DNA of 64,000 nt from Moraxella sp. (GTDB lineage Bacteria; Pseudomonadota; Gammaproteobacteria; Pseudomonadales; Moraxellaceae). Under the pieces are notes generated by a model, which did no database searches, was not told the origin of the DNA, and saw only the letters and a list, made by a program, of their open reading frames with translations. The stretch covers positions 56,639 through 120,638 of the forward strand of contig NZ_JAUNDY010000001.1 of the NCBI RefSeq assembly GCF_030525845.1. The letters run 5' to 3'. Position numbers and translations under genes: made by a program. Below, piece after piece: positions 1 to 64,000 of this stretch; positions within the stretch are counted from its first letter, which is position 1, and each line of letters starts with the position of its first letter.

Positions 1-552
1 GGCTCTGAACCCAATCCCAAATCCAAATCCCCAAAGTCCAAACCATCTGATTTGGTTTCAGTAGCAGGAGTAGAAACAGGAGCTTGTGGTTCAAGATTAA
101 AATCTAAATCACTACCCAAATCTAGGCTTGGTGCTGGTTCTTGAACAATGGGTTTAGGCTCTGAACCCAATCCCAAATCCAAATCCCCAAAGTCCAAACC
201 ATCTGATTTGGTTTCAGTAGCAGGAGTAGAAACAGGAGCTTGTGGTTCAAGATTAAAATCTAAATCACTACCCAAATCTAGGCTTGGTGCTGGTTCTGCT
301 ACTGGGGTTGGAGCGGGTGTGCTTAGTCCCAGATCTAAGTCGCCAAAATCTAAACCATCATTTGACTTAGTTTCAACCACAGGAGTAATGGTGGGTTTTG
401 CCACTGGTGCTGGCTCTGAACCCAATCCCAAATCCAAATCCCCAAAGTCCAAACCATCTGATTTGGTTTCAGTAGCAGGAGTAGAAACAGGAGCTTGTGG
501 TTCAAGATTAAAATCTAAATCACTACCCAAATCTAGGCTTGGTGCTGGTTCT
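1..552 (-). repeat. Three identical 141-bp in-frame direct repeats
   Basis: Copies occupy 1-141, 157-297 and 412-552 and look base-for-base identical. Start-to-start offsets are 156 and 255 bases, both multiples of three, so gain or loss of a copy keeps the frame. Between copies 2 and 3 lies a diverged related unit (about 298-411) with a similar LDFGDLDLGLS motif. Each copy encodes about 47 residues of the acidic cytoplasmic region of the FimV-like protein. Confidence 0.95.
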
Positions 553-1253
553 GTTGCCGCAATTAGAGTATTATCTTTTGGTTCATCGAACGACAAATCA
601 TCAAAATCCAGTGATGGTGCTGATGCAGGCGCTGCTGAGGGTGTACTTGGATTAAAGTTCAAATCGTTTAAATCAAGCATAGGCTCTGCTGGCACTGATG
701 TCTTAGCTGCTGGCTCTGGTACATCAAGCGTTTCTAGATCAAATTCAAGTGATGACTCTGGAGTGGCATTAAGATTGGGCTCCAATCCAGCATCTGTTTG
801 GGTTGGTGCCGCAGGATTTGGTGTTTGATTATTGGTTTGTGTTTTTGCAATCTCTTCAGCAAGCAATGACTTGCAAAAATCTGCCTCGCGAATGGTTTCG
901 CTATCGGCAATTTCATGAATTTTTTGATGCAGTTGATTAAATGCAGAAAACTGCTTGGTAATACCATAAACTTGCAATAGTTTAAGCATCGCACCGTGAT
1001 GATGTGGATTGGTCATCAAGATGCGTTTTAGTTCGGTAATTGCTTCATTATAATTTTGATTCTGAACATATGCCTCAGCTTTGGCCAGCTCGTTGGTACT
1101 GACAGGTGTAGGCATGGGTGTTGGTGCTTGTAAGGGATTGACCTGTGGCGTTGTTGGCAATCCTGTTTTTTGGGCTTGTAATTTTTGAAAAACAAAAAAC
1201 GCCACAATACCAAATATAACAATAACACCGATGGCAAGAAGAATGGTACTCAT
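1..1253 (-). CDS. FimV-like membrane/TPR/acidic-repeat protein (3' end beyond window)
   Basis: Starts at 1253 behind an AGGAG ribosome site and is still open at base 1, so about 417 residues are visible. Residues about 3-23 form one transmembrane helix (LLAIGVIVIFGIVAFFVF). Residues about 50-130 resemble the TPR-like part of FimV (NYNEAITELKRIL, MLKLLQVYG). From about residue 150 the chain is Pro/Ala linkers with acidic motifs such as LDFGDLDLGLG and SLDLGSDLDF. This matches the membrane and cytoplasmic half of FimV/HubP polar landmark proteins, which in Pseudomonas support type IV pilus and twitching functions. The periplasmic half is a separate gene just upstream (1406-2875). The distal acidic region holds three identical 141-bp repeats. 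The C-terminal FimV domain would lie outside the window, so the assignment is inferred. Confidence 0.75.
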   Translation of the reverse strand, partial: MSTILLAIGVIVIFGIVAFFVFQKLQAQKTGLPTTPQVNPLQAPTPMPTPVSTNELAKAEAYVQNQNYNEAITELKRILMTNPHHHGAMLKLLQVYGITKQFSAFNQLHQKIHEIADSETIREADFCKSLLAEEIAKTQTNNQTPNPAAPTQTDAGLEPNLNATPESSLEFDLETLDVPEPAAKTSVPAEPMLDLNDLNFNPSTPSAAPASAPSLDFDDLSFDEPKDNTLIAATEPAPSLDLGSDLDFNLEPQAPVSTPATETKSDGLDFGDLDLGLGSEPAPVAKPTITPVVETKSNDGLDFGDLDLGLSTPAPTPVAEPAPSLDLGSDLDFNLEPQAPVSTPATETKSDGLDFGDLDLGLGSEPKPIVQEPAPSLDLGSDLDFNLEPQAPVSTPATETKSDGLDFGDLDLGLGSE

Positions 1254-1405
1254 AGTAACTCCTACGTATTAGATTTGTCTAATATGCAAATCTAACAGCA
1301 TTTAGCTTTTTAATTATGTGCATAAAGCAAATTGTGGATCATGTCAAATAATACTCAGCGAAGCGGTTAGGGATGTCTATCCTAACCATCAAAATTATGC
1401 AAGTA

Positions 1406-2875
1406 TTATTTTTGCTCCCTTAGGCTTTTGAGGCGATTTTCAAGTTCGGCAAGTTTTTGGTTTTGTAGCTGAACTTTTTTAGCAGCCGAAGACAGCTCTT
1501 GATTGAGTTCATTAACACGTTTGGCATGACCAGCGGTTTGCTGACGTGTATTTTGTAGAGTGCCAGCTAGGTTATTGTTACCGCCTGTTACCGCATTTGG
1601 CGTGGATTTATTGCTAGTGCCTGTTGCCTTGCCTTGCTGAGTTGGTGTTACTAAGGTCATTTGAGCCTTCGGTAGAGCTTTCTGAGCAGGTTTTGCAGTA
1701 ACTTGACTGCTACGTTTTGGCGTATTGGTTTTTGCTACTTGCTTATTGGTAGATTGTTTGGTTGTGGCTTTGGCAGTTGTTGTTTTATTGTTGCTCTTAG
1801 CGTTCTCTTGTTTGGCATGGATTGCCTCAGCGATGGCTTTTTGAGACAAAACGACCTGATAGTTTGGTAGGTTTAGGCTAGCATTGGTTTTGAGTTGGTT
1901 GATGTTGCCCTTGTTAAAAGCATCTGGATTGGCTTGATGAATGGCGGTCATAACCTCGCCTACTTTCATGTCATTAGCCTTGGCGATAGCATTAGCGATG
2001 CTCCATAAGCTGTCTCCGTGCTGAACCACGTACACTGCTTCGCCAGTTGGGGTCTCACTAGAGGTACTTGGGGTGGTAGGCGTGGCATTTTGAGCAATGA
2101 CAGGTTCTTCATGTAATGGTGGTAGCGATGGCTCAATGGGTTGTCCAGCAGAATACGTACGACGGACGATTTCTTCGGTTAGCACGTTAATTTGTTTATT
2201 TGCACCCTCTGGAGTTAGTTGAGCCAGTACTTTTTCTTCTTTGGAGATGATATTGCCTTCGGCATTGGCACTACCCACAGCAGTCGGCACAGGTTCTAAT
2301 ACGGGTACGTTTTGATTGATGATTTGTACATTGATTTGTTCATCACTTTCTTTGGCATCTGAGACATCTGGGGCGTGATGACTGTCAGGTAGTGGACTGA
2401 CCTCAGGTAGATTTGGTTTGGTAGGGGCGGTCAGCACCTGTGTGGATTTATCATCAGGTAGGGTAAAAGCGGTGCCAGCTGGTAGTGGCATGAGTAACGT
2501 CTGCGGCTCAATGATTTGTTCGCCATTGTTATTTAGGTTGAGGACAACGTCTGCAAATGGTGTACTGATTGGCTTGCTAGATGTCAAGACAATTTGACCA
2601 GCGTTATTTGAGGTTGGAGTAAAATTAACCGAAATTTGAGCATCAGGACTTAATCCCATTTGACGATAGATGTCAGTACTGGCGATGGAGGCATGGAAAT
2701 TGGCTGCATCAATATTGGTAACATTGATGGTGGCAGACAAAGGCTCGTGTTGTGCCGATTTGATATTGGCCTGACCTAGATTCATGGCGGAGGCATTTAG
2801 GCTTACCATGCCAACTAACGAGACAAGCACTGCTTGATAAATAGAAGTAGTGCGATGAGTTTTATGCCAAGACAT
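1406..2875 (-). CDS. fimV: FimV N-terminal (periplasmic, LysM) protein
   Basis: 489 residues. A signal peptide ends near residue 30 (LVSLVGMVSLNASA). Residues about 31-130 match the FimV N-terminal domain (MNLGQANIKSAQHEPLSATI). A LysM peptidoglycan-binding domain lies at about 281-340 (VVQHGDSLWSIANAIAK). A Lys/Thr/Gln-rich linker follows, then a coiled coil at about 445-489 (LQNQKLAELENRLKSL). FimV organises the pole and type IV pilus assembly in relatives. Canonical FimV continues into a transmembrane helix and a cytoplasmic TPR region, but here the chain stops directly after the coiled coil and the rest sits in the next gene. The ATG at 2875 follows an AGAAGGA ribosome site. asd lies upstream on the same strand, separated by a terminator. 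Confidence 0.85.
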   Translation of the reverse strand: MSWHKTHRTTSIYQAVLVSLVGMVSLNASAMNLGQANIKSAQHEPLSATINVTNIDAANFHASIASTDIYRQMGLSPDAQISVNFTPTSNNAGQIVLTSSKPISTPFADVVLNLNNNGEQIIEPQTLLMPLPAGTAFTLPDDKSTQVLTAPTKPNLPEVSPLPDSHHAPDVSDAKESDEQINVQIINQNVPVLEPVPTAVGSANAEGNIISKEEKVLAQLTPEGANKQINVLTEEIVRRTYSAGQPIEPSLPPLHEEPVIAQNATPTTPSTSSETPTGEAVYVVQHGDSLWSIANAIAKANDMKVGEVMTAIHQANPDAFNKGNINQLKTNASLNLPNYQVVLSQKAIAEAIHAKQENAKSNNKTTTAKATTKQSTNKQVAKTNTPKRSSQVTAKPAQKALPKAQMTLVTPTQQGKATGTSNKSTPNAVTGGNNNLAGTLQNTRQQTAGHAKRVNELNQELSSAAKKVQLQNQKLAELENRLKSLREQK

Positions 2876-3069
2876 AGCTATCCTTCTGGGAGGGTTGAAA
2901 TATGATTAAAAACAAGCCGTCAAATAAAATAACGGCATTATGCGACATTTATAACAAAATATTGCAAAAAATGCTAGTTGATTTTGATAATCTGCGAGTA
3001 TTATGGTATTGAAATGCACGCAAACGACTAAATTTTGGTAAAAATTTACAAAAATTAACGATTAAGACA

Positions 3070-3120
3070 TTTTATAAAAACTTAATTTGCCAACACCCAT
3101 GCCAAGACGAGTGTTGGCAA
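3070..3120 (-). terminator. Rho-independent terminator of asd
   Basis: Inverted repeat TTGCCAACAC / GTGTTGGCAA (3087-3120). On the minus strand it is followed by an A/T stretch containing GTTTTT. It lies just past the asd stop codon and separates asd from fimV. Confidence 0.75.
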
Positions 3121-3128
3121 GGAATGAT

Positions 3129-4268
3129 TTAAATCCGTCCTTGAATGATGGCAAGCATACGGCGAAGTGGCTCAGCAGCTCCCCATAGAAGTTGGTCGCC
3201 CACCGTAAAGGCGGTCAGATATTCGCCACCCATATTCATTTTGCGAAGACGACCCACAGCTACATTAAGCGTGCCAGTTACCGCAACAGGTGTGAGGCGT
3301 GCCATGCTTTCTGGTTTGTCGTTGGGCACAACATCAAGCCAAGCGTGATTGGTGTCTTTTAGGGCTTGTTCAATCTCAGCAAGGGGAATGTCTTTTTTGA
3401 GTTTGATGGTCAAGGCTTGGCTGTGGCAACGCATTGCCCCGATACGCACGCAAATGCCGTCAATGTTGATAAGTTCGCTGTCAGCTTTGCCCAAAATTTT
3501 GTTGGTTTCGGCTTGACCTTTCCACTCTTCACGAGATTGACCATTTTCAAGTTGGCTGTCGATGTAGGGAATCAAACTACCTGCCAACACCGCCCCAAAA
3601 TGCTGTTTTGGGAAAGTGTCTGAACGCTGAGTGTCAGCGATGGTACGGTCAATTTCTAAGATGGCAGACGCAGGGTCGGCAAGTTTGTCCGCTACACTAT
3701 CACGCAATACACCCATGCCTGTGATAAGCTCACGCATGTTGTTGGCACCTGCACCAGAGGCAGCTTGGTAAGTCATGGCAGAAACCCACTCTACCCAATC
3801 ACGGCGGAATAGCTCGCCGATTGCCATTAGCATAAGGCTGACGGTGCAGTTACCACCAATGAAGTCTTTTTTGCCATTTGCCAAAGCATTGTCAATCACA
3901 TCACGGTTGACAGGGTCTAGGATAATGATGGCGTCATCGTCCATGCGAAGTGAGCTGGCTGCATCAATCCAGTAGCCATTCCAACCGCTCTCACGCAGGG
4001 CAGGGTGGACGGCTTTGGTGTAGTCGCCCCCTTGACAAGTAATGATGGCATCGCACTTGGCAAGCTCGGCGATGTCGCTTGCGTCTTTTAGTGTACCAGC
4101 GTTGGTAACCACGCCACCAAAATCAGGGGCGTTGCCACCTGCGTTACTCGTTGAGAAAAAAACAGGCGTAAAGTGGGCAAAATCGCCTTCTTCAATCATG
4201 CGGTTCATCAGTACCGAACCGACCATACCACGCCAGCCTACCAAGCCTACGGTTAATTTTTCAGCCAT
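3129..4268 (-). CDS. asd: Aspartate-semialdehyde dehydrogenase
   Basis: 379 residues, family length. Asd reduces aspartyl-phosphate to aspartate semialdehyde with NADPH, the branch point to lysine/diaminopimelate, threonine and methionine. The N-terminal nucleotide-binding motif is [14 protein letters not shown]. The catalytic cysteine is Cys141 in GGNCTVSLM. The substrate-binding part includes [14 protein letters not shown]. The start has an AAAGGGG ribosome site. It is a single-gene unit: the upstream glycosyltransferase is over 300 bases away and a terminator follows. lysA, a later gene of the lysine branch, is at 49088-50422. Confidence 0.97.
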
Positions 4269-4606
4269 ATTTTGCCCCTTTGTGTGAATGAATGTAAGAT
4301 GTGATGAGGTTGTAAATCATCAAATAGCTAAACCTTATAAATATGCACTTTTATTGGAAAAAAATCAAGCATTTTTTGTATTTTTTGTAAAAATTTTTAA
4401 AAAAGCTGGCTTTGTCGGTTTTGACTGACAAAGATTTGGGACTTTTGCCAATGGCGAACGGCTGTATAAATCAATAAAATGCATGACAAGGAGATTAAAA
4501 CAACACATCAAGAATGATGTTTTTCTTACCCAAAGCCCAGTTGAGACAGCTGGGCATTTTTTATGACATTGCTAAGCGCCTATCTTGATGATGGGCGGGC
4601 TGACTG
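4269..4606. other. 338-base gap: asd promoter region and a strong + strand hairpin
   Basis: The side near asd must hold its promoter; an AT-rich TATTTATAAGG-like element is visible on the minus strand. Around 4410-4436 is a short inverted repeat (TTTGTC...GACAAA). At 4535-4562 is a terminator-like hairpin pointing along the + strand, although no annotated + strand gene precedes it. A 24-codon ORF starting at 4513 runs through the hairpin, but I do not consider it supported. Confidence 0.6.
4535..4562 (+). terminator. Strong + strand terminator hairpin without a known upstream gene
   Basis: Stem GCCCAGTTG (4535-4543), loop AGA, arm CAGCTGGGC (4547-4555), then ATTTTTT. One G-T wobble, otherwise fully paired. 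In the minus direction it follows the glycosyltransferase stop at 4607, but there the U tract is poor (TTTGGG). It may therefore end an unannotated + strand RNA, or serve the minus-strand operon less efficiently. Confidence 0.6.
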
Positions 4607-5803
4607 TCATGATGTTTTGATGCATACTAAGTTGTCTTTTTTGTCTTTTTCCACCAATTTACAATCAGGGATAAGTGATTGATATACCGCTAATGTCTCA
4701 GCCGTCATTTGGTCGATGGTGTATTCGTGAGTCATGGCAGGGCGAGTTTTGTTTTGGAGGTGGAATTTGATGTTTTTGCACAGGGCGATGGCGGTTTCTT
4801 CTTTTACCAGTCCTTGTGGGTAGGTAATGGATAAAATATCGGCAAATGCCCCCCTTGCCCAACCAACCACAGGTGTGCCTAAATGTATTGCTTGAATGGC
4901 GGTAATGCCAATGCTTTCAGGGTGTTCGGCAAGTGCAAGCACAACGTTGGCGGCGGCAAGCCACTCTCTCATGTCAGGAGGTCGCCTGCCGATGAAGGTT
5001 GTTTTGTTTTGTAGGTTTAGGGCGTGCAGACGCTGAACAAATTCCTCATGAGCAACATCTGCATTGTTGGATTGTTCATCGTCCATGATGATGGCGTGAA
5101 TGTTTGGGAATTTTTCTTGGAGGTTACCCAAAATATCAATGAGCCAATCTTGACCGTATTCATGTCCAATGGGTGTGGGAAATACGAGCCATTTTTTGTG
5201 TTCAAGCTCTGGGTATTGTGCAAATACCCCATGCAACCAGTGTACCGATACATGATGGCGATAGGGGTATTTACGCACGTCCACACCACGTCTGACGCAC
5301 ACCACCTTAAAGGGAAATTCATCAATGGCGTATTCCTCTTTTTTAAGAGTGAGTTTTTCTTTAAGATAGCGGTCAATACTGCGAGAGGCACTAATAATCA
5401 CATCAGCATAAAACAAAGCCTTGTCATAAGATGTCAGGGCATAAAAGCCATACACCATCGCCACAGTTTTTGGGCGTTTGTCTTTGGCGATGGGTCGTAA
5501 TGCCCAATGTAGCACCCATGCAGGTGTACGAGAATGCACATGAATGATGTCAGGACGATGTTCGTAGATGAGCTGTCGTAATTTTAACACATAGACGAGC
5601 GACCACCATGATTTTTTGGTCATTGGCAGGCGGTAATATATAGTGTCATCTCTTAGTAGGCGTAGCACCAACTCATTATCAGGCATGACAGAACCAATCA
5701 CGACCGATTCATGACCTGCTTTGGCTAGGGCGTGTGTGATGGCATAAATCCCTCGCTCGGCTTCATCGTGTTTGAGCGATGAGGATAGGTGCATGACTTT
5801 CAT
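4607..5803 (-). CDS. Glycosyltransferase, family 4-like (probable surface glycan)
   Basis: 398 residues with the two-lobe GT-B pattern. The N-terminal lobe opens MKVMHLSSSLKHDEAERGIY and holds DIIHVHSRTPAWV, typical of GT4 enzymes. The C-terminal lobe contains FIGRRPPDMREWLAAANVVL and EHPESIGITAIQAIHLGTPV. Members move sugars from nucleotide donors onto lipopolysaccharide or other glycans; donor and acceptor cannot be told here. In the usual EX7E motif the second acidic residue is replaced by Gln (ESIGITAIQ), which deserves attention. The gene follows bcp by 6 bases, so they are probably co-transcribed. Confidence 0.8.
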   Translation of the reverse strand: MKVMHLSSSLKHDEAERGIYAITHALAKAGHESVVIGSVMPDNELVLRLLRDDTIYYRLPMTKKSWWSLVYVLKLRQLIYEHRPDIIHVHSRTPAWVLHWALRPIAKDKRPKTVAMVYGFYALTSYDKALFYADVIISASRSIDRYLKEKLTLKKEEYAIDEFPFKVVCVRRGVDVRKYPYRHHVSVHWLHGVFAQYPELEHKKWLVFPTPIGHEYGQDWLIDILGNLQEKFPNIHAIIMDDEQSNNADVAHEEFVQRLHALNLQNKTTFIGRRPPDMREWLAAANVVLALAEHPESIGITAIQAIHLGTPVVGWARGAFADILSITYPQGLVKEETAIALCKNIKFHLQNKTRPAMTHEYTIDQMTAETLAVYQSLIPDCKLVEKDKKDNLVCIKTS

Positions 5804-5809
5804 GGCAAA

Positions 5810-6295
5810 TTATAATAAATCAAGCAAGGCTTGGGCGTGGTCTTTGGCTTTGATGTTGCGATAGCTTGCGGTCATTTGTCCGTTTTTATCAAAGACAAAA
5901 GTAGAACGCACTACACCCAGATGGGTTTTGCCGTACATCATTTTTTCTTTGATGACATCAAAATGTTGACACAGTCTTTCGTCTGTATCGCTAATTAGCC
6001 CAATGCCCAGCTCTTTTTTGCAAATGAAATTTTGGTGGGATTTGACGCCATCACGAGACACGCCAATTATGGTATAGCCTTTTTGGGTAAATTTATCCGT
6101 CAATGCCGTAAAATCGGTGGCTTGCACCGTGCAACCTGCCGTACTGTCTTTGGGATAAAAATACAAAATCAAGCCTTGCTCGCCACCAGTAAAATCGGTA
6201 AGGCGGATGGATTTTTGGGTAATTTCACTGTCAATTTGGCTTACTAATGAGCATTCAAAATCAGGCAGGGGGATGGTTTCGAAGGAATTTTTCAT
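5810..6295 (-). CDS. bcp: Peroxiredoxin, Bcp/PrxQ family
   Basis: 161 residues, normal for Bcp. It is a thiol peroxidase reducing H2O2 and organic hydroperoxides in the cytoplasm. The peroxidatic Cys55 lies in YPKDSTAGCTVQATDF. In E. coli Bcp a resolving cysteine sits five residues later; here that position (60) is Thr, so the protein may act as a 1-Cys enzyme or use another cysteine. The arginine-containing segment GVVRSTFVFDKNG is present. It is first in a two-gene unit with the glycosyltransferase and divergent from the purine permease at 6496. Confidence 0.9.
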   Translation of the reverse strand: MKNSFETIPLPDFECSLVSQIDSEITQKSIRLTDFTGGEQGLILYFYPKDSTAGCTVQATDFTALTDKFTQKGYTIIGVSRDGVKSHQNFICKKELGIGLISDTDERLCQHFDVIKEKMMYGKTHLGVVRSTFVFDKNGQMTASYRNIKAKDHAQALLDLL

Positions 6296-6495
6296 GGTTA
6301 TTATAAGTATTACAAGATGTAGTGGATTATTTTACTGAAAATTTTGATAAATTGCTACCCAAATCCATGTCATTAATAAAATATCATCGGCACTCAGGTT
6401 GATGGTTTTTTGCAAAATTTATCGTTAAAAATTGTAAAAATAGCAATAATGCGGTAAAATTAGGGGTCTTATTTTGATGTATTTTAAGGCGTTTT

Positions 6496-7809
6496 ATGTC
6501 TTTGCTTTCTTTTTTTAATATTGCTGAGCGTGGTTCAACCGTGCGTCAAGAAGTCATCGCAGGTTTAACCACCTTTTTGGCGATGGTCTATTCGGTGATT
6601 GTTGTACCGGGTATGCTAGCAGACGCAGGTTTTCCTGCCGAATCGGTGTATATTGCCACTTGTTTGGTGGCGGGGCTTGGCTCGATTTTGATTGGGGTAT
6701 TTGCCAATATGCCAATGGCGATTGGCTGTGCCATCAGTTTGACGGCTTTTACCGCTTTTAGTTTGGTTATCGGTCAAAAAATCGCCATTCCTGTTGCTCT
6801 GGGGGCGATTTTTTTAATGGGGGCGGTGTTTACGCTCATCTCCATCACAGGTGTACGAGCGTGGATTTTAAAAAACTTACCAAGCTCGATTGCACACGGA
6901 GCGGGGATTGGCATTGGACTGTTTTTGCTACTCATCGCCACCAATGGCGTGGGCTTGGTTGTGAAAAATGACGCAGGCTTACCTGTTAAAATGGGTGAGT
7001 TCATGTCTTTTGGTGTCATCATGTCGCTGATTGGTTTGGCAAGCATCATCGGACTTGAAAAAAGAGGGGTTAAAGGCAGTATCTTGTGGGTTATCATTGC
7101 CATTACCATTTTGGGACTGATTTTTGACCCCAATGTTAAATTTGGCGGTTCGATTTTTAAATTGCCAAGCGTGTCTGGCGAATCCCTATTTTTTAACCTA
7201 GACATCATGGGGGCGTTAAATGCCACCGTGTTGCCTGTGGTATTTGCCCTTGTGATGACGGCGGTGTTTGATGCCACAGGGACGATTCGTGCGGTGGCAG
7301 GGCAGGCAGGTCTCATTGATAAAGACGGTCAAATCATAAACGGTGGCAAGGCACTCACGGCAGACTCGGTCTCATCGCTCATGTCTGGCGTGTTTGGGAC
7401 TGCTCCTGCGGCGGTGTATATCGAATCGGCAGCAGGTACGGCAGTTGGCGGTAAAACAGGTCTGACGGCAGTGGTCGTGGGTGGACTCTTTTTGCTTATG
7501 CTGTTTTTTCAGCCATTGGCGTTTTTGGTGCCAAGCTATGCCACCGCTCCTGCTCTTATGTATGTGGGGCTACTCATGCTCTCCAACGTCTCAAAGCTTG
7601 ATTTTGATGACTTTGTGGGGGCGATGAGTGGGCTAATTTGTGCGGTGTTTATCGTCTTGACTGCCAACATTGTTACAGGGATTATGCTTGGTTTTGGCTC
7701 ACTCGTGCTAGGTCGCATCATCTCTGGCGAATTTAACAAGCTCAATGTTGGTACAGTCATCATCGCAGTGGTGCTGGTGGCGTTTTATGCACTGGGGTAT
7801 GCGATTTAA
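6496..7809 (+). CDS. NCS2-family purine (guanine/hypoxanthine or adenine) permease
   Basis: 437 residues, highly hydrophobic with about 12-14 membrane spans. It matches the AzgA-like branch of NCS2 transporters (E. coli GhxP, GhxQ, AdeP, AdeQ). Diagnostic segments are [20 protein letters not shown] near the start, [16 protein letters not shown] in the middle and [17 protein letters not shown] about residue 258. These proteins import purine bases by proton symport. The sequence alone does not decide between guanine/hypoxanthine and adenine. It stands alone between a divergent bcp promoter region and a perfect terminator. hpt at 27036 would salvage the imported bases. Confidence 0.88.
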
Positions 7810-7823
7810 ATTGGGCTGATGAT

Positions 7824-7855
7824 AAAAACCACTTATCGCTGATAAGTGGTTTTTT
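7824..7855 (+). terminator. Bidirectional terminator after the purine permease
   Basis: Perfect 14-bp stem, AAAAACCACTTATC (7824-7837) and GATAAGTGGTTTTT (7841-7854), with a 3-base loop and a T run. It starts 15 bases after the stop codon. Confidence 0.9.
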
Positions 7856-7890
7856 GAACCAATTTTGTGGCAATTTTGCAGTTCTTTGAC

Positions 7891-8043
7891 TATACCAACT
7901 GAACGATAAATTTGATACGGTTTTAAAGTAGGGGCAAATCACATTTGCCTAACCAATAAAGGTTTTAAACAAAAGGGTGAATATCATTCGCCCCTACCAT
8001 TCAATGGTGAATTTTATACCAGTTTTTAAATTTGGTTGGTATA
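7891..8043. repeat. MITE-like intergenic element with TATACCAAC ends
   Basis: Bounded by a 9-bp inverted repeat, TATACCAAC (7891-7899) and GTTGGTATA (8035-8043). Inside are two smaller palindromes: GGCAAAT/ATTTGCC at 7933-7949 and GGGTGAAT/ATTCGCCC at 7975-7993. The outer arms of these pair as GTAGGGGC...GCCCCTAC. The right half recurs at 26018-26082. The element ends directly against the stop codon of the lipoprotein gene. No coding capacity. Confidence 0.65.
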
Positions 8044-8529
8044 TTAATTGAGTAGCGTGCCAAAATTAGGGCAACTGGATAATTTTTGATTGACAACCAC
8101 AATATCACGCCCAATTTTATCTTTAAAGACAAATTCAAAATTTACCCCATCTATTTGCAAAACTTGGGTAAATAATTTGGTGTTACTTTCACCAACTGCT
8201 TTTGACGCTATTTGATCAAGTTCTGGAATTTGGCGACACACTTCTTCGGTCATTTGTTTGTCAAATCCTTTGAGGCTATCTTTTGGAATTTCCTCTTTTA
8301 AAATTTCATTAAATTGAAAACTAAAAGTAATTTTGGGGTATTGGTTGTTGATGACTACTTTGCCACCCATAGGACCACTAATTTTGTTGAGGGTATCATC
8401 GTCCTTGTCATAATCATGCGATTTTAGACTTTGGCGGATTTTTTCCATTTTCTTTTCTGGACTGCTACATGCGGTTAAGGCAAACATCGGAGCAACAGCA
8501 AGGCAGGTGATGACAATAAATTTTTTCAT
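8044..8529 (-). CDS. Hypothetical lipoprotein
   Basis: 161 residues. A lipoprotein signal peptide is clear: MKKFIVITCL start, hydrophobic core, lipobox LTAC with Cys21 as the lipidated residue. The mature part is small and polar with many Asp and Lys, and one Cys pair (EEVCRQIPEL, LSSCPNFG) that could form a disulphide. I do not recognise the family. It stands alone: a repeat element abuts its 3' end and a 361-base repeat-bearing gap lies beyond its start. Confidence 0.8.
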   Translation of the reverse strand: MKKFIVITCLAVAPMFALTACSSPEKKMEKIRQSLKSHDYDKDDDTLNKISGPMGGKVVINNQYPKITFSFQFNEILKEEIPKDSLKGFDKQMTEEVCRQIPELDQIASKAVGESNTKLFTQVLQIDGVNFEFVFKDKIGRDIVVVNQKLSSCPNFGTLLN

Positions 8530-8673
8530 TCATGCCCTCAATCAGTGAAGTTGACAATAAAAACAGCTATCGTTACAGTATTTTACACAAAAATTACATA
8601 ATTGCAAGGTTTAAATGGCTACTCTCCAAAGTCTTTTTTAATATTTATCATCATTCTAATAAAATCTGCGTCA

Positions 8674-8728
8674 GGTGCGTATCACGCACCAAAAGGACTG
8701 ATACTCCAAATGGTGCGTTGTACGCACC
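8674..8728. repeat. Two GGTGCGT-NNN-ACGCACC palindromes
   Basis: Copies at 8674-8690 and 8712-8728, each with 7-bp arms and a 3-base centre (ATC and TGT). A third, slightly degenerate copy is at 17236-17252. They are separated by 21 bases and lie wholly between genes. Confidence 0.8.
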
Positions 8729-8789
8729 TTACAGATTACGGTGTTTTGAGATTGATTTATGATATGGTGATTTAACTTCAAAAACCACC

Positions 8790-8832
8790 AAAACCGTTCG
8801 CCCTGAGCTAGGTCGAAGGGTGAAACGGTTTT
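8790..8832 (-). terminator. REP-like hairpin downstream of the TetR gene
   Basis: Arms AAAACCG (8790-8796) and CGGTTTT (8826-8832) extend inward through CCCT/AGGG with a small bulge. The loop carries GAGCTAGGTCGA, reminiscent of the CCCTGAGC...TCGAAGGG palindromes common in many proteobacterial genomes. A degenerate partner may follow at 8841-8865. On the minus strand it sits past the TetR stop and is followed by GGTGGTTTTTG. Confidence 0.5.
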
Positions 8833-8890
8833 CCGTCATGGTTGGATAAGCTTACCACGAACAGAAAACTTAATGTGGTGTATTTTGAGT

Positions 8891-9478
8891 TTAATTTACC
8901 ATAACATCTTGGGAGAATTGGCGTTGTGATATCTCATCAATCAGCCCAAGCAAATAATCCCTCATGACAGGCAAATCATCTGCCTTTGCCCCACCAAGCC
9001 ACGCTCCGTCCACCGCATGACGTACAACGGTCAGGCGAATGTCGCTGTCGGTGCTGGCGTGGGTGGTGAGTTTGTGGTTAAGCCAGTTTGTCCATAGGGC
9101 GTGCATTTGGCTGTCTGCCGTCATCGCTCGTATCAGTCCTGACCAATTGCTTGTCAGTCCAATATCAGTATTATCAAAAAAGACCTTGACGTACGCTCGT
9201 GTGAATGCCCCAAATTCATCATCAATCTGACTCATGATGGCGGTATTGACCTGTGCGATAAACAGCTCAAACACGCTTGCCACCAATTCATCTTTATTTT
9301 TAAAATGATGGAAAAGTCCCCCTTTGCTTGTACCTGCCTTGTCGGCGACTTTTTGGAGGGATAAGTTGGCGATGCCTTCGTCAAGCATGATGTCTTTGGC
9401 GCAAATAATCAGGGCATGACGTAACAGTTCTGGGTTGTTTTTGCGTTTTTGTTTGGGAGCTGGGGTTATGGTATTCAT
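8891..9478 (-). CDS. TetR/AcrR-family transcriptional regulator
   Basis: 195 residues from the ATG at 9478. The open frame extends upstream to 9661, but that part overlaps queC and lacks family similarity. The N-terminal helix-turn-helix is clear: ELLRHALIICAKDIMLDEG, then LSLQKVADKAGTSKGGLFHH and FKNKDELVASVFEL. The C-terminal ligand domain is divergent, so the effector is unknown. TetR proteins usually repress neighbouring genes; queC lies 43 bases upstream on the same strand, and no efflux or enzyme gene is adjacent to suggest a target. Confidence 0.88.
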   Translation of the reverse strand: MNTITPAPKQKRKNNPELLRHALIICAKDIMLDEGIANLSLQKVADKAGTSKGGLFHHFKNKDELVASVFELFIAQVNTAIMSQIDDEFGAFTRAYVKVFFDNTDIGLTSNWSGLIRAMTADSQMHALWTNWLNHKLTTHASTDSDIRLTVVRHAVDGAWLGGAKADDLPVMRDYLLGLIDEISQRQFSQDVMVN

Positions 9479-9521
9479 AATAAAACCGACTGGTTGGTAT
9501 GTATTTGGTTTGATGGAATGA

Positions 9522-10229
9522 TTACTGGTAACGAGTGGGGTCAGGCATGCCTGCTTCGCTAAACCCTTGTTTGCGTAACGCACAACTATCGCACACGCCA
9601 CAAGCTCGCCCATCATCGTCAGCTTGATAGCAAGACACGGTTTGAGCATAATCCACGCCAAGCGATGTGCCTAGTTTTAGGGTTTCGGCTTTGGAGAGGT
9701 GTTGTAATGGGGCGACGATGGATAGGCGGTTGCCTTGTCTGCCTGCCACCGTTGCCAGATTTGCCATGACCTCAAAGGCGTGGATAAAATCCGCTCGGCA
9801 GTCAGGATAGCCTGAAAAATCCACCGAGCTTACCCCAATGACAATATGACTTGCCCCTGTAACTTCTGCCACTGCAAGGGCGTAGGATAAAAAAATGGTG
9901 TTGCGAGCAGGCACATAGGTAACAGGCACGCTGTCTGTATCGCCTTGATAATCTGGTACATTAATGTTGGTATCTGTCAGGGCTGAACCACCAAGTTGGG
10001 CGATGTCAATATCAATGATGCGGTGCGACACGCCAAGCGATTTGGCGATACGCTCGGCAAATTTAAGCTCGCTACTATGACGCTGACCATAGCGAAAACT
10101 GATGGCGGTTACCGAAGCAAAATTTGCCCTCGCCCAGTATAGACAAGTGGTGGAATCTAGCCCCCCAGAAAATAAGACAACAGCCTTTTGGTGTTTTGTA
10201 TTGGACATAATATTCGTGATTGCCATCAT
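9522..10229 (-). CDS. queC: 7-cyano-7-deazaguanine synthase
   Basis: 235 residues. QueC converts 7-carboxy-7-deazaguanine to preQ0 with ATP and ammonia in queuosine biosynthesis. The PP-loop ATP motif is [17 protein letters not shown] near the N-terminus. The C-terminal zinc site uses the cysteines of [10 protein letters not shown] and ACGVCDSC. The substrate-side motif [14 protein letters not shown] is also present. An ATG at 10208 ([11 protein letters not shown]) fits the family N-terminus better than 10229; neither has a strong ribosome site. No other queuosine gene is in the window. Confidence 0.95.
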
Positions 10230-10398
10230 TAAAAACGCTAAATTTTATCACAAAATATGGCGGATTGAGTATGGATTTTTGTAATGATGATTTCGATGGC
10301 AAAGTACTATGCATTGACGAGGTTAAACTCTTTTTATCTAAAAATTTTTCAGAAATCATGTTAAAATACCAAACCCAAAAAATCATCGAAGACACATC

Positions 10399-11028
10399 AT
10401 GGATACTGAACTTGTTAAAATCATTTTGGCGTTTGTGGTACTCATTAACCCCTTTGGGGCTTTGGGGTTATTTTTGAATTTAACAAAGGGTTATAGTGCC
10501 AAAGACCGTCAAAGGGTGGCACAGATTTCTTGTTTGACAGTATTTATTGGTATTGCATTTTTTACCATTTTGGGCGAGAGCTTGCTTAATATTTTGGGGA
10601 TTTCTGTTCGCTCGTTTCAGGTGGCAGGTGGGATTTTGGTGTTTTTGATTGCCATTAATATGATGAATGGTGGGGGCAATCCCGTTAAGCCCAGTGAAGA
10701 TGAGGTGGAAGTGCATTCATCATTGACTGCTTCGGCGGTAGTGCCTCTTGCCATACCCATGATGATAGGTCCAGGCGGTATCTCAACCGTGATTATTTAT
10801 AGCAGTCAAGTCAAAGGAGCATTTCAGGTGGGGACGATTTTGGCGGCTGGGCTGTGTATTAGCTTGATTTGTTATGCTTCTTTGATGACGGCAGGTAAAA
10901 TCAGTCGTTTTTTGGGCGATACAGGGCTAAATATCCTAAGTCGTATCATGGGCATGCTTCTTGCGGCGGTGGCGGTTGAGATTTTGGTCAATGGGCTTCG
11001 AGGGTTATTTCCGCAGTTGTTGGCGTGA
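10399..11028 (+). CDS. MarC-family integral membrane protein
   Basis: 209 residues with six probable transmembrane helices. The N-terminus FVVLINPFGALGLFLNLTKG and the central VPLAIPMMIGPGGISTVIIY are hallmark segments of MarC/YhgN/YchE proteins. The polar loop about residues 95-115 (GNPVKPSEDEVEVH) separates the two halves. The family has no firmly established biochemical function. It is transcribed toward ppiD 67 bases downstream and could share its transcript. Confidence 0.88.
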   Translation: MDTELVKIILAFVVLINPFGALGLFLNLTKGYSAKDRQRVAQISCLTVFIGIAFFTILGESLLNILGISVRSFQVAGGILVFLIAINMMNGGGNPVKPSEDEVEVHSSLTASAVVPLAIPMMIGPGGISTVIIYSSQVKGAFQVGTILAAGLCISLICYASLMTAGKISRFLGDTGLNILSRIMGMLLAAVAVEILVNGLRGLFPQLLA

Positions 11029-11095
11029 TAAATTTTTGAGAATTTTATCAAAATGTTGTATCATTAACCATTTATCTTTTAAGATGTGATGTATT

Positions 11096-12919
11096 ATGGA
11101 AAAGATGCGTAATTTTATGCAGAGTTGGGCGGGTAAAGCGGTACTGATTATCACGCTTATCCCAATGGCGTTTTTGGGCGTGCAGTCATTTAGCGGCGGT
11201 AGTCATATCGCCCCTGACGAAATTGTCAAGGTGGGGGATACCGCCATCGATGTTAGAACCTTTCAATCAGAGGTAAACAGCTATCGCAATCGCTTAATAG
11301 AGCAGGTGGATGCAAGCCTAATTGACGAAAAAGCACTAAATGATGAGATTTTGGAGGGTTTGATTGATAGGGCGTTACTTGAACATCAAACGCAATTTTT
11401 TGGCATGACAGTATCAGATAACGCTATTACTCGTATACTCCAAACCGACCCAGCTTTTTTGGATTCTGATGGTAAATTTTCCAATGACCTTTTTGCCCAG
11501 TATCTACAAGGTCGTGGCATGACCAAAGACATGCTTTTTGCGACGTTTCGCAATCAGCTGTCGCTTCGACTGTTTATGGGGGGCTTTTTGGGGACGGCAA
11601 TTTATCCAGATAACCAGATTAGTCGTCTGATTGACCTACAAACCCAAAGCCGTGAAGCGTGGGTGCTTCGTTATGATTGGCAGGATTTTGCGGATAAAGT
11701 TAGCGTTAGTGATGCTGAAATACAGACTTATTATAACAACCATAAGTCTAGCATGAATCAGTCGCCTAGCGTGGATTTGTTGTATGTGGCACTTACCGAT
11801 GCTGACCTAAAAATAGACAGCCCAACCGAAGATGAGATTTTGGCAGAGTACAAGGCAAGCAATGCAGGCTCGGCAAAACAGCTGGCTCATATTTTATTAA
11901 CGGGTGATGATGCCAAAGCTCGTGCCACCGACATTAAGGCGAAGCTTGATGCTGGCGAGTCTTTCGAGACCTTAGCAAAGGCTCATTCAGAAGACCCCAC
12001 AGGGGCAAATGGTGGCGACATCGGTACATTTAATCCTGCATTTTTTGGGGATAGTAGTGAGGTAGTAGAGAGTGTCATTGATAAGCTAGATGTTGGCAAG
12101 GTCAGCGACCCTGTGCAGACTCAATTTGGCTATCACCTCTTTAAGGTTACCAAAGCAGGCGATGCCCCAAGCTTGGCGAGTATGCGTGATGAACTTATCA
12201 AACAAGTCAATGAACGCAAAAAACTAAGTGCCTTAAATGACATGATTGCCAAAATTAATGGCATGGCGACCGATGGCATGGGAATTGCTGACATTGCTCA
12301 GGAGGCAGGCTTAACTGCTCGCACCATCAAAGGCTACACCAAAGAAAAAAACAACAGCGAGCTTTCTGCTCCGTCGGTTATTTTGGCGGCGTTTGATGAG
12401 TTTGCCATTACTGAGCAGTCGGTCAGTCCCAATGTTACCCTGTCTGATAAGACGGTTTGGGTGCAACCCACCAACTACCAAGACAGCAAGGTAAAATCAT
12501 TAGCAGAGGCAAGTGCGGATATTAAGGCGATTTTGGTTAAACAAAAAGCCACCGAACTTGCCCTAAAAACCGCCCAAGATAAAAGCGGTGAAAGTGCCGA
12601 CACGCTTGCTAAGTCCGCAACATCACTTGGCGTGGTAACTCGCCAAAGCCCCAATCTACTCCCCGCCGAACAAGCAAGTTTGTTCGAACATCGTGCAGAC
12701 GGCATGAGTGTGTGGTCGGTGCAAACTGAGCAAGGAGCGAGCGTCATGGTGGCGGGGCCTGTACAAAACATCGCCACCGCCCAAATCTCTAAGGAGGAGC
12801 GTGCATCAGCGGCAAAAATCATTCGCGATAATGTCGGACAAGATCAGCTTCAAGATTATTTGCGTTACTTGCGTGACACTAAGGACATTCAAATTAACGA
12901 GCGTGCAATGGGTCAATAA
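11096..12919 (+). CDS. ppiD: Periplasmic peptidyl-prolyl isomerase/chaperone PpiD
   Basis: 607 residues. One N-terminal membrane anchor (residues about 14-30, AVLIITLIPMAFLGVQSF), then a SurA-like N-terminal chaperone region, a parvulin domain about 259-350 (KQLAHILLTGDD, HSEDPTGANGGDIGTF, FGYHLFKVTK), and a C-terminal region with a second, degenerate SurA-like segment. PpiD assists folding of exported proteins at the periplasmic face of the Sec translocon. Length and architecture match E. coli PpiD (623 residues). It is followed closely by a terminator. Confidence 0.94.
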   Translation: MEKMRNFMQSWAGKAVLIITLIPMAFLGVQSFSGGSHIAPDEIVKVGDTAIDVRTFQSEVNSYRNRLIEQVDASLIDEKALNDEILEGLIDRALLEHQTQFFGMTVSDNAITRILQTDPAFLDSDGKFSNDLFAQYLQGRGMTKDMLFATFRNQLSLRLFMGGFLGTAIYPDNQISRLIDLQTQSREAWVLRYDWQDFADKVSVSDAEIQTYYNNHKSSMNQSPSVDLLYVALTDADLKIDSPTEDEILAEYKASNAGSAKQLAHILLTGDDAKARATDIKAKLDAGESFETLAKAHSEDPTGANGGDIGTFNPAFFGDSSEVVESVIDKLDVGKVSDPVQTQFGYHLFKVTKAGDAPSLASMRDELIKQVNERKKLSALNDMIAKINGMATDGMGIADIAQEAGLTARTIKGYTKEKNNSELSAPSVILAAFDEFAITEQSVSPNVTLSDKTVWVQPTNYQDSKVKSLAEASADIKAILVKQKATELALKTAQDKSGESADTLAKSATSLGVVTRQSPNLLPAEQASLFEHRADGMSVWSVQTEQGASVMVAGPVQNIATAQISKEERASAAKIIRDNVGQDQLQDYLRYLRDTKDIQINERAMGQ

Positions 12920-12922
12920 CAT

Positions 12923-12952
12923 AAAAGCCCACACATGGTTGTGGGTTTTTTA
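12923..12952 (+). terminator. Terminator of ppiD
   Basis: Stem CCCACA / TGTGGG (12928-12945), preceded by AAAAG and followed by TTTTTTAT, directly after the ppiD stop. Confidence 0.85.
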
Positions 12953-13028
12953 TTTGCTGAGAGTGTTTAAAATCATGAAAAATCACACCTCAACTCAATT
13001 TAAAGTTTTTATTATCATTTAGTATTTT

Positions 13029-16000
13029 ATGAAAATTCATACACCCATACGACAATCTGCTTATACCACCAAATTTCACACCCAAGATAGCTGTGATAAA
13101 GCTTTTTGGCTATCTTGCTATGTCAAAACCCACTCCGATGTCTTGATGATGGTGGTTACCAACGACCAAAGCGAGCTAAACCAACTAGAAACCGAGCTTG
13201 CGTTTTTTGGTATCGATGCACATGTATTCTCTGATTATGAAACGCTTGTTTATGATCAGCTTTTGGTTCATCAAGACATCATTTCAGACAGAATCGGTCT
13301 TTTGACAGACATGCCAACATCAGGAGTGCTACTTGTCAGCATGCAGACGCTCATGCAACGCATCGTACCTCCGCAGTTTTTGTTGGGTCGTCATTTTGAT
13401 TTGAGTGTGGGGGCGACATTTGATTTGGCTGATGAACGGACAAGACTTACTAAAGCAGGCTATCGGGCGGTGGATAATGTTTTTGAGCCAGGGGAATTTG
13501 CGGTACGTGGTAGTGTCGTAGATATTTTTGCGATGGGTCAGGCTTTGCCATTTCGTTTAGATCTATTTGATGATGAGATAGAGAGCATTCGATTTTTTAA
13601 CCCCGAGACACAAAGAACACTATCTGATGAGGGCTTGGCACAGCTCAAAAAAGACGCACATACTGGAATAGGCATGCTTGCTGTGCATAAATTGCCAGAG
13701 CTTGCAAAAGTTGATAGATTTAGTATTTTGCCAGCACGTGAGTTTGACTTACAAGAGAGCCGTGAACTGTTTCGCCAAAACTTCGCCAGCATGTTTGCCG
13801 ATGTGTCGGCACGAAAATTTGAGCTGTATAATGATGTCATGGAGGGGGTTGTTCCTGCTGGTATAGAGTATTACATGCCATTGTTTTTTGATTTAAAAAA
13901 ATGGCAAGAGGAGGGAACATTATTTTCATATTTACCACAAAACACTTTGGTGGTAACTAGTGATGAGCTTGATGGACGTTATGATGAATTTTTTAGGCAA
14001 GTCAAGCAACGTTATGAGGCAAGACGGCACGATAAAGATAAGCCAATTTTAGCCCCAGCTGAGTTGTATTTATCCAAAGAGGCGTTGTTTGGTTACCTAA
14101 AAAAATACCCAAAAATCATGTTTGGCGTAGGTTTGGACGGCACTTCTGGTTTTGTGGACGTGCTTAGTTTGTCGCCACCGTCATTAGCTGTTAATCATCA
14201 GCTTGCCGAACCACTTCAACTGTTGTTAGACTTTATTTACGATGAGGCAGAGACCAAATCAATATTGCTTGTGGCGGAGAGTGCAGGGCGACGTGAGATT
14301 TTGTTGGAATTATTAAAGGGCAAAATTAACGTCGAGCTTGTGGCGGATTTTGAGGAATTTTATGAACGATTTTATAAAACCACCCAAAATAAACAGCTCC
14401 CCACAGTTGCCCTGACGGTTGCTTCCATTGAGCGTGGGCTGTGGCTTGGTTCTAATGAGCGACATTTATGCGTGATTAGCGAGACACAGATTTTTGGTAG
14501 ACAAGTGCTACAAACACGCCGTCGCCGTCAATCTAGCATCTCCCAAGCGTTCTTGGTAAAGTCGGTAACAGAACTGAATGAAGGTAGTTTGGTGGTGCAT
14601 ATCGAACACGGCATTGGTCGCTATCAAGGGTTGATGGTGCTTGATGTGGGTGAGGGCGAGCAGGAATTTATTCACCTAAAATATGCCGATGACGCCAGCG
14701 TCTATGTGCCGATTGCCAATCTTGCCTTGATTGGGCGGTACAGTGGCACAGATTCTGAGGCGGTGGCACTCTCCAAGCTGGGTTCGGGCAAATGGAATAA
14801 GGCCAAAGAAAAAGCCTTGACGCAGATTTATGATGTGGCGGCAGAGCTTTTGAATGTACAGGCTCGCCGTGCTGCCAAGTTGGGCATTAGCTTTCCTATT
14901 AATATGGCAGAATATGAACTGTTTGCCAGTGGTTTTGCTTTTGAGGAAACTTTTGATCAAGCCCTAGCGATTGAAAGCGTGCTAGCTGACATGAAACAAA
15001 CCAAGCCTATGGATAGGCTTATTTGTGGTGATGTCGGTTTTGGTAAGACAGAAGTTGCCATGCGTGCAGCGTTTGTGGCGGTGTCCGCAGGCTATCAGGT
15101 CGCCGTGCTTGTGCCGACTACTTTGCTTGCAGGTCAGCATGAGGATAGTTTTAGAAGTCGTTTTGCTGATTGGGCGGTAAGAATTGAGAGTCTGTCTCGT
15201 TTTTCGACCAAAAAAGCCCAAGATAAAGTGCTTGCAGAGCTGGCTGATGGTCAAGTGGACATTGTGATTGGTACGCATAAATTGCTGCAAGATGACGTGA
15301 AATTTAAAAATTTAGGTCTGATGATTGTCGATGAGGAGCATCGTTTTGGGGTGCGACATAAAGAAAAAATCAAAGCCATGCAATCAGATGTGGACAGCTT
15401 ATCCATGACTGCCACGCCCATTCCTCGTACGCTTAATATGGCACTCTCTGGCATGCAGGATATTTCTATCATTGCCACGCCGCCTGCCCGCCGTCTTGCC
15501 ATCAAAACATTTGTCATGCCTAAGTCCAATGAGACCATTACAGATGCGATACTACGTGAGATATTGCGAGGTGGTCAGGTGTACTTTTTGCACAATGACG
15601 TGGCAAGCATTGAGACGATGGCAGAGACATTGCGTGAGCTGGTGGCGGAGGCACGTGTGGGCGTGGCACATGGGCAGATGAATGAAAAAGAGCTGTCAGC
15701 GGTCATGAGTGATTTTTATCACAAAAAATTTAACGTATTAGTGGCAAGCACCATCATTGAGACTGGCATTGATGTGCCAAATGCCAATACCATCATCATC
15801 AATCGTGCTGATAAATTTGGTTTGGCTCAATTACACCAGCTGCGGGGTAGGGTAGGGCGAAGTCATCATCAGGCGTATTGTTATTTGCTTGTGCCGTCCA
15901 TTAAGGGGCTAACCGCCGATGCTAAAAAACGCCTTGACGCCATCACAAAGGCGAATACGCTTGGGGCTGGATTTATGCTTGCTAGCGAGGACTTGGAGAT

Positions 16001-16613
16001 TCGTGGGGCAGGCGAGATTTTGGGTAAGGAGCAATCAGGCAACATGCAGACCATTGGGTTTGGTCTGTACATGGATATGTTGGAGAGAGCCACTCGTGCC
16101 ATCAAAGCAGGCAAAACGCCAAGCCTTGCCACGCCATTAGATATTGTGAGTGATATTAATATTCATGCCTCTGCTCTTATTCCTGATGATTATTTGGGTG
16201 ATGTGCATGAGCGTTTGATGTTTTATAAACGTATTTCATCAGCTGCGGACATCACTGAACTAAACGACCTACGTGTTGAGATGATAGACCGTTTTGGGGC
16301 ATTACCCACACAAGGTCAAAATCTATTTGCGGTACATCGTCTGCGTATCAAGGCAGAACCGCTTGGGATCATACGTATGGACATCTCTGCAAGTGCCATG
16401 ACCTTTGAGTTTCGCTCTGATACAGTGGTGGATGCGATGGCGATTATCAGATTGATACAGTCAGAGCATAAAGAAGGTGTGTACCGCATGAATGGGGCGA
16501 CAGGACTCAAATTTACTGCCTATGAAGAGATGGAGTTGTCGGTCAGGCTGGATAGAACATTGGAGTTACTTAGTTATTTTGCCAAAAATGTATCATCACA
16601 GGTGGAACATTAA
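13029..16613 (+). CDS. mfd: Transcription-repair coupling factor
   Basis: 1194 residues, close to other gammaproteobacterial Mfd proteins. N-terminal UvrB-homology domain (1-~400), RNA polymerase interaction domain about 500-590 (VVHIEHGIGRYQGL), then a superfamily 2 translocase with Walker A GDVGFGKTE at about 667, the DEEH box at about 768 (IVDEEHRFGVRH) and motif VI HQLRGRVGRS. The C-terminal TRCF domain follows. Mfd displaces stalled RNA polymerase with ATP and recruits UvrA. mntP begins 3 bases after the stop, so the two are almost certainly co-transcribed. Confidence 0.98.
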   Translation: MKIHTPIRQSAYTTKFHTQDSCDKAFWLSCYVKTHSDVLMMVVTNDQSELNQLETELAFFGIDAHVFSDYETLVYDQLLVHQDIISDRIGLLTDMPTSGVLLVSMQTLMQRIVPPQFLLGRHFDLSVGATFDLADERTRLTKAGYRAVDNVFEPGEFAVRGSVVDIFAMGQALPFRLDLFDDEIESIRFFNPETQRTLSDEGLAQLKKDAHTGIGMLAVHKLPELAKVDRFSILPAREFDLQESRELFRQNFASMFADVSARKFELYNDVMEGVVPAGIEYYMPLFFDLKKWQEEGTLFSYLPQNTLVVTSDELDGRYDEFFRQVKQRYEARRHDKDKPILAPAELYLSKEALFGYLKKYPKIMFGVGLDGTSGFVDVLSLSPPSLAVNHQLAEPLQLLLDFIYDEAETKSILLVAESAGRREILLELLKGKINVELVADFEEFYERFYKTTQNKQLPTVALTVASIERGLWLGSNERHLCVISETQIFGRQVLQTRRRRQSSISQAFLVKSVTELNEGSLVVHIEHGIGRYQGLMVLDVGEGEQEFIHLKYADDASVYVPIANLALIGRYSGTDSEAVALSKLGSGKWNKAKEKALTQIYDVAAELLNVQARRAAKLGISFPINMAEYELFASGFAFEETFDQALAIESVLADMKQTKPMDRLICGDVGFGKTEVAMRAAFVAVSAGYQVAVLVPTTLLAGQHEDSFRSRFADWAVRIESLSRFSTKKAQDKVLAELADGQVDIVIGTHKLLQDDVKFKNLGLMIVDEEHRFGVRHKEKIKAMQSDVDSLSMTATPIPRTLNMALSGMQDISIIATPPARRLAIKTFVMPKSNETITDAILREILRGGQVYFLHNDVASIETMAETLRELVAEARVGVAHGQMNEKELSAVMSDFYHKKFNVLVASTIIETGIDVPNANTIIINRADKFGLAQLHQLRGRVGRSHHQAYCYLLVPSIKGLTADAKKRLDAITKANTLGAGFMLASEDLEIRGAGEILGKEQSGNMQTIGFGLYMDMLERATRAIKAGKTPSLATPLDIVSDINIHASALIPDDYLGDVHERLMFYKRISSAADITELNDLRVEMIDRFGALPTQGQNLFAVHRLRIKAEPLGIIRMDISASAMTFEFRSDTVVDAMAIIRLIQSEHKEGVYRMNGATGLKFTAYEEMELSVRLDRTLELLSYFAKNVSSQVEH

Positions 16614-16616
16614 CCG

Positions 16617-17195
16617 ATGAACATCATTACCCTAGCCGCCCTGTCCTTTGGTATGTCTATGGATGCTTTTGCCGCATCTGTGGTGCGAGGGGCGAGTGCG
16701 GATTTGTCGGGTAATGCACACAATCGCTTACTCCAAGCCTTTAAAATCGGCATTGTCTTTGGTATTGTGGAAGCAATTACGCCTGTGATTGGCTATTATT
16801 TGGGCGTGTTGGCACAAGATTTGGTGCAGGGCTTTGACCATTGGGTCAGCTTTATTTTGCTGGGTGGGCTTGGCGTGCATTTGATTTATGAGGCGATGTT
16901 TGGCAAAGACGATGATGGCGAGCCTGTCAAAAACAGCCTTGCCAAAACCATCTTGACCGCCTTTGCCACCAGCATTGATGCGATGATTATTGGCGTAAGC
17001 CTTGCTTTTTTGGAAGTCAATATTTGGTTGGCAAGTTTTCTCATCGGCATGGCAACCACCATCATGGCAACTTTTGGTGTCTATTTGGGGGCAAAAATCG
17101 GCAAAGAAGTCGGTAATAAAGCCCAAATTATGGGCGGTATTGTTTTGATTGGTATTGGGATATTTATTTTGGTAACGCATTTAATGGCTCATTGA
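16617..17195 (+). CDS. mntP: Manganese efflux pump MntP
   Basis: 192 residues, six transmembrane helices in two repeated halves. Each half carries the conserved acidic signature: GMSMDAFAASVVRGAS in the first and ATSIDAMIIGVSLAF in the second. MntP exports Mn2+ and protects from manganese toxicity. In E. coli and others it is often preceded by an mntP (yybP-ykoY) riboswitch; here it starts 3 bases after mfd, leaving no room for one, so any manganese control must act elsewhere. Confidence 0.93.
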   Translation: MNIITLAALSFGMSMDAFAASVVRGASADLSGNAHNRLLQAFKIGIVFGIVEAITPVIGYYLGVLAQDLVQGFDHWVSFILLGGLGVHLIYEAMFGKDDDGEPVKNSLAKTILTAFATSIDAMIIGVSLAFLEVNIWLASFLIGMATTIMATFGVYLGAKIGKEVGNKAQIMGGIVLIGIGIFILVTHLMAH

Positions 17196-17235
17196 TTTTT
17201 TGTGATTTAAATAAGTATTAAGCCATTGGTTGTAA

Positions 17236-17252
17236 GGTGCGTAATATGCACC
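17236..17252. repeat. Third GGTGCGT-type palindrome
   Basis: GGTGCGT AAT ATGCACC, one mismatch from the copies at 8674 and 8712. It lies between the convergent mntP and hypothetical genes. Confidence 0.7.
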
Positions 17253-17257
17253 TACGG

Positions 17258-17722
17258 TTAAATATCATAATCCAATTCAATATTTGCCATTTTTAGCCTA
17301 ATTTCTGGGTCGCCTGTTATAAAATCCCAATTTTCGGGCATTGTGCTTTTTAAATTAAGCCCAGCTTTTGTGTCTAGGTAATACATTTCATCTTTGGTGA
17401 TAAAAGCAATTTGCCAATTTTTCTGCAAGGCGGTTGCTAGAACTTCATCAGAATATTGATTTTCACGAATTAATCTTTCTAATTCCCATATCATATAGGA
17501 ACAAGGAACAATGTGTTCAGGGTGTGCTGTGGAATTTTGGTCTTGCAATAATTTTTTTGAACACCCCAATAATAAAAAATCTTGTTCTGGGTGTAATAAA
17601 TGTTGAAATAATCTTGAATGATAACCCTTTCTAATGCCTGTGTCATTTTCGTAAGCGATTAGATTTTTAATGTGTTTAACTACCGATAGACAGGTTTGAT
17701 AAATCAATTCTTTTTTGTCCAT
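17258..17722 (-). CDS. Hypothetical protein (154 residues)
   Basis: No family recognised. The protein is soluble and helical-looking with several His and Cys (DFLLLGCSKKL, HPEHIVPCSYMIWELERLI). The EHIVPCSYMIWEL stretch looks like a conserved functional core, but I cannot match it. The ATG at 17722 has an AAGGAG-like ribosome site (CAAGGAGTTCTTT). It is single, convergent with mntP and on the same strand as the Lrp-family gene. Its AT-rich codon use is like the other isolated hypotheticals in this window. Confidence 0.65.
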   Translation of the reverse strand: MDKKELIYQTCLSVVKHIKNLIAYENDTGIRKGYHSRLFQHLLHPEQDFLLLGCSKKLLQDQNSTAHPEHIVPCSYMIWELERLIRENQYSDEVLATALQKNWQIAFITKDEMYYLDTKAGLNLKSTMPENWDFITGDPEIRLKMANIELDYDI

Positions 17723-17776
17723 AAAGAACTCCTTGAAAAATGCTTTTTTTGATTATAGAGTATTTGTTTTTTAAAT

Positions 17777-18259
17777 TCAAACCACACTTCTATGAAACAC
17801 TTCCCTTAATTCAAAACTGGTATGCAGCTGGCTTACGCCTTCAATTTTGCTCAGTCTATGGAGCAAAAATTCTTCATAATGTCGCATATCTCTCACCATT
17901 ACCTTTAACAAATAATCTTCCGACCGCCCCGTAACAAGGCTACACGCCACCACTTCATCAAACGATTTGATTTGGTTTTCAAATTCGCCAAAGCGTTCGT
18001 CCGTGTGCTTGTCCATACTGACCGCCACAAAAACCGACAGCGTGTAGCCCAATTTTTCGGGGCTTGTGTGGGCGTGATAGCCTGTGATTAAGCCCAGTTC
18101 TTCAAGGCGTTTGATGCGTCTTGCGGTGGGCGTGGCGGAGAGATTGACAAGCTCGGCAAGCTCGCCAATGCTCAGGCGGGCGTTTTTGGTTAGGTGGTGG
18201 AGCAGTTTTTTGTCGGTTTGGTCTAAATTGGCGGTAGCATTTGGTGGTAGGGTTTGCAT
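17777..18259 (-). CDS. Lrp/AsnC-family transcriptional regulator
   Basis: 160 residues from the ATG at 18259. The open frame continues to 18385 but those codons are AT-rich noise. N-terminal helix-turn-helix: LDQTDKKLLHHLTKNARLSI, then LAELVNLSATPTARRIKRLE. C-terminal RAM/AsnC ligand domain: VACSLVTGRSEDYLLKVMV and FLLHRLSKIEGVSQLHTSF. Such proteins sense amino acids and control their metabolism. It is divergent from leuA with 227 bases between starts, so control of leuA is a reasonable inference, not shown. Confidence 0.92.
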   Translation of the reverse strand: MQTLPPNATANLDQTDKKLLHHLTKNARLSIGELAELVNLSATPTARRIKRLEELGLITGYHAHTSPEKLGYTLSVFVAVSMDKHTDERFGEFENQIKSFDEVVACSLVTGRSEDYLLKVMVRDMRHYEEFLLHRLSKIEGVSQLHTSFELREVFHRSVV

Positions 18260-18433
18260 AATTGTGAATTTGTAGTGAATTTCACTAAATTTTATCATAA
18301 CTTTGGGGAATTTGTACAAAAATTTGCCAAAATTTTGGTAAAATTGGTTAAAATTATTTAAAAAATTTGCTATTATATAAATCATAAAAAATTGCCTAAA
18401 AATTTTATGGTAATGTTAAAAAATGAACCGTAG

Positions 18434-18453
18434 GGGCGAATTGCAATTCGCCC
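18434..18453. repeat. GGGCGAATTG-CAATTCGCCC palindrome in the leuA leader
   Basis: A perfect 20-bp palindrome ending 33 bases before the leuA ATG. It belongs to the same GGGCGAAT...ATTCGCCC family as the palindromes at 7975 and 26018. Confidence 0.8.
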
Positions 18454-18486
18454 AACTTAACAGCCAAATCAAAAGAGAGCCAAACG

Positions 18487-20208
18487 ATGAAAATCACCCC
18501 CAAAAACCCTGCCTTTGATTTTACCAAATACCGTCCTTTTGAATTTGCTCCGCACATTCCAGACCGTACTTGGTGTGATAAACGCATCGAAAAAGCCCCC
18601 ATCTGGGCGAGTGTGGATTTGCGAGACGGCAACCAAGCCCTCATCGACCCCATGACGATTGAGCAAAAGTTGAAATTTTTTAAACTTTTGGTGGCGGTGG
18701 GCTTTAAAGAGATTGAGATTGGATTTCCGTCTGCTGCCCAAGTGGAATTTGACTTTACTCGTCTGTTGATTGAGGGTGGTCATGTGCCTGATGATGTTAC
18801 TTTGCAGGTGCTTGTGCAGGCTCGTGAGCATTTGATTGAACGCACTTTTGAGAGTTTGCAAGGGGCAAAAAAAGCCATTGTCCATGTGTACAACAGCACC
18901 TCCAAAGTGCAACGAGACAAGGTTTATCAGCTTGACAAAGAGGGCATTAAGGCGATTGCGGTCAATGGAGCGACTTTGCTACGAGACATCGCCAAACGCT
19001 ATCCTGATACTGAGTGGACGTTCCAATATAGCCCTGAGAGTTTTAGCCAAACCGAGACCGATTTTGCCGTAGAAGTGTGCCAAGCAGTCTGCGATGTGTG
19101 GCGACCACAAGATGGGCAAAAGGTGATTTTAAACTTGCCTGCGACCGTTGAGGCGAGTACGCCAAATCTCTATGCCGACCAGATTGAGTATTTTTGCCGT
19201 CATTTGCCCAGTCGCAAAGATGTGATTATCGGCCTACACACCCACAATGACCGAGGTTGTGGCGTGGCAGCGAGTGAGCTTGGTGTCATGGCAGGGGCTG
19301 ACCGTGTGGAGGGGACGCTCTTGGGTAATGGTGAGCGTACGGGCAACATGGACATTTTGACGATGGCGATGAACTTGTACACGCAAGGCGTTGACCCTGA
19401 GCTTGACTTGTCGCAAGTGAGCGAGATTGTGCAAGTGGCGACCGAATGCACCAACTTGCCTGTGCATCCCCGCCATGCCTATGTGGGCGAGCTTGTGTTT
19501 ACTGCATTCTCTGGTTCGCACCAAGATGCGATTAAAAAATCACTCGATTATAACGAAAAACACCCCGAAACCGAAAAACATTGGGACGTGGCATATCTAC
19601 CCATTGACCCTGTGCATATTGGGCGTAGCTATCAAGATGTGGTGCGTATCAATAGCCAATCAGGTAAGGGTGGGGCGGCTTATATCCTCCAACGCCACTA
19701 TGGTTTTGATTTGCCTCGTTGGACGCAGATTGACTTTGCCAAAGTGGTGCAAAACGAAGCTGAGACGCTGGCTCGTGAGCTTAAAACCGAAGAGCTTCTT
19801 GACATCTTTACTCGTACTTTCTTGACTCAAGAAACCTTTAAGCTTAGTGATTATCACATCAAAAATACAGGGGGTAATGTTTCTTTTGAAGGGCAAGTTG
19901 CCACTACTGATGAAGTGCTACAAATCATCGGTCAGGGCAATGGGGCGTTGTCGGCATTTATTGATGGACTCGTAAAAGTAACGGGCAAAGACATTCATGT
20001 AACCAATTATTCTGAGCACGCCATCAATACCAAAGCCACGCCAAGCGTGCTAGATGATGAGCTTGGTGACAACCAAACCCATTCGGCGGCGGTGTCTTAT
20101 GTTCAGCTCAATGTTGGTGGCAAGGTCTATTCGGGTATCGGTGTGTGCAACAGCACGGTATCTTCCATGTTAAAAGCGGTCTTGTCAGCCTTATCGCAGG
20201 CGTGGTAA
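18487..20208 (+). CDS. leuA: 2-isopropylmalate synthase (long form)
   Basis: 573 residues, matching the longer LeuA subfamily. LeuA condenses acetyl-CoA with 2-ketoisovalerate, the first committed step to leucine. The DRE-TIM barrel carries SVDLRDGNQAL at residues 42-52 and the metal-site motif LHTHNDRG at about 250. The C-terminal regulatory domain (leucine feedback site) spans about 430-573 with VQLNVGGKVYSGIGV. AGAGAG precedes the ATG. It is unlinked to leuC/leuD/leuB (28101-34790). A GGGCGAAT palindrome lies in the leader, and no leucine-rich leader peptide is visible. Confidence 0.97.
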   Translation: MKITPKNPAFDFTKYRPFEFAPHIPDRTWCDKRIEKAPIWASVDLRDGNQALIDPMTIEQKLKFFKLLVAVGFKEIEIGFPSAAQVEFDFTRLLIEGGHVPDDVTLQVLVQAREHLIERTFESLQGAKKAIVHVYNSTSKVQRDKVYQLDKEGIKAIAVNGATLLRDIAKRYPDTEWTFQYSPESFSQTETDFAVEVCQAVCDVWRPQDGQKVILNLPATVEASTPNLYADQIEYFCRHLPSRKDVIIGLHTHNDRGCGVAASELGVMAGADRVEGTLLGNGERTGNMDILTMAMNLYTQGVDPELDLSQVSEIVQVATECTNLPVHPRHAYVGELVFTAFSGSHQDAIKKSLDYNEKHPETEKHWDVAYLPIDPVHIGRSYQDVVRINSQSGKGGAAYILQRHYGFDLPRWTQIDFAKVVQNEAETLARELKTEELLDIFTRTFLTQETFKLSDYHIKNTGGNVSFEGQVATTDEVLQIIGQGNGALSAFIDGLVKVTGKDIHVTNYSEHAINTKATPSVLDDELGDNQTHSAAVSYVQLNVGGKVYSGIGVCNSTVSSMLKAVLSALSQAW

Positions 20209-20212
20209 TCCC

Positions 20213-20242
20213 AAAAAAGAGCGGAGAGATTCGCTCTTTTTT
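20213..20242 (+). terminator. Terminator of leuA
   Basis: Perfect stem AAAAAAGAGCG (20213-20223) and CGCTCTTTTTT (20232-20242), 8-base loop GAGAGATT. The same stem and nearly the same loop recur after grxD (57918). Confidence 0.92.
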
Positions 20243-20769
20243 ATGGTTTAAAATTTATTTAACATAATCCTAAATAAATTGTGAAATTTGGAAAATTTCA
20301 AATGGGGTATGATGAGCATCAATATTAAAACTTGAATGTTTTTATTGATTGTAAAAAATAAGGCATTGTTAATTCAAAATACAAACCTCAAACACCCATT
20401 CCACTTAGCAAAGAGCAGATTAAGTGAGCATTCTATCATAGTCTGACATTTAGAATAACATTTGGTTTTTCTTTTAAACCTTGCTAAGTAATGTCTGATA
20501 ATGACTACAACCCTTACACTCATAGCGTTGTCTGCCATTGTTAAAGCCTGCTTTGACAAAATGCTGAGATTGGCACTTAGGGCAATGGGTAAATGTTTGA
20601 TTCATTGGTAGTTTGTTGGGTTATGGTAGAATGGGTATATTTTAGCTTATGTATTTTTTTGTTTAACAAGACCGAAAATAAAAATAGATTTGTGATGGGG
20701 TTGTTGGTTGTCAAAACGGATATTTAATGCGCCCAAATTTTATGCTAAAATATTTTTTTCGCCAAAATC
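20243..20769. other. 527-base gap with an insertion-sequence remnant
   Basis: No intact gene. The minus strand from 20605 down carries a broken zinc-ribbon transposase N-terminus (separate entry). The stretch 20606-20769 should hold the promoter of the MscS gene. Confidence 0.7.
20366..20605 (-). pseudogene. Remnant of a transposase N-terminus (IS1/IS1595-like zinc ribbon)
   Basis: From the ATG at 20605, 43 codons read as a zinc-ribbon domain with HCPKCQSQHFVKAGFNNGRQ followed by RYECKGC, then a stop at 20474-20476. The CPxC...GRQRYxCKxC pattern is typical of the first domain of IS1- and IS1595-type transposases. Beyond the stop, other frames continue without a long ORF and no catalytic part is found. 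No clear terminal inverted repeats were seen, so exact limits are unknown. Family assignment is tentative. Confidence 0.6.
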
Positions 20770-21939
20770 ATGATTTGTTTTACCATGCCAGCCATTCAAA
20801 CCCACCTTGCGGATTTTTTTAATAAAATCTTTTATGACTTATACCAAAGCATTTATGTGTCTTTGGGTGGCTCGCTTGATGATGGCGTGATAAACTGGGC
20901 GGAGCGTGGCATTACGTTTTTGGCGATTGTGATTAAATGCGTGATTTTGCTGGTGGTGATTGGCTTTTTTTATTGGTTGGTGGTTTATATTTTAAAACAC
21001 CTTAAACATAAAGTGCATTTGTCCCAACGCCAAGTATGGATTACACGGGCGGTGTTTCGCTATGCATGGTTGGTGTTAAGCACGCTTGCCGTGATGACTC
21101 AAATTGGTGCTGAAACCAAAACCATTACCGCTACTGCAAGGGCGACCACTTGGGCGGGATTTTATTATGTGCTTTGGGCAAATAGCGGACACATTTTGGC
21201 AAGTGTGTTAAAGCATTATGAGCTAAATGCATCCATTGAGCAGTTGTTAAAAAACATGGTTTCGGTGGTCATCATGGTGCTGGCGTTGGCGACCATTTTG
21301 GCACAGTTTGGCTTCGACATCGTCTCGCTGGTGGCGGGTCTTGGTATTGTGGGTTTGGCGGTGGGTTTTGCCGCCCAAAGCACGCTTGCCAACTTCATCG
21401 CTGGGATTACCATTTTGGTGGAGCAATCTTTTCAGGTGGGCGACTGGATTCGTATCAACAACCAAGAAGGGCGAATTGTCAAAATCAGCCTACGAGCCAC
21501 CCAAATCCTTGACCGTGATAACATCATCATCATCATTCCCAACGCCACCATGTCATCATCGGACGTGGTGAATTTAACTTCCAAAAAAATGATACGTTTT
21601 GACGTGCCAACTCGCATTGAGCTTAGTGCCAGCATTGAAGACGCACGCCAAGCGATTTTGGAGGCTCTTGCCAAAGAAGAAGTTGTGTTGCGTCAGCCTT
21701 CCCCAATGGTAACAATGAGCGAGATTGGCGATTATGCCATTCATTTGATTGTGCGGTTTTGGGTGGCTCCCTTGTCAGTGGCACGCATTCCCATCATCAA
21801 AGAACAAATGCAAGAAAAAATCAAAAATAGCCTAGAAGGGGCAGGCATGACCATTCCCAAAGTGGCGTTGTCGGTGGAATTGCCAAAAAGTCAGGTGAAA
21901 ATTGATACTGATGTAGTGGAATTGCCAAAAAGTGATTAG
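20770..21939 (+). CDS. Small-conductance mechanosensitive channel (MscS family)
   Basis: 389 residues. Two to three N-terminal membrane helices, then the pore helix region LVAGLGIVGLAVGFAAQSTL at about 190-210, the signature of MscS TM3. The cytoplasmic beta domain follows (EQSFQVGDWIRINNQEGRIV, IIIIPNATMSSSDVVNLT). These channels release solutes under hypo-osmotic shock. The C-terminus holds a small duplication (VELPKSQ and VELPKSD). A second ATG at 20785 is also possible. It is longer than E. coli MscS (286 residues) because of an extra N-terminal helix region. Confidence 0.92.
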   Translation: MICFTMPAIQTHLADFFNKIFYDLYQSIYVSLGGSLDDGVINWAERGITFLAIVIKCVILLVVIGFFYWLVVYILKHLKHKVHLSQRQVWITRAVFRYAWLVLSTLAVMTQIGAETKTITATARATTWAGFYYVLWANSGHILASVLKHYELNASIEQLLKNMVSVVIMVLALATILAQFGFDIVSLVAGLGIVGLAVGFAAQSTLANFIAGITILVEQSFQVGDWIRINNQEGRIVKISLRATQILDRDNIIIIIPNATMSSSDVVNLTSKKMIRFDVPTRIELSASIEDARQAILEALAKEEVVLRQPSPMVTMSEIGDYAIHLIVRFWVAPLSVARIPIIKEQMQEKIKNSLEGAGMTIPKVALSVELPKSQVKIDTDVVELPKSD

Positions 21940-22047
21940 AGGATATTTGGCGATTGAGTTGCTACCATGCACCAAATGGGCTGACATGGCGTTTGTACAA
22001 CATCACATTGAATTGGTGTTAAAATAGCCAACATTTAATAATTATGC

Positions 22048-22053
22048 TATAAT
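22048..22053 (+). promoter_or_regulatory. -10 element of the rlmKL promoter
   Basis: TATAAT preceded by GC, 30 bases before the rlmKL start. The -35 region is weak. Confidence 0.45.
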
Positions 22054-22083
22054 TATCCGTTTATCAACACAGAAAAAACCGCC

Positions 22084-24888
22084 ATGATTTCACCATTCGC
22101 CCAGTTTGACCCCAACGCCTTTGATGTTGTGATTACGTGTGCAGAAGGGCTAGAAAATGCCCTATTGACCGAGCTTGCTTTGTTTGGACTGACAGGGCAA
22201 CTCATGCGGACGGGGCGAGTGCGAGTGCGTGTGTCTTTGACTCACTTTTATAAAATCTGCCTATACAGCCGAGTGGCGAGCCGTGTATTACTGCCGATTG
22301 GTGAGTATTATTTTTGCCAAAAAACCCAAACCGTCAACCAAGTGCGTGAAACAAGTGGACAAAAAACCACCCGTACCGTAGAAACCAAAGTCATTGATGA
22401 GGACGTGCCGTCTGCTTTGTATGAGTTTGCCAGTCGCTATGATTGGACAAGCATTTTTGGGGTGGATAATACCTTTGTTATCCGCCTATCCACCGACAAA
22501 CGCCTAAACGTCAACCAACAATTTGCCACCTTGCGTATCAAAGATGCGGTGGTGGACTGCTTTAATCGCAAATTGGGTGAGCGTCCGAGCGTGGACAAAT
22601 CCCCTGATTTTCACATCTATGCCCATGCCACCAGCGAGCTTTGTGAATTGTATTTGGATTTGTCTGGTACAAGTTTACACCGTCGTGGCTATCGTGTGGC
22701 GAACACGGACGCACCCCTAAAAGAAAACTTGGCGTCTGCCTTGCTTTATGAATGCGGTTGGTACAAGGGCGAGCACACCGCCTTGATTGACCCCATGTGT
22801 GGCTCTGGTACATTCATCACCGAAGCCCTGCTCATGCGGACAAACTACCCTGTCGGCATTGACAAAAAGGCAAGCGAGTTTGGCTTTTATCATTGGGAGC
22901 ACCACGATAATGAGCTGTGGCAAAGTTTGGCAAATGAGGCGTTGAACCAATTTCACGACAATTTAGCACAACTTGAACAAGATTTCATCGCTGGCAAATT
23001 CACCGTCATCGCATCTGACGCCAACGCACAGGCGGTCAAAGCCTGCCACAAAAACCTACTGGCGTCTGCCCTTGCCCCCATTGCCGAGCGGATTGGGCTT
23101 GCTCAGCGACCGCTTGCCCAGCTCAAATCTGCCCTAGCCACGCTCGATACTGAGTATACACTTGTTATCACTAACCCCCCTTATGGCGAACGCTTGGGCG
23201 AGAGCGATTTGATCAAACCTTTGTATCACGGTTTGGGGCTGATTGTAGCGGACGGCTTGCGTGGGCGGTGCAAACGAGCGGATTTGGCGGTGCTGGCAAG
23301 TCATGTTGAGCATGCTGATACCTTGCCAATTGTCAGCCCAAATACGTTAAAATGTCATAACGGTGTACTGACGGTGTATTTTCGTCATGGGCAAATTGAT
23401 GTTGAAAAAACCAATCACGCCAACACCGATTTGATTGCCAATTTTATTAAAAAAGACATTGACAATCCTGACAGCCAAGAATTTATCAACCGCTTACAAA
23501 AAAACATCGCCAATCTTAAAAAGTATGCCATTAAGTATAATATCAGCAACATGCGAATTTATGACGCGGATTTACCCAATTATAACGTGGCGATTGATGT
23601 ATATGGCGATAAAATCCACGTCCAAGAATACGCCCCACCCAAACAAATCCCTGTTGAAGTTGCCAAAGCTCGTTTTAATTTGGTGTTATCGGCAATTCGT
23701 GATATTTTCCATGTACATCGTGAAAGTATTTTTATTAAAACTCGCATGCGTCAATCAGGCAATGACCAATACACCAAAACCGAAAGCAAAAACAAAAAAA
23801 TGTACATTGCTCATGAGCATGATGCGTATTTGTATGTCAATTTTACCGATTATTTGGATACAGGGCTTTTTATCGACCACCGCAATATGCGTGAAATCAT
23901 CAAACACGAAAGTCGGGGCAAACACGTCCTAAATCTGTTTGCTTATACGTGTACCGCCAGCGTGCATTCGGCAATGGGTGGGGCAAAGTCAGTAACCAGC
24001 GTGGATTTGTCCGCCAATTATTTAAATTGGGGCAAGCAAAATTTTGCCTTAAATGGACTGGATTTGACCGCCAGCACATTAGATGAAAAGCCCAAATATG
24101 AATTTATTGCGACCGATGTCTTTGAATGGCTCAAAAACAATACCGAGCAATTTGATTTGATATTCATTGACCCACCCACTTTCTCAAACTCCAAAAAATT
24201 CAAAGGTACTTTTGATGTGCAAAGAGACCATGTTGCACTCATCAGCCGTGCCATGAATAGATTGACATCAAATGGCGTATTGTATTTTAGTAATAACTTT
24301 ACCAAATTTGAATTATCCAAGGAAGTTAAAAATCGTTATGAAGTGATTGAGCTGACCGATAAAACCGTCGGTGTGGATTTTAATCTTAAAAAACCCATTC
24401 ATCAAAGTTTTAAAATCACGCACAAAAACCAAACCATGAGAACCTATGACGTACAAAGTGATTTTGATGCGGTGGTAGATGATTGGGTAAATGAGGATTG
24501 TCAAGATCATCAAACCGACAAAAACCCCCATTCAAAATTTGATAAAAAATCAGACTTTAAAAGAAAAGACCACACCAAAGGCAAATTTAGTAAATTGGAT
24601 AAAAAATCTGACTTTAAAAAGCGTGATTTTAATAAGTTCAACGATAAAAAGTCTGATGATAAAAATACCAAAGGCGGTATTAAAAATGCCAAAGCTCATT
24701 TTAGAGCCAATTTTGATAAAAATGTCTCAGAATTGATAGAAATGCAAACTACTGCCCCTACCAAACCCAAAATGCGTTATGAAAAAGTGGACGGTAAATT
24801 GGTGGCAATGCCTGTGATTGACAATCAATCCCAAAACCCAATTACTGAGAATGCTCCCAAAAAATACAAAGTCAAATCCAAAAACTAA
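22084..24888 (+). CDS. rlmKL: Bifunctional 23S rRNA methyltransferase RlmKL with a long basic tail
   Basis: 934 residues; E. coli RlmKL has 702. The N-terminal half is RlmL (m2G2445) with a THUMP region and catalytic motif VITNPPYGERLGE at about 361-373, plus LIDPMCGSGTFITEAL. The C-terminal half is RlmK (m7G2069) with LNLFAYTCTASVHSAMGGAK and FDLIFIDPPTFSNSKKF. After about residue 780 comes an unusual tail of roughly 150 residues, very rich in Lys, Asp and Asn, with repeated DKKSDFK blocks (24541-24563 and 24598-24620 are near-identical DNA). The tail may add RNA affinity. ttcA follows 14 bases later. Confidence 0.95.
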   Translation: MISPFAQFDPNAFDVVITCAEGLENALLTELALFGLTGQLMRTGRVRVRVSLTHFYKICLYSRVASRVLLPIGEYYFCQKTQTVNQVRETSGQKTTRTVETKVIDEDVPSALYEFASRYDWTSIFGVDNTFVIRLSTDKRLNVNQQFATLRIKDAVVDCFNRKLGERPSVDKSPDFHIYAHATSELCELYLDLSGTSLHRRGYRVANTDAPLKENLASALLYECGWYKGEHTALIDPMCGSGTFITEALLMRTNYPVGIDKKASEFGFYHWEHHDNELWQSLANEALNQFHDNLAQLEQDFIAGKFTVIASDANAQAVKACHKNLLASALAPIAERIGLAQRPLAQLKSALATLDTEYTLVITNPPYGERLGESDLIKPLYHGLGLIVADGLRGRCKRADLAVLASHVEHADTLPIVSPNTLKCHNGVLTVYFRHGQIDVEKTNHANTDLIANFIKKDIDNPDSQEFINRLQKNIANLKKYAIKYNISNMRIYDADLPNYNVAIDVYGDKIHVQEYAPPKQIPVEVAKARFNLVLSAIRDIFHVHRESIFIKTRMRQSGNDQYTKTESKNKKMYIAHEHDAYLYVNFTDYLDTGLFIDHRNMREIIKHESRGKHVLNLFAYTCTASVHSAMGGAKSVTSVDLSANYLNWGKQNFALNGLDLTASTLDEKPKYEFIATDVFEWLKNNTEQFDLIFIDPPTFSNSKKFKGTFDVQRDHVALISRAMNRLTSNGVLYFSNNFTKFELSKEVKNRYEVIELTDKTVGVDFNLKKPIHQSFKITHKNQTMRTYDVQSDFDAVVDDWVNEDCQDHQTDKNPHSKFDKKSDFKRKDHTKGKFSKLDKKSDFKKRDFNKFNDKKSDDKNTKGGIKNAKAHFRANFDKNVSELIEMQTTAPTKPKMRYEKVDGKLVAMPVIDNQSQNPITENAPKKYKVKSKN

Positions 24889-24902
24889 TTTGAGAAACAA
24901 AC

Positions 24903-25988
24903 ATGACACAATCAAATTTAGACCAAAATTTAAATAATGATGATTTAGAAATCATTCAAGCCCTCTCCCAATCGTCCGAAACATTTGATGAGCATGATGA
25001 TGGCGATGATAATGAAGTACATGATTTTGATGATGGCATTAAATCAGCTCGCTTTAAAAAATTGCAAAAAAAGTTGAGAAAAGAAGTGTCTTGGGCGATT
25101 CGTGATTTTAATATGATTGAAAATGGCGATGTGGTGATGGTTTGTATTTCTGGCGGAAAAGACAGTTTTACTCTGCTGGATATTTTGCTATTTTTAAAAC
25201 GCATTGCCCCGATTAATTTTGAAGTGGTTGCGGTAAATCTTGACCAAAAACAGCCCAATTTTCCAGAGCATATTTTGCCAGAATATCTCTCCAAACAAGG
25301 CATTCCTTATTATATCTTAGAAAAAGACACTTATAGCATTGTCAAATCCGTTGTGCCAGAAGGCAAAACTTATTGCTCAGCGTGTTCAAGACTTCGCCGT
25401 GGCTCATTATATGGTTTTGCCAAACAAATTGGGGCAACCAAAGTGGCATTAGGACACCATAGAGATGATATTTTGGCGACTTTCTTTTTGAATTTATTTC
25501 ACGGCGGAAGTTTAAAGGCAATGCCCCCAAAACTGTTATCGGACGATAAACAAAATATCCTAATTCGCCCGCTTGCCTATGTTGCCGAAAAGGATATTAT
25601 TAAATACGCTAATTATAAAAAATTTCCAATCATTCCGTGTAATTTGTGTGGCTCGCAGGAGAATTTACAACGAGCGATGATAAATGACATGCTCCGTGAA
25701 TGGGATAAGGCACACCCAAAACGTTTGGCAAGTATGTTTAAAGCACTCCAAAATGTCGCCCCCAGTCAGTTGGTGGATAGAGAATTGTTTGATTTTGAAA
25801 GTTTAAAACTGGCAAGAGACGATAATGAGCGTCTTTTTGAAGGCGATAACATTCAAGTGGGTGTGGTGGAAAAACTTGCCGATATGGGTTTACCTGTTAA
25901 TCCACAAGTACAATCGTTTAATCCGAAATTTAATCAGGATAAGTCTGAAAAGGGAAATAAAATTCCTGTAATAAATCCTGTGATTTGA
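24903..25988 (+). CDS. ttcA: tRNA 2-thiocytidine biosynthesis protein TtcA
   Basis: 361 residues; E. coli TtcA has 311. TtcA thiolates cytidine 32 of some tRNAs with ATP and an iron-sulphur cluster. The PP-loop SGGKDS is at 83-88. The cluster cysteines are in [10 protein letters not shown] and in PCNLCGSQ. An acidic extension (residues 1-50, with [16 protein letters not shown]) precedes the usual start, and a polar tail follows the core. It is directly downstream of rlmKL, giving a two-gene RNA-modification unit. Confidence 0.95.
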
Positions 25989-26017
25989 TAAATACAAATT
26001 TAATGTTTGGTTTGTAA

Positions 26018-26082
26018 GGGCGAATTTCAATTCGCCCCTAAGGATAATTACTTTGTATCATTTTTAAGGGTTGGTTGGTATA
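26018..26082. repeat. Second copy (right half) of the TATACCAAC-ended element
   Basis: GGGCGAATTTCAATTCGCCC (26018-26037) followed by a tail ending TTTTTAAGGGTTGGTTGG and TATA. This aligns with 7975-8043, which ends TTTTTAAATTTGGTTGG and TATA. The left end TATACCAAC is not present here. Confidence 0.6.
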
Positions 26083-26209
26083 TATTACACGCCTTTGCAT
26101 TGGGTTAAATAACTGTTAAACCAATGCGATAAGTTTGGTTTGTTTATCAAGTGATAACATATTCATCCAAACACAATCAAACAATAAATTCACTGCTGTG
26201 AGAGAGTTA

Positions 26210-26566
26210 ATGTTGAAAAAATTTTTATTGTTGGCAGCATTGTTTGTTTTAGCCATTTCTCAAGGAACATTAATTTATTTGATTGGTGGGCATAATCCCA
26301 ACTATGATTTTATAGGTATGTTTGATGATGTTGAATTTTTTGGTATCCCTACCCATATTACTTGGGTAATAAAATTATGTCAAACTGGGGTGATATTGAT
26401 ATTGCCAGCATTACAATTTTTAATAGGATTTTTCTTAATTTTTTTAGAAAAACATTCATGGGCGATTTTAAATATTAAGATTGCTGCTGTTATTGTGCTG
26501 TTTTTGACCTATACTATTCATTCTCCCACCATATTATTTAATGCGGTATTTATTAGTGGTCATTGA
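26210..26566 (+). CDS. Small hypothetical membrane protein
   Basis: 118 residues from the ATG at 26210; the frame is open from 26135, but the MLKKFLLLAALFVLAISQGT start looks like a true first membrane helix and has a GAGAG ribosome site. Three probable transmembrane helices (about 3-20, 50-78, 85-105). No family recognised. It stands between a repeat element and a convergent TfoX-type gene. Confidence 0.6.
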   Translation: MLKKFLLLAALFVLAISQGTLIYLIGGHNPNYDFIGMFDDVEFFGIPTHITWVIKLCQTGVILILPALQFLIGFFLIFLEKHSWAILNIKIAAVIVLFLTYTIHSPTILFNAVFISGH

Positions 26567-26583
26567 GCTTTTTATAAAATATT

Positions 26584-26895
26584 TTAGTTATGTAAAAATG
26601 ATTTTACCAATGCAATGAGTTCATCTTGTTCATCAAGCAATAGTCTGTCAATTAAAACATAATTTAAATACACCATTTTACCCTGTCTTAAATAGCCAAA
26701 GCGATTGTCATTGTCATCAATCTTTAATTTTTTGATAAAAATTTCGTCATCTTGGACAATGCCAATCATTGTGTGGTTTAAAAATACACCATAACCGCCA
26801 AACATTCGTTTATAAGAAATATCGCCCAGCGGAGCAAGCTGTTCGCATAGATAATTAATCATCAAAGTATTAGCCAAATAGGAAGTTTTAATCAT
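26584..26895 (-). CDS. TfoX N-terminal domain protein
   Basis: 103 residues covering only the TfoX/Sxy N-terminal domain. The diagnostic stretch is ISYKRMFGGYGVFLNHTMIG, followed by FGYLRQGKMVYLNYVLID. Full Sxy/TfoX proteins (about 200 residues) have a second domain and activate competence genes with CRP. Stand-alone N-terminal domains like this are widespread with no proven role, so a competence function should not be assumed. It is convergent with the small membrane protein and divergent from hpt. Confidence 0.8.
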   Translation of the reverse strand: MIKTSYLANTLMINYLCEQLAPLGDISYKRMFGGYGVFLNHTMIGIVQDDEIFIKKLKIDDNDNRFGYLRQGKMVYLNYVLIDRLLLDEQDELIALVKSFLHN

Positions 26896-26968
26896 GATAT
26901 GGGCTAATTGTTAAAAATCAATGGCTATCGGTGTGATTAAATATTTTTATTCAATTAATATTTTGTGC

Positions 26969-26974
26969 TATAAT
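26969..26974 (+). promoter_or_regulatory. -10 element of the hpt promoter
   Basis: GCTATAAT ending 61 bases before the hpt ATG. A TTTATT sequence lies 17 bases upstream. Confidence 0.45.
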
Positions 26975-27035
26975 AGCAAATCAACCAAATATCTTTTAAT
27001 TCTTATTGATAAATGTGTCCAAAATAGGTAATTTT

Positions 27036-27566
27036 ATGACCTCACCAACCCTAAACGTCATGATTAGTAGCGATGAAATCGCCCAAATGGTAAAGCGACT
27101 TGGTAAAGAAATCAACGATCATTATGCAAACAGTGAAAAAGACCTTGTTTTGATTGGACTGTTGCGTGGTTCGGTGATTTTTATGGCGGATTTGTGTCGA
27201 GCCATTGACAAACCGCACGAAATTGACTTTATGACCGCATCAAGCTATGCCACAGGGACGACTTCAAGCGGTGATGTCAAAATTTTAAAGGATTTGGATG
27301 GCGACATTCGTGGCAAAGATGTGCTGATTGTTGAGGATATTATTGATTCTGGTCGTACTCTTTCTAAGGTGGTGGAAATTTTAAAAACTCGTGAACCAAA
27401 CTCCATTGAACTTTGTACGCTTGTGAGTAAACCCTCTCGCCGTGTGGTGGAAATGGACGTGAAGTTTTTGGGTTGTGAGGTAGAGGATAGGTTTATTGTG
27501 GGGTATGGGTTGGACTACGAACAAAAATACCGTCATTTGCCATTTATTGGGGAAATTGGGCTTTGA
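27036..27566 (+). CDS. hpt: Hypoxanthine phosphoribosyltransferase
   Basis: 176 residues from the ATG at 27036 (AGGTAA ribosome site); an upstream TTG at 27006 is less likely. Hpt converts hypoxanthine or guanine plus PRPP to IMP or GMP. The PRPP-binding motif is [20 protein letters not shown], and the base-side segments are [14 protein letters not shown] and [20 protein letters not shown]. It fits with the NCS2 purine importer at 6496. It is monocistronic, followed by a 534-base gap. Confidence 0.96.
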
Positions 27567-28100
27567 TGTTTAAGTGATGTTGGTGTGAATCTTAATTTGT
27601 GTAAGCCAAGTCTTGTCATGGTAGGGCATGAGACTTGGTTACAAAATAAGAAAGAGTGTCTCGTGCCAAAAATCCATCTGTGTTCCCATGGGTGAAGCAA
27701 TTAATAAAAAAATCTTTGTTAATCATCGCAGGATTGGTATGCAAACTCAAAGCTTGGTAAGTGGCGGTTAATATATTGCTGGGTTTGGGTTTGTGATATG
27801 GGTGGATTGCTTGATATTTCTTATTAAGGAGTCTTTCAATGGGTTGGACAGCATGAATATCACATTACATCCAATGGATAATCAATTTTGTGACACTTGA
27901 TAGCATTGATGGGTTGCACAGAAAAAGCCACAGCGTAATTTTGGATTATTGTTGGCTGATACATCAAGCAAATCTTAGGTTTTGTATGTATTTTCTTTTA
28001 TGGTGCCATAAAAGAATTTTGGTTTCTTGTAGATTGATCATTGGATCTAGATGCATGTAAAAAATAAGCCATCAATCATTTGATGGCTTATTTGATGATC
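27567..28100. other. 534-base gap without a recognisable gene
   Basis: Both strands show only short frames. The base composition is less AT-rich than most gaps here and short frames near 27840-28050 read like former coding sequence, but no family is recognisable. The leuB terminator occupies 28062-28093. The rest could be decayed gene sequence. Confidence 0.5.
28062..28093 (-). terminator. Bidirectional terminator after leuB
   Basis: Perfect 14-bp stem AAATAAGCCATCAA (28062-28075) and TTGATGGCTTATTT (28080-28093), loop TCAT. It lies 8 bases past the leuB stop on the minus strand and ends the leuC-to-leuB run. Confidence 0.88.
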
Positions 28101-29168
28101 TTACAACTTAGCAAGCACCGCATCGCCCATCTCGGTACAACTCACAAGCTGTGTGCCATCTTCATAAATATCCGCTGTACGCAGTCCGTCCGCCAGCACC
28201 GCTTGCACGGCATTTTCCACTTGTTTGGCACGAGCTTCGTCATTTAGGCTATAACGCAGGAGCATTGCCAACGACAAAATGGTCGCCAAAGGGTTTGCTT
28301 TATTCTGTCCTGCAATGTCAGGGGCAGAGCCGTGCGATGGCTCATACAAGCCCTTACCATTTTCATCAAGGCTTGCAGACGGGAGCATTCCGATAGAGCC
28401 TGTCAACATAGACGCTTGGTCAGAGAGAATATCGCCAAAGATATTGCCTGTCGCCACCACATCAAATTGCTTTGGGGCTTTAACCAGTTGCATCGCACAA
28501 TTATCCACATACATATGGCTAAGCTCGACATCTGGATAATCTTTTGCCACTTCATTAAAAATTTCTTTCCAAAGTTCGGTGGTTTCTAAGACATTGGCTT
28601 TATCCACCGAACATAATTTTTTATTTCGTTTTTGGGCAGATTCAAATGATACTTTGGCAATACGGCGAATTTCACTCTCACTATATCGCATCGTATTAAA
28701 GCCCTCACGCTCGCCTTTGTCATTGGTAATAATACCACGAGGTTCGCCAAAATAAATATCGCCTGTGAGTTCTCGCACAATCAAAATATCAAGCCCTGAT
28801 ACCACCTCTGGTTTTAAAGTAGAGGCATTGGCAAGTTCCTTATAAAGAATGGCAGGGCGTAAATTGGCAAATAAATTTAAATCTTTGCGAATTGCCAAAA
28901 GCCCTCGTTCTGGGCGTAATGGACGCTCTAAATTGTCGTATTGCGGAGAACCTACCGCCCCCAATAATACCGCATCGGCTTTTCGCACAATCTCTTGGGT
29001 CTGGGTAGGATATGGCGAGCCGTATTCATCATAAGCCTCTCCGCCCAATTTGGCGTATTCATAACTTACCTGTAAGCCATTTTGGATAAGTTTATCCAAT
29101 ACTTTAACCGCTTGGGCGACAATTTCAGGTCCGATACCGTCGCCATTTAGGATTGCAATGTGTTTCAT
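28101..29168 (-). CDS. leuB: 3-isopropylmalate dehydrogenase
   Basis: 355 residues. LeuB oxidises and decarboxylates 3-isopropylmalate to 2-ketoisocaproate with NAD. The N-terminus [20 protein letters not shown] is typical. The substrate loop is [13 protein letters not shown] and the metal/NAD part is [20 protein letters not shown] with [12 protein letters not shown]. It is the last gene of the minus-strand run that begins with leuC, 31 bases after an unrelated hypothetical gene, and is followed by a strong terminator. Confidence 0.97.
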
Positions 29169-29199
29169 AAGGGTTTCCTTTTAAAAATCTAAAAAAAAA

Positions 29200-29964
29200 T
29201 TATTCAAAACGCCCCGTTAGCCAATAATGACCAAAAATAATATTTCCTACTTTTGGCACATCATCAAACATATCTAGCGGAAATACAGCCTCATATTCAC
29301 CGCCATAAGTGCTAACACGACACCAATAAAATTCATTATTGCTTAATGTATTCAAACGTTTTTCGGCTTCAAGTACAGTTAATCCTGCCAAGACAATAGA
29401 AGTTGGTTCACTTTGTTCATCATCGGTAAACATACCACTTGGTCCAAAAAATTCTGAACTAAAACTAAGCTCTCCCTCTCCACCATCTTGTTTTTGCCAT
29501 TTATCAAAATCATTTCTGTCATCAAAAATATCAACATTTTCAGCAAATAAAGTTAGATACGAAATACGAATCTTATTATCATCTTGATAATCCAAATAAT
29601 TCGGTACATCAACAATTACTGGATAATAACCATCTAGCCAACCATCTTTTTGGTCATAATTCGTAGCATTTAACCAACCGTGAATTGTACCATCGCCATA
29701 TTCTCCGTTTTCAATGGGAGTAACAGCATTGATACCCACTTTTTGTGTGGTTTTTGATGTAAAACAAGGGGTAGCACAAACAATTTCTTTTTTATCATTA
29801 TTGGTACAAAGCCAAATTTCTGCACCGCTTGGGTCAGTATAACGCAAATAAGTTAAATTTTCGTGCGTAGAATATTCAGTCGCAACTTGCAATACTTGCT
29901 CTATCAATGAATTATAATCATCAACAGTTTCAACATTAAAACCAATTGCAGAAAAATGGCTCAT
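29200..29964 (-). CDS. Hypothetical protein between leuD and leuB
   Basis: 254 residues, acidic and soluble, with no signal peptide. No family recognised. Readable segments are YLRYTDPSGAEIWLCTNNDK, CATPCFTSKT and EFYWCRVSTYGGEYEAVFPL. The C-terminal half with Trp/Tyr-rich motifs looks like a conserved fold. The ATG at 29964 has a GAGAGGA ribosome site. Gaps of 19 and 31 bases to leuD and leuB suggest co-transcription. Isolated acidic proteins like this can be immunity proteins, but nothing here proves that. Confidence 0.75.
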   Translation of the reverse strand: MSHFSAIGFNVETVDDYNSLIEQVLQVATEYSTHENLTYLRYTDPSGAEIWLCTNNDKKEIVCATPCFTSKTTQKVGINAVTPIENGEYGDGTIHGWLNATNYDQKDGWLDGYYPVIVDVPNYLDYQDDNKIRISYLTLFAENVDIFDDRNDFDKWQKQDGGEGELSFSSEFFGPSGMFTDDEQSEPTSIVLAGLTVLEAEKRLNTLSNNEFYWCRVSTYGGEYEAVFPLDMFDDVPKVGNIIFGHYWLTGRFE

Positions 29965-29983
29965 CTGTTCCTCTCTTATTTAA

Positions 29984-30634
29984 TCAAGCCGTTAATTCTC
30001 TAAATACCCAAGGTCTCTTTGCACGGGCTTTTTGTTCAAAGGCTTTAATATCATCGCTATTTTGCAACGTCAAACCAATATCATCCAAACCATTTAATAA
30101 ACAATGCTTACGAAATGCGTCCACTTCAAAAGGATATTCTTTGCCACTTGGCGAAATCACCTTTTGATTTTGTAAATCTACGGTTAATTGATAGCCGACA
30201 TTATCAAAACATTCTTTAAATAATTCATCAACTTCACTTTCAGAAAGGATGACAGGAAGCATTCCGTTTTTAAAGCAGTTATTAAAGAAAATGTCCGCAA
30301 AACTTGGAGCAATCACGGTGCGAAAGCCATATTCATTTAATGCCCAAGGGGCGTGTTCACGGCTAGAACCACAACCAAAATTGGTACGAGCAAGTAGAAT
30401 AGTCGCCCCTTGATAGCGTTCTTGATTTAACACAAAATCAGGGTTTTTTGGGCGTTTGGCAATGTCTTGCCCTAGAAAGCCCTCGTCCAAATAACGCAAT
30501 TCATCAAATAAATTATCGCCAAAACCTGTGCGTTTAATGGATTTTAAAAACTGCTTAGGGATAATCAAGTCCGTATCCACATTGGCACGGTCTAGGGGGG
30601 CAACGATGCCGATTTCGGTGGTGTATTGCTTCAT
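29984..30634 (-). CDS. leuD: 3-isopropylmalate dehydratase small subunit
   Basis: 216 residues. LeuD pairs with LeuC to isomerise 2- to 3-isopropylmalate. Typical segments are [20 protein letters not shown] near residue 20 and [20 protein letters not shown] at about 75-95 (swivel domain substrate loop). In most bacteria leuD directly follows leuC; here about 2.7 kb with six unrelated genes lies between them. The PEBP gene ends 24 bases upstream. Confidence 0.97.
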
Positions 30635-30658
30635 AATTTTTGCCTTTTAATTAAAATC

Positions 30659-31192
30659 TTACCAGTGATAATAAGCCGTCAAACTGGCACTTGCCAATAC
30701 CTTACCATTTAAATTAAATCCTAGCACGGCAGGGCTAATGCTATTTGGTAAATCCAGCACTTCATTTAACGCATATAGGGTAAAAATATAACGATGCGGT
30801 TTATCGCCTTGTGGAGGAAATGCCCCAATAAAGCCTGTTAAACCTGCGTCATTTTGCAATTCCAAAATGCCATTACCAAAATTATTTGAACCATTTTTAG
30901 GTAATTTACTCCAATCAGCAGGAATATTAAACGCATTCCAATGCCAAAAACCACAGCCCGTTGGTGCGTCTGGGTCGTACATTGTCAGTACAAAACTTTT
31001 GGTATCAGCAGGTGCGTTTGCCCATTGTAATTCTGGGCTGATGTTATTGCCTGTAAATCCCCAAATATTTGCCACATAATCATTGGATAAGGTGCTATTA
31101 GGGGCAATATCGGCACATTTTAACACCATTTCGCCTTGTGGCTGGGCGGGCTGGCGAACTTCTAAATAAGGGTTTTGAGCTAGGTCATTCAT
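30659..31192 (-). CDS. YbhB/YbcL-type PEBP (Raf kinase inhibitor-like) protein
   Basis: 177 residues covering one phosphatidylethanolamine-binding protein domain. The anion-pocket motifs are visible: FVLTMYDPDAPTGCGFWHWN and FIGAFPPQGDKPHRYIFTLY. No signal peptide, so it is probably cytoplasmic. Bacterial members have no agreed function. It lies 17 bases after the RelA/SpoT-domain gene and 24 before leuD, inside the leucine gene run. Confidence 0.9.
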   Translation of the reverse strand: MNDLAQNPYLEVRQPAQPQGEMVLKCADIAPNSTLSNDYVANIWGFTGNNISPELQWANAPADTKSFVLTMYDPDAPTGCGFWHWNAFNIPADWSKLPKNGSNNFGNGILELQNDAGLTGFIGAFPPQGDKPHRYIFTLYALNEVLDLPNSISPAVLGFNLNGKVLASASLTAYYHW

Positions 31193-31209
31193 AAAATTTT
31201 CCTTTTACA

Positions 31210-31788
31210 TTAAACAATATTTTTGACAAATTCTCGTTTATATAAACGATGACTTTCGATATTGGCTTTGGCATCTTTAATATCCCAAATCTGTAATTCC
31301 CAAGGGTAATAAAAATTACTGGAATTTTTAAAATAAATATGAATACCAATATAGCCGTCCACATCTCGCAAATACCAATTTTTAAGTTGATATTCGGCTT
31401 TAAATTTATCCAAATTCTCTAAAATTTGACTGATATATTCGGACGGCAAAATCATTCTTACTCCAAAAATATCATTTAAAATATTATTAACTGGATATTG
31501 ATTTTCTCTTGCCAAATAGCGATTGATTTTATCATGAATACTTTCAGCAGTTTTGACACGATAATAAAAATGAATGTCTTTAATATCGGCAAAAAACAAA
31601 TAATCATTAATCGCTTCGTGTAAATTCAAACGATAAGATAAAATATGCTCAGTTGACACATGAGCAAGCGTGCGTGATAAATTTACCTTTGCGACTTTGC
31701 CTGTTTCAAAATAATCATTGGAATATTGAGCGTGAATTTGATTAATTTCACGGATTAGGCGTTCGGTTTGTGCCAAATAATCATTCAT
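31210..31788 (-). CDS. Small RelA/SpoT-domain nucleotidyltransferase (possible toxic alarmone synthetase)
   Basis: 192 residues with a single RelA/SpoT synthetase-like domain; no HD hydrolase, TGS or ACT domains. Visible signatures are YYRVKTAESIHDKI (Arg77 and Lys79, substrate-binding in Rel enzymes), NDIFGVRMI (Asp106, metal site), GYIGIH (145-150) and WELQIWD (Glu164, equivalent to the catalytic Glu of ExQIRT). IESHRLYK closes the domain. Small single-domain members make (p)ppGpp, and some (toxSAS) are toxins that make ppApp or pyrophosphorylate tRNA. The start is 2 bases from the stop of the 104-residue gene, the usual geometry of an antitoxin-toxin pair. Activity is inferred. Confidence 0.7.
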   Translation of the reverse strand: MNDYLAQTERLIREINQIHAQYSNDYFETGKVAKVNLSRTLAHVSTEHILSYRLNLHEAINDYLFFADIKDIHFYYRVKTAESIHDKINRYLARENQYPVNNILNDIFGVRMILPSEYISQILENLDKFKAEYQLKNWYLRDVDGYIGIHIYFKNSSNFYYPWELQIWDIKDAKANIESHRLYKREFVKNIV

Positions 31789-31790
31789 TA

Positions 31791-32105
31791 CTATACACCA
31801 AATTCATCATCAATACACTTTAACACATAATTTCGACACTCATCAAGCGTTTGAAAATATTTAACATCATCGCCATACAATCCCAAGCCATCAAAACGAA
31901 AACTGTCATCAATAAAAAATGTTTCGCTGGCAATATGTTCTGCTAGGCTCGTAAAAGTTGGGGCGATATTATAGCTGTCCAATCGCCAAAGGGTAGCAAA
32001 ATAGCCTTTTTGATTTTTAAAAATTTCTATTTTAAATACCCATAATTCATCGGAGACTTCTATGGGGTCGGTAATTATAGTTTTGATAAGTTTGGAATAA
32101 TTCAT
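31791..32105 (-). CDS. Hypothetical protein paired with the RelA/SpoT-domain gene
   Basis: 104 residues, acidic, soluble. No family recognised. Core: ELWVFKIEIFKNQKGYFATL, then WRLDSYNIAPTF and an acidic C-terminus ending KCIDDEFGV. Its ATG directly abuts the PIN-gene stop codon (zero gap) and its own stop is 2 bases before the RelA/SpoT-domain start, so it is translationally linked to both. By position it is the best candidate antitoxin for the RelA/SpoT-domain protein; that is inference from arrangement only. Confidence 0.7.
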   Translation of the reverse strand: MNYSKLIKTIITDPIEVSDELWVFKIEIFKNQKGYFATLWRLDSYNIAPTFTSLAEHIASETFFIDDSFRFDGLGLYGDDVKYFQTLDECRNYVLKCIDDEFGV

Positions 32106-32501
32106 TTACCAAACACACTTCTTATAAAAATCGCTAATTTTATTATCTTTGCTGATTAAAATATTATCATCAAGCATTGTATTAGCAACAATTAAACGGT
32201 CAAATGGGTCTCGTGTGAATTTCAATTGGTTGGCAACATTAACCACATCTAACCAAGATTTTTGACAAATATTTAAGTCCAAAACTTGGTTAATGTGATT
32301 AAATATTTGCTTGGTATTTGCATTTATTCTACCAATTTCATATAAAAATTCTAATTCCAAAATAACCATTGGCGAAATTAAGAAACAATTATCCATATTT
32401 TCCAAAATATCAACCACTTTTTTGGATAATTGGTTTGTTTTGGATTGATAAAGCCATACCAAAATATGCGTATCCAAATAAATGTTATTTTGGTAAGTCA
32501 T
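32106..32501 (-). CDS. PIN-domain ribonuclease toxin (VapC-like)
   Basis: 131 residues from the ATG at 32501 (AAGGA ribosome site); the frame extends to 32528. The PIN acidic residues are Asp10 (IYLDTHILVWLY), Glu49 (VILELEFLYEIG), Asp98 and Asp101 (FTRDPFDRLIVAN) and Asp119 (LISKDNKI). VapC-type toxins cut specific tRNAs or rRNA when freed from their antitoxin. The upstream antitoxin gene overlaps it by 17 bases, the classic arrangement of a type II module. Confidence 0.9.
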   Translation of the reverse strand: MTYQNNIYLDTHILVWLYQSKTNQLSKKVVDILENMDNCFLISPMVILELEFLYEIGRINANTKQIFNHINQVLDLNICQKSWLDVVNVANQLKFTRDPFDRLIVANTMLDDNILISKDNKISDFYKKCVW

Positions 32502-32712
32502 TATACCATTCCTTTTCCCAATCAACATTTATCACATCATCATAGTTACCATTAATTGTATTGGGGTGAGCAACCAATTTAGATAAATCTCGTTTTTTAA
32601 TTTTTGGGGTAGTGGTATCATTTTTAATCATAATATCTTGCCCAAAACCTGCAATCATTTTCATAAATACAGGCACAAGTTCATCTTTGATTTGTACATT
32701 AAAATTTTGCAT
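32485..32712 (-). CDS. Antitoxin of the PIN-domain module (VapB-like)
   Basis: 75 residues, consistent with a type II antitoxin: an N-terminal segment (MQNFNVQIKDELVPVFMKMI) that could form a DNA-binding dimer, then a charged, flexible C-terminus with Trp (DVINVDWEKEWYNDLPK) that would wrap the toxin. Overlap with the PIN gene and gene order support the call. The family name is not certain from sequence. It is probably autoregulatory, as such antitoxins usually are; a 73-base gap upstream could hold its own promoter. Confidence 0.78.
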   Translation of the reverse strand: MQNFNVQIKDELVPVFMKMIAGFGQDIMIKNDTTTPKIKKRDLSKLVAHPNTINGNYDDVINVDWEKEWYNDLPK

Positions 32713-32785
32713 ACCATTTCCCCATTTAACAACACAACAATCATAACTAAATTTTGGTTAACATAAAAAAATCTCTATCCAACCA

Positions 32786-33307
32786 CTATTCTGCAATCAC
32801 TGGAATATTAAACTTATCAAAAGCATCAATCAACTTTTTAATTTTATTTTCATCATTATGAATCAGCAAAAAATAAGCATTTTCTTGTAAACCCAATTCC
32901 ACCAAACGCAAATTATGCGGTGCTAATTTCTTATCGAAATAGCCAATAATATATTGGCGATGCAAATCACAATAGTCATAAAAATCCATTTCATCACACT
33001 CATCTTCATCACCAACAGCTTCTTCATAATCATCAAACATATCGCTGGTATCAATTACCAATTGACGATTTTTGATAATAAAGAACTTCTCAAAATCTAT
33101 ACAGGGTTCTTTCCATTCCATATATTCCATAAATTGACCGTCAGCAAAACTCGCATAACCATTATCCAAATCCCAACCCAAAAGCGGAAATAACACATCA
33201 TAAAGTAATGATTCATCATTGCCATCATATTGGATTTTATCCAACAAAATATCTGGTACTTCTGCACATTCTGCTAAGGTTGTTTTTAAAAAATCCAAAT
33301 TTGTCAT
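32786..33307 (-). CDS. Hypothetical acidic protein downstream of leuC
   Basis: 173 residues from the ATG at 33307; the frame runs upstream into leuC without family sense. Strongly acidic, with a run of Asp/Glu (SDMFDDYEEAVGDEDECDEM). Other segments: LLYDVLFPLLGWDLDNGYAS and CIDFEKFFIIKNRQLVIDTS. No family recognised. It lies 61 bases after leuC and is the first of the non-leucine genes in the run. Composition resembles small acidic immunity-type proteins, but no toxin partner is adjacent. Confidence 0.72.
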   Translation of the reverse strand: MTNLDFLKTTLAECAEVPDILLDKIQYDGNDESLLYDVLFPLLGWDLDNGYASFADGQFMEYMEWKEPCIDFEKFFIIKNRQLVIDTSDMFDDYEEAVGDEDECDEMDFYDYCDLHRQYIIGYFDKKLAPHNLRLVELGLQENAYFLLIHNDENKIKKLIDAFDKFNIPVIAE

Positions 33308-33368
33308 CTTATTCTCCACAATAATATTTGGATTGAGGATATTCAATAAATACCCCCAATTTTTACTG

Positions 33369-34790
33369 CTACGCCACCGCTCGCACATCCACAAAATGCC
33401 CATAAATTGCCGCCGCCGCCGCCATTGCAGGACTCACAAGGTGCGTACGACCGCCATTGCCTTGACGACCTTCAAAGTTACGGTTAGACGTACTGGCACA
33501 ATGTTCACCTGATTGCAATTTATCCGCATTCATCGCAAGACACATAGAACAGCCCGGCTCACGCCATTCAAATCCCGCATCAATAAAGATTTTATCCAAA
33601 CCTTCACTTTCTGCTTGTTTTTTAACCTGACCTGAACCTGCTACAACCATTGCTTGCTTGATGGTTGGGGCGACTTTTTTACCTTCTACGATTTTGGCGA
33701 CTTCTCGCAAATCTTCAATACGAGAATTGGTACACGAGCCAATGAACACACGGTCAAGGGTAATGTCTGACAATGATTGACCTGCTGTTAAGCCCATATA
33801 TTGATAAGCTCGTGTCCAGTCATTTTTTTGCACATCGTCTTTTGCCATATCTAAGGTTGGTACATTGGCGGAGACTGGAATGACCATTTCAGGCGAAGTT
33901 CCCCACGAAATTTGTGGTTCAATCTCATCGCCATTTAACACCACCACCGCATCAAAATGAGCATCATCGTCCGATTTTAGGGTATTCCAATAGGCAACGG
34001 CTTTGTCCCAATTCTCGCCAGTTGGGGCATAGGGGCGACCTTTGACATAATCTATCGTCTTATCGTCCACCGCCACAAGTCCAACCCTTGCACCGCCCTC
34101 AATCGCCATATTACACACCGTCATACGCCCTTCAATCGACATATCACGGAACACCTGTCCACCAAATTCAATGGCATAGCCCGTTCCGCCTGCTGTGCCA
34201 ATTTTGCCAATGATTGCCAAAATGACATCTTTTGGGGTAACTCCTTTGCCCAGTTTGCCGTCCACTCGTACCAGCATATTTTTCATTTTCTTTTGTACAA
34301 GGCACTGAGTAGCTAAAACATGCTCAACCTCACTAGTACCAATACCATGTGCCAAACAGCCCAAAGCACCGTGCGTTGCGGTATGACTGTCGCCACACAC
34401 CACCGTCATTCCCGGCAAGGTCAAGCCCTGCTCTGGTCCTACCACGTGGACGATGCCTTGACGGTCATCGTTAATGCCAAATTGCACCACATTAAAGGTT
34501 TTGCAGTTGTCATCAAGGGTTTTGACTTGAATGCGAGAAGTATCGTCTTCAATGCCCGAAATGCCCTGCGAGCGTTCTTTGGTGGAAGTCGGGACATTGT
34601 GGTCGGGTGTGGCAATGTTTGCCGACAGTCGCCAAGGGGTACGCCCTGCGAGCTGTAAGCCTTCAAATGCTTGTGGACTGGTGACTTCATGTAATAATTG
34701 ACGGTCAATATAAATCAAAGACGAGCCATCATCTCGTTGTTTGACCAAATGGTCGTCCCAAAGTTTGTCATATAAGGTCTTGCCTGCCAT
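33369..34790 (-). CDS. leuC: 3-isopropylmalate dehydratase large subunit
   Basis: 473 residues, aconitase family, family length. It binds a 4Fe-4S cluster through the cysteines in [13 protein letters not shown] and [14 protein letters not shown]-terminal signatures [16 protein letters not shown] and [20 protein letters not shown] are clear. It is first in the minus-strand run and carries the only clear promoter region (34791-35025). Its partner leuD is displaced downstream by six inserted genes. Confidence 0.97.
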
Positions 34791-34832
34791 TTCTCATCTC
34801 CGAATGGTTGGTAATTTTGTTTATTTTAAGCG

Positions 34833-34861
34833 ATTATAGCACAACAAAGCAATAAATCTAA
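34833..34861 (-). promoter_or_regulatory. Possible promoter of the leuC run
   Basis: On the minus strand TATAAT (34838-34833) is preceded by GC and, 17 bases away, by a poor -35 (TTAGAT). It lies about 43 bases before the leuC start. No leader peptide or attenuator was recognised. Confidence 0.4.
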
Positions 34862-35025
34862 TTTATTATTTTTATAAATTTAATAACCATCTAGAATAAA
34901 TATCAATACTTTGCCTTAGCATGGGCAGAAATGATGGGGTGGGGTAGTATCATCGCACTGTCAGTCAATGATTTGTTGGTTGAAATGTGCTAAAATTGCA
35001 AAAAATTAATCTGACACATCATTAA

Positions 35026-35496
35026 ATGCATTCATCTGTACCACCGCATTTGCACCCTTTTTTGGATTCGCATGGTTCTTTGACAGCTCTACTGGAAAAA
35101 AGGGCAGGGCGACCGTTGCGTGTGCAGATTATCAGCGAGGGTTATCAGCCTCTTGACTGCCACACCAAAAAGATATTGGGTCTGCCTGTGCATCGCCCAG
35201 CGTTGGCATGGGTGCGTGAGGTGTTGTTACTGGGTAGTCAGGATAGGGCATGGGTCAAAGCAAGAAGTATTTTTCCTTTACCTACTCTATTTGGTCAAGC
35301 CAAGCGTTTGCGACATCTTAGGGGTACGCCCATCGGTTATGTTATTTTTAAAAAAAATCGTCGATTACCGCATGTACGCACTTTTTTTTATGATGAACAT
35401 TGGGGGAGACGCACGGTGTATCAGTGGCGTGAGCATTTGATTTTAATTGAGGAGCGATTTTTATCTGATTTTTGCGATTTTATCACGCCGCCCTAA
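35026..35496 (+). CDS. ubiC: Chorismate-pyruvate lyase
   Basis: 156 residues, near E. coli UbiC (165). UbiC releases pyruvate from chorismate to give 4-hydroxybenzoate, the first step of ubiquinone synthesis. Matches include ALAWVREVLLLGSQDRAWVK, RSIFPLPTLFG, LRHLRGTPIGYVIF and HWGRRTVYQW, with Glu in LILIEERFL as the C-terminal conserved acidic residue. It is not next to ubiA, which is at 50612. A GCTAAAAT -10-like sequence lies upstream, and glyA follows 74 bases later. Confidence 0.88.
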   Translation: MHSSVPPHLHPFLDSHGSLTALLEKRAGRPLRVQIISEGYQPLDCHTKKILGLPVHRPALAWVREVLLLGSQDRAWVKARSIFPLPTLFGQAKRLRHLRGTPIGYVIFKKNRRLPHVRTFFYDEHWGRRTVYQWREHLILIEERFLSDFCDFITPP

Positions 35497-35570
35497 AATC
35501 CTCAGCAAATTTTGTGAAATTATGGTAAACTAAATGAATTTATCCCCTTTTTTCTTTCTAGGAAAATCTT

Positions 35571-36950
35571 ATGTTCAAAGACATCTCAATCTACGCCTAC
35601 GACCCAGAACTTGCCCAAGCGATTGATGCTGAGGGTAAACGCCAAGAGGAACATATTGAGCTTATCGCCTCCGAAAACTACTGCTCGCCCGCGGTCATGC
35701 AAGCTCAAGGTTCAAATCTAACCAATAAATACGCCGAAGGCTATCCTGCCAAACGCTATTATGGCGGCTGTGAACATGTAGACGTGGTTGAACAAATCGC
35801 CATTGACCGTGCCAAAGCCCTGTTTGGTGCAGACTACGCCAACGTTCAGCCTCATTCAGGTTCAAATGCTAACGGTGCAGTTTATCTTGCCTTGCTAGAG
35901 GCAGGTGATACTGTGCTTGGTATGAGTCTTGCTCACGGTGGACATTTGACACACGGTTCAAACGTATCTTTTTCTGGTAAAACCTACAACGCCGTGCATT
36001 ATGGTGTTGATGACAATGGCTTGATTGATTATGATGAAGTGGCTCGCTTGGCTCGTGAGCATAAGCCAAAGATGATTATCGCAGGGTTTTCAGCTTACTC
36101 GCAAGTCATGGATTGGCAAAAATTCCGCGAGATTGCCGATGAAGTGGGTGCATACTTAATGGTAGATATGGCACACGTGGCAGGGCTTGTGGCAGCAGGT
36201 CTTTATCCAAACCCTGTGCCGTTTGCCGATGTTGTTACCACCACTACTCATAAAACCTTACGAGGACCTCGCTCTGGTCTCATTTTGGCAAGAGCCAACC
36301 CAGAGATTGAGAAGAAACTCAACTCAGCTGTATTTCCTGGCTCGCAAGGTGGTCCACTCATGCACGCCATCGCCGGCAAGGCGGTTTGCTTCAAAGAAGC
36401 GATGAGCGATGATTTTAAAGCCTACCAACAACAGGTTGTCAAAAACGCCAAAGTCATGGCAGAAGTTATCATGTCTCGTGGTTATGATGTGGTGTCAGGC
36501 GGCACAGAAAACCACCTCATGCTAGTTAGTCTCATTAAGCAAGACATCACAGGCAAAGATGCTGACAAATGGCTTGGCGATGCTCATATTACCGTAAATA
36601 AAAACTCCGTGCCAAACGACCCTAAATCGCCTTTTGTAACCTCTGGTATTCGTGTGGGTACACCTGCGATTACCACTCGTGGTTTCAAAGAAGATGATGT
36701 GCGTGAGTTGGCAGGGTGGGTCTGCGATGTGCTAGACTCGCGTGGCGATGAAAAAGTGATTGGCGAAGTGCGTGAAAAAGTCGCCGAAATTTGTACTCGC
36801 TTACCTGTATATCAAAAATCCAAAACTAAAGAGATGTTTGCCAAAATCAGCGACATGATTGATGAGCAAGCTGATAATGAGTTTGTCCACACCGCCAAAG
36901 ATAAATTCAATGAATTTTATGAAAAGGCGATGGCAAAAATCAATAAATAA
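35571..36950 (+). CDS. glyA: Serine hydroxymethyltransferase with C-terminal extension
   Basis: 459 residues; E. coli GlyA has 417. It interconverts serine and glycine with tetrahydrofolate, using PLP on Lys228 ([15 protein letters not shown]). N-terminal signature [20 protein letters not shown]. The usual protein ends near ICTRLPVY; here about 45 more residues follow (starting [15 protein letters not shown]), a Lys/Glu-rich helical tail with no known domain. TAGGAAA precedes the ATG. It is monocistronic with its own terminator. Confidence 0.97.
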
Positions 36951-36960
36951 TTGATTTGCA

Positions 36961-36987
36961 AAATCCGTCATCATATGGCGGATTTTT
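36961..36987 (+). terminator. Terminator of glyA
   Basis: AAATCCGTCAT / ATGGCGGATTT with one wobble pair, loop CAT, then TTTC. It starts 11 bases after the stop. Confidence 0.8.
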
Positions 36988-36995
36988 CTTGTGCC

Positions 36996-37028
36996 AATAA
37001 AAGCCCTGTCATTGACAAGGCTTTTATT
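36996..37028 (-). terminator. Terminator of glyS
   Basis: AATAAAAGCC (36996-37005) and GGCTTTTATT (37019-37028). In the minus direction it follows the glyS stop and its downstream arm is T-rich. Together with the previous hairpin it separates convergent glyA and glyS. Confidence 0.75.
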
Positions 37029-37041
37029 ATTACCACTTAGA

Positions 37042-39120
37042 TTACACGATGAGCTCGCCCACGTCTGCCACACTCAAAAACAGCTCTCGCACTTGTTTTA
37101 AGAGGGCAAGGCGGTTATTTTTAAGTGCCACATCATCGCTATTTACCATCACATTATCAAAAAATTCGGTGAGTGGCGTGTCCAAACTTACCAAAGTTTT
37201 TAGAATGCCTTGATAATCGGCTTTTTCAAGCAAGGGTTTGCAGGCATTTTGAGCATTGACAAGGGCGGTAAATAGGGATTTTTCAGCCGTTTCGGTGAGC
37301 AATTTCTCATCAATAGTGGCGTTAATCTCGCCTTCGGCTTTGGTAAGAATGTTACTCACCCGTTTGTTGTTTTGAGCCAGTGTTTTGGCAGACGGCTCAG
37401 CACGGAACGCCTGTACCGCCCAAATACGGTCATCAAAATCAAGGGGCATATGCGGATTGATGGCTTGTACCGCCAAAATCGTATCCACCGCCACACCTTT
37501 GTCTTCGTACATTGGGCGATAGCGAGCGTGGATAAATTCCATCACATCGGTAAAGGTTTTGGCAAGGTTGGGCAATTTGTTGCCATAATTTAAAATCGCT
37601 TGCTCAATGAGCGAAACCAAATTAAGTTGTAATTTTTTCTCAATCAAAATCCGCAAAACACCAATGCTGGCACGGCGAAGGCTAAACGGGTCTTTTGAAC
37701 CTGTCGGAATCTCGCCAATGCCAAAAATCCCAACCAGCGTATCCAAACGGTCAGCCAGAGCAAGGCACACGCCAATGTCGGTTTTTGGCAAGTCATCGCC
37801 TGCAAATCTGGGCAGGTACTGCTCGGCAATGGCATTCGCAACATCGGCAGGCTCGCCATTTAGATGGGCGTAATAAGTCCCCGCCACGCCTTGCAGTTCT
37901 GGAAACTCGCCAACCAGCGTACTTGCCAAGTCGCATTTTGCCAAAATCCCTGCACGCGTGGCGTTATCCACATTCGCCCCAATTTGCGTGGCGATAAAGG
38001 CAGAAAGCTTGGCAATGCGTTCGGATTTTTCCCAAATCGTGCCAAGTTTTTCTTGGAACACACGGTTTTTTAGGCTTTCGGACAGGGCGAACAGGGGCTG
38101 TTTTTGGTCTTGTAAAAAGAAAAACTCTGCGTCCGCCAGACGGGGTCGCACCACTTTTTCATTGCCCAAAATGACCGCTTGCTTATCGGTGCTGTCAATG
38201 TTGCTGATGAAGATAAAATAAGGCTGTAATTTGCCGTCTTTGGTTAAGCAAAAATACTTTTGGTCAGCTTGCATTGTGCTAATCAAGGCTTCTTGTGGCA
38301 CCGCCAAGAACCGCTCTGGGAAAGTTGCTCTTAGGGCAACAGGATAATCCACAAGGGCAGTTACTTCGTCCAAAAGCTCGCTAGGGACAATGGCGGTCGC
38401 TCCAACTTCATCGGAAAGGCGAGCGACTTGTTCGCTAATGAGTGTTTGGCGTTTGGCAAAATCGGCAATGACATAGGCATTTTCAAGCACGCTTTCGTAA
38501 TCGTTGGCATTAGAAATCGTTACAAAATCAGGGGCGTGGAAACGGTGTCCACAGGTCTGGTTGCTCGCTTGGTGTCCTTGAATGGTCGCAGAAATGACCG
38601 CACCATCACGCATTAACACCACCCATTTGACAGGGCGGACAAATTCGTGTTTGTCGGCACCTGACCGCATTCTTTTGGCGATTGGTAGCTCGTCTAGGGC
38701 TTTTTGCATAAGGCGGGGCAATAGCTCGTCCACGCTTTCGCCTTTGACGGTCAGCTCATAGCCAATGTATTCGCCTTTTTTGTCAGAAAGTGTGATTAAA
38801 TCGGCTTTGGTTAGGTTTAAGCCTCCCGCATTTAAGCCTTGTAAAAAGCCTTGACCTGCTTTGGTAAGTTCGCCTGCATCATCAAAGGCGGATTTGACCG
38901 CAGGGCCTTTTTTGGTTTCTACTTTGTCAGGCGTAACGCTGGCAACATTAAAAATCTGCACCGCCAAACGGCGTGGGCTGGCATAGCTTTTAATGCTGTC
39001 AAAGGCAATTTGACCGTCCACAAGCGATTTTTCAAGGCTTGTTTTTAGGGCGGTTTCTAGGGTTTTTAGGGATTTGGGTGGCAGTTCTTCACAGCCAAGT
39101 TCAAATAAGATGGTACTCAT
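37042..39120 (-). CDS. glyS: Glycyl-tRNA synthetase beta subunit
   Basis: 692 residues, same size as E. coli GlyS (689). With GlyQ it forms the alpha2beta2 enzyme that charges tRNA-Gly. Start STILFELGCEELPPKSLKTL, then YASPRRLAVQIFN, and the HD-like region with ILAKCDLASTLVGEFPELQG. The C-terminal anticodon-binding part ends VLLKQVRELFLSVADVGELI-like (NNRLALLKQVRELFLSVAD). glyQ normally sits directly upstream; here two unidentified ORFs intervene. Confidence 0.97.
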   Translation of the reverse strand: MSTILFELGCEELPPKSLKTLETALKTSLEKSLVDGQIAFDSIKSYASPRRLAVQIFNVASVTPDKVETKKGPAVKSAFDDAGELTKAGQGFLQGLNAGGLNLTKADLITLSDKKGEYIGYELTVKGESVDELLPRLMQKALDELPIAKRMRSGADKHEFVRPVKWVVLMRDGAVISATIQGHQASNQTCGHRFHAPDFVTISNANDYESVLENAYVIADFAKRQTLISEQVARLSDEVGATAIVPSELLDEVTALVDYPVALRATFPERFLAVPQEALISTMQADQKYFCLTKDGKLQPYFIFISNIDSTDKQAVILGNEKVVRPRLADAEFFFLQDQKQPLFALSESLKNRVFQEKLGTIWEKSERIAKLSAFIATQIGANVDNATRAGILAKCDLASTLVGEFPELQGVAGTYYAHLNGEPADVANAIAEQYLPRFAGDDLPKTDIGVCLALADRLDTLVGIFGIGEIPTGSKDPFSLRRASIGVLRILIEKKLQLNLVSLIEQAILNYGNKLPNLAKTFTDVMEFIHARYRPMYEDKGVAVDTILAVQAINPHMPLDFDDRIWAVQAFRAEPSAKTLAQNNKRVSNILTKAEGEINATIDEKLLTETAEKSLFTALVNAQNACKPLLEKADYQGILKTLVSLDTPLTEFFDNVMVNSDDVALKNNRLALLKQVRELFLSVADVGELIV

Positions 39121-39286
39121 TGTTTAACCTTTTTCGATTATATATGACAAATTAAGTTTCTTGCGATTTGCTTGCCAAGCGTTTTTGTAAAATTTTTAAC
39201 ATTTCATCAACGCTAGGCTATTCTTGTTTGGGTGGCATGGGTCTTGGCTTGGTATTTTACAAATCATATAAAAACTACTCAATCAC

Positions 39287-39853
39287 TCAAATATTCCACG
39301 CCACTTCTGTTTGTGGCGTACAATAAAACCCTTCAAAATCAGCAAATTGGCGAATTTTCTCAATCATTTGTTTTGATGAACAAATAAACACACTCGACAC
39401 ACCGTAAACCGTACCAATGAGCAACTGATAATCTGGCGTAAATATCGTTCCTACCCCAACATCTTGCTCACCCACAATCAAATCATCAATAAAATGCAAT
39501 TTTCGTTCTGTGACAAATTCATCACCCACCCACACCCAGTCATAGCCTAATTTTTTAATAACATTAAAAATATCATTCTCAAAATAAGGGGCAATTTCAT
39601 TGGTTTCGGGTGCAAAAATATTGCATTCATTCTCCATAACAAGGAGCTGATATTTAATATCCATCCTTTGCAAATGTTCATAAAGGCGATTTTCACGGCT
39701 TTGAATGCCTGTTTCAAGGTCTTGATACTCGCCAATGTTTAGTTTTTGCATAACTTCTTGCCAAGAAATAGCTTTGGCATAACGAATAAACTCTTGCTTA
39801 GAAACATCAATGTTTCGATTTAAAACCCACTGATGCTCTTTTCGATTTTGCAA
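39287..39853 (-). CDS. Hypothetical protein between glyQ and glyS
   Basis: 188 residues, acidic, soluble. No family recognised. Segments LGYDWVWVGDEFVTERKLHF, VGVGTIFTPDYQLLIGTVYG and FEGFYCTPQTEVAWNI suggest a compact globular fold. It could be an immunity-type or orphan accessory protein. It overlaps a 48-codon ORF by 34 bases and ends 166 bases before glyS. Its AT-rich codon use differs from the flanking synthetase genes. Confidence 0.7.
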   Translation of the reverse strand: MQNRKEHQWVLNRNIDVSKQEFIRYAKAISWQEVMQKLNIGEYQDLETGIQSRENRLYEHLQRMDIKYQLLVMENECNIFAPETNEIAPYFENDIFNVIKKLGYDWVWVGDEFVTERKLHFIDDLIVGEQDVGVGTIFTPDYQLLIGTVYGVSSVFICSSKQMIEKIRQFADFEGFYCTPQTEVAWNI

Positions 39854-39966
39854 AAGGGTTGCATAACCACAAACACCGCTTCAAATGCCCCTGCAAAATA
39901 TGCCAAAATTTTTCCATCATAAGGAAAACTGGCAAATTTATCAGGTGGCGGTGCTTTTCGGGTCAT
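39820..39966 (-). CDS. 48-residue ORF translationally coupled to glyQ
   Basis: The ATG overlaps the glyQ stop codon as ATGA (39963-39966), typical of translational coupling. It begins [20 protein letters not shown], has a hydrophobic middle ([15 protein letters not shown]) and ends at the TAA 39820-39822. It overlaps the start of the 188-residue gene in another frame. It may be a real small membrane-associated protein or the intact front of a truncated gene. No family recognised. Confidence 0.45.
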
Positions 39967-40907
39967 TCATCATTCTCTTTCGGCAACCACTTCTCCAACG
40001 CTTCTTTTTTATGGGCTTCATCTGCCAAAGGAAAACCCAATTTGGCACGAGCAATGGTATAGCTCTCCGCCACTTTACGAGCCAAAGTCCGCACTCGCAA
40101 AATAAATCTTTGGCGTTCGGTAACACTAATCGCCCCACGAGCGTCCAGTAGGTTAAAGCTATGGCTTGCCTTTAACACCATTTCATAGGCGGGCAAGGGC
40201 AGATTTGCCAATACAAGGCGGTCGGCTTCTTTTTCATAAAAGTCAAAAAATTCAAACAACTTGTCCACATCGGCATATTCAAAATTATAGGTGGACTGCT
40301 CCACTTCGTTTTGGTGGAACACATCGCCATAAGTCACCCGCCCAAACTCGCCATCCGCCCACACAAGGTCATAAACGCTGTCCACGCCTTGAATGTACAT
40401 CGCCAGACGCTCCAAACCATAAGTAATCTCGCCTGTAACAGGGAAACACTCAATACCCCCCACCTGCTGAAAATAGGTAAACTGCGTCACTTCCATACCA
40501 TTTAGCCACACTTCCCAGCCCAAGCCCCACGCCCCCAAGGTTGGCGACTCCCAGTTGTCTTCCACAAATCGCACATCGTGGGTGAGCGTGTCAATGCCCA
40601 GTGCTTGTAAGGATCCCAAATACAACTCTTGAATGTTGGCAGGGTTTGGCTTTAATACCACTTGGAATTGATAATAATGCTGTAAACGGTTGGGGTTTTC
40701 GCCATAGCGTCCATCGGTTGGACGGCGAGACGGCTGGACATAGGCAGCGTTCCATTTTTCGGGGGTTAAGGCACGCAAAAAAGTCGCCGTATGAAAAGTC
40801 CCTGCCCCCATTTCCATGTCATAAGGTTGCAAAACCACACAGCCACGCTCTGCCCAGTAGTTTTGTAGGGTTAAAATGATTTCTTGAAAGGTTAAGGTCT
40901 TTTTCAT
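39963..40907 (-). CDS. glyQ: Glycyl-tRNA synthetase alpha subunit
   Basis: 314 residues, normal size. It carries the class II catalytic core: [20 protein letters not shown] near the start, [57 protein letters not shown] and [12 protein letters not shown]. It is first in a minus-strand unit glyQ - 48-codon ORF - hypothetical - glyS. Confidence 0.98.
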
Positions 40908-41054
40908 GGTTGTTCACTTTTGGTTTGATAAATAACCTATTTTAACACAATTAAATGGGATAAAAAATGGTTAATGATGGCATGTTGTTGGTATTTTGAT
41001 AAAAAAGGGTGTGGTATGCTACAAGGTGGTGTCAAGCTTGGCATTGGGATTAAA

Positions 41055-41085
41055 AACAAAACCGCCAATGATTGACGGTTTTGTT
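41055..41085 (-). terminator. Terminator of the RlpA-like gene
   Basis: AACAAAACCG (41055-41064) and CGGTTTTGTT (41076-41085). It lies 19 bases past the stop codon at 41105 on the minus strand, followed by TTTTTAATC. Confidence 0.8.
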
Positions 41086-41104
41086 GGTAAACTAGGGTTT
41101 AGGT

Positions 41105-41665
41105 TTAGGGCTTGTCCACACGTTCAATACTGACGTTGCCCAAGCCTTTTTGGGTAAGACCAATGGCTTTGGCGGCACCATAGGATAAGTCTAAGACACG
41201 ACTACTATCAAATGGTCGGTCATTTACCTTAACCACGACAGATTTGCCATTGTCTTTATTGGTAACTTTAATGTAGCAGTTTAGTGGCAACGAAGCGTGA
41301 GCAGCGGTCATGGCATTCATGTCAAAAACCTCACCACTGGCGGTTGGCTTCCCATGAAACTGACGACCATACCATGATGCCACGCCTGACTGCTTAAACT
41401 TACCAACAGTATTGGAGGCGACGGCTGATAACTGTCCTAGCATGTCTGTGCTTTTTTGGGTTTCGACCGAAGGCGAACCAACCAACGAGCTAGATAGAGC
41501 CAACGAAGAGCCACTACGAGACGACTTGACTAAGCTGGACGCATTATTGTGCTGGCGACTAAGTTCGCCGAGTACTTTGTCGATGTTGATTGAGGATTCT
41601 GCCGCATGAGCGTTGGTTCCAGCAATGCTTGCCAACAGAATCATACCAGTTTTTAGATGTTTCAT
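41105..41665 (-). CDS. RlpA-like septal/peptidoglycan protein
   Basis: 186 residues from the ATG at 41665 (MKHLKTGMILLASIAGTNAHA is a signal peptide); the frame extends to 41704 without sense. The double-psi beta-barrel of RlpA covers about 92-180: QSGVASWYGRQFHGKPTASG, FDMNAMTAAHASLPLNCYIK, VVVKVNDRPFDSSRVLDLSY. RlpA proteins bind or cleave denuded glycan strands in P. aeruginosa. There is no SPOR domain and no lipobox, so this is a short form. It sits downstream of rodA on the same strand, a pairing common in gammaproteobacteria. Confidence 0.88.
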   Translation of the reverse strand: MKHLKTGMILLASIAGTNAHAAESSINIDKVLGELSRQHNNASSLVKSSRSGSSLALSSSLVGSPSVETQKSTDMLGQLSAVASNTVGKFKQSGVASWYGRQFHGKPTASGEVFDMNAMTAAHASLPLNCYIKVTNKDNGKSVVVKVNDRPFDSSRVLDLSYGAAKAIGLTQKGLGNVSIERVDKP

Positions 41666-41857
41666 GTGATAACCCAAAATATTATATGGATAAATGCAAG
41701 GCACAAATCCAAATGCTGCAAATTTTATGCCAAAATCATATCCAAGATTTGTACCATAAAACTACTACGTTCCTATCTTAGCATGTTTTTGCATGATAAT
41801 GTGTATGATTTTATGATGTAAGGGGTTAAAAATATGATAAGTGGTATTGCATACCAT

Positions 41858-42997
41858 TTATTTGGTGTGAGTATGAACACATGTTAATAACCCAAACCCT
41901 GCCATCAGGGTAATAATGGCGGTACCGCCATAGCTGATAAAGGGCAAAGGTACGCCAACCACAGGCAAAATACCGCTGACCATGCCCATGTTTACAAAAA
42001 TATATACAAAAAACGACATGGTTAATGCCCCAGCGAGCAGGCGACAATAAGTATCAGGATTGACAATGGCAATATAAAAAGAGCGAAACAACAAACATAG
42101 GTAGAAGAACATTAATAGTATCACGCCTACCAATCCAAATTCTTCGCTAAATGCTGCAATGATGAAGTCGGTATGTCCCTCAGGTAAAAAGTGCAAGTGA
42201 GACTGTGTGCCTTCAAGGTAGCCCTTACCTGTCAGCCCACCTGAACCAATGGCGGTTTTTGATTGAATGATGTTCCAGCCTGCCCCCAATGCGTCAGCTT
42301 CAGGGTCTAAGAGGGTCATGACACGAGTTCTTTGATAGTCATGCATCAAAAAATTCCACATTATCCACACAAAAGGGATAAACAATGCCACCGCACTGCC
42401 AATCATCCACCAAGGCAGACCTGACAAAAATAGCACAAATATACCGCTGGCTGCCACTAATATTGATGTTCCCAGATCGGGTTCTTTGGCGATAAGCAGA
42501 ACTGGTACAAGGATAATGCCAAGCGTGCTTAGTACAGTAGGGATATTGGGTGGCAACTCTTTGCGTGACAAATACCACGCACACATCATGGGCATGCCAA
42601 GCTTCATAAATTCGGAGGGTTGCACGCTACCAAAACCAGGAATGCGTATCCATCGCTGGGCTCCCATGCGTACCTCGCCGATAAGTTCCACCAACACAAG
42701 TAAAATTAAGCCCATTACATAAAAAATAGGGCTAAGTGTACGATAGATGGTGGGTGGTATCTGAGCCATGATAATCATAACTACAAACGCAATCGTATAG
42801 CTTACCATTTGCCGATTTACCATCGCTGTGTCTTGCGTGGACGCACTGTATAACACAGTTAGACCGATAAAGCAGATGCTAAATAAAATCAGCGTAAGCC
42901 ATGGGTCTATGTGGAGGCGTTGCCATACATTTGGTTCTAAATCTCGCCCCACAAAATGATGACTTTGACGAGAAAATCGGTACTGTTGTTCTTTCAT
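41858..42997 (-). CDS. rodA: Rod-shape-determining peptidoglycan glycosyltransferase RodA
   Basis: 379 residues with about ten membrane helices, SEDS family. RodA polymerises lipid II in the elongasome with PBP2. The RodA-type loop GKGYLEGTQSHLHFLPEGHT is diagnostic against FtsW, with DFIIAAFSEEFGLVG after it. The catalytic-site region is LLIAKEPDLGTSILVAASGI and the C-terminal GVPLPFISYGGTAIITLMAG is present. No mrdA (PBP2) gene is adjacent. Moraxella are short rods or cocci, so RodA presence fits rod-shaped ancestry. Confidence 0.95.
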   Translation of the reverse strand: MKEQQYRFSRQSHHFVGRDLEPNVWQRLHIDPWLTLILFSICFIGLTVLYSASTQDTAMVNRQMVSYTIAFVVMIIMAQIPPTIYRTLSPIFYVMGLILLVLVELIGEVRMGAQRWIRIPGFGSVQPSEFMKLGMPMMCAWYLSRKELPPNIPTVLSTLGIILVPVLLIAKEPDLGTSILVAASGIFVLFLSGLPWWMIGSAVALFIPFVWIMWNFLMHDYQRTRVMTLLDPEADALGAGWNIIQSKTAIGSGGLTGKGYLEGTQSHLHFLPEGHTDFIIAAFSEEFGLVGVILLMFFYLCLLFRSFYIAIVNPDTYCRLLAGALTMSFFVYIFVNMGMVSGILPVVGVPLPFISYGGTAIITLMAGFGLLTCVHTHTK

Positions 42998-43198
42998 GAT
43001 TAAGTGGTATTTTTTAGAGCATTCATCAAAAATTGCTGATTTACAAATGATTTTATGCTAAATTAATAGAGTTTAGAGTAGGGTGTAAGATTGAATGATC
43101 GGACGGCATAGCCTAAACTTGCTATTTTAATTCATCTTGGCATTTTTTAATAGTAAAATTTTGTATTAATGGCAAAATTTGGTTGATGGAGCAATAAA

Positions 43199-43783
43199 AT
43201 GATGACAGCTATCGTGTTAATCATGCTGATTGTGATTTGTGGATTTTTTGTGACGGTGTACAATTCGCTCATTCGCCTAAAAAATCAAGTGGCAAACGGG
43301 CTGGCTCAGATTGATGTGCAGTTAAAACGCCGTCATGACTTAATCCCTAATTTGGTTGAGGTTGCCAAACGTTATATGGCACATGAGGAGAGGGTGCTTA
43401 CTGCTGTAACTGAGGCAAGAAATCTTGCTCAAAGCATGCAAAAACACGGCAGTATTGCCAATGGAGATGAGCTTGCCAAACTTGCCCATGCTGAAAGTGG
43501 GCTATCTCAGGCGTTAGCATCGTTTTATGCGGTGGTAGAGAATTATCCAGAGCTAAAAGCAGACACCGCCCTAAAAGAACTTTCCGATGAAATCAAAAAC
43601 ACCGAAAATCGCATTGGTTTTGCCCGTCAATTTTATAATGACAGTGTGATGTTTTATAATAACCAACGTGAAAGTTTCCCCAATAACATTGTGGCAAATA
43701 TGTTTAATTTTACCTTCGTTGGTCAGTTGGAGTTTGAGGATAAATCTGGTATTGACAATGCTCCAAAAGTTACATTGGGATAG
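43199..43783 (+). CDS. lemA: LemA family protein
   Basis: 194 residues. One N-terminal membrane helix (IVLIMLIVICGFFVTVYNSL), then the long helical LemA domain: LAQIDVQLKRRHDLIPNLVE, LKELSDEIKNTENRIGFARQ and FYNDSVMFYNNQRESFPNNI. The function is not settled. LemA genes are often next to membrane proteases or TPM-domain proteins; here an M48 protease follows 49 bases later, which makes a functional pair likely. Confidence 0.95.
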   Translation: MMTAIVLIMLIVICGFFVTVYNSLIRLKNQVANGLAQIDVQLKRRHDLIPNLVEVAKRYMAHEERVLTAVTEARNLAQSMQKHGSIANGDELAKLAHAESGLSQALASFYAVVENYPELKADTALKELSDEIKNTENRIGFARQFYNDSVMFYNNQRESFPNNIVANMFNFTFVGQLEFEDKSGIDNAPKVTLG

Positions 43784-43832
43784 ATTTTATTTGGGCGATT
43801 GGTAGGCATGTTCTGATTTTTTGTGCAAAAAC

Positions 43833-46127
43833 ATGAATAAAAACTTTTTTGAATTACAGCGTTATTATAAAAGAAATAGCCAGATATTGTATGTGTTATT
43901 TGTCATGGCGATGATGTTGCATGTGCTTTTGGCTTTGGTTGTTTTTATGATAATATGGTGGCTGTTATTTAAAAATTTAGATGAGTTTGCTTGGTTTTGG
44001 GTTATTGTACTGGTGCCAAGTTATTTTTTAATAAGTGTGTTGTATCATTATAATAAGCTCATTCATCATCATGATTTATTGTTAAAAGACATCAATGCAA
44101 AACGTCTTTTTTTAAATATTTCTGATGTCAATATTAATGAGGTGTCTTATGAGTCCGATGAGGATAATCATCATACAATTTATGTCAACGACGTTAAAGA
44201 TTTTTTGCCAAAATATCAAAGGTATTATGAGTTTGCTGAGCAGTTAGCCATCGCTTGCTGTATACCTTTGCCTAAGTTGTATGTCATGGACGATGAGGGA
44301 ATAAATGCATTTGTGGCAGGATTTCATGATAAAGATATGATGCTTGTATTGAGTGAGGGGGCATTAAAACTAGATAACGAGAGTCTATACGGATTGATAG
44401 GTCATGAGTATGGTCATATCATACATGGCGATGCTAGGCTTAATATGAAAATGTATGTTTTAATGTCTGGTTTGTCATGGCTATATGATGTGGCGGACGG
44501 CTTAGAATGGCTGTCTCAGTGGCGACAAAAAGCCAAAGTAAATCGTGTTCATTATTATGATAATAAAGGCAATCAACAAGAATATGTGATTGTCGATGGT
44601 ATTGGTCGTTTGTCCATAGAATTTATTTCTTTGCTAGTGCGTTTGGTTGGATTTTTGGGCATGGCAAGTAGTGAATACATTAAAAATCACTTTAATCAGC
44701 AAAGGGAATTTCTGGCGGATGCAACTTCAATCCAGCTAACTCGTAGTAATGGCGTATTAAAATTATTAAGTACTATTAAGCAAGCACCATATCTTGCTCG
44801 CACAAATAGACAATACACCACGCATTTAAGTTATTTTTTCTTTTTAAGTCCTGTAAGTAATCATCAAAAGACAAAATGGCATAAGCAAGCAGGCAATGCA
44901 GGAAGTACCCACCCTCATAATGATGAACGCATTCTGGCTTTAAAAGAGGGGCTGTATGATGATTTTGCAAAAATAGCAGTGCAAAATTTAGACGGTCAAC
45001 TCCTCAAAAGAGTGCATGATGATGTGATGATGAGACATTATCATGATGATCATATTGTACATTATACAAAAACAGAGGGTGAAAATTATATCAGCTCTAC
45101 AAGTCATCAAGCCTTAAAGAACATTCCGGTTTACCATCAAGATGTTGAAATATCTCAAGATATTGTGATTAATGGAAGATTTATCAGAGATGCTAGTTGG
45201 GATAAAGTAATAGATGATATGATTTTCCCAGCCAATGCTAAAGCAGATTATGAGCTAAAAGGGGTAAAATATGTTAGCATTGAGCATATTAAAAACATGC
45301 ATTTACCACTCATAGTTGCAAAATTTTTAAGAAATGACAATGCAAATAGAAGTCAATCAAAATTATTTGAGCTGTTTTACGCCATTATGCTGTGTCATGA
45401 TAGTAAGTCTATAAATTTAAAAGATGACATTTATTTATCAAATTTACTAAAAATTGATGGCGATATCTATAAATTATCCATTGATATTGATTTATTAAAA
45501 GCTGTTTCTAAGATGGATAGACGTATCGATAATGCCTTGCTTGCCGTAATTTATCAACGCATTGCCAGAGATTTAAATCATGACACAAAAAAATTATTAT
45601 TAGATAAAGATGGTGCTGTACTGATGGATTTATTGAGTCATCACGATGCCGTTATGAATGATAAATCTGATATATTGTGGTCAGGGGTACATTTTTATCG
45701 ATTGTCATCATTGTGCCGTGATAATTTTGAGATAAAACATTATGATATGATGAGTTGGATTTATAAAAACTATAACATTGGCATCAATGATTCTATTGCA
45801 ATAACTCTCATTATTTATGCAATTATGTTTCATGATTTAAAAGACAAAACCACTTCAACTGTTCAACGTTTGATACGTTTGCTTGGTTTTGATATTGATG
45901 ATAAAGATATCAATCTATTGATTGATAATATTTCTTTATTTGGTGTGGCTGATATTGTTTTATTTCTTTTAAATTATCATGAAAAAAATATTTTATTGAG
46001 CAAAAGACGTCTTGAAACATTTTATACGGCTCTATTGAGTGATGGCGTGCTTCATGAACGTGAATATGAGATATTATTTACGCTTCATAATAAATGGTGT
46101 TATGGATTAGATCTGAAAATTGATTAA
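43833..46127 (+). CDS. Large M48-family membrane metalloprotease with TerB-like C-terminus
   Basis: 764 residues from the ATG at 43833 (a TTG at 43821 is also in frame; the ribosome site is weak). Two membrane helices at about 25-65. The zinc motif HEYGHIIHGDA begins at His191, and the third ligand is in REFLADATSIQLTRS. The fold matches HtpX/M48 proteases. Unlike HtpX (about 290 residues), it continues with about 350 residues of Asp/His/Lys-rich, AT-rich sequence and ends with a TerB-like stretch (LLSDGVLHEREYEILFTLHN). It is coupled to lemA upstream and the next gene downstream begins 19 bases after the stop. Confidence 0.85.
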   Translation: MNKNFFELQRYYKRNSQILYVLFVMAMMLHVLLALVVFMIIWWLLFKNLDEFAWFWVIVLVPSYFLISVLYHYNKLIHHHDLLLKDINAKRLFLNISDVNINEVSYESDEDNHHTIYVNDVKDFLPKYQRYYEFAEQLAIACCIPLPKLYVMDDEGINAFVAGFHDKDMMLVLSEGALKLDNESLYGLIGHEYGHIIHGDARLNMKMYVLMSGLSWLYDVADGLEWLSQWRQKAKVNRVHYYDNKGNQQEYVIVDGIGRLSIEFISLLVRLVGFLGMASSEYIKNHFNQQREFLADATSIQLTRSNGVLKLLSTIKQAPYLARTNRQYTTHLSYFFFLSPVSNHQKTKWHKQAGNAGSTHPHNDERILALKEGLYDDFAKIAVQNLDGQLLKRVHDDVMMRHYHDDHIVHYTKTEGENYISSTSHQALKNIPVYHQDVEISQDIVINGRFIRDASWDKVIDDMIFPANAKADYELKGVKYVSIEHIKNMHLPLIVAKFLRNDNANRSQSKLFELFYAIMLCHDSKSINLKDDIYLSNLLKIDGDIYKLSIDIDLLKAVSKMDRRIDNALLAVIYQRIARDLNHDTKKLLLDKDGAVLMDLLSHHDAVMNDKSDILWSGVHFYRLSSLCRDNFEIKHYDMMSWIYKNYNIGINDSIAITLIIYAIMFHDLKDKTTSTVQRLIRLLGFDIDDKDINLLIDNISLFGVADIVLFLLNYHEKNILLSKRRLETFYTALLSDGVLHEREYEILFTLHNKWCYGLDLKID

Positions 46128-46146
46128 AATAAACAATAGAGGCAAT

Positions 46147-46914
46147 ATGAAAAAATTCACATATCCATCTTTAAAAAGTATTCAAAATAGACAAATTCTC
46201 AATCTGATGGGGGTGTCTTTATGGATAAATAAACACGCTAAAAATAATACAATAAATATATCGTCTGATAAAAATAATGTTGGTAATGATAGAATTCGTC
46301 ATTTATTACATAACAACAAACAAAATAGCATACATTCCGATGTTGATGTCAATCATAAAAATAAGATGAAAGATTTGGATGTCAAAGATAGCTCTCATGA
46401 GACAATCATTGACATAAGTCGTTTGGTAGCTAAAAAAGACAATCATGGGAATGACAAAATTTTACCCAGTATTCAACCTAAGGTTTTGACGCATACACCC
46501 AAGGTAAGTTTTTATTTGCAGGGCTTGCGTTATAATAATTGGGTGTTGGTGGTGAATATCCTAACAATGAATGATGACGAGAGGGCATTATGGCAATCTT
46601 TAAAGAATGCACTTATGCGGGAGTTGCACAAAAAATCAGAATCTTTAACAGAAAACATTATTTATCGTGAGATTCATTATCCATTGGTTGATGATGAATT
46701 TTATGCGAGTATGGGATTAAATCCTGCTCAATATACATTTGATGGTTTTGTTATTGGTCTTAGTGCATTAAATGGTTATATTGCTAAAATGGTGTTTTTG
46801 AATGACATGCCAAATGAAATCGCCGTACCACCATCACAAAAGTTGCCCACCATTAATGACATGATAATAAATCCTCATTTAAAAAAGGATTTTTGGCAAA
46901 AAGTGGTGGGTTAG
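46147..46914 (+). CDS. Hypothetical protein, possibly DNA polymerase III psi (HolD)-like
   Basis: 255 residues from the ATG at 46147 (AGAGG ribosome site; the frame is open from 46120, overlapping the protease gene). The N-terminus RQILNLMGVSLWINKHA resembles the start of psi subunits (LxxMGIxxW), and the C-terminus LPTINDMIINPHLKKDFWQK resembles their end. The region between holds a low-complexity Asn/Asp/His/Lys linker (about 35-110) and a domain with VSFYLQGLRYNNWVLVVNIL. HolD links the clamp loader to SSB. The assignment is weak. Proximity to lemA/M48 is probably incidental. Confidence 0.4.
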   Translation: MKKFTYPSLKSIQNRQILNLMGVSLWINKHAKNNTINISSDKNNVGNDRIRHLLHNNKQNSIHSDVDVNHKNKMKDLDVKDSSHETIIDISRLVAKKDNHGNDKILPSIQPKVLTHTPKVSFYLQGLRYNNWVLVVNILTMNDDERALWQSLKNALMRELHKKSESLTENIIYREIHYPLVDDEFYASMGLNPAQYTFDGFVIGLSALNGYIAKMVFLNDMPNEIAVPPSQKLPTINDMIINPHLKKDFWQKVVG

Positions 46915-46996
46915 TGTAAAAAATTGCCATTATTTATTAAAAAATCTGTTACAATAGTGTCGTTTTATCATTCACTCACTCAAATAAGGAAAAGCC

Positions 46997-48079
46997 ATGA
47001 ATCGCCTTGCTAATTTTTGTGCTGGCCCTGCCAGTATGCCTACTGAAGTCTTACTAAAAGCCCAAGCCGAGTTGCTTGACTGGCGTGGCAAAGGCGTATC
47101 TGTGATGGAAATTAGCCATCGCAGTGCGGATTATATTGAGATTGCCACCAAAGCCGAGCAAGATTTACGCAAACTCATGGGGATTTCGGAGGATTATGCG
47201 GTGCTGTTTTTGCAAGGCGGTGCGTCTTTGCAATTCTCCGCCATTCCCTTTAACCTGCTAAATGGCGGAACGGCGGATTATCTCGGCACAGGCACATGGT
47301 CAGAAAAAGCCTACAAAGAAGCCAAACGTTATGAGGCGTTAGGGCTTGGTAAAATCAACCTTGTGGCACAAGGCGATGGCAAAGATGTCCCAAATGCTGA
47401 CACTTGGCAGTTATCTGACAATGCGTCTTATTTTCATTATTGTCCCAATGAAACCATTCACGGTTTGCAGATTTTTGACACACCCAAAGTCAATGCCCCT
47501 ATCGTGGCGGACATGTCGTCTTGCATTTTGTCCGAGCCTGTCAATGTGAGTGAGTTTGGGCTCATTTATGCAGGGGCTCAAAAGAACATCGGGCCTGCGG
47601 GTTTGACGCTGGTTATCGTGCGTAAGGACTTGATGGAGCAAGCAAGTGCGTGGTGTCCGAACATTTTAAACTACAAAAACCAAGCCGATAACGACAGTAT
47701 GCTAAACACGCCATCGACCTTTGCGTGGTATCTGTCAGGGCTAGTGTTTGAGTGGTTACTTGAAAACGGTGGCGTAGAAGCGATTGCCAAAACTAACCGT
47801 GCCAAAGCCGAGCTACTGTACCAAACCATCGATGAATCTAGCTTTTATCATAATGCCGTCAACCCAAAACACCGCTCTATCATGAATGTACCGTTTACGC
47901 TGGCAGATAGCGAGCTTGATAAAGTCTTTTTGGAAAAATCCAAAGAAGCAGGGCTTTTAAATCTTAAAGGTCATCGCATTGTGGGTGGCATGAGAGCGAG
48001 CATTTATAACGCTGTTACGCTTGAGCAAGTTCAGGCACTCGTTGATTTTATGAAAGATTTTGAAAAATCACACGCTTGA
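46997..48079 (+). CDS. serC: Phosphoserine aminotransferase
   Basis: 360 residues, family length. SerC makes 3-phosphoserine in serine synthesis and also serves pyridoxal phosphate synthesis. Start RLANFCAGPASMPTEVLLKA; the PLP lysine is Lys196 in YAGAQKNIGPAGLTLVIV. GGVEAIAKTNRAKAELLY and GGMRASIYNAVTLEQVQALV close the fold. AAGGAAA precedes the ATG. It is monocistronic, with a hairpin after the stop. Confidence 0.97.
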   Translation: MNRLANFCAGPASMPTEVLLKAQAELLDWRGKGVSVMEISHRSADYIEIATKAEQDLRKLMGISEDYAVLFLQGGASLQFSAIPFNLLNGGTADYLGTGTWSEKAYKEAKRYEALGLGKINLVAQGDGKDVPNADTWQLSDNASYFHYCPNETIHGLQIFDTPKVNAPIVADMSSCILSEPVNVSEFGLIYAGAQKNIGPAGLTLVIVRKDLMEQASAWCPNILNYKNQADNDSMLNTPSTFAWYLSGLVFEWLLENGGVEAIAKTNRAKAELLYQTIDESSFYHNAVNPKHRSIMNVPFTLADSELDKVFLEKSKEAGLLNLKGHRIVGGMRASIYNAVTLEQVQALVDFMKDFEKSHA

Positions 48080-48096
48080 TGGCTTGATGGTTGATA

Positions 48097-48138
48097 AATG
48101 GATTGGTTGGTTTTATGAATTAGCCAATCCATTATTTA
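48097..48138 (+). terminator. Terminator of serC
   Basis: AATGGATTGG (48097-48106) and CCAATCCATT (48124-48133) followed by ATTTATG. The U tract is weak but the stem is perfect. Confidence 0.65.
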
Positions 48139-48156
48139 TGAATTGGGTAAATAAAT

Positions 48157-48954
48157 ATGTCTGATGTGAAAATTATTCCTATAAAAATTTTAGATGATAA
48201 TTATGTGTGGCTTATCATTAAAAATAATCAAGCCATTGCCATTGATGTGGGCGATGAAAAACCTGTATTGGATTATTTAAAAAGTCATGAATTGGAATTG
48301 GTGGCTATTATTATCACACATCATCATCATGATCATATTGGCGGTGTGGCAAATCTTAAATCACATTACCCTAATGCCGAAATTTATGCTCATCAAAATC
48401 ATCTTGATGACATTAATGTCGTGTCTAGTGTGAATTGTGATGAAGGTGATTTATTTGAATTATTGGGTATTGATTTTAAAGTGTGGCGGACGGCAGGGCA
48501 TACCGATACACATTTGAGTTATCTTTGTGATATTGATGGACGAACCCATGTTTTTTGTGGCGATACACTATTTAGTGGCGGTTGTGGGCGAGTATTTACA
48601 GGGACGATTGAACAATTATTTAATAGCATGGAGAGATTTAATGCTTTACCAGAAAATGCGTTATTTTATCCCACGCACGAATATACATTGAGCAATTTAA
48701 AATTTGGTTTATTATTATGTGCTGATGAATATCAACCAATCATCAGCGATTATAAAAATCAAATTGAAAACCAGCTAAAAAATAATATCCCATCATTGCC
48801 TACCGATTTAAAAACGGAGCGGCTGATTAATGTGTTTTTACAAACTGATGATGAGCAAATGATAAATAATATTCAAAAATTTTATGCACTGCAGAATGAG
48901 GATGAATTGTCTGTATTTTCGGCATTGCGTGAATTGAAAAATCAGGGATTATAG
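48157..48954 (+). CDS. gloB: Hydroxyacylglutathione hydrolase (glyoxalase II)
   Basis: 265 residues. It hydrolyses S-lactoylglutathione to lactate and glutathione in methylglyoxal detoxification. The metallo-beta-lactamase metal motif is THHHHDHIGG (His55-His60). Other ligands are in AGHTDTHLSYL, FCGDTLFSGGCGRVF and PTHEYTLSNLKF. The C-terminal HAGH domain is present but slightly divergent (PSLPTDLKTERLINVFLQ). Confidence 0.95.
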   Translation: MSDVKIIPIKILDDNYVWLIIKNNQAIAIDVGDEKPVLDYLKSHELELVAIIITHHHHDHIGGVANLKSHYPNAEIYAHQNHLDDINVVSSVNCDEGDLFELLGIDFKVWRTAGHTDTHLSYLCDIDGRTHVFCGDTLFSGGCGRVFTGTIEQLFNSMERFNALPENALFYPTHEYTLSNLKFGLLLCADEYQPIISDYKNQIENQLKNNIPSLPTDLKTERLINVFLQTDDEQMINNIQKFYALQNEDELSVFSALRELKNQGL

Positions 48955-49034
48955 CCGTATAAACAATTACTACTTTACACTTTTGGCGGTTTGTTAAAAG
49001 TTGTTGAAGTCAGTTGCTATTTATCACTTGCGTG

Positions 49035-49072
49035 CAGATAAGAGATTTTAGCCAATCTCTTATCTGTTTTTT
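49035..49072 (+). terminator. Bidirectional terminator between gloB and lysA
   Basis: Perfect 13-bp stem CAGATAAGAGATT (49035-49047) and AATCTCTTATCTG (49054-49066), loop TTAGCC, then TTTTTTG. It serves the convergent gloB and lysA. Confidence 0.92.
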
Positions 49073-49087
49073 GTTTTATTTTGGTGG

Positions 49088-50422
49088 CTAGATACTCTCG
49101 CCACGCCACAAATCATCTAAGGTTTCACGAACCCTAATCAGACGATATAAGCCGTTATCGCACATCACTTCGGCGGGTCTAGGTCTGCTATTGTAGTTGC
49201 TCGCCATGACAAAACCATATGCTCCTGCACCTGTAAGGGCTAATACATCGCCTAAGGCTGGGGCAAGCTGGCGGTCTTTACCCAAAAAATCTGACGATTC
49301 GCACACCGAGCCGACCACGTCCCATGATTGTGGTTCGGCGGTGTTGGGGCTGATGTCGCTTGGAATGATTGCCATGTTTGATTCGTAGAGGGCAGGTCGC
49401 AACATCTCAGACATAGAAGCATCTACGATGGCAAAGTTTTTGTGTTCGGTGGGTTTTAGCACATCGACACGTGTGAGTAGCACGCCTGCGTTGGCACTGA
49501 TGTTGCGACCAGGTTCTAGGTGTAGTCCTAGATTATATTTTTCTTGCAAATGTAGTAATTTTGGCAACAAGGCTTTGGCAAATTCGTCAACACTGGCAGG
49601 ATTTTCGTCCAAATAACGTACGCCCAGTCCGCCACCCAAATCAATGTGGGATAGCAAAATACCTTGTTCGTGCAGGCTATCAATGAGTTCAGTAAGTTTG
49701 TCAAGTGCGTCCACAAAGGGCTTAATATCGGTCAGCTGTGAGCCGATATGACAATCAATGCCAATAACATTAAGATGAGGCAGGGTGTGGGCGAGCTGAT
49801 ACGCTACCAATGCTTCATCATGACTGATGCCAAATTTATTGTCTTTCATGCCTGTTGAGATGTAGGGGTGGGTATTGGCATCGACATCAGGGTTAATACG
49901 TAGAGCGATGGGAGCTACCACACCAAGCTCGCCTGCCACTTGATTGATAAGTTCAATCTCGCTGATGGCTTCTACATTAAAACAGCCGATTTGTGCTTGT
50001 AGTGCAGTTTTGATGTCGCTTGCGGTTTTGCCTACGCCTGAATACACCACTTTGCTGGCATCGCCACCTGCCTTTAAGACTCGTGCAAGCTCGCCTACTG
50101 AGACAATGTCAAATCCAGCACCTGCTTTTGCTAACGTAGATAGCACGGCTAGGTTGGAGTTGGATTTGACAGCAAAGCAAATGTGTACGTCATTTAGGGG
50201 GGAAAATCCATCGACATAGGCTTGATAATTGGCAATGAGGGCGTTCTTGCTGTACACGTACAATGGTGTGCCATACTGTTTGGTTAGCGTCTGGGTGCTA
50301 ACGCCATCGATGTGTAAGATATTGTTTTGATAGTCGATAAATGGCAGGGCATTTGTTAGGGTTACAGGGTTGACGGCAAGACCGTTATCGGTTTGGCTAC
50401 AAGCAGGAGTAAAATTTGTCAT
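49088..50422 (-). CDS. lysA: Diaminopimelate decarboxylase
   Basis: 444 residues from the ATG at 50422; the frame is open to 50464. LysA decarboxylates meso-diaminopimelate to lysine. The PLP lysine is Lys86 in CFAVKSNSNLAVL. Other signatures are HIGSQLTDIKPF, HIDLGGGLGVRY, LHLEPGRNISANAGVLLTRV and VCESSDFLGKDRQL. asd (3129) supplies the same pathway. It is monocistronic. Confidence 0.96.
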   Translation of the reverse strand: MTNFTPACSQTDNGLAVNPVTLTNALPFIDYQNNILHIDGVSTQTLTKQYGTPLYVYSKNALIANYQAYVDGFSPLNDVHICFAVKSNSNLAVLSTLAKAGAGFDIVSVGELARVLKAGGDASKVVYSGVGKTASDIKTALQAQIGCFNVEAISEIELINQVAGELGVVAPIALRINPDVDANTHPYISTGMKDNKFGISHDEALVAYQLAHTLPHLNVIGIDCHIGSQLTDIKPFVDALDKLTELIDSLHEQGILLSHIDLGGGLGVRYLDENPASVDEFAKALLPKLLHLQEKYNLGLHLEPGRNISANAGVLLTRVDVLKPTEHKNFAIVDASMSEMLRPALYESNMAIIPSDISPNTAEPQSWDVVGSVCESSDFLGKDRQLAPALGDVLALTGAGAYGFVMASNYNSRPRPAEVMCDNGLYRLIRVRETLDDLWRGESI

Positions 50423-50611
50423 GATATTAGATAATGATGGGTTGGAGGGGCTTATTTTAATCAAAATCCCTTGTTTTTGGCAATGATTTTTTTGGGCAAA
50501 TGGATAAAATTTTTGTAAATTGCTAAAAATGTCAATTGGGCGTTATTTTTGCGTATTTGGTAATTGGGTTTTTGTGTTAAAATATTTGGACAAAACTCTA
50601 AAACTGATATC

Positions 50612-51547
50612 ATGACATCGCTTTATTTGAAAAACACTTCCTTTAAAGACAAACTCATCGCATGGCTAGAATTGACACGTTTTGATAAACCTGTGGGGAC
50701 AGAGTTACTCTTGTATCCAACCTTGTGGGCTCTGCTTCTTGCAAGTTATGGTGTGGACGGTGCACTGCCCAGTCTTAGGCTCTGGGCGGTGTTTACGCTT
50801 GGGGCGGTGTTCATGCGAGCAGCAGGCTGTGCCATTAATGATTTTGCTGACCGCAAGGTAGATGGGCTGGTAAAACGCACCAAAAGCCGACCGCTGGCAG
50901 ATGGCAGATTATCAAGCAAAACAGCAGTTATTACCTTTGTGGGGTTGTCGTTGTTGTCGGCTTGTTTGTTGTTTTTTTTGCCAATTTCGGTGTTTTATTG
51001 GTCTTTGATTGCGGTGGTTTTGGCATTCATCTACCCATTTATGAAGCGTTATACGCACCTGCCACAAGTGGTTTTGGCGATGGCGTTTGGGTGGTCTGTG
51101 CCGATGGCATATGTGGCGGTATTGTCTGAGGCAGGCGTGTCAAGCAGTCCTGATGTGTGGGGCTGGCTTGTTTTTGTGGCATATATGTGCTGGACGGTGG
51201 CTTATGATACCGAGTATGCCATGTGCGACCGTGATGATGATGTGAATATCGGTGTCAAGTCTACTGCTATTTTATTTGGCAAATATGACGTGTTTATCAT
51301 CATGGTGTTGCAGGCGTGTTTTGTGGGGTTGATGGCTGTTATTTATGGTCATTATTTTCATGATGAAGCAAGGTATCTTGCGTGGTTGGGGTTATTGCCA
51401 GTAGTCATGATGGTTTTTTGGCAATATCGCCTTATTAGGCACAAAGAGAGACTGGATTGTTTTAAGGCATTTCGCCAAAATGCATGGATAGGGCGTTGGT
51501 TGTTTTTGTGGACGCTAGGTTGTGTTGTGATGAGTGGATATTTTTAA
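50612..51547 (+). CDS. ubiA: 4-hydroxybenzoate polyprenyltransferase
   Basis: 311 residues from the ATG at 50612; a TTG upstream (50564) is unlikely. A membrane prenyltransferase with about nine helices that attaches the polyprenyl chain to 4-hydroxybenzoate made by UbiC. The two Asp-rich motifs are [20 protein letters not shown] and [40 protein letters not shown] marks the N-terminus. ubiC is not adjacent (35026), unlike in E. coli. Confidence 0.96.
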
Positions 51548-51554
51548 AAACCAG

Positions 51555-51594
51555 AACCCCAAATCATGACCAGCTCATCTTTTGGGGTTTTTAT
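51555..51594 (+). terminator. Terminator of ubiA
   Basis: AACCCCAAA (51555-51563) and TTTGGGGTT (51581-51589) followed by TTTATTTT. Confidence 0.85.
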
Positions 51595-51654
51595 TTTGGG
51601 TTTGGGTTGTACAAGTTGTGTGGTTGTAAAATTTGTTAGTGTAGAATTTATACA

Positions 51655-51687
51655 ATAAAAAAACCCTAAGTCAGGGGAGACTTAGGG
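51655..51687 (-). terminator. Terminator of the tRNA-Val/tRNA-Asp operon
   Basis: On the minus strand CCCTAAGTC / GACTTAGGG (51664-51687) followed by a run of seven T. It lies 28 bases after tRNA-Asp. Confidence 0.9.
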
Positions 51688-51714
51688 GGATAAACTGGAA
51701 TAACCAGTTAAAAA

Positions 51715-51791
51715 TGGCGCAGCGGACGGGACTCGAACCCGCGACCCCCGGCGTGACAGGCCGGTATTCTAACCAACTGAACTACCGCTGC
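51715..51791 (-). tRNA. tRNA-Asp (anticodon GTC)
   Basis: 77 nt including encoded CCA. Acceptor GCAGCGG pairs with CCGCTGC. Anticodon loop CCTGTCACG between CCGGC/GCCGG arms. T arm contains GGTTCGAGTCC. It is the second gene of a two-tRNA transcript. Confidence 0.97.
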
Positions 51792-51832
51792 TAAGGTCGC
51801 TATCTTTTTTAAACCATAAAAAAAGATTAAAA

Positions 51833-51908
51833 TGGTGGGCGGTAACGGATTCGAACCGCTGACCCTCTGCTTGTAAGGCAGACGCTCTACCAACTGAGCT
51901 AACCGCCC
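51833..51908 (-). tRNA. tRNA-Val (anticodon TAC)
   Basis: 76 nt including encoded CCA. Acceptor GGGCGGT pairs with ACCGCCC. D arm contains AGCTCAGTTGGTAGAGC, the anticodon loop reads CTTACAA, and the T loop is TTCGAAT. It lies 41 bases upstream of tRNA-Asp on the same transcript. Confidence 0.97.
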
Positions 51909-51952
51909 GAACTTACAATGTTTATTTAAATGTATCGTTCGTTGTGGTGCGT

Positions 51953-51980
51953 ATTATATAGATTTTTTACGCAGTGTCAA
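51953..51980 (-). promoter_or_regulatory. Consensus sigma-70 promoter of the tRNA operon
   Basis: On the minus strand TTGACA (51980-51975), 16-base spacer, TATAAT (51958-51953). Both hexamers match consensus exactly. A GC-containing stretch (ACGCACC) follows the -10, where a stringent discriminator would be expected. It lies 44 bases before tRNA-Val. Confidence 0.92.
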
Positions 51981-52048
51981 ACACTTTTTTTCATAAAATT
52001 TATAAAAAATTCACAACTTGTTGAAAATAATGAATATTTTTATTTTAT

Positions 52049-52531
52049 TTAGGCTGACAATGCCTTATCAATGTCTGCTTGTAAATCCAGCGGTTTGGTG
52101 GTGGGGGCGTAGCGGTCTAGCACCGTGCCGTCTTTGCCTACCAAAAATTTGGTAAAATTCCACTTAATGCCGTCTGTAAAAATGCCCCCTTTGGACGCTT
52201 TTAAAAAGGTGAAAATGGGGTGAGCGTTGTCGCCATTGACATCGACTTTACTCATCATCAAAAAGTCCACGCCATAATTCATTTGGCAAAAATTGGCAAT
52301 GCCGTTGTCATCGTCTGGGTCTTGTCCACCAAACTGATTGCAAGGAAAACCGATGATGACTAAACCTTTGTCATGATATTTTGCGTGTAATTCTTGCAAT
52401 CCTGCAAATTGTGGGGTAAATCCACAGCGACTGGCGGTGTTGACGATGAGCAGGACTTTGTCTTTAAAATCTGCAAAATCCACCGTATTGCCACGAATGT
52501 CGGTGGCACAAAAATCATAAATACTGGTCAT
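52049..52531 (-). CDS. Glutathione peroxidase family protein
   Basis: 160 residues. Peroxidatic Cys36 in VNTASRCGFTPQFAGLQ, then GFPCNQFGGQDPDD and the catalytic Trp/Asn in IKWNFTKFLVGKDG. Cys-type bacterial enzymes such as E. coli BtuE (GpxA) usually take electrons from thioredoxin. It lies 9 bases after msrB on the same strand, forming an oxidative-damage unit. Confidence 0.95.
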   Translation of the reverse strand: MTSIYDFCATDIRGNTVDFADFKDKVLLIVNTASRCGFTPQFAGLQELHAKYHDKGLVIIGFPCNQFGGQDPDDDNGIANFCQMNYGVDFLMMSKVDVNGDNAHPIFTFLKASKGGIFTDGIKWNFTKFLVGKDGTVLDRYAPTTKPLDLQADIDKALSA

Positions 52532-52540
52532 GGGTATTCC

Positions 52541-52951
52541 TTATTTTTGTAAATCAATGGCGATAGAATTGATACAATACCTAAGCCCTGTGTCGGTGAT
52601 GCCGTCATCAAACACATGACCCAAATGCCCGCCACAGTTGGTGCAAGTTACTTCAATGCGTCTCATGCCATGTGATAAATCCAGCGTTTCGGTCAGGGCG
52701 GTGTCGCTAATCTTGCGGTCAAAACTTGGCCAGCCACAGCCTGAGTGAAATTTGCTACTACTGTCAAACAGTTTGGCATGACAGCCCTTGCAATGATACA
52801 CGCCTGCCTCAAATACGTCCGTATAAATGCCCGTAAAAGGACGCTCTGTCCCTTTTTGGCGTAGGACGTAGTATTCATCAGGGCTTAGGCGGTTTTGCCA
52901 ATCATGCTCGCTCATGTGGGCGATGTCGCTGGCGGTAAGAGTATTGCTCAT
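52541..52951 (-). CDS. msrB: Peptide-methionine (R)-S-oxide reductase
   Basis: 136 residues. MsrB repairs methionine-R-sulfoxide in proteins. The zinc cysteines are in HCKGCHAKLFD and CTNCGGHLGHVF, and the catalytic Cys is in GLRYCINSIAIDL. SGCGWPSFDRKI is the family signature. It is upstream of the gpx gene with 9 bases between, so the two are co-transcribed. Confidence 0.96.
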   Translation of the reverse strand: MSNTLTASDIAHMSEHDWQNRLSPDEYYVLRQKGTERPFTGIYTDVFEAGVYHCKGCHAKLFDSSSKFHSGCGWPSFDRKISDTALTETLDLSHGMRRIEVTCTNCGGHLGHVFDDGITDTGLRYCINSIAIDLQK

Positions 52952-53155
52952 GATTTAACCTGTGCTTATCAAATGATGGTGTTGCCGATATAGATGATGG
53001 ATAAACATCAAAATACAAGAGATAAAGATGGTGTATATTTAAAATTATTAATATTATTTACAGATTAGATACAATATAGAAATATGATAAGTTTTTATGT
53101 AAAAATAACATGACAAGGATTTGCAATATTGAGTTTTTTAAAATATTACGATTTG

Positions 53156-53189
53156 TTTTTTTTTTGGAAAATGTGTTTCTTGGTATAAT
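53156..53189 (+). promoter_or_regulatory. Promoter of the binding-protein gene with a T10 tract
   Basis: TATAAT at 53184-53189. A run of ten T (53156-53165) lies at the -35 position. It is 32 bases before the ATG at 53221. Confidence 0.5.
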
Positions 53190-53220
53190 AAACTCTCAGT
53201 ATTTTGTTTATGGGGTTTTT

Positions 53221-54069
53221 ATGAAAAAATTTACATCTAAGAGTTCGATACTCGGTTTGGTGTTGTGCGGATTGGTTGCTTGCTCTAACTCAAATGAGGT
53301 CGATAAGCCAAATACCACTCATGAAAAACCTGACGCCACAACAAGCCATCAAGTTGTAGAAGCTTACACTGAGCGTTATGTGGTGGGTGTTGACACCAGT
53401 TATCCGCCGTTTACTTTTCGTGATAGTGTTGGTACACCAGCAGGGTTTGAGATTGAAATTTTGCAAGCCATCGCCAAAGACCAAAAATTTGGTCTTGATT
53501 TGGTGTCTGCTGAGAGAAATAGCCTGTACCCCAGCTTGGAAGAAGGTCATTATCAAATCTTAGCGGCATCATTAAAATCAAGTCCTGAACGTTTGCAAAA
53601 ATCTGAATTTACTGATGGATTTGCTCAAAGCCATCATGCGATTTTAAGTCGCAAAGATAAAGTGGCAAAATCAGGAAAAGAGCTTGCAGGTTTGGGAGTA
53701 ACGGCGGTGCAAGAGGCAACCAATAGCCAAAAGCGGTTGGAGGAATTGGGTGCAGAAATGTCGCTTCACCCTTCGGTGTTTGCAGCATTTAAGGCATTTA
53801 TGGCAGGCGAGGCAGACCATGTTACAGGCGATTCTGTGGCGTTGGGGTATCATCTAAAAGAGCATGCAGGTAGCCAAATTACTGATTATGTGATGAGTCC
53901 TTTTGATGATGCAGGCAATAAAGAAATTGCTTTTGCGGTACAAAAGGGCAATAGTGAGCTGTTAGGTAAAATGAATGCAGGTTTGGCGAACATTAAGGCA
54001 AATGGCACATACGACCAAATTTATAACAAATATTTTAGCGACCAAAACGCCAGCGTTAATCAAAAATAA
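53221..54069 (+). CDS. Solute-binding lipoprotein, amino-acid type (SBP_bac_3)
   Basis: 282 residues from the ATG at 53221; the frame is open from 53110. Lipobox LVAC (Cys at about 20). The SBP_bac_3 fold follows: RYVVGVDTSYPPFTFRDSVG, FEIEILQAIAKDQKFGLDL and the C-terminal KANGTYDQIYNKYF. Members capture polar amino acids for ABC importers. No permease or ATPase gene is adjacent. It is related in design to the protein at 55825-56637, which lies on the other side of the alaA gene. Confidence 0.9.
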   Translation: MKKFTSKSSILGLVLCGLVACSNSNEVDKPNTTHEKPDATTSHQVVEAYTERYVVGVDTSYPPFTFRDSVGTPAGFEIEILQAIAKDQKFGLDLVSAERNSLYPSLEEGHYQILAASLKSSPERLQKSEFTDGFAQSHHAILSRKDKVAKSGKELAGLGVTAVQEATNSQKRLEELGAEMSLHPSVFAAFKAFMAGEADHVTGDSVALGYHLKEHAGSQITDYVMSPFDDAGNKEIAFAVQKGNSELLGKMNAGLANIKANGTYDQIYNKYFSDQNASVNQK

Positions 54070-54104
54070 CCTACCAATCACACCACTTGATGAGATAGAC
54101 TTAA

Positions 54105-54140
54105 AAAAAGAACCGCAAGTCTTTGTGGTTCTTTTTCTTT
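54105..54140 (+). terminator. Terminator of the first binding-protein gene
   Basis: AAAAAGAACC (54105-54114) and GGTTCTTTTT (54127-54136), followed by more T. Confidence 0.88.
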
Positions 54141-54211
54141 TGTTTAAAAATACTTGCAAAATTGTCCGATTAGGCGTATGATAATTGCAATTTTTACTTG
54201 CAATATCAATC

Positions 54212-55756
54212 ATGACGACCGATACTCACCCACCAAACCCACCCACCACGCAGGGCGAACGCCTAAAAAAGTTGCGTAAATCATTGGGGTTGTCCGCCCA
54301 AGCCCTAGCCGATTTGTTAAATGCACACGGTGCGTCTGTCAGTCGTGGGGCGATTGCCAACTGGGAATGCGACAAAAACGGCATTACCAGCAGTAAATTA
54401 CCCATTGTCGCCAAAGTGCTCAAAACCACCGAAAGTTATCTCTTAACAGGTCAAGAAACCACCCAAGTGATTGATTTACCACATCATTTAACTACAACTC
54501 ATTCAACCAATCAGGTAAACCCCATGAAATCCTTAAAAAAATCCACCAAACTTGCCAACGTCTGCTATGACATTCGTGGCGAATTACTACAAACCGCCAA
54601 CCGCATGGAAGCCGAAGGGCAACGCATTATTAAATTAAACATTGGCAATCCTGAACCTTTTGGACTACTGCCTCCTGATGAGATTGTCCAAGATGTCGCC
54701 ATGAACTTGCATAATGCGTCTGGTTATTCGGATTCTAAGGGGATTTTTTCAGCTCGCAAGGCGATTTTGCAATATTATCAAGCCAAAGGGCTACTCTCTG
54801 CCACCGATGTCAATGATGTCTATATCGGTAATGGCGTAAGTGAGCTGATTGTGATGGTGCTCCAAGCCTTGCTTGATGACGGTGATGAGGTGCTGATTCC
54901 CATGCCTGATTATCCGCTGTGGACAGCATCAGCCAATCTGGCAGGGGGTAAGGCGGTGCATTATCGCTGTGTGGAGGAGGATAACTGGCAACCTGATTTG
55001 GCGGACATCGAAAGTAAAATCAATGATAAAACCAAAGCCATTGTCATCATCAACCCCAATAACCCCACAGGGGCTTTATACAGCGACCGAATGCTCAAAA
55101 GTATCGCTGATTTGGCAGTCAAATACGGTTTGGTGATTTTGGCAGATGAGATTTATGACCGCATTTTATATGATGATGTGGTGCATACGCCCATGTGCAC
55201 GATTACCGATAAGACGCTGGTTTTGACCTTTAATGGTTTGTCCAAATCACACCGTATCGCAGGCTATCGCTCGGGCTGGGTCATGCTGTCGGGCAAAAAA
55301 GACCACGCCAGCGATTTTATCGAGGGCTTGACCATGCTTGCCAGCATGCGACTGTGTGCCAACGTGCCTGCCCAATATGCCATACAGACGGCAATGGGTG
55401 GTTATCAATCCATGCAAGCGTTGACCGCACCGACTGGGCGACTGTACAAACAACGTGAAATGGCGGTGAATCGCCTAAATGCTATTAAGGGCATCAGTTG
55501 CACCAAGCCACAAGGGGCGTTTTATTGCTTTGCCAAAATTGATAGAGAAGTTTACCCCATTGACAACGACATGCACTTTATGATGGAGCTGTTAAAGGAA
55601 GAAAAAGTGCTGATGGTACAAGGCACGGGCTTTAACTGGGATAAACCAGACCATTTTAGGGTGGTGTTTTTGCCAAATCTGATTGATTTGGAGGACGCGA
55701 TGGATAGGATTGAGCGGTTTTTTGCCAAAAAGCGTAAGGAGTTTGGGACGGACTGA
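54212..55756 (+). CDS. alaA: HTH-domain / AlaA-type aminotransferase fusion
   Basis: 514 residues from the ATG at 54212 (a TTG at 54185 is unlikely). Residues about 14-80 form an XRE-like helix-turn-helix: GERLKKLRKSLGLSAQALAD and VSRGAIANWECDKNGI. From Met105 onward the protein is colinear with E. coli AlaA (405 residues), with KLANVCYDIRGELLQTANRM, VIINPNNPTGALYSDRML and the PLP lysine in FNGLSKSHRIAGYRSGW. AlaA makes alanine from pyruvate and glutamate. The fusion suggests an enzyme that also binds DNA. An internal start at Met105 could also give the enzyme alone. Confidence 0.92.
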   Translation: MTTDTHPPNPPTTQGERLKKLRKSLGLSAQALADLLNAHGASVSRGAIANWECDKNGITSSKLPIVAKVLKTTESYLLTGQETTQVIDLPHHLTTTHSTNQVNPMKSLKKSTKLANVCYDIRGELLQTANRMEAEGQRIIKLNIGNPEPFGLLPPDEIVQDVAMNLHNASGYSDSKGIFSARKAILQYYQAKGLLSATDVNDVYIGNGVSELIVMVLQALLDDGDEVLIPMPDYPLWTASANLAGGKAVHYRCVEEDNWQPDLADIESKINDKTKAIVIINPNNPTGALYSDRMLKSIADLAVKYGLVILADEIYDRILYDDVVHTPMCTITDKTLVLTFNGLSKSHRIAGYRSGWVMLSGKKDHASDFIEGLTMLASMRLCANVPAQYAIQTAMGGYQSMQALTAPTGRLYKQREMAVNRLNAIKGISCTKPQGAFYCFAKIDREVYPIDNDMHFMMELLKEEKVLMVQGTGFNWDKPDHFRVVFLPNLIDLEDAMDRIERFFAKKRKEFGTD

Positions 55757-55781
55757 CACGCCCAAATCCCTTTGTCAATCA

Positions 55782-55808
55782 ATAACCCCAAGCGATATTT
55801 GGGGTTAT
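55782..55808. terminator. Hairpin between convergent alaA and binding-protein genes
   Basis: Perfect 10-bp stem ATAACCCCAA (55782-55791) and TTGGGGTTAT (55799-55808). No long T run on either side, so it may act as a weak bidirectional terminator. Confidence 0.6.
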
Positions 55809-55824
55809 ATTGGACTGGATAAAT

Positions 55825-56637
55825 TTATTCATCAAACCATTTTTTGCTCAAGCTCTCTAAGGTGCCGTCACTTTTTACAGCTGCGATGCCTTTATTTACC
55901 TTATCTAGCAGTTCCTTATTACCCTTATTGACAGCAAAAACCAGCTGTTTTTCTTTGCCATCTAAGGCAATTTTTCTGGTTTTAATGTCAGCATGCCCCT
56001 CTTGCTTATCAAAATAAGTTAGTGTGCGACTATCTGCGATAACCGCATCGGCTTGCTTGGTGTACAGGGCTTTTAGAGCAAGAGAAAATGACTCAACTTG
56101 CATGACCTGCCCGACATCGCCAACGATTTTTTTGGCGGTATTAAATGAGCGGTCGGTAGAGATTTTTTTACCGATGAGATCCTCAGGTTTTTGTAGATTG
56201 GTGTTGTCTGGGGTATCTAGTATGTAAAGCTGGCGTGTATAATCTAAATACGGCTCACTAAAATCAACTTTTTGAGCTCTATCTGGTGTAACGGACAACG
56301 CCCCAGCAAACAGCTCCACTGTATTGCCATTTAATTCATCAGTAAAACGCTCTCGGTCGCTAGGCACGATGTCTATATTGAACCCACCTGCCCTAGCAAC
56401 AGCATGCAATAAATCAACTTCAAAACCTGTGGGCTTGCCAAGCTCATCTTTAAATCCAAAAGGAGGAAAAAGCAACTCCATGCCCACTATGACCGCCTCT
56501 TGGCTGGGGTTTTTGGTGTCAGGTAATGTGGTGGCGACAGGCTGGTTTTGGGTTGCATTATCGGAAGAGGAGGGGGGATTGTCATTACCACAGGCTGCCA
56601 GCAAGCAGGCAATCACAAAAAAACTAAGATATTTCAT
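55825..56637 (-). CDS. Solute-binding lipoprotein, amino-acid type (SBP_bac_3)
   Basis: 270 residues from the ATG at 56637; upstream in-frame ATGs to 56682 precede the signal peptide. Lipobox LAAC (Cys16). SBP_bac_3 signatures: VGMELLFPPFGFKDELGKPT, FEVDLLHAVARAGGFNIDIV, VTPDRAQKVDFSEPYLDYTR and the C-terminal GTLESLSKKWF. The arginine in TPDRAQK normally grips the amino-acid carboxylate. No permease or ATPase nearby. It is probably a paralogue of the protein at 53221, placed convergently around alaA. Confidence 0.92.
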   Translation of the reverse strand: MKYLSFFVIACLLAACGNDNPPSSSDNATQNQPVATTLPDTKNPSQEAVIVGMELLFPPFGFKDELGKPTGFEVDLLHAVARAGGFNIDIVPSDRERFTDELNGNTVELFAGALSVTPDRAQKVDFSEPYLDYTRQLYILDTPDNTNLQKPEDLIGKKISTDRSFNTAKKIVGDVGQVMQVESFSLALKALYTKQADAVIADSRTLTYFDKQEGHADIKTRKIALDGKEKQLVFAVNKGNKELLDKVNKGIAAVKSDGTLESLSKKWFDE

Positions 56638-56996
56638 AAGGATACACCATAACATAATCAATAAAGACATAAAATATGTCAAACAAAATAAAAATCGCCA
56701 CGGCGATTAAGTAATGATTCATATCATCGTGGCGACCGTGGCATTTTAAATGATTTTGGTCTTTAAGTCCATAATTTTGATAGATTTTAATGGGTCAAAC
56801 ATAAATTTACACTTATTTTTTATTTCTTCAAAATCATGCTATAATATTTGGGTGTTCTAGTGCCTTATAACACTATTTAATTAAATACAGAATTAATTTA
56901 CCCTACATAAAGTTACGATGCATCAAATTTAAAATTTTGCACATTTTTAAAAATAACCATCAAACCATGTAGGCGTACCTTATTTGGATAAAATCT
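56638..56996. other. 359-base gap between the binding-protein gene and ispF
   Basis: Holds two divergent promoter regions and no gene. On the minus side, 56692-56727 contains a long inverted repeat (CGCCACG ... CGTGGCG) close to the binding-protein start, a candidate operator. On the plus side TATAAT at 56840-56845 is a -10 candidate for ispF, leaving a long AT-rich leader. Confidence 0.55.
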
Positions 56997-57500
56997 ATGT
57001 TAAAAATCGGTCAAGGCATTGATGTTCATGCTTTTTGTGAGGGGGATTTTGTAACGCTGGGCGGTATTCGTATTTCACATACGCACGGCATTAAGGCTCA
57101 TTCAGATGGCGATGTGCTACTTCACGCCTTGATGGATGCAATGCTTGGGGCGTTGGCACTTGGCGATATTGGTATGCATTTTCCTGATACTGATGAAAAA
57201 TGGCGTGGGGCGGACAGTAAAGAAATGCTAAAAGTGGTCAATGCCCTAATTCAAGCAAAAGGTTACCGCCTAATGAATGCTGATATGACCGTGATTTGCG
57301 AATTTCCCAAATTAAGTCCGCACAATACCGCCATGCGAGCGTGTATTGCAGATATTTTGGAGGTTGAGATGGATTGTGTGAGTATCAAAGCTACCACCAA
57401 CGAAAAAATGGGCTGGATAGGGCGAGGCGAGGGTATTTACGCCAGTGCAGTAGTACTTTTGAAAAATAACGCATTTTTGAGGTCTGATGGGGCTGATTAA
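56997..57500 (+). CDS. ispF: 2-C-methyl-D-erythritol 2,4-cyclodiphosphate synthase
   Basis: 167 residues, family length. IspF forms MEcPP in the MEP isoprenoid pathway. The metal ligands are Asp9 and His11 (GQGIDVHAF) and His43 ([14 protein letters not shown]). [14 protein letters not shown] and the C-terminal [19 protein letters not shown] complete the signature. ispD is not adjacent, although it often is in other proteobacteria. grxD follows 73 bases later. Confidence 0.96.
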
Positions 57501-57573
57501 ATTTAGTTAAAAAATCTCTTGTAAATGTCAAAATTTACCCCCATAATAGCACAAATTTTATTTGGAGTTAGCC

Positions 57574-57909
57574 ATGACCGACATCAACCCTCAGGTTAAA
57601 GAATTAATCGAAAACCAAATTAAAGACCATGCTGTCCTGCTTTATATGAAAGGCACGCCTCAGTTTCCTCAGTGTGGCTTTTCAGCTCGTGCAGTAGAGG
57701 TTTTGAGCCAAATTGGTCGTCCATTTGCTTTTGTCAATATCCTTGAAAACCCAGACATTCGTGCGACCTTGCCTATCATCGCTAACTGGCCAACTTTCCC
57801 ACAGCTTTGGGTAAATGGCGAGTTGATTGGGGGTAGCGACATCATTTTGCAGATGTATCAATCAGGCGAGTTAAAGCCGCTCATTGAAGAGTTTAGCCCA
57901 GAAGTGTGA
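57574..57909 (+). CDS. grxD: Monothiol glutaredoxin Grx4
   Basis: 111 residues from the ATG at 57574 (TTGGAG ribosome site). The CGFS active site is in FPQCGFSARAVEVL at Cys34. The glutathione-binding WPTFPQLWVNGELIGGSDI is complete. Grx4-type proteins carry Fe-S clusters and hand them on with BolA partners. A strong terminator follows immediately. Confidence 0.96.
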   Translation: MTDINPQVKELIENQIKDHAVLLYMKGTPQFPQCGFSARAVEVLSQIGRPFAFVNILENPDIRATLPIIANWPTFPQLWVNGELIGGSDIILQMYQSGELKPLIEEFSPEV

Positions 57910-57917
57910 TGTGTGAT

Positions 57918-57943
57918 AAGAGCGGAGAAATTCGCTCTTTTTA
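57918..57943 (+). terminator. Terminator of grxD
   Basis: AAGAGCG (57918-57924) and CGCTCTT (57933-57939), loop GAGAAATT, then TTTA. Nearly the same sequence as the leuA terminator at 20213. Confidence 0.85.
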
Positions 57944-57947
57944 TTGG

Positions 57948-58280
57948 ATGAATACAATGTTACAAATTTCCCAAAAAATCATTGAGCTGTGCCAAACGCC
58001 CCATACCGCTTTGCAGGCGATTCATTTGCTTATTGGGCATAATGGGGCGAGTGAGTCGGCGTTTAGGGCGATTTATGAACGAGTGATGAGCGACCAAGAT
58101 GTCGATGGGGCGTATTATCTGGCAAGTTTTGCTCAAAAAATCGATGATTTACCTTTTGATGGTTTGCCACTCATTGATTTGGTCATGAATGGCAATGACA
58201 AAAATATGAAACTGTCTTTAATCGAAAAAATGCCAAAAGACATGCAAAGCGATTACTTGACTCGGCTCATCGATGTGTAG
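57948..58280 (+). CDS. Hypothetical protein downstream of grxD
   Basis: 110 residues from the ATG at 57948, or 107 from 57957. The frame is open from 57906, but that part crosses the grxD terminator. All-helical looking, cytoplasmic, with LQISQKIIELCQTPHTALQA and MKLSLIEKMPKDMQSDYLTR. No family recognised. It lies just past the grxD terminator, so expression probably comes from readthrough or a close promoter. Confidence 0.65.
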   Translation: MNTMLQISQKIIELCQTPHTALQAIHLLIGHNGASESAFRAIYERVMSDQDVDGAYYLASFAQKIDDLPFDGLPLIDLVMNGNDKNMKLSLIEKMPKDMQSDYLTRLIDV

Positions 58281-58302
58281 CATGACTCACCTGCTTGATA
58301 AA

Positions 58303-59565
58303 TTAAGATTTTAGTCCCATGGCGTATGTTGCTACCATTGGCTTGATGAATGGCACTTTATCAAAGGCAATCAGACCGACATTGCGAGCCAGTTTCATGG
58401 CGGGATTGGTGCTGGTAAAACTACCTACGATAGTATCACAGAATTTCATGACACGTTTTTGGTCGGTTTGACGAGATTTTTCATAGGCAAACAATCTGTT
58501 TGGTTCGCCAAAATCTAGGTCGTCTGTGCCAAATTTTTGGGTTTGAGCGTCTTGTAAGGCATTGCCAAGTAGGTTGGCTAGGGCATGGGCGTCTCTTAGG
58601 CACAGATTGAAACCCTGTCCTGCCACAGGGTGCAAGGTATGGGCGGCGTTCCCCATAAGCACACAGCGACCCACAACTTGCCGATGAGAGATGACTTTTG
58701 TGAGAGGATAAGCTCCTCGCTTTCCTACACCTAAGAATTTTCCTGCGTCATTGCCAAATATTTGTCGTAGCGTTGCCAAAAAATAATCGTCATCGTCAAG
58801 ATAGCGTGCCTCTTGACCTGTCTTACAAATAAACACTACCGAGCGTCTATGGGTGTCATTAATCGTGGGTAGGGGTAGTAGTGCCAAAGGTCCAGCGGTG
58901 TTGAATTTTTCGATGGCGATGTGATGATGAGGCATGTCTGTCTCTACCACGCCCACGATGCCTGTTTGTCCATAATCATGTGTGTCCACACCTACCCCCA
59001 GCATGTGGCGTATGGGCGAGTGTTGTCCATCACAGGCGACAACAAGTGGGGCAGATAGCTGTATTTGTCCGTCTGACCCATCGGCATAAATGTGTGCCAT
59101 GTTGTCATCTTGGCGAATGTCGGTTACGGTCATGCCATCAAAGAGTGTGATGTATGGGCTATTTTTGGTGGCTTGTAACAGCATGCGTCCAAGCCACGCA
59201 TTTTCCATGACCGACCCAAAGCTCTCTACGCCTTCTGCGTGTTTATCAAGCGTGGCACGCCCAAAGCTACCAAGCTCACTAATCAGCACTTTGTCAATAT
59301 GGCAGGCGTGATGAGATAGGCTATCCCATAGTCCTATTTCGCCATAAATTTGCACACTTCGCCGAGATAGGGCGGTGTTTCGGCTATCCAAATAGGATTG
59401 TCTGTGATTATCCTCATCTGGAATGATGGTGGGATATTTGGTGGATTCTAGTAGCGTACTATAAATGCCACGATGTGCAAGCAGTAATGCAAAAGACAAG
59501 CCGACATGACCGCCACCGATGATGATGACGTGATTGTTGGGGTTGGGTGTTTTTGGGGTAGTCAT
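58303..59565 (-). CDS. UbiH/UbiF/VisC-family FAD-dependent hydroxylase
   Basis: 420 residues. The FAD-binding GxGxxG is in VIIIGGGHVGLSFALLLAHR near the N-terminus. The second FAD motif is GRCVLMGNAAHTLHPVAGQG, with GNAAH replacing the commoner GDAAH, and FNLCLRDAHALANLL after it. The family performs ring hydroxylations in ubiquinone synthesis. Which carbon is hydroxylated (UbiH, UbiI or UbiF role) cannot be told from sequence alone. With ubiC and ubiA it makes three ubiquinone genes in the window, all unlinked. Confidence 0.88.
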   Translation of the reverse strand: MTTPKTPNPNNHVIIIGGGHVGLSFALLLAHRGIYSTLLESTKYPTIIPDEDNHRQSYLDSRNTALSRRSVQIYGEIGLWDSLSHHACHIDKVLISELGSFGRATLDKHAEGVESFGSVMENAWLGRMLLQATKNSPYITLFDGMTVTDIRQDDNMAHIYADGSDGQIQLSAPLVVACDGQHSPIRHMLGVGVDTHDYGQTGIVGVVETDMPHHHIAIEKFNTAGPLALLPLPTINDTHRRSVVFICKTGQEARYLDDDDYFLATLRQIFGNDAGKFLGVGKRGAYPLTKVISHRQVVGRCVLMGNAAHTLHPVAGQGFNLCLRDAHALANLLGNALQDAQTQKFGTDDLDFGEPNRLFAYEKSRQTDQKRVMKFCDTIVGSFTSTNPAMKLARNVGLIAFDKVPFIKPMVATYAMGLKS

Positions 59566-59689
59566 GATGGTTTTAAAATAATAATAGATGTATTTGTCAA
59601 ATTATAGCATATTTTATGTGCAAGTTTGATGTCGATTGTAAAATACCCATGCTGTTAAGTTAAAGATGGAATTTTTGGAGTATTAATAA

Positions 59690-59718
59690 TTTTCATTGGG
59701 TTAAAATTTTGCTATAAT
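59690..59718 (+). promoter_or_regulatory. Promoter of ybaB-recR
   Basis: TTTTCA (59690-59695), 17-base spacer, TATAAT (59713-59718) preceded by GC. It lies 28 bases before the ybaB ATG. Confidence 0.6.
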
Positions 59719-59746
59719 GAATGAATTTTTAAATTTGGAGAAACTC

Positions 59747-60079
59747 ATGAACATTCAAGCACTCATGCATCAAGCCCAAGCCATGCAAAAGCAGGTTGAG
59801 CAAAATGTTGAAGTCGCCAAAAAAACACTTGCTCAAAAAGAAGTGCAGGGTGAAGCAGGCAATGGCTTGGTTAAAGTTACCATGACAGGTCGCCATGTGG
59901 TAAAACGTCTGTCCATCGACCCCAGTTTGATGGGCGATGAGCCTGACATGATTGAGGATTTGGTGGCGGCCGCCATTAATGATGCAGTGCGTCAGGCTGA
60001 CGAGTTGCATGAAGAAGTCATGGCGGGAGCAACTGCAGGTATGGGATTGCCTAAGGGTATGCAAGGCTTGTTTGGTTAA
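59747..60079 (+). CDS. ybaB: YbaB/EbfC nucleoid-associated protein
   Basis: 110 residues from the ATG at 59747 (TTGGAG ribosome site); the frame is open from 59717. YbaB/EbfC forms a tweezer-shaped DNA-binding dimer. Typical segments are [40 protein letters not shown] and the C-terminal [14 protein letters not shown]. recR follows 3 bases later, the standard ybaB-recR pair. Confidence 0.95.
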
Positions 60080-60082
60080 TTC

Positions 60083-60676
60083 ATGCTTACCCCAAAATTT
60101 GACCAACTCGTCAAAACCTTACAAATTCTGCCCTCAGTGGGGTCAAAATCGGCTCAACGTATGGCGATTGACTTACTCTCAAAAAAGCGAGAGCAGGGTT
60201 TGGCGTTGGCTCACGCCTTAGAAATTGCCATGACACAGATTAAAGAATGTCAAATTTGCCATTCATTTAGTGATGATGATATTTGTCCCATTTGTGCTGA
60301 TGTGCGTCGTGATGATACGCTGTTGTGTGTTGTTGAATACGCCTCTGATGTCATGGCGATAGAGCAAAGCGGTGCGTATCGTGGCAGGTATTTTGTGCTG
60401 GGCGGACATCTATCTCCGCTTGATGGTATTGGGGCAGAGAATTTGCACATTGATGAGTTGGTGTTACTTGTCAAAAGTCGTGATATTGATGAGCTCATTC
60501 TTGCCACAGGGGCTACTATTGAGGGGCAGACTACTGCTTTTTTTATCCATGATGCCATCAAGTCTTATGTGCCTAAGATTACACGTTTGGCACAAGGCAT
60601 TCCGATGGGTGGCGAGTTGGGTTATGTAGATAGTCTGACGCTTCACCAAGCCCTGCAAAACCGAGCGTTTTTGTAG
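60083..60676 (+). CDS. recR: Recombination protein RecR
   Basis: 197 residues. RecR works with RecO (and RecF) to load RecA at gaps. The N-terminal helix-hairpin-helix is [20 protein letters not shown]. The zinc cysteines are 56, 59, 68 and 71 ([16 protein letters not shown]). The Toprim domain has [18 protein letters not shown] and [15 protein letters not shown]. Paired with ybaB. dnaX, often upstream in other genomes, is absent here. Confidence 0.97.
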
Positions 60677-60976
60677 ATATCATACCCCTTGTTTACAGCG
60701 TTTGGATTTACCAAAGACCTAAGTCTAGACATAGTCTTGGGTTTTTTCTTTGGGCAAAATTTGGTGGTTGATTTTTTTAAAGAAAGCCTTTTGTTTAAAG
60801 GGTTTTTGTTATGTTTTAAACCAAAATAAATTTTCACTATTTATTTAAAAAATGATGTTTTTGAAAACATTTCTCAAAATCATACCAATTTATGATAAAA
60901 ATCCTTTATAATGGCAAAGATTTTTGGTTTTGCAAAATCATATCTAACGATTAACCAATCCTTAAAGGATAGCTTT
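60677..60976. other. 300-base gap: recR terminator and aceE promoter region
   Basis: The recR terminator lies at about 60712-60747. The rest is very AT-rich and holds TATAAT at 60907-60912, a probable -10 for aceE, 65 bases before the start. No gene seen. Confidence 0.6.
60712..60747 (+). terminator. Terminator of recR
   Basis: ACCTAAG (60717-60723) and CTTGGGT (60736-60742) with one wobble pair, then TTTTTC. Confidence 0.8.
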
Positions 60977-63721
60977 ATGACAACAACCTATTACAATGAC
61001 CCTGACCATATCGAAACCCAAGAGTGGCTCGACGCATTTGAGTCAGTCATTAAAAACGCCAGTAAAGAACGTGCAGGCTTTTTATTAAAAGCTCTGTATA
61101 ACAAAGCAGTTCAAGAGGGCTTGCAAGCCAACCGCCTAGAAACCGCCTATGTCAATACCATTCCTGTCGAAGATGAACCTGCCTATCCAGGGGATTTGCA
61201 CCTAGAACGCAAAATTCGTTCCATCATGCGTTACAACGCCCTTGCGATGGTCATGCGTGCCAACCAAAACGATGATGATTTGGGCGGACATTTGGCGACT
61301 TTTGCATCAAGTGCCACCCTTTATGAGACTGGCTTTAACCACTTTTGGCGTGCCCCAAGTGAGGCACACGGTGGCGACATGATTTATTATCAAGGTCATG
61401 GTGCCCCCGGTATGTATGCTCGCTCCTTTATGGAGGGTCGTCTATCTGAAGAGCAAATCAAAAACTTCCGCCGTGAAGTAGACGGTAAGGGACTTTCAAG
61501 CTACCCACACCCTTATCTCATGCCTGACTATTGGCAATTCCCAACCGTGTCGATGGGCCTTGGTCCACTCATGAGTATTTATCAGGCTCGTACCCAAAAA
61601 TACCTAACCAACCGTAGCTTGATTAAGGACGAAGACCGCAAAGTGTGGGCGTTCTTGGGCGATGGCGAAACAGACGAGCCAGAGAGCTTGGGTGCGATTA
61701 GCATGGCAGGTCGTGAAAAGCTTGATAACCTGATTTGGGTGATTAACTGTAACCTACAACGCCTTGACGGTCCTGTGCGTGGTAATGGCAAAATCATTCA
61801 AGAGCTTGAATCGGTGTTTCGTGGGGCGGGCTGGCGTGTGATTAAAGTCATTTGGGGCGACCATTGGGACAGCCTACTTGCCAAAGACCACACAGGCGTA
61901 CTCAAACACCGCATGGAAGAAGTGGTGGACGGCGAGTATCAGCTTTATACCGCTCGTGATGGGGCGTTTGTCCGTAAAGAATTTTTTGGCAAATATCCAG
62001 AGCTTGCCGACATGGCATCTGCCTTGTCTGATGAAGAAATTCATCGCCTAAATCGTGGTGGACACGACCCTAAAAAAGTCTATGCTGCTTATGCTGAGGC
62101 AATAAAAACCAAAGGTCAGCCAACGGTGATTTTGGTCAAAACTGTTAAGGGTTATGGCTTATCCACCCAAATCCAAGCGGTCAATAAAGCTCACCAGTTG
62201 AAAAAATTGGATGAAACAGGTCTAAAATATTTCCGTGATAGATTTGACCTACCAATCAGCGATGAAGAGCTTAAAAACTTACCATTTTATCGCCCAAGTG
62301 AGGACAGTCCAGAGTACAAGTACTTGATGGGTCGCCGTGAGGCATTGGGTGGACACTTGCCTGCTCGCCGTAGCGGTCATATCCCCCTAGAAATTCCAGA
62401 ATTATCGATTTTTGATGGGGTATTACAAGGTAGTAAAGGCAAAGAGCAATCCACGACGATGGTATTTGTGCGCTTGCTATCTGCCCTATTAAAAGATAAA
62501 GGGCTCAACAAGTACGTTGTACCAATCGTTCCTGACGAGGCTCGTACCTTTGGTCTAGAAGGTATGTTCCGTCAGCTTGGTATTTATTCGTCAGTTGGTC
62601 AAAACTACACCGCTGAAGACGCCGAAGCCTTGATGGGCTACAAAGAAGCCAAAGACGGACACATGCTCGAAGAGGGTATTAACGAAGCAGGGGCGATGAG
62701 TTCTTGGATTAGCCTTGCGACAAGTTACTCAACCAATGCCTTGCCAATGATTCCGATGTACATCTACTACTCGATGTTTGGTTTCCAGCGTATTGGCGAC
62801 TTAGCATGGGCAGCAGGCGATATGCAGGCACAAGGTTTCTTGTTTGGTGCTACCGCAGGTCGTACGACATTGAACGGTGAAGGCTTACAGCACCAAGACG
62901 GACACAGCCATATTCTATTTGGTACCGTACCAAACTGTGTAACCTATGACCCATGCTTTGGCTATGAGCTTGCCGTCATCATGCACGATGGTCTGAAACG
63001 CATGTATGGCAATGGCGAACGTGTGTACTACTACATCACTTTGATGAACGAAAACTACGAACATCACGCCATGCCAGCAGGTGTTGAAGAAGGCATTAAG
63101 CGTGGTATGTATCTACTAGAAGACAACGGCTCTACCCAAGTTCAGCTTTTGGGTTCTGGTGTGATTTTGCGTGAAGTACAAAAAGCAGCAACCATTTTGG
63201 CAGAAGAATTTAACATCAAAGCCAACGTATGGAGCGTAACGAGCTTCAACGAGTTGACTCGTGATGGTATGGCGTGCGATGATTACAATCGTCTGCACCC
63301 CACCGATGAGCCAAAACTGCCTTGGATTACAGAGCGACTCGCCCCACACAAAGGCATCGTGGTAGCAGCGACCGATTATATGCGTAACTATGCCGAGCAA
63401 GTGCGTGGTTGGCTTCCTGATAATCGCCCTTATGCAACTTTGGGTACAGATGGTTTTGGTCGCTCGGACACTCGTGCTAATTTGCGTAGTTTCTTTAATG
63501 TGGATGCACAGCACATCGTGGTGGCGACGTTGAAAAAACTCGCTGACGAAGGCGAGATTGACGTGCGTTTGGTGCAAGATGCGATTAGCAGTTTTGGCAT
63601 TGACGCAGACCAAGCCCCAGCATGGCAACCACAACCGCACCATGATTATTACCCTGACGCACCCGCTCCTGCACACCCAACACCAAAAGCTGTGCCAGAG
63701 CTAAAAGACGACATCAAATAA
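60977..63721 (+). CDS. aceE: Pyruvate dehydrogenase E1 component (homodimeric)
   Basis: 914 residues from the ATG at 60977 (AAAGGAT ribosome site); the frame is open from 60911. AceE decarboxylates pyruvate with thiamine diphosphate and acetylates E2. Signatures: SEAHGGDMIYYQGHGAPGMY, the TPP motif AFLGDGETDEPESLGAIS, LDGPVRGNGKIIQELESVFR, GLQHQDGHSHILFGTVPNC, and the C-terminal SDTRANLRSFFNVDAQHIVV. Slightly longer than E. coli AceE (887) because of a Pro-rich tail. aceF starts 18 bases later. Confidence 0.98.
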   Translation: MTTTYYNDPDHIETQEWLDAFESVIKNASKERAGFLLKALYNKAVQEGLQANRLETAYVNTIPVEDEPAYPGDLHLERKIRSIMRYNALAMVMRANQNDDDLGGHLATFASSATLYETGFNHFWRAPSEAHGGDMIYYQGHGAPGMYARSFMEGRLSEEQIKNFRREVDGKGLSSYPHPYLMPDYWQFPTVSMGLGPLMSIYQARTQKYLTNRSLIKDEDRKVWAFLGDGETDEPESLGAISMAGREKLDNLIWVINCNLQRLDGPVRGNGKIIQELESVFRGAGWRVIKVIWGDHWDSLLAKDHTGVLKHRMEEVVDGEYQLYTARDGAFVRKEFFGKYPELADMASALSDEEIHRLNRGGHDPKKVYAAYAEAIKTKGQPTVILVKTVKGYGLSTQIQAVNKAHQLKKLDETGLKYFRDRFDLPISDEELKNLPFYRPSEDSPEYKYLMGRREALGGHLPARRSGHIPLEIPELSIFDGVLQGSKGKEQSTTMVFVRLLSALLKDKGLNKYVVPIVPDEARTFGLEGMFRQLGIYSSVGQNYTAEDAEALMGYKEAKDGHMLEEGINEAGAMSSWISLATSYSTNALPMIPMYIYYSMFGFQRIGDLAWAAGDMQAQGFLFGATAGRTTLNGEGLQHQDGHSHILFGTVPNCVTYDPCFGYELAVIMHDGLKRMYGNGERVYYYITLMNENYEHHAMPAGVEEGIKRGMYLLEDNGSTQVQLLGSGVILREVQKAATILAEEFNIKANVWSVTSFNELTRDGMACDDYNRLHPTDEPKLPWITERLAPHKGIVVAATDYMRNYAEQVRGWLPDNRPYATLGTDGFGRSDTRANLRSFFNVDAQHIVVATLKKLADEGEIDVRLVQDAISSFGIDADQAPAWQPQPHHDYYPDAPAPAHPTPKAVPELKDDIK

Positions 63722-63739
63722 CCCAAATAGGAGAAAATC

Positions 63740-64000
63740 ATGGAAATTAAAGCCCCCGATTTGGGTGTAGATAGTGCCATCGTTGCAGAAATTTTGGTAA
63801 AAGTTGGCGATGTCATTGCTGAGAATGACAGCCTAATTTTGGCAGAATCCGATAAAGCGTCCGTAGAAGTGCCGTCTCCTGTGAGTGGCAAAATTACAGC
63901 CATCTTGGTTAATGCTGGCGACAGTATTTCAACAGGTACAGTATTATTTACTGTGGAGGCAGGTGATGCTCAGCCTGCTCCTGCACCACAAACTGAAGAA
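63740..64000 (+). CDS. aceF: Dihydrolipoamide acetyltransferase E2 (partial)
   Basis: The first 87 codons, running off the window. A lipoyl domain: MEIKAPDLGVDSAIVAEILV, lipoylated Lys39 in LILAESDKASVEVPSPVSG, then an Ala/Pro/Gln linker starting AGDAQPAPAPQ. An AGGAGA ribosome site precedes the ATG. It is co-transcribed with aceE. Later lipoyl, E1/E3-binding and catalytic domains lie outside the window. Confidence 0.95.
   Translation, partial: MEIKAPDLGVDSAIVAEILVKVGDVIAENDSLILAESDKASVEVPSPVSGKITAILVNAGDSISTGTVLFTVEAGDAQPAPAPQTEE

Follow-up and report, generated by a model that had tools for sequence, protein, structure and literature searches.

The occurrence of a RelA/SpoT-type synthetase gene 2 bases downstream of a small gene of no recognised family raises the question of whether the small protein is the antitoxin of a toxic enzyme, or whether the synthetase is kept silent in another way. 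Both genes lie on the minus strand of the window, which is the whole stretch of 64,000 nucleotides analysed here (Moraxella sp., contig NZ_JAUNDY010000001.1), and Table 1 gives their coordinates with those of the surrounding genes. The sequence-only reading had described the pair as a candidate module, in which a 192-residue synthetase would be neutralised by a 104-residue protein of an undescribed antitoxin type. The position of the 104-aa ORF, upstream of the synthetase ORF and ending 2 bases before it, was confirmed, as was that of the adjoining PIN module noted in the same reading, whose PIN ORF abuts the 104-aa ORF and overlaps the 75-aa ORF. In the window, the synthetase is one of several accessory genes (the PIN module, the 104-aa gene and the PEBP gene) located between leuC and leuD.

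Table 1. Features of the leuC-leuD interval in the window.
Feature	Coordinates	Strand	Evidence
RelA/SpoT-type synthetase, 192 aa, single domain	31210..31788	-	Pfam RelA_SpoT, FaRel2 match
104-aa protein without family match, Moraxellaceae hotspot gene; partner presumed by the sequence-only reading	31791..32105	-	
PIN-domain (VapC-like) protein	32106..32528	-	PF01850, E 1.4e-9
75-aa ORF, position as for a VapB-type antitoxin	32485..32712	-	no Pfam match
PEBP gene of YbhB/YbcL type, hotspot member on the downstream side of the synthetase	30659..31192	-	PF01161, E 3.3e-38
leuC, hotspot border upstream	33369..34790	-	name by sequence recognition
leuD, hotspot border downstream	29984..30634	-	name by sequence recognition

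The Pfam search assigned residues 77-185 of the synthetase to RelA_SpoT (PF04607, E 1.9e-6, 28.5 bits against a cut-off of 27) and found no hydrolase domain in its 192 residues, which bears out the single-domain enzyme that had been proposed. Matches were also obtained to the PADLOC model PDC-S33 (E 1.4e-6) and to phrog_4012 of PHROGs, a family of unknown function (E 1e-69), and all NCBIfam matches fell far below their cut-offs (best XopAD, E 8.7e-4). The PDB sequence search returned FaRel2 as the best match (E 3.5e-10), and a ten-row family profile searched against the PDB gave E values of 7.6e-9 for FaRel2, 1.6e-3 for YwaC and 2.5e-3 for 2be3. The AlphaFold2 model of the synthetase had a mean pLDDT of 84 and a pTM of 0.83.

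The available text of PMC11782079 names R64, K66, S70, K74, R77, D90, G93, R95, E145 and Q147 as the residues of FaRel2 that engage ATP and Mg, and Y128 as an acceptor-site residue. In the alignment, the ATP/Mg residues map, in that order, to R77, K79, S83, K87, R90, D106, G109, R111, E164 and Q166 of the synthetase, and Y128 maps to Y146. In the family alignment, whose 110 rows include near-copies, R77, K79, K87, D106, G109, R111, E164 and Q166 are invariant, Y146 is kept in 109 rows, and S83 and R90 are each kept in 108. The four residues that the sequence-only reading had singled out (R77, K79, D106 and E164, aligned with FaRel2 R64, K66, D90 and E145) are therefore at catalytic positions and kept throughout. 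The acceptor-stem tRNA patch formed by K28 and R29 in FaRel2 appears only partly conserved in the synthetase clade, which counts against the explanation that we prefer below: the K28 position holds K in 59/110 and S in 46/110 rows (S38 in the window), and the R29 position holds H in 77/110, R in 25 and K in 7 rows (R39 in the window). The dN/dS of the synthetase was 0.075-0.168 against five of the eight relatives compared, dS being saturated for the other three, and that of the 104-aa gene was about 0.17-0.28 against four orthologues; because of these low values, neither ORF is a chance one. Judged from sequence, the synthetase is apparently intact and toxSAS-like, with FaRel2 and PhRel2 as its nearest kin.

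The genome_contigs scan returned 184 synthetase relatives, and the best 80 of these, at 57-88% identity, came from Moraxella, Neisseria, Streptococcus, Pasteurellaceae, Acinetobacter, Fibrobacterota and cyanobacteria; 79 of the 80 loci carried a synthetase ORF and were used below (L085, with no such ORF, was left out). A full-length synthetase was found in 27 of 348 family genomes and fragments in 4 more, divided by match length, and the class-level search found it in 1 of 369 genomes, the window's own. Members were present on prophages, satellite phages and plasmids. Using the synthetase as query, 26 phage records were matched, of which 10 were Streptococcus phages or satellites at 60-80% identity. 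LILY_31 of phage Lily, at 30.6% identity, was alignable over the whole length and presumably corresponds to the PhRel2 of phage Lily of which the available text of PMC11782079 describes a model. This full-length alignment with PhRel2-like proteins, together with the FaRel2 match, upholds the toxSAS-type kinship that had been proposed. In a quick tree search, run with housekeeping SAS and FaRel2 left out and returning long-branch warnings, 49 window-clade rows were split from 12 PhRel2-like rows by one branch (SH-aLRT 100). The 49 rows came from Pseudomonadota, Bacillota, Fibrobacterota, Cyanobacteriota and Acidobacteriota, several of them being MAGs, and the clade is present in at least five phyla, in some by MAGs only. 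Neisseria copies (L030 and L032) have the DNA uptake sequence, GCCGTCTGAA, nearby, which fits spread by transformation. The plasmid collection lists two entries of Neisseria gonorrhoeae (L023) at 2.17 Mb, a size that suggests chromosomes. A common insertion signal for the synthetase gene was considered and rejected, as no common flanking sequence was seen by eye in 32 loci.

A partner shared among the relatives was then sought in the gene neighbourhoods, where neighbours were named by sequence recognition except for those checked by Pfam. Among the 46 loci left from the best 80 of 184 after dereplication at 90%, the commonest adjacent family, a rhamnose-operon gene, occurred in 6; near-copies were removed in the dereplicated counts alone. 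As a control, the same procedure on 23 PhRel2-like loci (L149, with no ORF match, left out) found GepA adjacent in 21, and in 15 of 17 after dereplication. A BLAST search with GepA, run on the loci without dereplication, placed it beside the synthetase in 22 of these 23; it was beside none of the 113 loci at >=45% identity. Thus, a conserved adjacent or fused antitoxin was not found across the synthetase family, at most 6 of the 46 dereplicated loci having a like neighbour. Prior to dereplication, an AadE-type gene adjoined the synthetase in 18 of the 79 loci. Each of these was of Streptococcus type, and the finding counts against the preferred explanation.

By mechanical ORF calls, a codirectional ORF lay <=100 bp upstream in 70/79 loci and the synthetase was tightly sandwiched between codirectional ORFs in 31/79; an upstream codirectional ORF of 45-150 aa within the same distance was found in 11/79. 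An ORF of about 97-125 residues, assigned by sequence recognition to the cold-shock type, adjoins the synthetase in several family regions (upstream in L265, L268, L269 and L021; downstream in L267). Because of these small upstream ORFs and cold-shock-type ORFs, partners specific to single loci could exist. They form part of one alternative, that the synthetase is a true toxin checked by a factor that is not adjacent or not shared, be it a host hydrolase that would take the modification off again, an antitoxin encoded elsewhere or locus-specific neighbours. According to the available part of PMC11559606, the toxicity of FaRel2 is countered by a small alarmone hydrolase, and in a few loci the synthetase is preceded by a small ORF or by a nucleotidyltransferase gene (NTP_transf_2 in L034, AadE-type in L070). 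Against this stand the absence of a common partner in the 46 dereplicated loci and the spread over distant hosts, which would demand a universal hydrolase, and we consider this alternative quite improbable.

For the 104-aa protein, no match was found in Pfam (E 1 or less), NCBIfam, PADLOC or PHROGs, in agreement with the absence of a recognised family stated earlier, and the PDB sequence search gave one sequence at E 0.59. No PanA/DUF4065 antitoxin was detected in it by Pfam, and the YXXY motif of ATfaRel2/pZFD was absent from all seven sequences. Its model had a mean pLDDT of 71, and none of the 159 PDB matches reached E <=0.001 (best E 1.0), with no toxSAS antitoxin named among the best 50 of them. 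The 104-aa profile matched 11 of 348 family genomes, with a close version in six (G000, G002, G011, G016, G021 and G606), the window's own genome alone among 369 of the class, and a single remnant (L028, G004) over the 79 genome_contigs synthetase loci. The 104-aa gene was hence found only in Moraxellaceae, mostly at leuC-leuD, among these 348 family and 369 class genomes. Plasmid searches with the protein and its C28 paralogue, the scan of viral_contigs with its family, and the phage search with the distant homologue in L007 gave no result; the L007 homologue had a weak PHROG match (phrog_36295, E 4.9e-4). A match in G079 (E 7.6e-4) was dropped, as the profile search did not repeat it. The distant homologues at L007:1208-1788 and L164:1483-2001, the latter in the window's genome, each follow a small cysteine-containing ORF; these ORFs are alike, with a similar C-terminal pattern and no significant Pfam match, and one might guess at a toxin-immunity pair.

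The leuC-leuD interval of Moraxella (29984-34790 in the window; L189-L204) is a hotspot in which the small genes vary between species. Sixteen regions were compared, leuD being found in 17 of 22 genus genomes (five had no leuD match, and G009 was left out because of a contig end). Nine of the 16 contain PIN relatives, a relative of the 75-aa ORF precedes the PIN ORF in several, and the PEBP gene is present in most. Both the synthetase and the 104-aa gene are intact in the window and in G606. In G004, the synthetase is intact while roughly the final 35 codons of the 104-aa gene remain, and in G605 (contig L027) the synthetase is present and nothing matches the 104-aa protein. Reciprocally, G011 has an intact 104-aa gene next to a synthetase reduced to 59 residues, the 104-aa gene has no synthetase adjacent in G002, G016 and G021, and G018 retains a 16-residue match to the 104-aa start (E 4e-5) with no synthetase. 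In G021, the interval also holds a SUKH-1 gene (Pfam), and a single 285-codon ORF (L002:1501-2358) spans the 104-aa gene together with the one for PEBP. Both genes occur in 3 of 348 family genomes, adjacent in G000 and G606 and unlinked in G002, which is above expectation (Fisher p 0.007, ancestry uncorrected); within the genus, both occur in 2 of 22 (p 0.52, likewise uncorrected). The co-occurrence expected of a partner was obtained at the family level and not within the genus.

A second place in Moraxella, between thiL and pgpA, was compared with the pgpA start taken approximately. The gap measured 24, 49, 85, 46 and 137 bp in G004, G013, G014, G015 and G020; gaps of 580-614 bp in G006, G008, G009 and G012 were filled by the synthetase. 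The gap of 1036 bp in G002 holds the synthetase followed by a 136-aa ORF, which counts against the preferred explanation. Nine further genomes that were inspected have another ORF, 204-265 codons long, in this slot. In G606, the synthetase is present twice, at leuC-leuD and at thiL-pgpA (L255 and L256).

These comparisons bear on the proposal that the 104-aa protein, made from one operon with the synthetase, neutralises it as an antitoxin of a new type. The 2-base spacing, the intact pair in G606, the family-level co-occurrence and the case of G011, where the synthetase was lost and the 104-aa gene kept, the direction expected of a toxin-antitoxin pair, all speak for it. They are opposed by the synthetases of G004 and G605, which lack an intact 104-aa partner, the second synthetase copy of G606, which has no 104-aa gene adjacent, the 104-aa genes of G002, G016 and G021, the single remnant in the 79 loci and the missing YXXY motif, and we hold the proposal to be very improbable. 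In the form of an obligate antitoxin, it was rejected because of the separations at leuC-leuD, the lack of a common neighbour and the absent motif. Since the synthetase relatives have no antidote neighbour in common, the 104-aa gene is probably a chance neighbour, and most likely a resident of the hotspot, which cautions that adjacency alone is a poor ground for naming antitoxins.

The other places occupied by the synthetase are of two kinds. Most members are located in housekeeping operons, which counts against the preferred explanation: within the best 80 of 184, parC lay <=3 genes away in 25 Streptococcus-type loci, the Pasteurellaceae rhamnose operon was nearby in 7 loci, purine nucleoside phosphorylase in 5, thiL in 4 Moraxella loci, rsmA in 3 of Neisseria and dat in 1. 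Others are mobile or defence-associated. In the prophages Javan5 and Javan53, the synthetase is flanked by a CI-like repressor and by a small ORF that neighbours the integrase and is annotated as a mobile element protein in Javan53. In the satellites Javan292 and Javan293, the integrase and the repressor enclose it, each separated from it by a single gene; the gene towards the integrase in Javan292 encodes a Fic-domain protein (Pfam). Genes of hsd type were found <=3 genes away in 11/79 loci, and 8 of the 17 family-genome regions fetched had the order hsdM-hsdS-synthetase-hsdR, with HsdM, HsdS and HsdR confirmed by Pfam in L100. An Abi_2 gene precedes the synthetase in L089. Fic-type genes occurred <=3 genes away in 19/79 loci (e.g. 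L070, L099 and L100), with Pfam checks in L070, L100 and the satellite L165.

The solitary genes in housekeeping operons, the conserved active site and the purifying selection would also fit a harmless enzyme, i.e. a non-toxic small alarmone synthetase that makes (p)ppGpp or a related nucleotide and needs no antitoxin, and mobile stand-alone SAS groups were described in the 2011 RSH survey, in its available part (PMC3153485). By sequence, however, YwaC and 2be3 are more remote from the synthetase than FaRel2 and the PhRel2-like proteins are, the lysogeny slots of prophages and satellites and the hsd operons are unusual places for housekeeping enzymes, and the distribution is scattered (31/348 family genomes, 4 of them with fragments only; 1/369 class genomes). 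Such a non-toxic enzyme is in our view somewhat unlikely.

The explanation that we prefer, and that we believe and doubt in equal measure, is that the clade is related to the PhRel2-like toxSAS and represents a mobile, tRNA-acting defence effector encoded by one gene, with no common antitoxin adjacent. Because its active site is conserved, the synthetase would be predicted to transfer pyrophosphate from ATP to a 3'-hydroxyl, and because its relatives FaRel2 and PhRel2 act so, the most likely acceptor would be the CCA end of tRNA. As close relatives exist without an adjacent antitoxin, the enzyme may stay silent until it meets a trigger such as phage infection, and the prophage, satellite and hsd-operon places suggest a defence role, in which the synthetase would be a one-gene defence or abortive-infection effector. 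Support was obtained here from the homology, the conserved site, the separation in the tree from the GepA/PanA-linked relatives, the lack of a common neighbour, the presence in at least five phyla and on mobile elements, the loci within unrelated operons and the independence from the 104-aa gene at leuC-leuD. A bolder form, in which the clade is antitoxin-free, pyrophosphorylates tRNA, is by its own nature inactive until phage infection activates it, travels between phyla as a naked single gene and forms a PrrC-like second defence line between hsdS and hsdR of type I restriction operons, seems unlikely. A clade with a conserved site and no common adjacent antitoxin poses the question of how it is kept silent, and its members are single-gene candidates for phage-triggered translation shut-off.

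Among known systems, PrrC is an anticodon nuclease located in hsd operons. Like some members of the window clade, it occurs within type I restriction operons, and tRNA is a possible target of both, whereas its enzyme is unrelated to the synthetase and most window-clade members sit outside hsd operons. A toxSAS-like synthetase is of a known kind, and the mobile form without a common adjacent antitoxin is apparently the new part, no description of which was found in the literature searched, from which most subscription papers are absent; the toxSAS described in the available texts of that literature have an antitoxin, acting in trans or in cis, that restrains them. The available part of the 2011 survey places the SAS groups fpRel and fpRel2 in Firmicutes and beta-proteobacteria, and fpRel in alpha-proteobacteria as well, and names no function for them (PMC3153485). 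Their distribution, as given in the survey listing, overlaps that of the window clade, and the clade may be one of these already named groups. CapRel, described in the available text of PMC9712102 as a fused, phage-triggered toxSAS, resembles the window clade in single-gene carriage and prophage members, but carries a fused antitoxin, for which the synthetase has no room because it is 192 aa long with the synthetase domain reaching residue 185. FaRel2 of FaRel2/ATfaRel2 (Coprobacillus sp. D7) shares the mapped donor and acceptor-site residues with the synthetase, for which, unlike FaRel2, no ATfaRel2-type antitoxin was recognised; gene order in the FaRel2 operon was not used as evidence, as two papers give it oppositely in their available parts. 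The FaRel2 chain has about 37 C-terminal residues beyond the aligned part and, as far as the available text of PMC11782079 goes, an antitoxin-dependent dimer region, and the short C-terminus of the synthetase would fit a loss of that region. The PhRel2-like toxSAS, LILY_31 and its relatives, differ in having a GepA/PanA-type neighbour, where the window clade has no GepA neighbour, and 10-25 residues after F187, against 1-6 in the aligned window-clade rows, and they have the full-length alignment and the catalytic and PWELQIW motifs in common with the window clade.
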